This document shows, one piece after another, positions 1-64,000 of a stretch of DNA of 64,000 nucleotides. Source of the DNA: Owenia fusiformis. Lineage: Eukaryota > Annelida > Polychaeta > Sabellida > Oweniidae. The stretch lies in contig CAIIXF020000009.1 in NCBI GenBank assembly GCA_903813345.2, positions 20,547,759 through 20,611,758 of the forward strand. Reading direction: 5' to 3'. Both the position numbers and the translations under genes were made by a program. The notes below the pieces were generated by a model, which was not told the origin of the DNA, ran no database searches, and saw only the letters and a program-made list of their open reading frames with translations. The first letter of the stretch is position 1; the number at the start of each line of letters is the position of its first letter.

Positions 1-239
1 TCGCTTAAGAATACATCTTGATTCTCAAGGTATTAGTTGCTCCAACTTCACCTTGATATATCTAGTGTAGTGTTCCATTCCTTAAGTAAACAAAACAAAA
101 TGCTTATGAGCATGGTGTGCTCACAGCAAAGACACGATTACGTGACAAACAGATCACTTCAATAGGTCCTTTCAATAGACATTCATTAAGGGCCATAAAA
201 TTGTCATTTGTAAGTGTGGTTACTTGTGAAATGAATATT

Positions 240-360
240 TGGACAAATTTGATTGGTACCGTGGTCAAACACACGGGGAATGAGCCACCACACAGTAATG
301 GGACAGAAAAATCATTTGTTCCAAGGGGTGTTATAACCACTTGGAATTCGAAGATGTTAA
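240..360. repeat. Interspersed repeat, copy 1 (second copy 3720-3890)
   Basis: The motifs GGGACAGAAAAAT and GTTATAACCAC followed by TTGGAA and AAGATG occur in the same order here and at 3720-3890 in a later intron of the same gene. The two are diverged copies of one short interspersed family. No coding potential is seen. Confidence 0.6.
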
Positions 361-387
361 GAATAGTCCACACCAGAAAGCAAAAAC

Positions 388-605
388 GTTGGAGGTTGTC
401 ACATCTAATCAGAGCACATCGCTTTATCACAACACACATTTCTTCACAATAATTCAGTTCAATCCTTCCCTCTCACACCTATTCTCTGTCTGGATGTTAG
501 AGTTTGTCACATCTAATCAGAGCACATTGCTTTATCACACCACACATTTCTTCATAATAATTCAGTTAAATCCTTCCTTCCCACACCTATTCTCTGTCTA
601 GATGT
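388..605. repeat. Two-copy tandem duplication, 108-bp unit
   Basis: The stretch from about 388 to 495 recurs at about 496 to 605 with a 108-bp offset and a few substitutions; both copies share GTCACATCTAATCAGAGCAC and CACACCTATTCTCTGTCT. It lies in the intron before the first visible carboxypeptidase exon. Short open frames here come from the repeat and are not genes. Confidence 0.85.
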
Positions 606-861
606 CAGGTTGGATAAATAGGAGTGAGTGATGAGAAGCAATGCTAAGCCTTTAGAAAAGAGTAGTTCAACATCATCTCAACTCTATTAAACCACAAACA
701 GTCATTCTGACCCACAATATTGTTATAAAAATCTAGAATTTAAGATTGTTTCATTGTTGCCTTCTCCAATTCTGTCCTTCAGTGATGCAAGTGGGAAAGA
801 TGCTATTGGTATCAGAATGGGATTATTTGATAATTTGATAGGTTAGAACACTATATTTCAG

Positions 862-3800
862 GTATCTGGCAGAGTCCTATGCCCTGACCCACAAGACAAT
901 GGCTGACCCCAGCCATCCCCCATGCGACATGACTGGGGACGACAACTTTGCTGCTCAGGGGGGCATCACCAATGGGGCAAAATGGTACTCCGTGCAAGGA
1001 GGTAAGAATTACATTTGCCAGCATAAGCTATTAGTCCTTTTCAATTGGATTAACATGGGACTGTTGTGTGAATAATAAATATAACTTTATAACTCTATAA
1101 TTAGGCCCCCACTCTAGCAATAATGAGTTACTATGAAAAGAAATGAAAGCAGCAGGTGGGTCTCTAAAGATAAAGGTAATATAATCATAAAATGAGTATC
1201 TTTTGTATAATTAGTTCATGACTTGAATAATTCCTGTTTTTTCACATCATTTCACTCGCTGTGTTTCACATTGTTGCTTATAGCCTACAGTGTATTATTT
1301 AATCCTTGAGCAAGTATCATCATAGGCTATAACATAGCAAAATAGAGCTGATCTAATTTATGATTGTGTTTTATCCAGGCATGCAGGACTTCAATTACCT
1401 GGCCACAAATGACTTTGAAATTACCATTGAGATGGGATGTGATAAGTTTCCACCTGCTAGTGATCTGGAGACAAAGTACTGGCCCGAAAACAAAGATGCG
1501 CTCGTCAACTATATGTGGCAGGTATACAGATATATGAGGGTTATTGTATGGGACGTTTTGGTTATGGGATATATCCAATGGAAAATATAGATATGTTACA
1601 GAGTTCCCAAAGGAACAATTTAATTTAATAATTTACATGGGCTGATATGGGAGTCCAGGGGTATGATGTATACGTTTTTGTTGCAAAAATGATAGGCGTA
1701 ATTTTGGGAAAATCTTGCCAATTTGAAATATGTTGTTTTCAAAATTGGTTCTTACAACCATAAAATAAAAGATAAAGCCATAGAAACAATGCCAATTTTA
1801 AATGGTATGCCTCTATAGGCCCGTCTTTCTTTGTGTTCACTTGTTGTTCTACATTAGCCATACTGTGATTTTACCAGGTCCATATTGGAATTCGTGGCTT
1901 TGTTCGACAAGCTGGTAAAGATGGTAAAGGACTTGCAAATGCTTCCATACATGTAACGAATCTCACAGGCACACCAAAGGAAATCAACCATGACATTACT
2001 ACAGGTCGGTTGCTACATATATATTTTTTTAAATGGGGGATATATTACTGTAAACGTTCTATATTACTATTGTACTCTTAGTCTGACATCATGATTTCTT
2101 TGGTAAAAATTATGGATTTAGGACTTTTGTAACTGATAACCTCAGTCTACTTAACCAGATTAAAATTAAACTGTAAGTCCAATAGTAAAAATATAATCAG
2201 TGGTAAAACTGTTTTTATTTTGATTTATTTTACGCCCATAAAAGTGTCTTGAGCTTGAAAAGTTAAAATGGAGGATCTCCCAATAGCACAACAGCCCACC
2301 ACATCCATAAATGTTGCTGTTTCTATAAAAATAGAAATATTTGGTGTTTCAGCTCACGATGGGGATTACTGGCGCTTGTTGATAGATGGCGTGTATGATG
2401 TGAAAGCTTCAGCAGATGGTTACGAACCTGTCACAAAGCGTGTTACAGTCAAGAACCAGGAACACTCACTTGCCCAAGTAAGTCAGCTAAGGAAATAATA
2501 AGGTTTACTTTTAAATGAAAATCAAGTATATGGAAATCAACGTTTGAAAATTTTGTTATATTGGGAAAGGGGGTTAAACCTGACATAATTTTTCCATTTA
2601 CCAGGGATCAGCTAAATGACTCACAATAAAAGGTGTCCACATTATATGGTTCTACTAGTGCTGGATGAAAGATGCTCGCATTAAGAGATTTTACTGTATT
2701 GTTATGCTATGTAATTACCTCTTCAATTCTTTTGGGTTTTTGGAGAGCTTTATCGGCAGTTAGAAGGTTGTATTACTTTATCCTTTCAGCTAATAAAGCT
2801 CTTTAAATAAACCCAAAGGAATAGTTTGATATGACTTCTTGTGCATTACGCTAGATACCATATAAATGATTGCATCGTATTAAATTTCCAAAACTTACAA
2901 TGTATTAAGTAAATGGGATATTGTTTCTGAAAGGGAAAGAATTACTCAAAATTGCAATTTCATGCATCTTCTATTTGTTAAAAGTTGTTAAAAAATATGG
3001 GTTTCTTATTTAATCAACATTAATGTAACATTAAGGAATATCCATTTACTTTTAGTTTATTTTTCAATTACCTTTCCACTCGTTTGATTTGCTCCTTCAA
3101 AGAACTCCCGGGAGCTTTATCTACACTCTTAGGCACAATCCTTTGATCTCAGTCTTACCCAATCAGAATATGCCAGTCAAAATCTATCTGTCAATCAGAA
3201 TTTTACTATTATGAGTTCAGACTTCCATGAAAGCCCACGGTTGTTGAGATCTTATCAACATCCAAACTTTATATTCAGTTTTCAATTCAATACATTTTAG
3301 TAAACACTTAATAATATAATTTAGTTTGTTGTAATTATTGCTCGCCTTTGGGAATCAGGCTCATTTCCTATAACTGGTGTATATATATGTATTACATGTA
3401 ACATGTTTTCTGTTGTTGTTTACTTGTAGAGTGTTGACTTTGAGCTGAAGCCTCTTGCTGCTGACAAGGAAGAGGTTGGTATCAATTTACATGTAAATAT
3501 AATATGTCAAATATGATTTATGATCAGTTTTCTTATTTATGAAAACTAGATATACTCGTACATAATGTAAATAATACATACATAAGTATACTTGAAAATA
3601 ATTGATATTATATTCATCTTTTACATTTTGCTTCTGATTGAAATTATTTTGACATCATATTTATGGGAATCACCCAAAGCTTTTTAACCAATCAAAATGA
3701 AGTATTTCAATCGACAGTCCTCTTGATTCACAAGGTTTTGGTTAAAACAAATATTGAAACATTTTTGAATGGTTCCGGTGGAAATCTTAATGCATGACAC

Positions 3801-6044
3801 ACCACAGAAACAGGACAGAAAAATAAGCATATGCAATATGTATCCAAGAGGTGTGTTATTATAACCACCTTGGAAGTCAAAGATGACTGACATTTTTGAT
3901 TTGACATGTTTGATTAAATGAAGCCCACCTTAACTCTAGCTCTTTATTATTTACAGGTAAAACAATCTCTCTCTGACCTCAGTGAGAATGACGTTGATCA
4001 AGAGGTCAGTACATGTTTATATAAAACTCTTAATTTTTGAAATTTGACTTGTGATCTGTTTTGCGTAATAATAAAAATATTGTTTTATATGAATGAATCA
4101 AATCTATTTCAATTATTGCTCCTATCATGAACAGGTATAGCAAACTTAATGTAAGTGGTTTATGCTTTAATCCGAGGAAAGCTATTATTAAGAAAATATA
4201 ATAATAGATGGTGAAGTAATGAGAGGGTATGGATATAGGTTTTATCCTGAGAAAAAAATACATCTTTCAAGAGACCATTTAGAAGGATAAAGCCTACATC
4301 CGAATTTGACCATCATACAGTAACTAATTTATCCCATATTTGTAATTGGCCAAATTGCCATTATTGTCATGCACTCATGCTATCCTAGAAAGCAATACAT
4401 TTATCTCCAATAGCAGTATATAAAATATGTGTCTGATACAACATTTATATGTGTCATTTCCATTGTGGGATAGATTAGATACTGTACTGAAAAATGTTAC
4501 TTTTATCCTTCAATATGCAGTCCTAACTATGGTACAATATGGGTCTATTAGGCATTAAGGTCATATCAGAGATTAGACTGAAGCTTGGGTTCCCTGAGTG
4601 AATCCAGAAATAGTAGGATCTAGTGCATTTATATCCACTCCCCTGTAGATCCTCTCTGTGGGGTTGGTAAACACATGCTGTATTTAGAGGTTTCATCTGC
4701 AGTTGAAGTGAATAGTCAAATCTTCAGTCTTTTAGTTATATTTGAATGAAGATATTTGTGACATTCAACATAAAATGTGCATAAACAGTTATAAATTTCC
4801 ACATTTTCCAATAAGTTTTGGCTGTTTACATGGCTATAAACATATAATAAATAGAGGATGTTCTTTTTATTCCATAGTTAAAGTCATCATCAGAATCGTC
4901 GGAAATTAAGTTATTTAATTCGGATTTTCCAAACGATCCGGCGATGTTGACGCTTAGCCTCGTTTTGAGTCTGAAGTAGCAAAAATCCATAAACCATTGC
5001 ATACGGCGCCATATGTCATGGCTAAAAAACCGTATGCCATGGTTAAGTGAAAATTTGTCAAAAATATCATATTCTACCACTGATTACAAAAATACCGTTT
5101 TTATTTTCACATGTTATCCTATGAATATCATGCTAACTATGGAATAAACAAATACAGTATTTGTTATTCAAATAGCATATAGTCAATATTTGATTAGCAG
5201 AAATATGTCTTTCAAAATAGGATTGAGATTGTTTTATATGTTTTTTACTACCTCTTAATATCTGAATATTTTGACAGAATGGAGATGGGCTCATTTCAGA
5301 TATTCTGTATATCAGAATTTACAATTCATTTCAACCTTAGTGTACCCTAGTTTCCATTTTGATTTTCGGTGGCCAGAAGCCCATGGTGCAAATAAGAAAA
5401 TGAGATGATCTTACATTAATGCAGTGTATGATAAATTGATTGGGATAAGTTTCCCCCTAACAAGATAATCTCATTAATATTAGGGAATTATTAGGGATTA
5501 GTGGCATTACTGAATTTAATTTTGTCTAGACTATTTTCTATCCCTTACATAAAACCATATCCTCAATTTTATTTCATGTCAAAATCAGTAGCTACCCTAT
5601 TTGCTGCATAAATTCCAATAAACAGTTTGTAAGGGTAATTAACATTACCTATTTAAAATTATATTTATAGAAAAACATCTGAACTTGTCAATCCAGTCAA
5701 AGACTATTTTGATGTCGATTTCAAATTCTTTGAGAAATTAACTTCTTTGGGGTATCAGAAATTTGGTTTTGTTATAGAAACATTGAACATTACAGATGCT
5801 TAAAGTGATCAATAAGATTTTAACTAATATGAGAGGGGGGCATGAAGCTTTGTTAAATTAGTTTTGAGAGAAAAGTTCATATTTTGACATTACTCCCTTA
5901 AGTAAAATATACTCTGATGTTCACTTGCAGATCCAAGACATGTCAGATGAGGAATTAGAGAGAGCTCTAGAGGAAGTCATGGAGATCAGAGAGGAGCTTA
6001 ACAAATTTGATTGGCTGAGATACCTCCAGGAGGATGAATATTAA
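862..6044 (+). CDS. CPE: Carboxypeptidase E-like metallocarboxypeptidase (M14B), 3' part, 7 exons
   Basis: Exons read from splice sites and phase: 862-1001, 1379-1521, 1878-2004, 2353-2477, 3430-3474, 3957-4004, 5931-6044 (stop TAA), together 246 codons plus stop. The 5' exons lie off the left edge. The first two exons carry the end of the M14 catalytic domain: [13 protein letters not shown] with the substrate-side Tyr, GMQDFNYL, then [13 protein letters not shown], whose Glu after TI is the catalytic base of the family. Exons 3-5 encode the transthyretin-like domain ([28 protein letters not shown]). The last two exons encode an acidic tail that looks helical ([19 protein letters not shown]), placed like the C-terminal sorting/membrane helix of vertebrate CPE. 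The family removes C-terminal Lys/Arg from prohormone intermediates in secretory granules. The SDP..PPC-like stretch of exon 1 ([11 protein letters not shown]) favours CPE over CPN, CPD or CPM. Zinc ligands are upstream and cannot be checked. Confidence 0.9.
2735..2824. repeat. Imperfect inverted repeat (hairpin)
   Basis: ATTCTTTTGGGTTT and GAGAGCTTTA on the left face TAAAGCTCTTT and AAACCCAAAGGAAT on the right, giving arms of about 27 bp around a 35-bp centre. It resembles a small MITE or stem-loop in the intron after carboxypeptidase exon 4. Confidence 0.55.
3720..3890. repeat. Interspersed repeat, copy 2 (see 240-360)
   Basis: Diverged match to 240-360: CACACCACAGAAACAGGACAGAAAAAT, then TTATTATAACCACCTTGGAA and AAAGATG in the same order. 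Intronic, between carboxypeptidase exons 5 and 6. Confidence 0.55.
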
Positions 6045-9000
6045 ACATCTCTGATTGGGCATTGGAACTATTTTCTTTAGAACTACTTAATTGGATAATA
6101 GGATTTTCTCAACATCATACTTGGAGTTTAATTTTTGAGTCATTTCATACTCGGATATTTTGATGTTGATCAAGGCATTAATGTATAGTGGTAATGTAAA
6201 TGAACCAGTATTATTTGAAAATGTGTGAATGGACATTTTTTGTAAAATTTTGACAAGGCAACTACCTCATACCTGGCTCCACCCCTGACCTACTTAAGTC
6301 CTATACACACACACTGATATATCTGAGAGACTTCCAGTCTGTTATTGAAACACGAGGGATCTGCTGATGTTCTGTTAATTAGATTTGATTCTAAGGACAA
6401 GTCCAGTAAATGATGATTGATTTGAAGCTATAGGCTTAGCGAACACAATCTATCATTTTCTGAGATTAAGGGCCTTGTTTTCATAGATATACAAGATCTC
6501 AGTTCACATTGATAACATTAGGTAGCAAATGTAGCTGGAAAATATTCAACTGGTTGTCTGACTATATTGTCCCGAAACTTTGATGTTTTATTTAAAGTGT
6601 ATTTTAAATGGCTATAGTTGTTGGCCCATCCTGTACATTGTGACATCACAGAGAAAGTAGCTCCAATGTCCTTCTATGAATGAATGGTCACATTATAATT
6701 GATGCTGACATTTTAATAATATTAGTATTAGTGTATTAGTCCCATACAAAAAATGCAGATCACAGTATAAATATTGTAACAATCAGTTGGTGATAAACTG
6801 TGGTTAACATCTATGCTTAAGCCATAGTTTTCGTGAGTATATTACAGTATACATAATAATATAAATGGTCACTGTATACTATGCTAAAATGTAAAGTTGC
6901 TCCTCTAGCAAGATTTATTTTCCTAAATTATCAAATTTGGTTATACCAGGCAGTTTGTATGTAGGTTATAATTTAATGCAAATGTTTATTGCAATTTATT
7001 GTGTCTTTCATGGTAGACATACTTATAGATTAAGGTGAGCAGAGTGGAATAATTAATCTGGAGTACATTATAAAGAGTTAAAAGCTGAAGTCTATTGTCC
7101 TCTGGGTGTGATGTCATGGTTTCTATGGTTACAACGATGGGCTCAGGATTTGTCGCTAAAAATGTTTTGGTAATGTGCTCCTGGATAATTAAGTTGGGCC
7201 TAATATGTGCGTTGTATTCTTTGTTAGTGCAATATACGAAAAGCCACAAATTAGTCTCACTTTGTCTGCCTTAATATAACCAGCTAGATACTTACACTCT
7301 AGCTTCCTTAAGTGGAAGCTCCTTACAAACGAGAAGGTATACAGGGTTAGTGTATACATGGCATAGGACATTTAATATATTGTGCAATATATATGTAAGA
7401 CTTGTAAATATTCATTTGCATGGAGAAACTGGAGAGTGAGATAGAAGAGATGGAAGGTTGTGGTAGCGCTCAGAGAAATAATACTTTTGGAAATAAATTG
7501 TACACTCCGCTCCATAAGTTTTGCAACCAAAATTTTTCATTGGATAGCATATCCGACCCAACAATGTTTGTACTGGTGTCTCAATTTTGTTCATTGATTA
7601 CAAAAGTTCAGAATTTATTACAAAGATGAACTTTAAAATTGCTATAAATGCTTAACACAAACAGGCTTTAATTTATGATCAAAAGGGGGACTTTTGCCCA
7701 ACTTAAGGAGAGAAGTGTATATGACTAAGTGGTCTGGTCAAAATATTGACCAATCGAATAATGCCAAATACATAGAAATGAAAACATGTTTTTTGCTTCC
7801 TAATCCTAAGATAGTTCCCATGGCCACATTTTCCAATTGGTATTATTTCAATGTGCTCTTATAATGCTTAGTTGTGGGATTGAAATGTTATGAAATATCT
7901 GGATGAGTTCAATATGACCGTGAGATCAATCATTCCATATTTTAAGGTTTATAATGAATGGAATTATAAATCTTAAAAATTAGAAGTTTGAAAGATTGCT
8001 GAACTAAAAGACATACTTAATTAATGCATTTTGTGAAAATGTATTTACATTCATTGTTTAATAAGAAAACTGGTGTATTATATGGCACCAGTTTACATAG
8101 GTTATTCTTGAACATGTACACAGACAAAGAAATATACATACTGTACCTTATTAACACATTGTAACTAAAACAGTATTGGATATGTACTAGGCTATTATTA
8201 AATGATCTCTGGAAATAGGATGCACACATTGCTACTGAATGGTAGCCATAATTCACATATTGGTTGCCAGTAACAACATATTGGTTGCTAGGCTCCACAT
8301 ATTATTGGGTTCATATTTGTTGCTGGTATCAGATTCTTTGGGGGATATTAGTTTAACAAATACAAATATAAGACTGTCTGTGTATATGTTCAACTGACTC
8401 AAAAATTGTTATATTTTATCAAATATTATTGATGTTATATGTAAAATATATTTTATGTACATATTGCAATTTGGCAATATATTTCTGGTATTCTGACTGA
8501 TTTTTGAAGTAACAAAGTACTTAATGGACAAACTACTTGAAAAACTAGCCATATTGATTCCTTTGTACTTAATTTAGACTTTGAAATTACAATTTTATCA
8601 ACAGCTCTACATTGGGTTAAACATTCAACATATACAAATTATTTGGTAATGGTATTTTAAAGAACAATATCACCTTTACAGATGGACACTTAGACTAAGA
8701 AAAAAACAAAGTCTAACTCATTCCAATAGCAATTGTAGTACAATGTACATGTATTTTTTCTTATTGTATCTGTTACATGTAAAAAAATTGAGAACATGTT
8801 TCAACAAACATATTTTTGAAGCTGAAAAGTTTCTAGATCAGCAATATTTCCTTGATTCCTACTTAGCCTCCTCAAAGTTTGAATCAAGAGAATCTAGAAA
8901 CTAAAACCTTTTGAAAATAGCCAGAGATTTTCATGAAACATGTACTTGAATTTGAAAATGTGAAAATTGTTCATAATACATACACAGAATTGTAATATGC

Positions 9001-9770
9001 AAAGATTTGTATATCATCAGAATGCCCTTACAATTTATGTATTTTTATCGGATAACTGCTGATATTTGCAAATTGGCAAGTTTAATAAAGAATATAATGT
9101 TTAATATACAGCTTATATTACAACTGGTAATTTCCACATATTGCTATTAACTGAACATTATACTCCTAGATTTATTGTGAAATATGAACATGGGAATTTA
9201 TATTTTTTATTTATTATGCTCTTATTCATATCTGTGAATTTACATGTATTTACTTTATTTTACTTAACAATATATAGATGTAATTTACAATTTTTGGAGT
9301 TATCAATTTATTAAACAATGGCATAAGGTACTTTACAATATTGCTTGATTATATATCTGATGATATACAAAGCATTGATGTATGTATGCATTTATAAATA
9401 AGGACAAAATGTCTTACAAAAATGTTTATAATTTGTTCCAGTTTCTGGTTTTTGCAGGATATGTTGATTGAAACCAGTTTATATGTAAATATATATAAAA
9501 CATATTTGGCTCGAAAAAAACTGCTCGCCATTGAGAGAGAGTTGTATTACATAAAAAGCAATGGTTAAATAAGTATTTTATTTATGTCAGAAATTGTGTA
9601 TAATAGAAATTTACTCAAGTTGATCTTGAAGCTTTTACAAATTGCAATATTATATTTAAGAAACCAGAAACTGGAATAATAACATTTGAATATTTATTTG
9701 TGAATAAATAAGTGCTTTCGTGGAAATCTGTGTTCTGTTTGGAATTTGAAAGCGTTTCATTGCCCTTCCC
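6045..9770. other. Intergenic AT-rich DNA, no gene seen
   Basis: This follows the carboxypeptidase stop codon and probably begins with its 3' UTR. A TTTAATAAAG at about 9081 is one of several possible poly(A) signals. Short open frames on both strands lack splice context, recognisable motifs or biased codon use. The downstream gene MOSMO faces this region, so the two genes converge. Confidence 0.6.
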
Positions 9771-9779
9771 TTTCCTACA

Positions 9780-10225
9780 TACCAGCCAGAGATTACCATT
9801 TGCATACTTTATTACCATTTGCATACTTTATTATTACCATTTGTATGGTTTATTACCTTCAGATTCTCATTTTTTCCCCAAATGCACGGTGAAGTGTGAC
9901 AGAAAGAAAAAGCCTCTTATCAGATCTATCGCAAACCCAGTAGCATGGGATGAATAATCAAATCTTAGTTAATACTATCAATGTAACACCATTTGTAATC
10001 TTGCTCATGCAATACCATTTGTAATCTAAATCCTATGTGACACAATTTGTAATCTTAACCATGTGACACTATTTGTAAAATAGTCCTTTTTGACACCATT
10101 TGTAATTTTGCCCATGCAATACCATTTGTAATCTAAATCCTATGTGACACAATTTGTAATCTTTACCATGTGACATTTTTTTGTAAAATGAACCTTTTTG
10201 ACACCATTTGTAATCTATGCCCACT
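9780..10225. repeat. Tandem repeats built on ACCATTTGTAAT / ACCATTTGCATA
   Basis: At 9793-9857 a block of TTACCATTTGCATACTTTA is repeated. From about 9985 to 10220 a unit of about 28 bp (CACCATTTGTAATCT plus a spacer such as TGTGA) recurs eight or more times. The series is organised as two longer blocks of about 113 bp, each with the same order of variant units. The block is intergenic, between the convergent carboxypeptidase and MOSMO genes. Confidence 0.75.
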
Positions 10226-10259
10226 TGACATCCTCTCAAAGGTAGAGCAAATTGTCATA

Positions 10260-10468
10260 TACTGTATAAGTGGTATTTGATCTGAGTGGTTTATTTGCCG
10301 TATGGTCAAATGTCCTCATTTTACCAATTTTAATTTTCCTAATAACAAGAAACTTCCCATTGTATAAGATTATGAAGATAATCTTTCCGACATCTAATTT
10401 TCGGAACCTGGCAAAAATCAGGCAATAGGCAAATTAAATGAATAGACAAAATTACCACTTATACAGTA
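10260..10468. mobile_element. MITE with TIR TACTGTATAAGTGGTA, copy 1
   Basis: The 209-bp sequence begins TACTGTATAAGTGGTA and ends TACCACTTATACAGTA, a perfect 16-bp terminal inverted repeat. The interior is non-coding and AT-rich. A second copy in opposite orientation lies at 41132-41340 in a PARG intron and shares internal blocks such as AAACTTCCCATTG and its complement, which shows it is a mobile family. Confidence 0.85.
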
Positions 10469-10614
10469 CTTGGTAGCAGGAGGGTAAATGGCAAATTATA
10501 TTTGTGATCTTCAAATATAGTTACTGTACTGGTAAGTAAAATACCAATATGTGTGACTGCTTTAGCCATAACCCTATCCCAAAAGATTATTTCTTGCTCA
10601 GTATTTTATCAGCT

Positions 10615-10620
10615 TTTATT
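10615..10620 (-). terminator. Candidate MOSMO poly(A) signal AATAAA
   Basis: TTTATT on the plus strand reads AATAAA in the MOSMO direction, about 190 bp after the stop codon. It is the nearest canonical hexamer after the 20-bp repeats. The cleavage site cannot be confirmed from sequence. Confidence 0.45.
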
Positions 10621-10683
10621 TCTGTGACACATTGTCACATGTATGGCCTTGTACTGCACTTTTATGAAGGTGGAGCTTACAGT

Positions 10684-10784
10684 ACATGACATCAGCACTG
10701 TCCATGACATCATCACTGTCTATGACATCAGCACTGTCCATGACATCAGCACTGTTCATGACATCAACACCTTCCATGACACCC
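10684..10784. repeat. Five to six tandem 20-bp units with TGACATCA core
   Basis: CATGACATCAGCACTGTC and close variants repeat with a 20-bp period. The block lies 24-124 bp beyond the MOSMO stop codon on its transcribed side, before a poly(A) signal at 10615-10620, so it is probably in the MOSMO 3' UTR. TGACATCA resembles an AP-1/CRE half-site, but no function can be inferred from that alone. Confidence 0.8.
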
Positions 10785-10807
10785 AGCAAGGGCGTCTTTT
10801 TATTTGA

Positions 10808-13800
10808 CTAGAAATTATTCATGACTGGAGAAATGCAAACCTTTCCAGAGAATAGTTCTGAAGTAACTGTGCATATTATAGAGAGCACAAATAGTACATA
10901 GGCCACCCCTGGTTGTACAGGTGTAGGGAGATGATAAGGCCGCCCTCCTATCTCATCTGTGGAGAACCCAATTGGAAACACTAAGGCTGCCAGGCAGAGT
11001 AACACAACTGAAAATGCCCCATATAAATTGTTTAATGTTGAAACGAGTTACATTTTGCAAGAGGTCACCTCTGATGAAGTCACAAATACAACATCTAAAA
11101 CAAATAAAATGTATTCTCTGTTCCAGCAATTTTGAGTTTCATGTAGTAAAATATTACATGTCTCGCTCTAAATGGTTTAAAATTATGGTTGCCATTGGAA
11201 CCATTGTCATGACAATGTGGCATATGGTCTGACAATTAAATGTTTTGATTGCAATTTACTGAGTAACACCAAAAGTTAAAGGCATTCCAAGACAATGAGC
11301 ATAATTTTGTGAGATAGATGCTATGCATCTGAAAAAAATTCTCACCTGCTCCAAAAGCCATAAATCTTGCATATTTAATGACATGTCTCTCCCAAGCAGC
11401 TACAAGGGTGAGGAAGCAAGTTGAGGTTAGGCAAAGGATTGCTGCTATTATAATCACAAATGTAATTGTCCAAACTGGTGTCACTTGCCCACTGATGCAT
11501 ATCTCAGGACGTTTACCAATTATTGCACAATACCGAGTTAGACCAAGTCTCATGTGACCTGCAATGTAAGAATGAGACAATTAATATAAATAACATAGGT
11601 CTTGCCAGGGGTGCACCCATAATTACTAAAAATAGAAACATTAGATAGAAGAAAAGAGCTTAATGCTTTTTGTTTGAAGTGTCTAGCTCAATTTTGAAGG
11701 AAGTTGCATCAACTTTTTTAAAACTCAAAGTTTTTTTGGCTCATTTATGCCAAGATCGCACCCGCTCCCACTGACTGAAATCTGGCTACGTTCCTAATAA
11801 ATAATAATACATGGCTGTCCACTGAGCCTGTATATACTATCAGAAAGAACAAAATTACAGAATCAATGCTTTAACTTGTTCTTACAGGAATGTTGTTACA
11901 TGAGTTTTACAGGAATGTTGTTACATGCATTTCACCTGTAAGTTTCAGCAGATTAACCTTGAGTAATTGTAATCTTCAATTTGTGCTTGTTATGCTGTTT
12001 CAAACATCAACTTTTCATTTCAAGCAAATGAGCTGTTTCCCTCACATGTCAAGCATGAACAAATGTAAATACTATGGTGCAATAGATAGTTTGTTAGTCT
12101 CCAATGTGTGGTTAATTTTTAATTCTAGATATTTTTGGGCAAATAACAAAATTTCATGCCCTTTCAATCCTTAATTAATAAGAAAGTTACAACTATACTA
12201 CTTGTGCTTTTTAATTTCAAAACTGCACTTCTAGATTTCTAGTTTTCCACTTTAAGATAAAGTGGAAAACAATATTTCCAATTTTATTTTCCCATAGGGA
12301 AAACTCACGGGATCCATTGCTTTCAGCTAATTTTGGTCACCCATAATGGATATCTTTAAAACCCCCAAGGGAATCACTTATTCCTTTAAGGGGTTAACTG
12401 TGTGTCGAAACTCAACATACTGATGCAACAAAAATTAAAAAAGCAGGGGTGGAAGGGGTTTAAAATCAGAACAACATTTTAGAAAAAACATGTGTGTGAG
12501 TTGTTTGCATCTTCCCTGTCTCAAAGTCAAAATTATTTTATCATCTCTATGAGTGCTTTTCCTGGAGGTAATGCATTGGTCTAACATATGCACCTGTTTA
12601 AATCCTAAGAGAATAGCCAAAATCCAACATATGACTGTCCGAAATCTGTTGCGATACTTTCCCTCCTCCTTTGTTGTAAAAAAACAAATTATAGATTGAA
12701 ATCTTAAATTGCACCCCCCCCCCAGCCCCCCTTGACAATTGCTGGCTATGCCCTGGGATCGAATTAAAATAATATTACGAAAATCCATAGGATGTCCTAT
12801 CTATCCCATAGTACATCTCTAAAACAAAACCAACCATTTCAAAATAACATTCATTCATTCATGAAGTGACGCATGAAATCACCATATAACAATACATGTC
12901 ACATTGGCGGGAGTTGTCAAATCCGTGGAAAAAAGTGACATCAATGGAATATTCTCAGTACTCCACAAATAGACAATTTTGAAATTTGGAATGATAATAT
13001 TCTATAGCCAACATATGTTAAAATTTAGGGATTGAAAATTATTTGTTTTCATAGCAAGTGCAAAAATGGCTGATGGAGTAAATTAATTTGCATATTTGTT
13101 ACTTCCCTAGCTTTATTTCCGTTTGACAATACGCTGTGTTACTTTTTATTACTTAATTGTACGTAACTACTTTATTGAATTGTTATAATGTTTATTTTTG
13201 GGAAGTGAAGCTTCCTAAAATTGATAATTTTGTGAAGAAAATTTCCTACTTTTTCCCACATGATGGACATGATGATCAATAGACTGAATTCTCAAGATAT
13301 TCAGTCTATTGGATAGAGACTGTTACTCCACAATATCACTTTTTCTAGAGTTTGCGTAAAAAAACGGGTGACCGGGTAACCAGGTAGCCGCAGGCCCGTA
13401 GCCAGGGGGGGTTCGGGGGGTTCGGGCGAACCCCCCCCTGGCCAAAATTTATTTCAAAATCATGCAGTTTTTCACCATTCTGACTAATTTTTGAGTGATT
13501 TTTGGCCATATTTGCCAAAGTGAACCCCCCCTGGAATGTTTTAGAAAAACGAACCCCCCCTTGGAAAATTCTGGCTACGGGCCTGTAGCCGGGTACCTAA
13601 CGTTCCTACCAGGGTTATGAATTTGATTTTTTGATTTTATCATTTTTATCCCTCAAAATGCCCAACCTGCCTCTAACTCAACGCATCAGTCATAAAACCA
13701 ATCAAGCAAACAACCAACCAAGCAACCAACTAATCTTCCAATTAACCAACCGCCAAAACAAACAAACATTGATATCCTGTCAATCACTTGAAAGCAATAA

Positions 13801-14491
13801 ATCAAGCAACCAACGTTGTAGTGTACATCTCATGTTAATTGACAGTTTGAAACGGCAAATAACGTTTCAATGTACATGTCCGTAATATATATTAAGCAAA
13901 TCTTCTAGTAGAAATCACCATTATAGAAAACAATCATCGATATCCTGTCAATCATTCAGACAATAAATCAAGCAACTTATGTCATCGTACATGTACGTAT
14001 AACTGTGTAAAATGTAAACTACTTAGGACTTGCGAGTTCAGTTTGTTACGTGTTCATGTTAATTCAGTGGATATCTTGAGTTCTTGGTAAAAATGATAAA
14101 GTAGTCTACATTAGGGAGGCTATGTCTATTTAGTGCTCGAAAGATCAATCGGCTACTATATTTGGGAAAAATATGCAACTTGAAACTTGAACTTGAAAGT
14201 TGGTAACCCTGCTAGGAATGTTAGGTACCCAGTCACCCAGCCACCTGGTTTTTTACACAAACCACTTTTTTCTACGCATTTGGAAATATCATCCATAAAC
14301 ATATTTACATGTTATCATACAGATTTGACCTCAACTACGGGATAAATATGTATATGTCATCATATAAGATAAAACACTGCCCATGTACCTGCTTCCCCTG
14401 TATGGATCCAGTCAGGAAGTAAAAGACTTGTGATAGCAAATACGTCAGCCATGAAGAATAATCCTGACGAAACAAGTATAAATTTATCCAT
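10808..14491 (-). CDS. MOSMO: Modulator of Smoothened (MOSMO / ATTHOG), complete, 3 exons
   Basis: Minus-strand exons 14389-14491 (ATG), 11346-11558 and 10808-11007 (TAG), with GT-AG borders and matching phases, encode 171 residues; vertebrate MOSMO is about 167. Residues 1-34 hold the first membrane helix and LLPDWIHTGEA, matching the NPDWINTGES region of the vertebrate protein. Exon 2 has two cysteines in the lumenal loop (RYCAI, PEICIS), a hydrophobic helix and ERHVIKYARFMAFGA. Exon 3 has LAALVFPIGF, then GGRPYHLP, then a last helix VLFVLSII ending GKVC. This is a claudin-like four-helix membrane protein. In vertebrates it works with MEGF8 and MGRN1 to lower surface Smoothened and so damp Hedgehog signalling. 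The 2.8-kb first intron carries nested transposons. The gene is head-to-head with SLC25A17. Confidence 0.92.
12240..12271. repeat. Short perfect hairpin
   Basis: GTTTTCCACTTTA and TAAAGTGGAAAAC face each other with a short A/T-rich loop in MOSMO intron 1. It may be a fragment of a MITE; no other evidence. Confidence 0.5.
13351..14261. mobile_element. TIR transposon, about 0.9 kb, non-autonomous, with a nested MITE
   Basis: Left arm: TTTGCGTAAAAAAACGGGTG, ACCGGGTAACCAGGTAGCC, then (after the MITE) GGGTACCTAACGTTCC and CAGGGTTA. Right arm: the reverse complement GTAACCCTG, GGAATGTTAGGTACCC, CCACCTGG, TTTTTTACACAAA. The arms are about 65 bp. Flanks CACTTTTTCTAG on the left and CACTTTTTTCTAC on the right look like an imperfect target duplication. 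The interior contains AACC-rich low-complexity DNA (about 13690-13760) and a repeated block GATATCCTGTCAATCA (about 13770 and 13935). No transposase. A solo end of the same family lies at 42783-42830. Confidence 0.7.
13391..13585. mobile_element. MITE with TIR CAGGCCCGTAGCCAG, copy 1
   Basis: The 195-bp unit begins CAGGCCCGTAGCCAG and ends CTGGCTACGGGCCTG. It is flanked on both sides by TAGCCG (13385-13390 and 13586-13591), a probable 6-bp target duplication. It sits inside the left arm of the 13351-14261 element, so it inserted later. Related copies are at 20105-20317, 30125-30316 and 48447-48635. The C- and G-runs just inside the ends are typical of this family here. Confidence 0.85.
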
Positions 14492-14733
14492 AGTGAAACG
14501 CAGGATATACTTCAAACTAATACTATTATTTCTTTAGATATTTATGAACCGACATGCTAAAGTTGGTAACTTATTCACACAGACTTTCTACAGATTTTGC
14601 CATTTAAAGTTAGTATAATTTTGTCCAGATTTTGTTTACTTGTTCGCCATTTTGAAACGTCACGTGATCTCTTGACCTACTTTTGAGACATGATTTGTTT
14701 TGAAAAAGGAAAGAAGAAATTTCTGTCGACAAA
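14492..14733. promoter_or_regulatory. Bidirectional promoter between MOSMO and SLC25A17
   Basis: Only 242 bp separate the two divergent start codons. Within it, CGCCATTTTG at 14645-14654 resembles a YY1 site and GTCACGTGAT at 14659-14668 is an E-box of the USF/TFE3 (CLEAR-like) class. No TATA box is evident. The short head-to-head layout suggests a shared housekeeping promoter; the factor assignments are motif matches only. Confidence 0.65.
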
Positions 14734-17700
14734 ATGACAGATATAGATGAGAAATCATTGTTAGAAAATGTATTCAACTATACCAACTTGGTCCATGCGA
14801 TATCTGGTGCAGTTGTAAGTTCAAATTTATAGTATTTTATTCTAGATCTTATTAAGATTTCAGTTTGAAATGAAAGCCTGTTTTCAGTGTGGGCGATAAT
14901 AGGTGATTTTTACATAAAGTGACGTGTTATTTAGTGAAATTAAAAATCCCATGAAAAAACATTATATGTACGAATATATATAGTTTTGAAAATTGCGAAA
15001 ACGTTTGAAAATCCGTTTGTCTCGTATATAATGTTCAATTCTGTATTTTGCACATCTGTTTCATATTTTGTTATAAGTATACACAGTGTAACGACCCTCG
15101 ATAGCAAGTTGCTACTACAGTCCAGCTGTAGTGGCTTAAGCCTCTTTAGCTCAGTCGGTAGAGCATCAGACTTCGGATCCAAGGGTCCTAGGTTCGATTC
15201 CCATGCGGGGCATTGAATTTAGCACACTTTCTTTCAATTTCTTTATCTGGCTTGTTACACTATGCTCGTTATAGTCGTTAGTTAATTAGTTATTCCCATG
15301 GGGCGCCCTCGGGTCATTACATTGGTGTCAGATGTGGGATCAGAGCATTGGTTGTATCCTTTGCGCCCGTGTGTGTGTGGTAGTCACTGCTAGGAAAGCA
15401 GGGCTGACCACGAGGGCGTGGTCCTTTCAAAGGGGGAGATAGTGTAACGACCCTCGATAGCAAGTTGCTACTACAGTCCAGCTGTAGTGGCTTAAGCCTC
15501 TTTAGCTCAGTCGGTAGAGCATCAGACTTCGGATCCAAGGGTCCTAGGTTCGATTCCCATGCGGGGCATTGAATTTAGCACACTTTCTTTCAATTTCTTT
15601 ATCTGGCTTGTTACACTATGCTCGTTATAGTCGTTAGTTAATTAGTTATTCCCATGGGGCGCCCTCGGGTCATTACAACAGTATAACAGAGGCACAGACT
15701 CTTCAGTGGGAAATATGGGGTATATGGTCATGGGTGATTACCCAAGAGTTCGAAGATGACATACGCTTATAATTTAAACCTGTATTGAGATGACTTACAC
15801 CTCTGATTGGTCCAAATCGATAAAAAAAATGGCGGATTCAAAATTTTCTAATAACGCTTCGAATAATATTATGTTAATATCTGGTGTGTTAACGAATATC
15901 ATAGCTCGTTATTTCACATCAAGATAAAGAAAGATGTAAGGAGTATGCTTATATCAATTAAAGCATCACAACACTGCGTTATATTCAAAAACTAACTGTT
16001 GAAAATTTGCGCAAATGAAGGTGGTACACAAGAGATGTAATATGTCAGTCATCGCTAAAGCTCTGGCTTTCCCCCCTCTTTCCCCCCATTTGTATATGGT
16101 AGTACAATGGGTTTCTACGTACAGATAGCATTTCTAGTCTTGCACTGTTATTTTTCACTGAAGAGCTTTTGATCAGAGGAGACATTATACCTGTCATGTC
16201 TTATTCTTCTCTTGTACCTGTCATTTCTGTATTAGGAGCACTCATGGCAAACCCTGGTACCCGTCAGTTCAGTTTTAGCCTTTACTTCCTCTTCAGTACC
16301 CATAATTATCCCACCGAACGAAGTTCGAGAGGGATATAGGAAAGCCGTCCGTCCGTTCATCCGTCTGTCCGTCCGGACTAAAACGTTAAACCCACCTATG
16401 CCCAGTCACAAGCCTGAGGAACCTGCTTTTATATCTAATGTGGATTTTTATCTTACCAATCATGACTTAAATATTAATATGGGTATTTCCTATAATTAAT
16501 ATATACTGGATTTTAACTTACCAAATATGACTTCAATATTAATATGGGTTTAAACCTATAATGTATTAAATACTGGATATGACAAGTAAATAAAATCAAT
16601 TATAATCTACCTATATGATGTAGATATCCAAATGTTGGTCTGAATTTATCTTTGTGGAAAGATTGTATGCTTCAGTTGCTCTTTAACAAAACATGTGGGA
16701 CAGTGTATCTATATATTACAAGATGTCCGTCCGTCCGTCTGTTTGTCCGGGCGATAACTCAAATACCGTTTCACGGATTTGATTCAAATTTTATAGGCTT
16801 ATGCCTTATGGGTGTAGGACCTCTGCTCGAGAAGAAATTTTCAATATGGCCACTGAATTCAAAATGGCCGCCATTTTTCGTAAAAAATGTAATCTTTAAT
16901 AACTCAAATACTAGTTTGCGGATTTGGTTCAAATTTTATATGCTGATGCCTAGGGACACAGTAGATATGTTCGAGTAAAAATTTTCAAGATGGTGTCTAG
17001 ATTTCAAAATGGCGGCCATTTTTCGTAAAAAAACTTAATCTTTGATTACTCAAATACCAGTGAACGGATTTGGTTCAAATTGTATATGATGATGCCAAGG
17101 GACACAGTAGATCTGTTCGAGTTACGAGTTTTCAAGATGGCCGCTGAATTTCAAAATGGCAGCCATTTTTCGTAAAAAACGTAATCTCTGGTAACTCAAA
17201 TACCAGTGAACGGATTTGGCTCAAATTTTAATGCCTAGGGACACAATAAATCTGTTCAAGAAAGAATTTTCAAGATGGCGGCTTGATATTCAAAATGGCG
17301 GCCATTTTTCGTAAAAAAAAGGTAATCTTTGATAACTCAAATACCAGTGAACGGATTTGGCTCAAATTTTATATGATGATGCCTAGGGACAAAGGAGATC
17401 TGTTCGAGAAAGAATTTTCAAGATGGCGGCTGAATTTCAAAATGGACGCCATGTTTCGTAAAAAACGTAATCTTTGATAACTCAAATACCAGTGAACAGA
17501 TTTAGCTCATTTTTTATATGATGATTCCTAGGGACACAGTAGATCTGTTCGAGAATATTTTTTCAAGATGGCGGCTGAATTTCAAAATGGTAGCCATTTT
17601 TCATAAGAAAAAACGTAATCTTTGATAAGTCAAATACCAGTGAACAGATTTGGTTCAAATTTTATATGCTGATGCCTAGAAACACAGTAGCTCTGTTCGA

Positions 17701-20700
17701 GAAAAAAATTTTAAGATGGCGGCTGATCTTCAGAATGGCTGCCATTTTTCATTTTCGTAATCTTTGGTAACTCAACTGCCGTTCGGTGGGATTTGCTACT
17801 CCGTGGAGTTGCTGTTTTTCTAGTCTCAATTGTAAGGTTGTCAACTCCCTTTCTGTTGCTCATCACCTTTCTAGTAAGATACCAAATGTTGGTTCTTCAC
17901 AAGCCAATTGAAATTTTAGATTTGACCAGACTATTGTTTTTAATCTAAGTGTGGAAACTTAGTCCTATATTATAGTTAGGGCCAATAAAGAAAATAAATA
18001 AAAACGTAACATTAAATCAGAGACATATAAAACATAAAACATGTTTATATGTCTCTGATTAAATGTCATACTATTGGCCATACACAAACATGTAATCCTG
18101 CATATTCAAACCAATTGTTTTAATGTTTCAGGGAAGTGGGTTTGCATTGACAGTATTTTATCCTCTGGATACAGTCAGAACAAGATTACAAGGTACAGTA
18201 CAAATATATGATTTTCTTATATCAATGAACTTTATCCAACCAGAGAGTGACTTAATTTATAGCTATAACTAGATTTTCACGACCACATATTCCAGATTAT
18301 TACGTCATCTAAGTCTGAACCCTGACCACAAAGGCTAGTTATAGTAGATGACACTCTCTTTTGAGAAGCAAAGTCAAACCAATTCAAAAAGTGTGAGTCT
18401 CAGATGTCAGCATTCCTTATGTATTTATCATTCTTCATAAAATGTTGTGTTCCCTTACTCTGTTACTACAATTTTCTTTATTAACCAAGCTCATATGTCT
18501 GATACATGTACAGTAAAACCTGTGTAAGTGATCACCTTTCTCTAATGAACACCTGTGACTAGTGAATACCTCTTCTCAACACAAACTACATTGAGTTCTG
18601 TATAAATTTGCCTCTCTCTAGTGAACACATGTCTCTAGTGGACATCCTTCCTCTGCACATACCCTACTGACTTCTGTATAAATTACACTCTCTATAATGA
18701 ACACCTACCTAGAGGGAACACATTTTTGTGGCTCCATGGGTGTTCACTGTTCACAGATTTTACTGTGTAACATATTTTGTTTTGTTTCAGTTGATGATCA
18801 TAGAAAACCAAAACATTTACATGAAATCCTGAGAGAAATATTCACAGAGGAAGGTCTGTAAGTAGACTAGCCTTTAATTTATACATGTTATATCAAATCA
18901 TTATTAGTCACAAGATCTCTCAAAGAGTATACTATAGCTAAGAATTAGATCGATCAGTAAAAGTAACGTTTTGATTATTTGTTATATTCAATAAGGATTT
19001 ATAAAAATTTAAGCCCAAATGACAGTATTTTGCATAGGCTAAGGTCGATAGAAATCATTTTTAAATAAAGGCAGTAACATGGGTAATCGATCTGTGTATA
19101 TTTATATAAAAGAAAAATGATAATACTGGATTCTGATGGTGTTGCCATCTTTATATTGGCCCAGAACCTAGTATTTTTTGTTCCTACCATGTTAACACAA
19201 TTCCAAACTGGTGAGCTTTTTGTTGGTAATGTCCTTTTCATATTCCTTGACTCATTCTGAATTACGAATGATGGGGTTTTAATTGACATTTTGTGATCAG
19301 AATTCAAGTGTTTTGTTTATGGATACTGTTGTCATGTATTTTGTCTTGGTATGATGTCATATAAAAATTGTATTAGACATGATGGAGAGAAGAAATGGCG
19401 GGCACAAAATTATTGTTTCTTTTATGCAAACTATGGGTCAGATTTTTACCAGGTATGACTAGATCATGAGCATATCCTTATTTGTGTGAAGATTTGGTGA
19501 AAATCGTACTAAAAATTGATGCCTATAAGCGCCCCCGTTTTTTCCAAAATAGGGGGCTTTTAACCGCTATCTAAATCATGTCAGTAAGATCTTAGACTTG
19601 GCATGTGCTTAGAATGAATGTTGATCTAGTCAAATCGAATACTTCCGTGAAAAATAAATCAATAAAGTACGAACAAGGCTACAGAACATAATCCATTAAA
19701 ATGAAAAAGCACAGCAATGTGGCCTAATTGTGATGTCATTACAAGATAGGATCCATCTGGTGATCGCAAATCATCAATTGTACCAGATTGTGATTGGCCA
19801 CAAATTCAAATAATATATAATACTGTTTCTACTTTTCTACAATCTTGTTTTTCAGATTATCTCTATACAGAGGTTTATATCCTGTGGTGGCCTCATTATG
19901 CTGCTCAAACTTTGTATATTTCTACACATTCAATGGCCTGAAAGTGGTCAATATGGCAAACACAGGCACATCTGGCCCAGCCAAGGACCTTTTGATGGCA
20001 TTTATTGCAGGTGACCACATATAGACTATTTATCTTCTCCAAATATATACCAAGATAAAATAGTTAGTAGAATAGACAACCTTTATATTATACCAACATG
20101 TTCCATGCCCGTAGCCAGGATTTGCCAAGGGGGTTCAGTTTTCAAAAATTTCCAGGGGGGTTCACATTTGACAAGTTTGGCCCAAATATGGCTAAAATCA
20201 CTTGAGAAGTGCTCAAAATGGTGAAAAACTGTATGATTTTGAAAGAATTTTAGGTCAGGGGGGTGGGGGGGGGGGCGTCCTATGAACCCCCCCCCCCCCC
20301 CCCCTGCTACGGGCCTGTGTTGATAACTCTTTAATATTTGTTTTTTGTTTAGCCCAAGTAAAGATTCTATTGAGTTTATATTTTATCTTACCATATATGG
20401 TCTCTACTTTTAAATAACTGTGTATACTGTTTAATGTGACCACTTTAAGACAGTTCAAGACAGTCAACATTGACAGGTCTTACTGTACATTCAATACCTC
20501 AAAGACATTCAGTATGTACGTTGTTTTATGTTAACCTAGGATGCATAAATGTGTTGGTGACAACACCTCTCTGGGTTGTAAACACAAGGATAAAACTACA
20601 GGGTGTCCAGTTCAAGACAGAAACTCACCAGGAGAAAAAGGTTCCAAAATATACAGGTCTTATAGGTGAGAAAAATAGTTTTTATTATCATGTTGTTTAA

Positions 20701-23510
20701 ATTTTTGGGGTAAAACCATTCAGATTTGTATTATCGGTTATTTGAAAACAAGACATGGCTCCAATTAAACTAAGCAGACACAGTTAATTTAATTCCCCAC
20801 TTCATTTGGTGCATTAATCACTGATCATGATGCCACTTTTAGGCTGACTAAATGCACTTAACTCTCGTGGCAAGTTTTAACCGATTGTTGTGTTCTACAT
20901 GTTATAGATGGTTTGATGAGGATCTGGCGGGAAGAAGGTATCAGGTCCCTTTGGAGTGGCACTTTACCTTCCCTAGTATTAGTATCAAACCCTTCTGTGC
21001 AGTTCATGGTGTATGAGTCACTCAAGAGATATTTACAACGAATGTCTGGAGTAGAGGTATCTATCTATACTACTGTATATCGTATGGTGTAAACCTTGGT
21101 GTTAAAAAATGGATGTGATATTTTTATTATTATTTTTTTATTTCTTGTTTAACTATTATTTTTTAATTTCTTATGTCAAAATTGTAAAAAAGGTTTCAGT
21201 GATAAGTAAACTTCATTAGACTTAGTTGTCAGACATTTCAATGGAGCTTTATTTTCTCTTTGTTGATTCATGGTACATGGTTAGTTGTTACCTGACTGGG
21301 TATATTGTTGTTCTCTCTGTAAACAAATCCTTCTTGCTTTGTTCGTTGTATGAAGAATAACCCTGAATTACTCAGATGCGAGTAGGTAGTTACCATTTTC
21401 GCCACCAGGTGGCTGATTTGGGGGAAATAACATGGCAGGGTATTACAAAATTCCCTTAAACTTGAATATGGATCAGTTTTAGTGGTTCACTTTTCATATT
21501 ACCCTTATGTATGTGATAGTTATACAAATTAAAAGAAAAGATATTTCACTTTTTGTAGTTTTACAATATGAGGTTTATGGGAAATCTCCCCGACCTAGAA
21601 GTCACATTTTCAAAGAAAATTAAATTTTCAAAGTTGATAAACTCTTTTTAAAACCACATTTTTAGACGTAATTTTATATGTAGATTCCAAATATGACACC
21701 AGTTTGACTGAATTGTGAATTTTTAATGATGTAAATCAAGATTATTTCTACTGGCATCTAGGATATTGTCCTTTTATTACAACTTGAGCACCCTTTATAT
21801 CAGTTTTATGTTATGGAAGAATTTAGATGTATAATATTTTAAAATGCATTTCCAGGAGTTGAGTGGGCTGACTTACTTCCTATTAGGTGCCATAGCAAAG
21901 ATGTGTGCAACATTCCTCACATATCCCATGCAAGTCATACAGTCAAGACTAAGGGTAAGTATGTGCAAAGCAAAGATGTGTGCAACATTCCTCACATATC
22001 CCATGCAAGTCATACAGTCAAGACTAAGGGTAAGTATGTGCAAAGCAAAGATGTGTGCAACATTCCTCACATATCCCATGCAAGTCATACAGTCAAGACT
22101 AAGGGTAAGTATGTACAAAGCAAAGATGTGTGCAACATTCCTCACATATCCCATGCAAGTCATACAGTCACGACTAAGGGTAAGTAGGTACAAAGCAAAG
22201 ATGTGTGCAACATTCCTCACATATCCCATGCAAGTCATACAGTCACGACTAAGGGTAAGTATGTACAAAGCAAAGATGTGTGCAACATTCCTCACATATC
22301 CCATGCAAGTCATACAGTCAAGACTAAGGGTAAGTAGGTACAAAGCAAAGATGTGTGCAACATTCCTCACATATCCCATGCAAGTCATACAGTCAAGACT
22401 AAGGGTAAGTATGTACAAAGCAAAGATGTGTGCAACATTCCTCACATATCCCATGCAAGTCATACAGTCACGACTAAGGGTAAGTATGTACAAAGCAAAG
22501 ATGTGTGCAACATTCCTCACATATCCCATGCAAGTCATACAGTCAAGACTAAGGGTAAGTATCTATAATAAGTCATGCACTCAAGATTCTGGGTTAGTTT
22601 TACAATCAATACTTCAACATTTGTAAGTCACTCATGTTAGGTGTTCCCAAGTTGACAGGCCTGAATACTGGACACAACGTAAGTCATAAAGTACATGAAT
22701 ATATGAAGTAACAATACAACATCCTTACATCTGATTCATTTTCCTTATCAAGTTAGAATTTTTCTTTTTATTTACTCAATGTTTTGTTGAAAGGTCTGTA
22801 CCTATCATTCAGTCATATGCTAACTACATTGTTGTACCTTTCTGGTTCCAGGCTGGTTACCATAAGAAAGAGTTGGCTGATTTGAACTTCATACAACAAT
22901 TGAGGAACATGATAAGGTGAGTTGCATATCATGACCATAGCTAAAGGATGCTCTGCAAGCTTGTGTGTGCCCATCCCCATAATTACAAAACCTTGTCTTG
23001 TAAAATATGTTTTGTAAAAAGGTGGATAACTTTTGATCATTTTGTTCATAACTTTTTTGCATTGGATTGATCAGAATTGGCATTTTTATAAAATTTCAAG
23101 GTCAAATGAAAAATTATTGTCCCTCTTTCTGATGAAACTGTGCTGAGGGTCTATATAACCTGCATATGTCATCTGATTCGCACTTTTGTGCTTACAATAC
23201 ATAAATATAGCTTTATCTCATTTTGTGAATTTCAGTCTTTCAACAATGATCCGAAAAAATGTGTGGTCATCTAAACATCTTCAAAATAGAAACTTTGTAT
23301 TCCTTGTACAATAATGAAGAGAAAATTTGTATTGTTCAAGATATTATTTTGTTTGTTTGTTCCAGGAATAATGGTGTACTCATGCTTTATAAAGGACTAG
23401 AAGCTAAGCTATACCAGACTGTTCTCACCGCTGCCCTCATGTTCCTTACCTACGAAAAAATTTCACATTTCATTTTCCGGCTCATGGGCATTGAGTTGAA
23501 AGCAACTTAA
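14734..23510 (+). CDS. SLC25A17: Peroxisomal solute carrier SLC25A17 (PMP34), complete, 9 exons
   Basis: Exons 14734-14814, 18132-18192, 18791-18857, 19856-20010, 20540-20665, 20908-21056, 21856-21954, 22852-22916 and 23366-23510 encode 315 residues when the first exon-7 donor is used; human PMP34 is 307. Phases match at every junction. Mitochondrial-carrier signatures appear in each third: [27 protein letters not shown] and [15 protein letters not shown]34-specific stretches are the [17 protein letters not shown] region, WRxEGxxSLWSGTxPS and [20 protein letters not shown]. The family carries CoA, FAD, NAD and related nucleotides across the peroxisomal membrane. Intron 1 (3.3 kb) holds a TRIM and a YY1-motif repeat. 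Exon 7 is followed by eight further copies of its end and donor (separate entry). AATAAA at 24132-24137 is a possible poly(A) signal. Confidence 0.95.
15140..15212 (+). ncRNA. tRNA-like pol III unit within the 5' LTR
   Basis: The 73-nt segment starts GCCTCTTTAGCTCAGTCGG and ends GCGGGGCA. It has a consensus A box (TAGCTCAGTCGG, 15147-15158) and B box (GGTTCGATTCC, 15191-15201) at normal spacing. The loop CTTCGGA would place anticodon TCG (Arg). The anticodon stem, T stem and acceptor stem have mismatches, so it is a tRNA-derived promoter or relic rather than a standard tRNA gene. Confidence 0.75.
15496..15568 (+). ncRNA. tRNA-like pol III unit within the 3' LTR
   Basis: Identical to 15140-15212 at a 356-bp offset, with the A box at 15503-15514 and the B box at 15547-15557. 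It is part of the 3' LTR of the TRIM and carries the same stem mismatches. Confidence 0.75.
16308..17792. mobile_element. TIR-bounded block of about seven 145-bp monomers with YY1-like motifs
   Basis: The block starts ATCCCACCGAACG and ends CGTTCGGTGGGAT, a perfect 13-bp inverted repeat. After a CCGTCCGTC-rich lead, about seven monomers run from about 16750 to 17770. Each has ACTCAAATACC...GGATTTGG, a GATGCCTAGGGACACAGTAGA segment, AAGATGGCGGCTGA and AAAATGGCGGCCATTTTTCG. The last two match the YY1 consensus, the second as an inverted pair. No intact protein is seen. A degraded end of the family (GGGATTTGCTACTCCATAGA) is at about 31231-31276. Confidence 0.8.
18009..18067. repeat. Perfect hairpin, about 22-bp arms
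   Basis: CATTAAATCAGAGACATATAA and TTATATGTCTCTGATTTAATG face each other around a short loop, just upstream of SLC25A17 exon 2. It may be a palindromic MITE remnant. The complementarity is direct; function is unknown. Confidence 0.7.
18509..18766. mobile_element. TIR element with ends TACAGTAAAACCTG, copy 1
   Basis: It begins TACAGTAAAACCTGTG and ends CACAGATTTTACTGT. The interior is a degenerate repetition of TCTAGTGAACACCT. Related elements are at 32200-32948 and 48988-49091. Non-coding; in SLC25A17 intron 2. Confidence 0.65.
20105..20317. mobile_element. MITE with TIR CAGGCCCGTAGCCAG, copy 2
   Basis: ATGCCCGTAGCCAGG on the left and CTGCTACGGGCCTG on the right, with G-runs and C-runs inside. 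The inner TTCAAAATCATAC-like block (reverse complement) is shared with the copies at 13391 and 30125. The left end has lost its CAGG. In SLC25A17 intron 4. Confidence 0.75.
21856..22554 (+). repeat. SLC25A17: Nine-copy 75-bp tandem repeat of exon 7 end plus its 5' splice site
   Basis: Exon 7 begins at 21856. From 21895 a 75-bp unit repeats nine times (starts 21895, 21970, 22045, 22120, 22195, 22270, 22345, 22420, 22495). Each unit has 60 bp of coding sequence ([20 protein letters not shown]) and 15 bp of intron beginning GTAAGT, so there are donors at 21955, 22030, 22105, 22180, 22255, 22330, 22405, 22480 and 22555. Because 75 is a multiple of three and the intron piece lacks stops (read VSMYK, VSMCK or VSRYK), the frame stays open through all copies. 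Copies differ only at a few bases (AAGACT/CGACT, ATGTAC/AGGTAC). Use of the first donor gives the usual protein length; later donors would add 25 residues each. Confidence 0.95.
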
Positions 23511-25340
23511 TAATGAATAGACATAAAAGATGTTTTAACCATTGTACTCACCAGTCATTTTCAGGGGCAGATCTGAAAAATTCTGAGGGAGATCAATTTT
23601 TTATCCATCTTTTTGAATCCCCTATATTTGACAGTGTGTTAGCATGCTTTAGGAACAGGGCATTACAAATTATATGAAATGTGAAATATATAAACCATTC
23701 CTAGAGGCAGTGCAATGTACAATTTACAGATATTTACAGACAATTTTAATACAGCAAAAAGATTCTACATGAAAATAAGGATGTATAGATTTCTGCACCA
23801 TGGTACGTGGTTCTACACACTTATGTTGATTATGAAAACAAGTAAAGCAAAATGACCGTGTCCCTTTAATGTTTTTGTAATTCAGTCATATAAACACTAG
23901 TCTGATATGTGTATTGCCTTTTATATTGTATTTTATTGTGTGAACACTGAACACTCAATGTGATCACTTCAGCTAAAAAGGTGTTCATTTTACAATATTC
24001 AGCTGAAACATAATATGATGTATGTACATGTATTATATTATTGAATGCATCAATCAGTAGATCTTCTGCCAGCATTGCCAATTTTATTGTAATATACATG
24101 TTTTATGAACCATAGTGCTTAGTACCTATGAAATAAATATTGAGCATAATATACTTAGAAGTGTCTTTATTTTGTGCTATATACAGTATACAGTCAAAAA
24201 TATTTCGTGAGATGTATGTGGAAAAAATAGTTTGCCATCACCTGAATAAGAATGATATTGATAACATGGCTTTTTTATTGTCCTATGTTGGCCATGGGTT
24301 AGCAAAATCCCCCACCCCTAGACATGGAGTGTAGCCAAAGGGGGGGGGGTAATAAAATAATTCCGAGTTACCCCTCTTTTTGGGGCTCAAGAAATTGCAT
24401 CCACCTTGACAATTGCTACTGTAGCTACGCCCCTGCCCTTAAGGTCAGGGTGCATGATGGGAAATTTTCTGCATTCCTCAATTGAGTCACATGTGACTCA
24501 ATTGAGGAATGCAGAAAATTTCCCAACATGCACCCTGTCCTTAACTAAGAGATATACAATAATGTCATGATTTTGGACTTGATTGACAGACTTTGTCGGG
24601 ATAACCTCATTCAACAGAAGATGTCCCCCCCTCTTTTAAGTCAACGGATCTAAAGCTGAAAAATAAGAATAGCTTTATATTTCTATAAGCAAACCAACTT
24701 TGTAGACTTGAGATGTCTAGTAGTATCTTTGCCTTTGCAATCCTGCAAGGTTTGATCTGACCTTAAACTCACAGTAATTTAGAACTGAAATGACTATTGA
24801 CACTCAGGATCAATCTCAAGCATATAGCTTTTTGAGAAACTTATTTGTTACCTTCATATTGTAGCATCTACCCATCATCATAATATAAGGCATTACATTT
24901 CGTGATAGATTTGTGGTCATCACAATTCTATTGCACAACCGGAAGTTTGAAAATTTCGGAAGAAATTTGATAATAAAGTTCAATCTTTTAAAGGTTTATG
25001 CATCTTTTAGGGTAGTTGGTGAGTGTATAGTTTATATGAATATTGTAGAATTGATAGGGTAGATACGTTACGAATGTATATATGCAGATTGTATTCTTCA
25101 AACGCACTAATAAAATGTTTAGAATTGAAAACGAAAGAGAAATCAGACGGGTCGACGAGTTCTTCGAAGTAGAACAATAATACCATTCTTCTTCGAAGAT
25201 CATCGTCACTGAGAGATATAATATCAAATAATCAAATAGTAGAAGTACCAAGCCTGTTAACTTTCATGTCACACTTGTAAATTGTAGCTGTATAATCTAA
25301 CACAGGAACCTGAAGACGCACCTTGTTGTTAATTTTTCCA
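23511..25340. other. SLC25A17 3' flank and intergenic DNA, no gene seen
   Basis: This contains the probable 3' UTR of SLC25A17 to about 24150, a G-run block related to the GTAGCC repeats (24320-24437) and a long palindrome at 24439-24544 (separate entry). No coding region is supported. The open frame at 24988-25251 on the minus strand has no recognisable motif. Confidence 0.6.
24439..24544. repeat. 106-bp near-perfect palindrome
   Basis: The sequence reads TTAAGGTCAGGGTGCATG and GAAATTTTCTGCATTCCTCA up to a centre CACATGTG at 24488-24495, then repeats in reverse complement. I see only a few mismatched pairs over 53-bp arms and no loop. Such a structure can extrude a cruciform or fold as a long RNA hairpin. 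It lies about 0.3 kb beyond the SLC25A17 poly(A) signal. Confidence 0.9.
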
Positions 25341-25836
25341 CATGCTATCTATTGCAAGACTTATGCCTGGCACAACCGTCACCATGTTACTAAGTCTTTT
25401 TAAGTTTTGCAAGGATCTTACCATGGCCGTGGTAGTGTTATCGTGAAAGTCTGGTATAACCGTGACAATGCTACGTTATATTGCAAGGCCTGTCAATAGT
25501 CATGACCATGGTAATGTTTAAGCCTGATATGACCGTGACAATGGTTGCAAGGCCTGTCATGACCGTGGTAATGTTAAACCCTGGTATAACCTTGACAATG
25601 CTATATTGCAAGGCCTGTCATGACCATGGTAATGTTTAAGCCTGATATGAATGTCACAATGGTTGCAAGGCCTGTCATGACCGTGGTAATGTCAAAGCAC
25701 GATATGACTGTGACAATGGTTATGTTAAATAGCATTTAGTAGCATGAGAATACTGTGAATTTCATAGAATGATTAACTACCTTAAATATGTAAATCTAGA
25801 CAACTATACATGTACATGGCACTCACATACATTGAT

Positions 25837-28244
25837 GCATTAACTTTATTGAAAAACTCTCGGACATAAACAAATCCAAAATTCCAAATAAAATCATCAC
25901 TGTAAGGTCAAATGACCAGCCATGGTTCAATGATAATCTTAAACGTGAAATATCAAAAAAGAAAGTTTTATATAAGAAATTTTCAAAATCCCCTAATCAA
26001 GTTAACAAATTCAATTATAATCAACAAGCTTCTAAAGTTTCCCAACTAATTGAACAAGCCAAAGAGGCGCATGAACTCAAAACTATCTCATCAATTGATC
26101 AACTCAATAAATCTGATAAAAACTATTGGAGGTTAATTAAATCATTCCTTGGTAACAATTTACATAAAAATGATATTTCTAGTATCTATGATGATGTCTC
26201 TGGACGCGACTTATCTAACAACCTTGATATAGCTAACCGATTTATGAGTTTCTTTGCCTCAAAAAATCATACTGATGCAACTTTTGATCATTTGCCCCAT
26301 TTCCCAATTAGGACTAATTCTCTATACATTTCCGCCCAGACCGATCAATTCGAGGTAATGAAAATAATTTTGTCCTTAGACACCTCAAAGGCATGTGGCC
26401 CAGATAACATCACCAACAAAATGTTGAATTTGACAGCCCATACGATTTCAAAACCTTTAGCCAACTTATTTAACAAACTTTTATCAAAGTGTACCTACCC
26501 GGATACCTGGAAAATTGGAAATGTTTGCCCAATTTTTAAGAAGAATGACAAACCAAACATCAACAATTATAGACCTATCACTCTTTTAAGCTGTATTTCT
26601 AAAGTATTTGAAAAAGTTTTAGCTGATCGAATCAGGAAGCATTTAATTGACAATAATCTTCTTTTCAAACATCAGCCCGGATTCTTACCAGGTCATAGTA
26701 CTATTCATCAACTTTTATCGATTGAACATTTTCTTCAGAGCACATTTGAACAAGGAAAAGCTTCCAAAACAATTTTTCTAGATATAGCGGCTGCATTTGA
26801 CAGAGTACCACATAAGCTACTACTTCATAAACTTTCAGCATATGGCTTCCAAGGGCAAATTCAAAAAATTATCAAATCTTACCTTACTAACAGAAAAATT
26901 GCTGTACAGATATCTGGGGAAATTTCAAATTATTCTGAAAATGACTTTATCAATTGTGGTGTCCCCCAGGGCTCAATACTTGGGCCAATATTATTTCTCC
27001 TATACATTAATGACCTTCCAGACAATCTGGAGGGGCATTGCTATATTTATGCGGATGATACTTCTCTACATCATCCTTTTGACCCTAAGCATCCACAAGA
27101 AGTAGATGCAATAGCCAGATCTAACCTAATTAAAATTGAAAAATGGTCTGACACCTGGAAATTAGAGTTTAAACCTGAAAAGAGTTCTGAAATGATATTC
27201 CACTCATCCAGATCTAAAGTAGATAATGTTTCTGTCTCAATGTTAAACAATGTTGAAATTACCAGAGATCACGAGCACAAACATCTGGGATTTACTTTTG
27301 ACCCAAGCTTATCATATGACAAGCATATTGGAGAAATCATATCAAAAATACGAAAAATGTTGAACCCTTTAAAGAAACTTAAATATAAGTTAGGTAGTAA
27401 GCATCTAGAAACCATATTTAAGTCGTTTATTTTACCCCATTTTGACTATGGTGCTATCATGTACAGCACAGCCTCAAAGTTCCTATTACAATGACTCGAC
27501 AGTCTTTATTACAAAGCTGCACTTTATTGCTCTGGGTGTATCCAAGGAAGCAGTTCAAAAAAGGTTTTAAACCTACTCAATTGGCCAACTCTTGAATCAA
27601 GACGCAGTATCCAGATAAACAACTTTATGTTCAAAATTGTAAATGGTACAAGTCCTCCCTATGTAACTGATATTTTTGACAAATTTAGAAACCATGCAAA
27701 CAGAGTATTGAGATATAATGAAGCATTTAAAATGCCCATTAGATGTTCAAATAGATTCTCCACCTCAGCAATACCATCTGCAATTTCAAATTGGATCAAC
27801 CTTCCACCTGCTATTAAATCTAAGAATACTCTTTCGAATTTTAAAAAACACCAAAGAGTACATTTCCAAAAAACGCCCTCGATCTTGTCAACAAGCCAGC
27901 TTAATCTAACAAGGGTTCAAGAAATAGTTCTCAATAAAGTGAGAGCCGACCTATACTTTAAAGCCCAGTTCTACGCTCACAACTTTCAGTCTATTGACAG
28001 CCCTAATTGCACTTGTGGAAAACCACAAACTCTGAAACATTTTCTCTTTCAATGTGACTTACTTACTATACAAAGACAGCAATTCATGGACAAACTCACT
28101 GATCTCGAACCAAACATCTTCAGTCATAATCTCTCTCAAACTGATTTCATAGCTATTTTGAAAACAGGAATTCCCAAATTAAACATAGATGCAAATTCCC
28201 AAATACTACTTCTCATTGTTGATTTTATCAAAGACAATAGCTAA
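25837..28244 (+). pseudogene. Reverse transcriptase ORF of the non-LTR element, 5'-truncated, one internal stop
   Basis: The frame is open from the truncation point, through a methionine at 26244, to TAA at 28244, interrupted by a single in-frame TGA at 27492-27494. The reverse transcriptase core is clear: NNYRPITLLSCISKVFEKVL, LDIAAAFDRVPHKLLLHKL, GVPQGSILGPILFLLYINDL and the catalytic YADD. A C-terminal CxC...H...C motif (CTCGKPQTLKHFLFQC) is typical of many non-LTR elements. There is no RNase H domain. Overall it resembles the Jockey/CR1 group; the exact clade is not certain. It acts with RNA of its own kind and is expected to be dead here because of the truncation and stop. Confidence 0.9.
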
Positions 28245-28455
28245 TTCCCTCCTTCTTATCCATCTCTAGTATCCTCAAGTCCCGTCACACTTGCCCTAGT
28301 CCAAGACCCTGCCTGCTCTGCCACTTCTACTTCCACCTGCCCCCTATTCTTATATAATGCCATTGTGGCGATTTAAGAATTTACATGTCTGTTACACTTT
28401 TTTTTTTGTATAGTATTGAAATAAATTTATTAATAAAAAAAAAACAAAACAAAAA
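25837..28455 (+). mobile_element. 5'-truncated non-LTR retrotransposon with 12-bp target duplication
   Basis: ACATACATTGAT flanks the unit exactly (25825-25836 and 28456-28467). The 3' end is an A-rich tail (AATAAATTTATTAATAAAAA...), as expected for target-primed reverse transcription. The 5' end is truncated within the second open frame, so the endonuclease is missing. The insertion lies between the arms of the 25345-28772 fold-back element and is younger than it. Confidence 0.92.
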
Positions 28456-28772
28456 ACATACATTGATACATAAAATTTTAGATTCATTTAACTCATAATT
28501 CATTTCTGAAAACCATAATTCTAATCTCATTCAAGAATGTGAACATTGTCACGGTCATATCAGGCCTTATTTATTTTATAACATTGTTGCTGTCATATCA
28601 GGCTTTAACATTACCACGGTCATGACAAGCCTTGCAATACAATATAGCATCGTTAAGGTTATACCAGGCTTTCACGATAACACTACAACGGTCATGGCAG
28701 GTACCTCGCGTAAATTAAAAAACTTAATAACATGGTGACGGTTGTGCCAGGCATAAGTTTTGCAACAGATAG

Positions 28773-29300
28773 GGTCTCAATTTTTCCATAATATCTTGTT
28801 TATCACATTCTGGTAACTCCTCCTCCTAAACTTATTAATATACTACAACCTTATTTAGGTTATAGTCCTACACATAAGATTTCAAAAAGCGCCTCGTCCA
28901 CTGAAATAACATACCTCAATTAAATTCCTGGGTATTTAGGATTAAGTATTTTTATGTCATTTTATCTCCAATCATATGGGTTTGTTGACAGAACAAGGAT
29001 ATTTTTCAATTAGGGATTCAGCTACATGAAGAAACCCAAAATACTCAGGGATTTATTGAGGTAGGTAATTAAGTGTGCAAGGCATAGAAAATTCTCCAAT
29101 ATTGTAATATAATGTAAACCCCTACTGTTTACGTACAAGACCACACTTCAGGATGGGCGTGGCATATTGGTGGGCATGGGACTTAAATAGTATACCTTAT
29201 ACAATTTTGTCCTTCACGCTAACCAGCATTGGACCTGCTCAAAGTCACATCCTCTGGACAAAACCAGTAATACTGCATGTTCCATTTCAGGCCACAGTAG
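28773..29300. promoter_or_regulatory. PARG upstream region
   Basis: 528 bp between the fold-back element and the first PARG start codon. A polypyrimidine-AG acceptor-like site (TTCCATTTCAG) ends at 29290, so a non-coding first exon may lie further upstream. A weak inverted repeat around 28925-29060 (ATTCCTGGGTATT and AATACTCAGGGAT) is present. No core promoter motif is obvious. Confidence 0.4.
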
Positions 29301-44003
<14,703 letters not shown>

Positions 44004-46700
44004 AGGTTTGATAATATACAACGCACTAAGCAATATATTTATAATTGTGAATTTGACTTGAGGAATTCTCATTTTCGTGGTAGATCTTTCATATGGGGAG
44101 GGGAATGTGTCTCTTTAGATTATTCAAAATGCATTTCGTATGAGTTCAGATTTTTAGTTATTCAAAGTTTCATAGTAGAGCACTCAAATGTCAAGGAGTC
44201 AATGTGTACCTTTAAGGTAATGGTAAATGGTTAATAAAAGTAATCCTTTTTGCAGTGAAAATGGGATGGCTTTAAATTTTTGAACTCTTCTAGGAAAAGG
44301 AGAATTATGGTAGTCGTTGTGACTACCCTGAAAGTTATTGTGATATCATACGGGGTCAGCAACACATCAACTGAGTAAATGCTATAGGACATGCCAAAAC
44401 CAGTGTTAGGATGAAAGATGATTTTAACAACAAAAAGTGTATGTTTGCAGTACTTTGCATATAGTTGAATGAAAAGGAGGTTAACAAATTCCAGCACAAG
44501 TCTCAATGCTTTCTTTGTGCAATATATCACAGGTTCTATTTATTTTTGCTTGCCTTAAACCAAAACTAAAGGTCAAGATTAAGTCTACCATACAATTAAC
44601 AAGTGAGATATAGCACATCCTCCTAAGCAGGTATCAAGAATCCGAACCTCCTTCTTCCCCCTGCTATAACCAATTTTGAAGTGCCCGATTAAGCTGAATC
44701 ACGTGATCTAATTATGCGCAATGACTTATACCTGATTTCTGTAGCAGTGTTGCGACAGCCAATCAGATTGCGAGTTCTTAATCGGGAAATGCTAACTGCT
44801 TATCGCAGGGGGTAAAAAGAATATATTCTGGATTTTGAAGCCCTGTGATCAGAGGATGGATATAGCAGCACACACAAAGCATTCGATCCAGTGCTTAAAC
44901 GGTTTTATAAATAAAATAGAATTCAGCTGCAGGTAGGCAGGTCATTTGGACATCTGGTTAATTTCAATTGTGGTAAGTGCAGAAGTGTATCAACGGAAGT
45001 TCTGAAAATATAACACTTCTGGTGAAGACATAATATTGTTATAGCCTCCAACTTTTTTGTGGATGTTGTACGGCAGTTAGTGTTCGACTTATGAAACAAA
45101 TGGCAGGTGGTGACATTTTACATGTTAGTGTCTTGTTTTATATTTTCTTGTGCCAAGATATTCTATTTCTAAAAGAAGTGAATAAATATGCTAGCAGGCC
45201 CATGGGCCTTTATTAAGAGGGAAAACATTTTCCAAGGGGGTATGAGCGTTTATTTCTATGGATATTATGGAGCGTTAAGTTGACACATGGCCTTTATACT
45301 CACGCAATAGTATCATGAACGTGGGCATGTACGTTTAGCAATATGTGACCTTTTGTCATATTTTTGCTACATCATGTCAAGTTTAACCTAATTCTCCATT
45401 CTGTTTGCCGCTTCTGTTTTTTCCTGTGCTGTTTTTATTCGAAATTTCAATCCTTTTCTAGAATGTTTTTGCTGACTGGGGGTTAATTGAGAAGTCCTCA
45501 AATGAATGCCCATGGATGGGCTTTATAAAGAGGGGAAAAAAATTCTTACACCCCCCTTTCAAATAAATGCTCATGGGCCTATTTGCGAGAAATTATACTA
45601 GTGTCACTAGTACTAGTATATTATATTTGTAACATATAAATAAACATTTGAAATACCACCAGCTGAGCTGATGTCAGTTTATTAGATGCCGGGTGAGGAC
45701 CTGCTATGAATAAACATTTTAATCATGATTCCGTAATTGTACAGAAATATTTATTGTGAGAGATTTTGTATCTCAGACTGAATACTCCAAATAGGACATA
45801 AGTATCAATAGCACATTTCATTTATAGATTACCATTGCTTAGAAATATAGATTTTACAAATGGAAAAATAAAATATTGAAAATATAAATATTGAAAATAT
45901 TGTAATTTATCTGTGCTTCAAGTGTTTGTTATGATTATTGTTCAAACCAAGATTTTATACTCTCTAAGGACAATAGCAACAAATTACAATGAGAACTGAT
46001 CCATGACATGCAATAATTTGGATTATTCCATAATAACATGCTTTCGATATCCCTATCTAACCAGTATCAGATCCCATATCAGAACTATCAGAAAATTTCA
46101 TGAGACTTAATATTGTGTTATTATGGCATATTATGATCAACATTAGAATTATAAATTATTTCTGTTTTAAAACCTTTAATAAAAAATGTAATTCGATTTA
46201 TTAAATTGTATCATTTAATGCCACCATCATCGGGTGATAACATACAAAACAAGTTTCAGAAAAATATTACAGAATTAATAGGTTCTTGATGGAATATGAT
46301 TTTTTCCAGAAAATACCATATTAACACTTGGGCTGTCAACCTCGGTCAATATGATATTTTCTTTGGTCAATATATTTTCCCTCAAATAAAATTCATATTC
46401 CATCCCCGGGATTCCATCTCTCCCTTTAAATAACATCTAGGCTATATATTTGTCATTGAACTTTAAATAATTTACCAGTGATATACTTCAATTTCCATGC
46501 CATGATCGTTATGTCTACAATAATCGGAGGAACCTGCGAGAGTGAACTATCTTTTAACACTTATTTCCCGGGAAATCGAACACAAGATATTCATTTCGTC
46601 TAGTGTAATTTCAATTCAGTATGTCACCTTGTTGACGATCTTATAGTTTAGAATCAAACTGGGTATTGTAAATGTTTAGCAATATTCTCAATTTTTACAT
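44004..46700. other. Intergenic between PARG and SNX14, no gene seen
   Basis: This holds the PARG 3' UTR with AATAAA near 44233, a hairpin-led repeat copy at 45006-45140 and a MITE-like pair of inverted motifs between 44655 and 44816 (CCCCCTGCTATAA and TTATCGCAGGGGG; GCCCGATTAAG and CTTAATCGGGAA). No coding exon is supported. Confidence 0.55.
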
Positions 46701-46802
46701 GTAATTGTGTGTAAAGATACACAAAGTGCTCATAACCTACAAACTCCCAAAAGTCGTCGTTGAAAATTTGTCGAAAGATGGCGTAACTGAACGACAACAA
46801 AA
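46700..46802 (+). promoter_or_regulatory. SNX14 promoter-proximal region
   Basis: AAAGATGGCG at 46774-46783 matches the YY1 consensus and lies about 20 bp before the start codon, a usual place in TATA-less animal promoters. Transcription start is not visible. Confidence 0.45.
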
Positions 46803-49800
46803 ATGGCTGACATAGTGGGGCTGATCCAGCAACACGTCAAATTTTCATCGATTTCAGGAGTTTTATTGCTATGTTCCCTACTCCTGTACAGGTAAATATA
46901 TTTTGTTTACCTATTTGAATATTTCAACACCAAAATAGGATTATAACGGCGAAAGAGGTGCATTGGACACTGATATGAAGAATCTTGGAATATTTTTTTT
47001 CACGGACGGAGTTTTAGCCTAGATCTAGATCTAGCCTATATAGCCATAGGCTTATCACTGGGGGTTCACTGTATTCAAAATTTGGCACAAAGTCCTAGAC
47101 CAGACCCTCATATATCAATATGTTCAAATGATGCGTACTGTTGTTAGCTTCATCTCCAATCACTAAAACCACACATTCAAGCGTCTGTTGATAAAAGTGG
47201 GGTCCCCATAAAAGCATAAAATAAGCGAGCGTATGTTTAATGAAGTGCTTTGGCTATTTCGGTTGGACAAATGTTTATTCCTGAAGTCAAATGCCTTTTC
47301 TGAGAATGTGACGCCACTCTGGATGACGTCTATGATGACGTCACATCAGAGATTACCGAGAAATCCCATGACGTTTCTTTAAACTCCTGTAGAAACAATA
47401 ACAATGGTTTGTTAGGCTACGCGATCCTTTACTTTCATTGGCTGTTTGTTGCGATGTGACGTAATTCAAGAGACGAACAACATCGGACACTGTCGGAAAT
47501 TACTGAAGCACTCCATTATCTTTACGCTCTGAAAATTTGAAATAAATGTCGCGGGAAAATTCGATTTACAGCGTCAATAATTGATATCATTTAACCATTC
47601 AAACTTATACATAAAGAAGAGATTACAGGGTAAATATTGATCACTCAATGTTTGAGAGATGGAAAAGATAAAGGTCAGTACGAGCGTCATATTTTTGGGT
47701 GGTCATTTTTATTTGGATGTGCCATTTTTGGTTGGTGTCTTATCTTCTCATTTATTCTTTGAGCCAATACCAAAAGGGGCTGGATCTGGCTCCGGATCTG
47801 TGTATTAGTTGACCATGTAGAATGTCGTCCATTTTTCCATGACAAACTCTGATTGGCTCGGTGAGATCAGAGATTTATTGTAAACTGAAAGAGTGAAGAC
47901 GACGCTCTCTTTTAAGAAGTGAAGTCGAACGAATGCAAAGGGTAGCAGTATCCATGAAAGGCCATCAAAGGATTCCCTTTCCCCATCTCTCCTCCCTCTA
48001 AGACACATATGGTAATGGGCATAAATAGCTTTTGACTAAACAAGTCATAAAGTCATAGATTAACAACGTTATGTGTAGTGAGAGGTAACATATTTCCCAT
48101 GACCATTCTCATACCAGAAAATGGAAAAATCTGACCATTTCCATACCTCAGAAGGCATAATTTTTTGAATTGAAATAATTTTTTTAATTTCTCATACCAG
48201 ATCTTAAAATATGGGTCCATTGTCATGCCAAATGTCAATAAAGGTACCCCACTTTAACCAAGGATTCCTGTCAAGGTTTTATACAGTGGACCTCTGGGGG
48301 CTTATCCCAGGACTATGCACAGAATAACAGTAGGCCTATAGTTAGTTCAGTAGCGTAGACATGTACTATAAACTGTGCCTATCAAAGTTATACCATGCAT
48401 ACCAGGACTATGCGTATAGTGATATTGTGATAAGCGGAAGCCATACCAGGCCCGTGGCCAGGATTTGCCAAGGGGGGTTCACTTTTTGAAAAATTCCAGG
48501 GGGGGTTCACTTGTGACAATTTTGGTCCAAAAATGGCCAAAATTACTTAAAAGGTGCTCAGAATGATGAAAAATTGCATTATTTTGAAAGATTTTTTGGC
48601 TCGAACTCATCGAACTCCCCCTGGCTACGGGCCTGCATGCAACCCATTTGGATGATTGTTCCAATTATATTTCACACTTGGTAGTACCATTTATTTTGGT
48701 TTGGCTGCAGATGGGGGAGGGAGGGGGACAGGTCTTATTTGACACCCTGTATATTCATCTTAGAATTCATGATGTATAATTAGTATAGATACATTGATGG
48801 ATTTGAAACATGCTAATGACATATTTACATGTATTTATAATAACAATGTTTCTTTTCAGTTACCTCCATTTCATTATGGTTTTGTGGTCTTTTATTGCTG
48901 GAATTGCAGTATGCTACTTTGTATTCAAGTAAGTAAAATACATAATATAGAAAATGATCATACAACAGTTAAAGTAATATTCATGTATACAGTAAAACCT
49001 TAAAAAGTGTTTCACATAGAAGGTGTTCCACTTACAGAGGTTCATTTGACATAAAGTTTTCCACTAAAAGAGGTGTTCCATTTCTAGAGGTGTTTCAAAA
49101 TCACTCATATTTATTATTACTTTGAAATTATGATCATAATACTCATTTAGTAACAGGAATGATCTCCCATGTATTCAAGTATTCCAGTTTATGTTGAATA
49201 TTCCTTATCACTCTGTCAAACTCAAATGGTAAGACATTTACCCAAACCAGGTAACATAAGGATTAACTCTGATCTAGCACTTCGTTGAGAAAAAATAGGA
49301 AGATCCCTAATATTACTTTATTTAACTAATAAAGCTATTTAATTGTTTTGCTTTTACAGCACAGAAACCCTGGTGCCAAACTTATTGCTATGGCATGTTC
49401 GTCAGAAGAAGGTAGGTACTGGAGTAAATAATATGTTGTATCCTACCTTGAATGCACTTTTAAAACTATTTATCATACAACTTTTCTTATGCTCTAACAT
49501 TTTTATTCTCTGCCATATTAAATTATATATTTTATTGTCTTCTAACTAGATATCAAACTTGTTTTACATTTTCCATTTAGTGTGGTAATGTTGTATACTG
49601 TACTAACAAGCAGGTATTGTTCTCTGTTCTTAAGTTCCATATCTGCACTGCTTTGTGTCTTATCCACGGACAGTTCTCATTGTAGCAGAACAAAGCACAC
49701 ATGCTTTTCCAATTGTTCACTTTTGATCGGTTCAATTGTTTGTGTTATATATCATTGGTGATCCGCTCAGTTAAACAAAATGTCGGAACCTTATTCCGTG

Positions 49801-52800
49801 CATTGTAAGCAAAATCCCATGACATTTTTAGAACAAACATGTTTCAGTATCATATGTCTAGGAAAATGTACATGTTTGAAAACAAATAGTTCAGGAGACA
49901 ACATAATCGTCGATTAAATAACTCACTTAAGTTACGTAAACGGAACTTCAAAAAACGGTAAGATCTGCATTTCTTACCGATTCTGTAATCGAGTGGATCA
50001 CCAGTGTTCATGTTGCACATACCACATCTTGCTTTTGTATTGCATTTTGCTTTGTCTATGTTCTGGTGAGTTTTCAAAGCCCAGATGCTGCTTGAAACGC
50101 TAAGTTTAGAAAGCTTCTTCGATATATTATACTTACCTAAATCAGTAGACTTAGACACAAATCTTCTTTTCAATACTTATTGAAGCTTAAAAAGGTTCAT
50201 ATAGAAATTAAATTAATTAAAGTTGAAATAGTTATTTTTGGCTCACACAGTATATTGGACCAACAGGACATCTGTCCATTTATCCAACCATCCATCTATC
50301 AACATTTATTAAAAGGATCCATCAGGTAGATTAATTTCAAATTATGATAAGTTCGTTCCAAAGTCTATTGATGGTTTAGTAACAATCTATAAATGAGACA
50401 CATTTAGGTTATTTGGATCAGAATTATACGACAAACACCACCCTTTTAATGCTCATATCAGTATTGGGGCTTCAGCACATTTTTGAATAGAAAGCACGAT
50501 GTCTAAAATGGAGTTCTGTGCTCAGGTTCACACATGTAATACTTACTGAACAAATCACACAATTATTCATTATTTTATTCAAAGTTTCAGTACTTTTTTC
50601 ACAGCTTGAGCTTACAGTAGGCCTCTAAATGATTTTTTTGTCGAATGCAAAATTCTACCTGGCTTATTTTGAGGTAGTTATTTGCTTCCACTAGGTAGGC
50701 CTTGTTATATGTATTAAACCAACAATCTTGCACATACACAGGTACTTCAAGGTCCAATACCTAGAATATAATGTCGGTTTAAGAGTTAGTCAGAATTTAA
50801 TAGATTTTTTTGGTGATGCGAGAATAGTCTAGAGCCTTATACAGTAGTATTTGTCCATGTTTGGATGGATAAGCATCCACTGAATTCGTATTATGTTTCA
50901 TTTTAGAAGGTCCTTTTGATACTATTGCTTTATCTTAAAGGTGAAAAAAATTATTAGATTTTCTCGTTGATTTTTGTTACCCTATGCATTAGATGAAAAA
51001 AATACAGTAGTTTGATGTTTTTACTGTGACTTGAATTGGGTATCAAAATGTATTTAAATCTCATTTGTAAGTTAAATTACACACATCTTCCTTTAGAATT
51101 TGGTGCATATGTAGGTTCATTATAATCTTAGGGAATTGTCTTGATATTTAGAGATTCCCATGTTATGAAAAAGAAGCTTTCATTTGAACTTTATAAGTTT
51201 AAACTTTCTGTGCCTTCAAGAACAACACTTTGAAATGGTGATGAAGCTTGTGAATACAAGTACATGTACATTTATATTTTTGTAGAATTCCAAAGTGGCT
51301 GAGCTGTCTCTCACGAAGAAAACATGCCCTGTTTGTGGAAGTGACAATTGTGGCAGACACAGGTATATCTTTAATGCAAACATTTTATATCACACTGGGC
51401 GACAATAGCAAAAAAATTATTAACATATGTTGTATAAATGTTTGATTGCAATGAAAATATTAAGTGTCATGTTGTCAATATTCTTGAATTGCTCTAGGCT
51501 ATTTAAAAGTTTGTTTGTTCATTGTTCTTAATTGAGTCCAATTTAGAAATGAACCTTAGATCAGGAAGACTCTAGTGCAGTAAGTGTTCCTTTATTCAAA
51601 CTTTTCCTCTTGATTTTCAGACCAGAATTGAATCTTGTTGCCCTCCAACCCTGGCACAATCTCAAAATACCAGAGAGAGTGGATGAAGCTATTGAAGAAG
51701 TAAGCAAAATAAGATATCTATTTGAAATCTAAAAAAAATTGAACTGAAAAAACTTAAAAAGAATCTTTAATTGAAAACAAGTCGATTCATGCTTGTCACA
51801 CTTGCGACTTTAGATATTGCAAGTGCAGATATTATAATTATACCGAATGATGCTCATAAAATAATTGTTGATTGACACATTACTCCATGTAACGGAACCA
51901 AGACTTTCGAATCCCTGAATGCACAATGCTTTTCAAAATCCATATTTGAACACTTGAAATTTTGAGCATGATATTTACTTATTGAACACCCTGTATATTT
52001 AGTTCCTGAACCTGGTGCTGAAGAACTTTGTGTACACCTGGTACCAAGACCTCAGTGAGGATGAAGCATTTGTGGATGACATGAGGGCCAGTCTTAGGTT
52101 CATTGTTGCAGTCTTCCTGAGGAGGGCACAAAAAGTGAGTTTTTCCAATACTCAATTCATCATTTGATAAGTGGGAGTGTTTTCAGAGCAGGTCTGCTCA
52201 AAACTCTGCCTTGATTTGAATTTTGTTGCTAAATCTTTTAACGTTCCAATTATTTATTACATGTAGTATTAGACCAGGGCATTTTTATCATTGATGTTCT
52301 GATTATGTCTTGTAAGTAATATGTTGTTTTTCAGATTGACATTCCAACACTTATAACAGACAAGCTGATGAGACATGCTATAAGGCATCTAGATTGTCAC
52401 CTCCAAGCCAGAAAAAAGGTAGATTTACCGAGAATGTGATTTGCTTTTTCATATTTTTGATTTGCAGTGTAAGCAATGCCACATTTAATTAAAGTACAGT
52501 AAAAATATTGAATTATAATATCTATTATATTATGTGAATCAAAATGATAAACATAGCTCACACATCTAATGATGGATAACAAAAACAGAACCTATCATCA
52601 TATGCATTGGTATTGCAAAAACAGAGCCTATCATCACATACATTGATATTGCAAAAACAGAGCCTATCATCACATACATTGATATTGCAAAAACAGAGCC
52701 TATCATCACATACATTGATATTACATACAATCCAACCTATTCCATGACATATGCTAATTCCCCTAATTTGGAAAAATGGGCAAGTCCAAAAACAACAGGA

Positions 52801-55800
52801 TAACCTGAATCCCTCTAGGTCAACTGACCTAACACCCCTTTATATGCTATATCTTCATAATTGTACTTGCCTATGTATGGAAAAGTGGAAAAATTTTAGA
52901 GTCCAGTTTTTTACTCTATCTGCTAGAAGTTTCTTAGATAATTGGTAAATTGATGGCAGATATATGCAGGACTAGGGGTTACCAGCTTGTTACGGGAACC
53001 TAGTCAACGTGATAGTCTACAGAGGTCGGAAAATCTACAATCTGAACTGGCACAGATGACAGCAAGGTGCTTATTAGAAGCATGCACAACTTGAGTAGCA
53101 GTTTACTGAGGGAGTTGGTGCCCACCATTCCATGGTAGATCTTCAAGACTATACCTCAGCAGGGCCTCCTCAGCAGCAGAAGAAGGTACTTGGACAGAGT
53201 CACAAGTCATTCTTCAGTGCAGTGAGCTCATTTGTGGTTGTATTTTAGTGTACTTCTAACACTAGAAACAGGTCAGTTTTTAGGTAATCCTTCCATGGAT
53301 TTTATTTTCAAACTACACGCTTAGCTAACAGTCAACTTTAGGTTAGCCTAGCTTGTCTTTGGGACAATAAGTTCAGACCCATTTGAACTTTATTTGACCC
53401 CTACTGGCTTGTATTATCTTTTTTGTAAAGGTTTTTCACTCATACCTTGAACCTTTCTGTAAGGGACCTTTACTCTTTAACCCTATACTAGTATACTTTT
53501 ACTAGCCCTAGGGTTCTAATCCTTTGAGTTCATGACTATACTATTGTGTAGTATATTATGTAATGATGGCCTTCTAGGTTCATAAGGTTATTCCCCTTAT
53601 TCATGCACCTACAGTAGCTTTGTTGGAGTTCATTGTTTTGAATGACTATTTCCTTAGTTTTTCACTCAGTAATCATTACATTCAACCTGTGCTTATCCAC
53701 TGAACAGTGTTTTCTTTTTTTGAAATGTTGTGTTCAGGGATTATGAATAGGTGGAGTTTTTCTAAGAACTCTACTTATTGATGAGTGTAAATTATTAGTA
53801 TTGAAAGATCTTTTTGCTGATCTTTCTTGTTTCTTTGTCTTACTTTTTTTTTACTCGGGAATTAGTCTCAACTTTGTTTCTAGTTTAGTAACAAGCTTGA
53901 CTAGATAACATATTTTTCAGTTGGATTGAATCTACATTGTTCATAGATGTAGTTAATTCTCATCTTTTTTCACAATCACTTTACACCCTTTGTAGGGTTC
54001 TTGGTTCCAGCACTTTATGGAATTGTGTGGTTTAGCAGTCAATTAATTTAAAATATTAGTTTTTTGACATTTAAGAGATGTGAACGTTTCATTCACTTGC
54101 TACTCTTCACATCACTTGTTTTCTATGTTCTGTTTGTTTTCTGCTTACAGATACACTCAGCTTTTACTTTTGTATTTCTTATTCATCAACTATTTTTAGG
54201 TCTAATTTTACATTCGTGTAAAATTAGTTAGTTTACAGAAGCCTTACTTTAATATACATTGAATGGCTCATTAATGCCTTCTGGTCACAACGTATTCATT
54301 CTTTATTTATACCAGGGCATAGGATGTTTGTTCTACAATCATTTTGGATATCTTGGTTTTCAAATCTTGTTTCATTATTTTTAATTTTACAAGGATAATT
54401 TTTACTAAGTTTTTGTTTGTTTGTTTGTTTGTACTTTTGTGTCTCTTTATGGAGATCTACATTATTGTTTATCTACATATCTCAGGTCCACTCTGTGTCT
54501 TAGAATCTTTTGGTTAGTTTTACCCTAACCACAGTTTTTTAAGGAGTGGCTCACCTTAAAATATGCTTCATACTCTTGAACAGCTACTTATCAATCACTC
54601 CTTTTCTGGTATTGATTGGTTTCATGCATATTTTCTAAGTAACTATATGTTTCTTTATAAGCTGTGTACCTTCACACATGTTTGAATCTTGTCTTAAATT
54701 GATAAGATCATGAGTTTATTGATTGAAATATATTTTTATATTTTTCAATCAACAGTAGAAGAGAGGATTCTACACATCGGTTCAGGTTCTTTATACCATG
54801 AATCTTGTGTTTAAACATGCTTCTAAGTGATGGGCTCTCATTTTTATTATCTGGAGCCTGTTTTCTTTCATTTTCGTTCTTATTCATAACCATAGTACTT
54901 ATTCATTTGTGGATTGGTTATTATTTTCAAACAAGGTGGTTTTCATCTAATATTGAAAACACATCCCTTTGATTGTGAAAGTTGCCTTTGTGGTTTTCGG
55001 GCCTGGATTGCTTTACGGTTTCACTCCAGTTCCAGACTTCATTTGGTCTTATATTTTTTACTAGTTCATGTTCATAGTACTAATACTACTATTTAACTAG
55101 TAAAAGGCTGGTAGTTTTAACCACTTGGATAAACTGACCATGTTTTTTTTGGATATAGTTTTTTCCCCTGAGAAACTGCGAGTCACTTTTATTGTGGAAT
55201 TCATCTTTGTGGTCTTTGGGCCTGGATTGCCTTCAGGTATCACTCCAGTTCCAGACTCCTTTTGGTCTTATTTTATTACTAGTTCATGTTCATAGTACGT
55301 ATACTTCTACTTAACTAGAACAGGCTGGTAGATTTAACCAATTGGATAAACTAATCATGTTTTATGATATTGTTTTTTCCATTGAGAAACTACAAGTCAC
55401 CTTATTTATGGAATTAATCTTGGGCTTTTTGGGCCTGGATTGCTTTAAGGTTTCACTTCAGTCCAGACTTCATTTGGTTTTTATATTATTACTAGTTCAT
55501 GTTCATAGTACTAATACTACTATTTAACTAGTAAAAGGCTGGAAGTTTTAACCAAATGGATAAACTTATCATGTTTTTTATGATATAGTTTTTTCCCTTG
55601 AGCAACTGCAAGTTTGGCTTAAGACTACTGAAAAGTAATGTTCTTGGACCAAGCGTTGTATGGATCCAACATTTGACTGGTAGACACATGCAGTAGTACT
55701 TCGATGACCATGCGGGCCTGATGTTTATGCTGTTGATACTAGAGTTTCAACTCCAAGCCAAGTTTGATCTACAAAGGTTATGCTCCAAGTCAAGAACTTT

Positions 55801-58800
55801 GTGGATCCAGCACTACCTTACTACATACTGCAGTAGTGTTCCTAAACACCTACATCCATGATGTATGCTCTTGGTAGCTTTAGACAGACCCGGGAGAAAA
55901 GCGGACTATTCTTGTCAACCAGTGATGCCAACTACAAACCTGGATGAATTTAAAGGTTACGTTTTTGGACACAGATTTTGGTGGATCTAGCACTACTATA
56001 CTCTCATACTATACTAGTAGTGCTTCTTTTTGTAGCAGTATCTACGTTCAATGCTGTTATACATGTACTCTTATAGACAGATAGATGTACTATCCATTGA
56101 AGATACCACTAGTCTGCCTTTTGCAAGCCTGTGAAGAACATTTAAAAGTTTTTGGTTCCAGGCCAAGAATTTTGTTGATCCAGTGAGGTTCTGAATTCTT
56201 CTGCAGTATTCTGTCAATATGCAGCACTAGCTATGATGTTTGCTGTTTACAACCTGGACAGATGGATGTTCTAACCACAATCCAATAGTCGAATACAACA
56301 ATTGAAGGTTGCATTCCAAGCCAAGCTCTTCGTGGGAACAACACTTAGCAGTGCTTTGATGGCAGTAGAATACTTTCTGTTATGCTATGGCCACTATAGA
56401 CAATCATATCAGTGATATCCTCACCTTCTTAAAGAACCAACAAATGCAAGCTTGTTTCCAACCACCTTTAGATTCATCTCCTTACTAATCCTTCATAGAT
56501 AAGTATGGACCTGTATGCTGTTCTACTTTGTGCTTGATGTGCCACTGTGTCTACTAGGGTAGCTGTGTTACAGTTTTATACAGATGGATAGACTGTCTAG
56601 ATGCACTAGTTTGTCCATTGAACAACTTGTTTTGGCCAGATGGAAGATGTCTCTTCTTGCCCAGGTCAGCAGTAATGGTTGATCTGTTCTATGATGAATA
56701 CTAATTGGTACTACAAAGAAGATGGTTTGACTTATCCTTGTAGTTATCTGGTGACTGTACCAACCTCGACTGGCTGGGTCTACGGAGGTGTCTTGCTCCA
56801 TGTAACTTTGTTATGGATCCAAAAGAAGAAGCACTTAGCAGATGTGTAGTGGTATTGTTCTATGTCGTTAAACCATTCTACAAGTTGGCTGAAACGGCTT
56901 TATGATCATCGCTGGTCCAGACTTGATGTTTATTCAACTAACATCCAACTCTGAGAGCAGATACAAGACAAGCTGTAGTGTGTACCACCTCACTTTGTAT
57001 GCAAGACTGGTTCCTTTAGGACCCTGTGCTGTGACTCATGGTAGTTGATTTAGTTGGCAGTTTCCTAGAATTCCAATGGATGAAAGGATGATGCCTTTGT
57101 CTACACTGACAAGAACTACAACAATGGCTTGGATTAACTCATGTATATCTCATCCAAGCTGCAGGTGGGTCTACAGCTTCAAGAACTATATACAACTTTA
57201 AGTACTCTGCAACTTGTTACCAACTCAGTATTGCACTGTTGTCTGGTGATTGGAACACTGGGTGGACTTGGTTTGTCTTTATCTTGTACACAGCCATTCC
57301 TTGTCTATCCAGTTCTTGTGTAAGTGGAACTGTTTTGCAGAAGGGTTCAACTCAACCAGCTTGTGACCTGGACCTTTGAAGAACTACAAGGTTGCCTCGT
57401 TTGGTTAAACGGCCCATCCTTGGCTAACCAGTTCTATTCATAGGAGTTATTCGCAACCCTTAGATGGGTAAGGATACTCACTGTGAAAGGACATACAGTC
57501 TCCCAGATGTGTAGCTGAACTGTTTTGCAGAAGGGTTCAACTCAACTAGCTTGTGACCTGGACCCTTGAAGAACTGCAAGGTTGCCTCGTTTGGTTAAAC
57601 GGCCCATCCTTGGTTAACCAGTCTCTATTCATAGGAGTTGGTCATTACCCTTAGATGGCTAAGACTGCTCACTATGATAGGACAATAACAGTTATACAGA
57701 TGTGTCACAGCCTCTGCCTTACAATGGATGACGGTGGCTGTTCTACTAGGGATCACTATGGTTTGTGAGATCAGAGTACTTTTTGGTAATATGAATTTAC
57801 TTTTTATTATAAGTACTTGTGTATATATATTTATTATACTTTTGGCTTAATCGGGGTCCCACCTCCTTTACTTTGAATTCAGCATATGTCATGGAATAGG
57901 TTGGATTGTATGTAATTGAGAAATTTTACAAGTAAATTTTCTATTAATTACAATACAAACCTATTCCATGACCATAGGCCCACCCGGCCTCCCCGCAGTA
58001 TTTTTAAGTTTTACTGCGTACAATTATGAAGATATAGCATATAAAGGGGTGTTAGGTCAGTTGACCTAGAGGGATTCAGGTTATCCTGTTGTTTTTGGAC
58101 TTGCCCATTTTTCCAAATTAGGGGTATTAGCATATGTCATGGAATAGGTTTGTATTGTAATTAATAGAAAATTTACTTGTAAAATTTCTCAATTGCAAAA
58201 ACAGAGCCTATCATCACATACATTGATATTGCAAAAACAGAACCTATCATCATATGCATTGATATTGCAAAAACAGAGCCTATCATCATATACATTGATA
58301 TTGCAAAAACAGAGCCTATCATCACATACATTGATATTGCAAAAACAGAGCCTATCATCATATACATTGATATTGCTAAAACAGAGCCTATCATCACATA
58401 CATTGATATTGCAAAAACAGAGCCTATCATCACATACATTGATATTGCAAAAACAGAGCCTATCATCATATACATTGATATTGCAAAAACAGAGCCTATC
58501 ATCACATACATTGATATTGCAAAAACAGAGCCTATCATCATATACATTGATATTGCAAAAACAGAGCCTATAATCACATACATTGATATTGCAAAAACAG
58601 AGCCTATCATCATATACATTGATATTGCAAAAACAGAGCCTATCATCATATACATTGATATTGCAAAAATAGAGCCTATCATCATATACATTGATATTGC
58701 AAAAACAGAGCCTATCATCACATACATTGATATTGCAAAAACAGAGCCTATCATCATATACATTGATATTGCAAAAACAGAGCCTATCATCACATACATT

Positions 58801-61800
58801 GATATTGCAAAAACAGAGCCTATCATCATATACATTGATATTGCAAAAACAGAGCCTATCATCATATACATTGATATTGCAAAAACAGAGCCTATCATCA
58901 TATACATTGATATTGCAAAAACAGAGCCTATCATCACATACATTGATATTGCAAAAACAGAGCCTATCATCATATACATTGATATTGCAAAAACAGAGCC
59001 TATCATCACATACATTGATATTGCTAAAACAGAGCCTATCATCACATACATTGATATTGCAAAAACAGAGCCTATCATCACATACATTGATATTGCAAAA
59101 ACAGAGCCTATCATCATATACATTGATATTGCAAAAACAGAGCCTATCATCATATACATTGATATTGCAAAAACAGAGCCTATCATCACATACATTGATA
59201 TTGCAAAAACAGAGCCTATCATCATATACATTGATATTGCAAAAACAGAGCCTATAATCACATACATTGATATTGCAAAAACAGAGCCTATCATCATATA
59301 CATTGATATTGCAAAAACAGAGCCTATCATCATATACATTGATATTGCAAAAATAGAGCCTATCATCATATACATTGATATTGCAAAAACAGAGCCTATC
59401 ATCACATACATTGATATTGCAAAAACAGAGCCTATCATCATATACATTGATATTGCAAAAACAGAGCCTATCATCATATACATTGATATTGCAAAAACAG
59501 AGCCTATCATCATATACATTGATATACACTCCCCTCCATAAGAGTGGCAGCTGGAAGTCCCCCTTCGGATCATTTATTAAACCCTGTTCATGTTTTGAGA
59601 TTTCAAAATATTCATCATTTTATCATAAGATTCAGAACTATTGTCATTAACCTCTTGAATCCCAGGCATTAGAGTCAGAATTTTTGAAACCTTTTGATAT
59701 TTTACTACAACCTATCCAATTTTAGATGCTCAACTTAGTCAAATTTGACGGCAGAGATCATTTCAACACATTTTATAACAATTTTAGTGTAAATAGGATA
59801 AAAAATTCAAATTAGAGCAAATTTAGTGAAAAATTTTGTGACAGATTTTCTTGTCACTCTGGGTTTCAAGGTCATTTCTGAGGTGACGAGAAATATCATC
59901 ACTCCAGGTAGGCAAGAGGTTAAGAAACAAAATTAAGATTCAAACATTAACATGTTTAACAAATATAAGCGCTTTCTTTTATATGTAGTCTAGATGTCAT
60001 TTTAAGAAATTCTGTTAAACCGCAACATATACCCACTAGGGTGTCTAGCGGCTTGTTTTTATAGTGTAAATTATATGAGAATTATGAAATAAATAAATTG
60101 AATTGATGTTTTGATATCTAATGAATGAAGTGATATCTAATGAAAACTATTGGTTGCCAAACCTATGCAGGGAAGTGTATGTTCGCAGGTTTCATTTGCA
60201 ATCAAACTTATTTCTATTTAATACAGGCCCATTTAGCTGGTTACCAAGGTGACCTCCAGCAGGCAACACTAGACTTCTATGGCCCACATCTTCACTGTGC
60301 AATGAGGAACAGGAAGACTGAGCTAGATTATCTACGCAAGGTTTCTGAGGCTATATTTCCTTACATACTTCCCCCACAGTCTTTACACTGCCAGTAAGTC
60401 TATATAATGATCCTATACATTGTAACCACACTCAGTAAATTGGATTAATAAGAAGTTTGGATACCTGACATTATAGAGATTTGTTTCTATTAATTTTACT
60501 ATGTCACCACCAAAAAGTGGTGACATATTGTGATTTTCTCCATTTTTTGTGATGGCGAATAGTGATCGACGGTTGGCGATCAGCGTTTGGTGTCTGTAAC
60601 AAATGGTGGTGACATTTTGCATGATAATGTATTTGTTTATTTTCCAAATATCTTGATGAACAATTGTTGTTGTTTTTTCAGGAGTCTGTTGACTTTACTG
60701 AGAGAGATATTCTCCAGCTCCCTGCTCCTCCCTGCCATGGATGTTATAGCTGATCCTGTAAGTAACATGCAATCAGTCACAATTTAAGAAGATAAACTAT
60801 TTGAATATTGTAAGTTTTTCTTAGATTTTATTTATATCAGAGGTGGCGTTAACGCAATTTTTTACGTTTTTTACTCACATTTTTGCAACTCTGACGCAAA
60901 TATTCATTGTCTACCGAGTTTTTCTGACGCACGTTTGTTTCACATGCAAAATCCCCGCTTGGTACTTGGTTAAATTGATCCCTATACGTGAAAATACGTG
61001 ATTGATCAAATTTATAATTTTGCTAATTCCGGAAATCTAACATTTCGTTCAGCGCAATCGAGCCTCCTTCCTACCGATCGTTTTCTCATTTCGGTATTTC
61101 ATATAATTTTTAAAGCCCTGTGATTCAGATTCAATGATAAACTTGAAAACATTGATCGATCCCTCGATTTGTTTATCTCGTGAAGCACGTTGCTAGGGGG
61201 CGTATCAAAAATGCAATAAAACGAACATAACATTGAACAATAATTTATTAATTTCATACTCCCTTCTAAGGATTTTAGTGATCGTATATTTATCTAAATT
61301 ACCGCATAAAATCTTCCCTTGAATGTTCACACGCTAGATTTACGAACCTTTAGTTTCCTTCGCAAGTTCGCAAAATTCCTTCGCTAAGTTAGCAAGTTTC
61401 CTTGAGCCGTCCCCTTCATCAGCATGCGCAGATGTAAAGCGCAGTAGGTTTATCAATGGTGCTCACAGTGACCGATCTATCGTAAGTTTTCACCAAGTAT
61501 TTTCAATTAACTCCCTCAAGTTAAGATCTTCGATTCACTAGATCTGAAGCTGATCCTATGAAGATAGATAATGGGCACATGAAAATCCAGTCGATCGCAC
61601 ATTAAGGGGGGTAATGATGATAAATTAGGTATGAAAACAAATCTACTTTCGGTTTCATTTGATCAGCTATAATTACAAGATTCTACCGTATTCAATTTAA
61701 ATGATGCCCAGTATTGTGGTCGGACTTATTGCCGTTTTAGACTTTGGAATGATTGCAAAAATGTTGAATTTCAACATGAAACGCTTTGACCCCAATTTGT

Positions 61801-63887
61801 GTAACTCCACACAGGGAGAAACTCCTCTCCCACTCCATTCACACCCATGACTCGCTGGACCAGATAATCAGATGATTAATAGTGACATTTTTCTTGCAAT
61901 TGCCTAATTAATTAATTGTTAGTTGTCAATGTGCTATAAGAGTACAATAAAAGGTATGCACAAAATAAAAAAATAGATTTTGTATGTGGTTTCTACATTT
62001 TGTATGCATTTTTACTCAAGAAAAACACTTTTATAGCTTTGACTCAACTTTTTTTCTTGTGACTCACTTTTTTGAAACTACCTGAGTCATGATGACTCAC
62101 AAAAATATATGCCTACCGCCACCGCTGTATATGCATACTTTCAATACTTTGCCAGTAATCAGACCAGCTTCTTCAAAATCTTCGATTAAAAAAATCAGCA
62201 AGTATAAACCAAAGTGAAGAATTTACAAACAACTTTAAAGGAGACCTAGATTCAACATTTCTCCTGTCTCTACTGACAATTCAATTCTGTAATCCTTTTA
62301 ATTGTAGAACAATTCAATTTTTTAATTTTAGGACACAGTGAACAACCTCCTTCTAGTCTTCTTTGATGATACCCCAGTAAGTATTCATAGCTGGCTACAG
62401 AGAACAGTACCAGAGTTCTTGAGTTGAGAAAAATGAAAATAAAAACATTAAATTAAGTACAAAATAAACTATATTCTTACACCCTATGTCATTCTTCTTG
62501 ATTTGTGTAAATACTATCATCCAACTCTCAGAATGTATGATGGCTTTTATAATGGCTGTCATTAATAATTTCTAAATTGAAACTGACTGTTTGTGTTCCA
62601 GCCCCCTCCCCCCACTGAGCCACCATCAAAACAATGGACCATTCTTGCCAACTTTGCCCAGCCTCGATGTAAGAGACAATCAGTAAGTAGGAAAAAATAA
62701 AAAATCTGAAATTAAAACCTTAACAAAGGAATTCAATTCTCAAAAGTTAGTGAGGAATTTAATTAAAATGTGAAAAGGCAATTATCCAAGATTCCAAATA
62801 TGAAATAAAATTTGTTCTGTCTCATCCTAATAAAGATACAATCTTGGCAATTTTACTTATACTGTTGGAATATTGAACGAATTGAGTAGGGATTTGACTG
62901 TTTTAAACATTTTCAAAAATGCAACAAATATTCATTTCCGAACATAATCAATTTCAGCTAATATAACAAAGATGAATGTATCCTAAAATTCTACTGTTGG
63001 TCATTTTAGTCTCTACGTGTTGAGCTGGCTGACATTCTCAATAACCAAGATGTCCTGTTCCCCTTCATGCAGTTCCTCAAGTCAGAGGCCTCAGTGAATG
63101 TCTTACAGTTCTGTCTGTCAGTTGGTGAGTATTTGAATATTTGGTTGTTAGTAGTTGAATATTTGTCAGTGATTAGCTGAATATTTTTGGTGAATTGTTG
63201 AATCTTTGCTGGGGAATAGTTGAAAATTTGTCAGTGAGTATTTGAAAATTTGCAAGTGAGTAGTTATTTTTGGTGAGTAGTTGAACATTTATTGGTGAGT
63301 AATTAGTGACTATTTGTTGAGAATTCCATATTCATGATCTTTTTGTATGAAAGAAATTTATCATTTACCTTTTTGTACATGACAAACTAGTGTTACAGGG
63401 ATTCATTCTAATATTATACTTTATTTGAAAGTGAATAAATATGTTGAATTTCCAGAGGACTTCAACCATAGGATCCTAAACCCTGAGTTGTCCTCAGAAC
63501 AGACCCTGAGTCTACATACAGAAGCCAAGGAGATATATCGCATGTACTGCAATCCTAATGCTGTAGACAAGATTATGTTTGATGATGACATCATAGAAGA
63601 ACTACGAGAAAGTAAGTTGTTATTCCAAGCATTTTATTCAATAAGAATTTATATTTTAAAATCTTTCTTAAGAATAAATTAACGGTTTCAAGTTTACGAA
63701 ACTAGAGTTTTTAAAAAGTATGTTGTTCGTAATTTGTTATTTCGTTCATTGTTGTCTTTCAGTTACTGAAGGTCCACCAGAGGGCGTAGTAAAGCTCCGT
63801 ACTACAACACCATTATTCCGGGCATATGAACACGCCTACAATCTGCTTGAAAATACATTCCTGCCCCTCTTTCACCAGAGTGATGAT
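46803..63887 (+). CDS. SNX14: Sorting nexin 14, 5' part, first 14 exons
   Basis: Exons 46803-46891, 48860-48928, 49360-49411, 51286-51362, 51621-51699, 52003-52134, 52335-52418, 60227-60393, 60682-60757, 62332-62376, 62602-62682, 63010-63124, 63456-63611 and 63763-63887 join in phase to 449 codons; PX and C-terminal domains lie beyond the window. Residues about 16-53 form two close membrane helices (GVLLLCSLLLY, VLWSFIAGIAVCYF). A CPVCGSDNCGRHRP motif, kept in vertebrate SNX14, looks metal-binding. The PXA domain follows (VDEAIEEFLNLVLKNFVYTW, DILPxLITDKL-like helix, FPYILPPQSLHCQSL, MDVIADPDTVNNLL). The RGS domain starts near LRVELADILNNQDVLFPFMQ and includes FNHRILNPELSS. SNX14 tethers ER to lipid droplets/endolysosomes in vertebrates. 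The 7.8-kb intron 7 holds the minisatellite and DIRS-like element. Confidence 0.94.
47336..47343. promoter_or_regulatory. Palindromic CRE (TGACGTCA)
   Basis: A perfect TGACGTCA lies in SNX14 intron 1, with a second ATGACGTC nearby (47323-47330) and TGTGACGTAA at about 47456. Three CREB/ATF-type sites within 140 bp suggest an intronic enhancer or alternative promoter. This is a motif match only. Confidence 0.4.
48447..48635. mobile_element. MITE with TIR CAGGCCCGTAGCCAG, copy 4
   Basis: CAGGCCCGTGGCCAGG on the left and CTGGCTACGGGCCTG on the right, with the same G-rich sub-terminal block and an interior related to copy 2 (GCCAAGGGGGGTTCA). In SNX14 intron 1. Confidence 0.8.
48988..49091. mobile_element. 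TIR-family fragment TACAGTAAAACCT, copy 3
   Basis: It begins TACAGTAAAACCTTAAAAAG and continues with GGTGTTCCACTTACAGAGG and AGAGGTGTTCCATTTCTAG, as in 32200-32948. The right end is lost. In SNX14 intron 2. Confidence 0.55.
52579..52722. repeat. 36-bp minisatellite, left part (4 units)
   Basis: Four units of ATTGCAAAAACAGAGCCTAT / CATCACATACATTGAT, ending ...TTGATATT at 52722 where the DIRS-like element begins. The array continues in register at 58192 on the other side. The first unit is the most diverged. Confidence 0.9.
54990..55575. repeat. Three tandem 225-bp units inside the DIRS-like element
   Basis: GGGCCTGGATTGCTTTA, GGTTTCACTCCAGTTCCAGA, CTAGTTCATGTTCATAGTAC and AAAGGCTGGTAGTTTTAACC appear three times in this order (from about 54990, 55210 and 55425). 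They are diverged and non-coding in all frames. Confidence 0.8.
55610..56400. repeat. Five degenerate units of about 160-190 bp inside the DIRS-like element
   Basis: A motif of the form GGTT..(T)CCAAG(C)CAAG..TTTGTGGATCCAGCACT, followed by GCAGTAGTACTT and a GATGTTTGCTGTT-like block, recurs from about 55635, 55770, 55950, 56145 and 56305. Identity between units is low, so boundaries are approximate. Confidence 0.55.
57327..57690. repeat. Two tandem 190-bp units inside the DIRS-like element
   Basis: GAACTGTTTTGCAGAAGGGT, TCAACTCAACCAGCTTGTGA, CAAGGTTGCCTCGTTTGGTT and TTCATAGGAGTT occur at about 57327 and again at about 57516 with few changes. Non-coding. Confidence 0.85.
57881..57972. repeat. 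Internal complementary region (ICR) of the DIRS-like element
   Basis: 57914-57972 is the exact reverse complement of the right terminus 58136-58194 (59 bp). 57881-57916 is the exact reverse complement of the left terminus 52720-52755 (36 bp). The two matches overlap at AAT (57914-57916), so the segment mirrors the circle junction in which the right end is joined to the left end through one ATT. Confidence 0.92.
58192..59525. repeat. 36-bp minisatellite, right part (37 units) with higher-order duplication
   Basis: About 37 head-to-tail copies of the 36-bp unit (GCAAAAACAGAGCCTATCATCAYATACATTGATATT), mostly differing only by CATATA/CACATA. Rare variants recur at fixed spacing: TAATCAC at 58571 and 59255, AAAATAGAG at 58667 and 59351 (684 bp, 19 units). 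GCTAAAAC at about 58374 and 59022 is 648 bp (18 units) apart. So a block of some 18-19 units was itself duplicated. The long open frames on both strands exist only because 36 is divisible by three. Confidence 0.95.
60499..60640. repeat. Interspersed repeat starting with a TCACCA...TGGTGA hairpin, copy 3
   Basis: TCACCACCAAAAAGTGGTGA then CATATTGTGATTTTCTCC, ending AACAAATGGTGGTGACATTT. Same family as 43079-43260 and 45006-45140. In SNX14 intron 8. Confidence 0.65.
60838..62127. mobile_element. Possible TIR element, 1.29 kb, non-coding
   Basis: It begins CAGAGGTGGCG and ends CGCCACCGCTG, inverted with 10 of 11 bases matching; TATAT flanks both sides. The CAGNG...CNCTG termini resemble hAT elements, but the repeat of the flank is 5 bp, not the 8 bp expected for hAT. 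ACTCACATTTTTG near the left end and TTGTGACTCAC near the right end extend the symmetry. No transposase. In SNX14 intron 9. Confidence 0.5.
63125..63320. repeat. Degenerate short tandem repeat at SNX14 intron 12 start
   Basis: GGTGAGTATTTGAATATTTG and variants (GTCAGTGA, TTGGTGAGTAGTTGAA) recur about eight times directly after the 5' splice site of exon 12 at 63125. Several copies contain further GGTGAG sequences that could act as weak alternative donors. Confidence 0.65.
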
Positions 63888-64000
63888 GTAAGGGTTGTAT
63901 TAGTTGAAAATCCTGAATGTTTTAGTCATTATATGTTAGTCAATTTATGTAAAGAGATAAAAAAAAAGATTGAAAGAGAAGTATATGTTAACTGATCACT

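Follow-up and report, generated by a model that had tools for sequence, protein, structure and literature searches.

A probable non-autonomous family of DIRS retrotransposons in Owenia fusiformis, with insertion joints that may reflect entry of one DNA strand at a time

The DNA analysed, here called the window, is a 64,000-nt stretch of the Owenia fusiformis genome (GCA_903813345.2, contig CAIIXF020000009.1, positions 20,547,759 to 20,611,758, forward strand). Within it a 36-bp minisatellite is interrupted by an insertion with the structure of a DIRS element. The parts of the insertion and its flanks, in window coordinates, are as follows.

52580–52722, no strand: 36-bp minisatellite left of the insertion, 4.0 copies; its final 3 nt coincide with the ATT of the element
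52720–58194, + strand: entire putative non-autonomous DIRS insertion, 5475 bp net with the one left ATT counted; empty site in the 36-bp array
52720–52866, + strand: left inverted terminal repeat (ITR), its initial ATT being the junction triplet
52720–52792, + strand: outer part of the left ITR, also present in the autonomous family of L019 (no difference in the first 36 nt, 90% identity across all 73)
52867–57316, no strand: interior without detectable coding or match to L019 or L020
54986–55613, no strand: 213-bp tandem repeat, 2.9 copies (TRF-type repeat call)
55748–56277, no strand: degenerate repeat with copies offset by 181 and alike at about 60% (self-match E 3e-9)
57327–57684, no strand: repeat of about 190 bp, two copies (self-comparison)
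57329–57720, + strand: homology to a stretch shortly 3′ of the autonomous family's recombinase frame
57881–57972, + strand: internal complementary region (ICR), the reverse complement of the right and left ends joined (92/92)
57973–58017, + strand: spacer from ICR to right ITR, matching the autonomous group up to about 57996
58018–58150, + strand: right ITR (self-comparison)
58151–58194, + strand: divergent ITR tip and right extension, ending in CTCA
58192–59525, no strand: 36-bp minisatellite right of the insertion, 37.1 copies (limits per TRF)
58195–58197, + strand: right triplet ATT, start of the resumed minisatellite unit

An earlier note made from the letters of the window had claimed inverted termini, a one-sided extension, an ICR and the absence of a target duplication, and all four were borne out. 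Positions 52734–52866 and 58018–58150 pair over 133 nt (99% complementary), and a second inverted pair joins 52720–52755 to 57881–57916 (36 nt, 100%). The extension runs to 58194; 58136–58197 is complementary to the ICR side at 57911–57972 over 62 nt (98%), and the ICR at 57881–57972 matches the joined ends as their reverse complement at 92 of 92 positions. The empty site that had been proposed, the unit GATATTGCAAAA, is readable directly in the surrounding 36-bp array, and both this site and the empty sites of four other copies lack a target duplication. The insertion therefore has the full set of DIRS structural features: ITRs, a one-sided extension complementary to the ICR, an ICR with a 3-bp overlap, and no target-site duplication. 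The three sets of tandem repeats claimed for the interior were also found, as a 213-bp repeat of 2.9 copies, a pair of about 190 bp and a degenerate set with an offset of 181. As a control for the degenerate set, 20 shuffled sequences were compared with themselves; 17 gave no self-hit and three gave one.

No proteins were detected in the element. A six-frame scan of 52890–57880, with X at stops, yielded no Pfam family at E ≤ 1, in a search whose HMMER filters discard most matches above about 0.1. When the gag-position, RT/RNase H and recombinase (last 396 aa) frames of the autonomous element L019, described below, were used as tblastn queries, no match to the element was obtained at E ≤ 1; the same test detected recombinase remnants in L021, a decayed relative. 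Translated profiles and tblastn thus agree with the earlier reading, in which neither a reverse transcriptase (RT) nor a tyrosine recombinase could be recognised, and the element lacks the RT/RNase H and recombinase that characterise autonomous DIRS1-like elements. The six frames also contained no Pfam family that would represent a methyltransferase, and that part of L019 had no Pfam match either. Among 30 stop-to-stop frames of at least 50 aa, none was intact in every one of the 16 other copies compared, intact meaning at least 90% of the length and free of stops; the best kept, 53 aa at 57689–57847, was intact in 15 of them. No Rfam match indicative of an RNA gene was found at 52600–58300.

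The coding-free interior is present at 21 loci of the genome, as detected with two interior probes, 52900–54900 and 55614–57316. All first-look candidates were scored (26 of 26 and 23 of 23), and all were family members. Neither probe had a match outside the family that would mark the interior as captured host DNA, in a search that can miss weak matches. Recurrence at 21 loci shows that the interior is not a product of chance. Its identity to the window copy was 95.4–99.0% in the 16 other copies compared, 15 of which share both ends; the remaining copy, L010, has no right end and begins with GTT rather than ATT. Identity by bin was highest in the right-end bins (99.8 and 99.4%), 99.0% in the left-end bin and 92.1–99.1% in the rest. 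The earlier note had named loss of the ICR from other copies as evidence against a DIRS; the ICR equals the copy's own joined ends at 92 of 92 positions in 14 of 17 copies and at 90 of 92 in L012, is lost in L014, and L010 falls outside the test. The element accordingly belongs to a multi-copy family with conserved ends and a shared coding-free interior.

The other copies thus have the same termini and the same lack of coding, and it is a sister family that encodes RT and recombinase. Its member L019 contains Pfam matches to RVT_1 (E 3.5e-24) and RT_RNaseH (1.5e-5), a Phage_integrase match that falls short of the curated threshold (E 0.0023; 18.1 bits against 27.1), and the motifs YLDD and HETR. 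Recombinase sequence 97–100% identical to that of L019 and stop-free in the matched part was found at 11 loci, and a second group of ICRs was located at those same 11 loci. The count of 11 rests on the recombinase match, the RT/RNase H of the autonomous family having been read in L019. In L020, where an insertion interrupts the recombinase, the match covers residues 1 to 370 of 396. L019 and the window element share the first 36 nt, the outer ITR over 73 nt (90%), the right extension (about 97%), the ICR and the roughly 200 bp leading up to it (87–91%), as well as a preference for A/CA-NTT targets. Within the stretch before the ICR, 57329–57503 is 87% identical to both L019 and L020, and 57519–57720 is 91% identical to L020. 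L019 differs in carrying gag-position, RT/RNase H and recombinase frames, and in an inner ITR half unlike that of the element, so that L019-type proteins would have to mobilise the element through its outer 73 nt, its extension and its ICR with the preceding stretch. ICR and right end co-vary between families, agreeing at 92/92 in L019, 91/92 in L020 and 91/92 in L021. An autonomous relative with matching ends therefore resides in the same genome.

These family comparisons argue strongly that the element is, as the earlier note had suggested, a non-autonomous DIRS retrotransposon, in which about 4.45 kb of coding-free interior lies between the apparent cis-acting parts of an autonomous DIRS whose family has RT/RNase H and a frame resembling a tyrosine recombinase. 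The same note had offered a second reading, an old autonomous copy whose genes have eroded and which repeats have overgrown. Its length of 5.48 kb is near the 5.67 kb of L019 and tandem repeats are indeed present, but the same interior recurs at 21 loci, the ICR is perfect in 14 of 17 copies, and searches for gag, RT, RNase H and recombinase found nothing, whereas decayed L021 shows recombinase remnants. Erosion is therefore very improbable, and the shared interior leads us to reject it for this element. Cryptons and DDE DNA transposons carry a transposase or recombinase of their own and have no ICR; this element has an ICR and no protein. A DDE transposon would account for the long inverted termini, yet the empty sites show no target duplication, an ICR is present, and the sister family with which the ends are shared has an RT and a tyrosine recombinase, which makes this origin scarcely credible. 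A Crypton-like route, in which an excised DNA circle is moved by a DIRS recombinase with no reverse transcription, is unlikely but less easily dismissed: insertion 5′ of NTT with no duplication requires a recombinase alone. It is hard to see, however, what an ICR would do in a cycle confined to DNA, and the ICR is nevertheless kept at 92/92 in those 14 copies and co-varies between families.

For the preferred non-autonomous DIRS reading, we infer from the sequence comparisons an RNA intermediate and proteins supplied in trans. Transcription would start from the ITR, L019-type proteins would reverse-transcribe the element RNA, the ICR would act as the template for rebuilding incomplete ends, and the ends would then be joined. 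The L019-type tyrosine recombinase would insert the product 5′ of an NTT triplet without target duplication.

In LARD and TRIM elements, too, the cis-acting ends of an autonomous relative enclose an interior that codes for nothing. They are named as non-autonomous LTR elements (PMC8498967), and Dasheng/RIRE2 is such a pair (a title cited in PMC9210276). The present element belongs to another order, with a tyrosine recombinase, ITRs and ICR, and no target duplication. The 28 DIRS1-like elements of Piednoel et al. 2011 (PMC3266345) have the same ITRs, right extension, ICR, 3-bp junction and lack of target duplication, but are described with pol and recombinase motifs, whereas no coding was detected here. 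In the open-licence literature, covered mostly as titles and abstracts, we found no description of a non-autonomous DIRS family. With this family DIRS, a little-understood order of retrotransposons, gains a clear autonomous/non-autonomous pair, and comparison of the two points to the minimal cis sequences: outer ITR, extension, and the ICR with the roughly 200 bp that lead up to it.

Joints were compared in 78 complete insertions, drawn from four DIRS families in the genome. In all 78 the left triplet was the element's own junction triplet, and in 66 the right triplet was NTT. Left and right triplets differed in 62, always with the same polarity (62 of 62, none reversed). In the L056, L057 and L058 families a single reference copy per family supplied the ICR in which the junction triplet was read, and the searches scored the best 40 of 44, 48 and 51 candidates respectively, so that further copies may exist. 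Left out of the 78 were L010, with GTT on the left and no right end; C7:34.27, a probable local duplication in which no left end was found and the right flank is like that of L012; C5:22.05, which has a left side only (ATT); L021, a member of another family with ATT on both sides; the L022 cluster; C4:19.76 and C6:32.96 (one end missing); C4:11.97 and C5:20.79 (left only) and C11:10.20 and C10:8.08 (partial) from the L056 search; C7:25.14 from the L057 search; and C6:31.90 from the L058 search. Empty sites for four copies were located in sister copies of the repeats they interrupt. Their joined flanks matched full length elsewhere in the genome at 100% (L006 and L003), 99% (L002) and 98% (L001); among the best 40 of 880 candidates, which were those scored, no empty site was seen for the other 11 copies. 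Where the empty site could be read at the triplet (L001, L002 and L006), the right triplet was the target's own, and the right triplet thus looks target-derived. The ATT described earlier as retained is present in the window copy, but it is not a requirement on the target, as the 62 mismatched insertions demonstrate. In the window copy ATT occurs in both target and element, so the origin of the triplet cannot be told there.

Like the window copy, the mollusc elements LgDIRS1, LgDIRS3, AcaDIRS1 and AcaDIRS2 have ATT at both ends (PMC3266345), and the model outlined in that paper places recombination at an identical 3-bp target. That model does not predict 62 mismatches of one polarity among 78 insertions; exchange of a single strand would. 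We infer single-strand exchange as the meaning of the one-sided scar, and the joints suggest that DNA may be inserted one strand at a time. The triplets could alternatively arise from a double-stranded circle by two exchanges, if mismatch correction or replication then favoured one strand. The double-stranded circle is the standing model: circular DIRS-1 DNA is reported in a D. discoideum agnA mutant (PMC5633606), and a double-stranded circle also appears in PMC5941688. Biased correction would, however, have to be complete, with none of the 62 reversed across four families with different triplets, and we regard this origin as possible but less likely than not. The one-sided joints thus provide a sequence footprint of the integration step, on which a double-stranded circle with two exchanges and a single-stranded cDNA with one can be compared, and the rule demanding an identical triplet in the target would have to be revised, at least for the four families of this genome.

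Integron cassettes are also moved by a tyrosine recombinase. Their attC sites recombine asymmetrically as a folded bottom strand (PMC8876359). The resemblance is one of analogy, in the asymmetric joints and in the long hairpin that the single-stranded junction can form in the present elements as well; integron cassettes are bacterial and have no RNA stage, and no homology is claimed. Titles and abstract openings of the open-licence literature contained nothing on folded or single-stranded DIRS integration. When folded as single strands, the junctions formed a long hairpin with z from −7.4 to −9.4 (eight folds), but this low energy is largely due to the inverted ends and was discounted as evidence. 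Right extensions folded alone gave z from −0.55 to −3.28 in six elements, which is only suggestive, and an extension hairpin was not retained as a general signal. By analogy with the cassettes we propose, tentatively, that a folded single-stranded cDNA junction of DIRS is integrated by one strand exchange, which we consider a real possibility. In the fold, the left end would be paired to the inner part of the right ITR, leaving the right extension as a bulge, with crossover where extension and stem meet, beside the junction triplet. The attachment site would owe its asymmetry to the extension, which would also set which end retains the element's triplet. If so, the single exception in print, an element listed with a left extension only, would be the mirror image.

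The window element, a DIRS-type insertion within a 36-bp minisatellite, comprised the following parts (positions in the window).

52720-52866: left inverted terminal repeat (ITR)
57881-57972: internal complementary region (ICR): the right end followed by the left, in reverse complement and without mismatch (92/92 positions)
58018-58150: right ITR
58194: end of the terminal extension on the right
52580-52722 and 58192-59525: 36-bp minisatellite around the insertion

Removal of 52720-58194 (5475 bp) restored a continuous minisatellite unit with neither target duplication nor loss, in agreement with the empty site that the earlier note had read in this array. The three sets of tandem repeats it had described in the interior were also present (213 bp in 2.9 copies, about 190 bp in two copies, and degenerate repeats with an offset of 181). 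That note had read no protein in the element, and no coding was detectable: a six-frame scan of 52890-57880 found no Pfam family at E<=1, an Rfam search of the element was empty, and none of the 30 frames of at least 50 amino acids was intact in all 16 other copies compared (best, 15/16). Open frames of 452-476 amino acids on both strands at 58173-59619 are probably not a gene but an artefact of the minisatellite, whose period is divisible by three.

Two stretches of the interior, 52900-54900 and 55614-57316, served as probes of the genome (498 Mb, 525 contigs; the window is G000:C9:20547759-20611758). Each matched 21 loci, one of them in the window, and no other sequence; every first-look candidate was scored (26/26 and 23/23). 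Two loci on C7, at 34.26 and 34.28 Mb, had their right flank in common and probably represent a single duplicated insertion, so that there were about 20 independent insertions. The 16 other copies (18 loci) retrieved for comparison were 95.4-99.0% identical to the window copy over aligned positions, and several carried further insertions or deletions. In 180-bp bins, identity was highest at the right end (99.8 and 99.4%), with 99.0% in the left-end bin and 92.1-99.1% in the remainder. In 14 of 17 copies the ICR agreed with the joined ends of that copy at 92/92 positions; L012 had 90/92, and in L014 the ICR was lost. L010, whose right end was gone, stood outside this comparison. A locus unmatched by the two interior probes, L050 (G000:C4:19759460-19761560), held the family's left end and ICR about 1.6 kb apart and is a deleted or rebuilt derivative. 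In the copy L015, a distant reverse-transcriptase-like stretch (3890-4543; 22% identity, E 9e-7) lay within a long insert, apparently a nested retroelement.

A search with the ICR returned the window family, some weaker groups and an 11-locus group matching positions 1-116 at 97%. A recombinase search found the same 11 loci, at 97-100% identity and with the matched part free of stops. One member, L019 (3498 to 9164 of its locus), had ITRs of 148-149 nt (97%) and an ICR that matched its joined ends throughout (92/92). Of its three long, overlapping frames, one contained RVT_1 and RT_RNaseH, one had at its end a match to Phage_integrase that fell short of the curated cut-off, and one, in the gag position, had no Pfam match. 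The motifs YLDD and HETR were found; in a published set of 28 DIRS elements, YL/IDD is listed for 25 and HSTR for 13 (PMC3266345). Among the 11 loci, reverse transcriptase frames were read in two, L019 and L020; the frames of L020 were interrupted.

L019 and the window element agreed over the initial 36 nt and, at 90%, over the outer 73 nt of the ITR. Also common to both were the extension (about 97%), the ICR and some 200 bp lying a short way 3′ of the recombinase frame (87-91%). Outside these parts there was no match at E<=1e-3, and the protein stretches of the autonomous relative had none in the window element at E<=1. This is the pattern expected of a dependent element retaining only cis-acting parts, and proteins of the L019 type may mobilise the window element.

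We scored the joints of complete insertions at 19 of the 21 non-autonomous loci and at all 11 autonomous loci. The left triplet was ATT in 30/30, and the right triplet was TTT in 15, ATT in 11, and GTT, TTA, TCT and TTC in one each. To assign each triplet to element or target, empty sites were sought for the window's family, by comparing the joined flanks of 15 copies with the genome. Among the best 40 of 880 candidates, whole-length matches elsewhere were found for L006 and L003 (100%), L002 (99%) and L001 (98%), all being other copies of the interrupted repeats, with one place read for each. For L006, L002 and L001 the empty site contained TTT, and the filled site ATT on the left and TTT on the right. 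The TTT of the empty site is therefore found on the right after insertion, and the joint is a single point, target/ATT...CTCA/target, 5′ of NTT.

Three further DIRS families of the same genome, located through the recombinase search, behaved in the same way.

Triplets at the joints of three further families
L057 (ICR junction GTT; n=15): left GTT 15; right ATT 10, GTT 3, TTT 2
L056 (junction GTA; n=17): left GTA 17; right ATT 7, TTT 4, GTT 2, TTC, GAT, ATC and ACT 1 each
L058 (junction TTT; n=16): left TTT 16; right ATT 7, ATC 3, TTT 2, GTT 2, AAC 1, TTC 1

Over the four families, incomplete copies excluded, the left triplet was that of the element's own ICR in 78/78 insertions, and the right triplet was NTT in 66/78. 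The target side had T at the second (74/78), third (69/78) and fourth (55/78) positions and C at -2 in 32/78. The base preceding the joint was variable on the left (A in 38/78), and A stood at the right end of all elements scored. L010, among the excluded copies, had GTT on the left and was the sole copy seen with a left triplet differing from its family's.

In the published model a circle recombines with an identical 3-bp target (PMC3266345), whereas here the right triplet differed from that of the ICR in 62/78 insertions. If a double-stranded circle were inserted through staggered cuts, triplets that differ would end up as heteroduplex, and unbiased resolution would leave about half of the insertions reversed. 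The polarity was instead identical in 62/62 and reversed in none (sign test 4e-19, insertions treated as independent). The simplest reading of these joints is that only one strand would be exchanged at integration. Against one-strand exchange, a review (PMC5633606) gives a model that builds a double-stranded molecule and mentions circular DIRS-1 DNA from a mutant of D. discoideum. According to that review, DIRS-1 also inserts with no evident preference for a sequence, which differs from the NTT of the O. fusiformis families. TTT at both ends, given in a Xenopus study (PMC9210276), says nothing on polarity. Repair with complete bias is a possible alternative. Exchange of one strand would also fit a single-stranded cDNA, reportedly the subject, by its title, of Malicki et al. 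2020.

The polarity can be compared with published ends. In the table of 28 DIRS elements in PMC3266345, ends are unequal in 10, of which 8 have a 3-nt junction; on our re-reading, which is not the authors', the junction triplet is kept at the start in seven and at the end in AcasDIRS1, the latter being listed with a left extension only. For two of the seven, AmDIRS2, which has both extensions, and NveDIRS6b, the end is printed AAT, the junction unreversed, to which notation may contribute. From the contrast with AcasDIRS1, slender evidence, the polarity of the joint seems linked to the side of the extension. In minimum-energy folds of four single-stranded junctions, the crossover was placed where the extension meets the stem, which the left end forms with the inner right ITR. 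For L056, L057 and L058 it fell on the first base of that stem, and for the window element one pair inside it. The stem follows from the ITRs; predicted hairpins within the extension are weakly supported.

Other orders commonly include non-autonomous elements. No description of a non-autonomous DIRS was found in the open-licence papers searched. The one-sided joint would be more important than the non-autonomous family if it holds in other species.

Other repeats were seen in passing. L022 (G000:C9:30018000-30027700), where truncated DIRS copies form a local array, has three DIRS-type ICR/right-end units in a span of 6.5 kb. The units lie in repeated blocks, 1.0-1.7 kb long and 89-99% alike, without frames of 150 amino acids. 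A further relative of 8.3 kb (L021, 572-8847) had an ICR matching its own ends at 91/92, recombinase remnants only, repeats of about 160-320 bp 5′ of the ICR, and a first ~260 nt 71% like the window element. At 21894-22562 the window contains a 75-bp repeat (8.9 copies, 98% matches), which may belong to a mitochondrial carrier gene.
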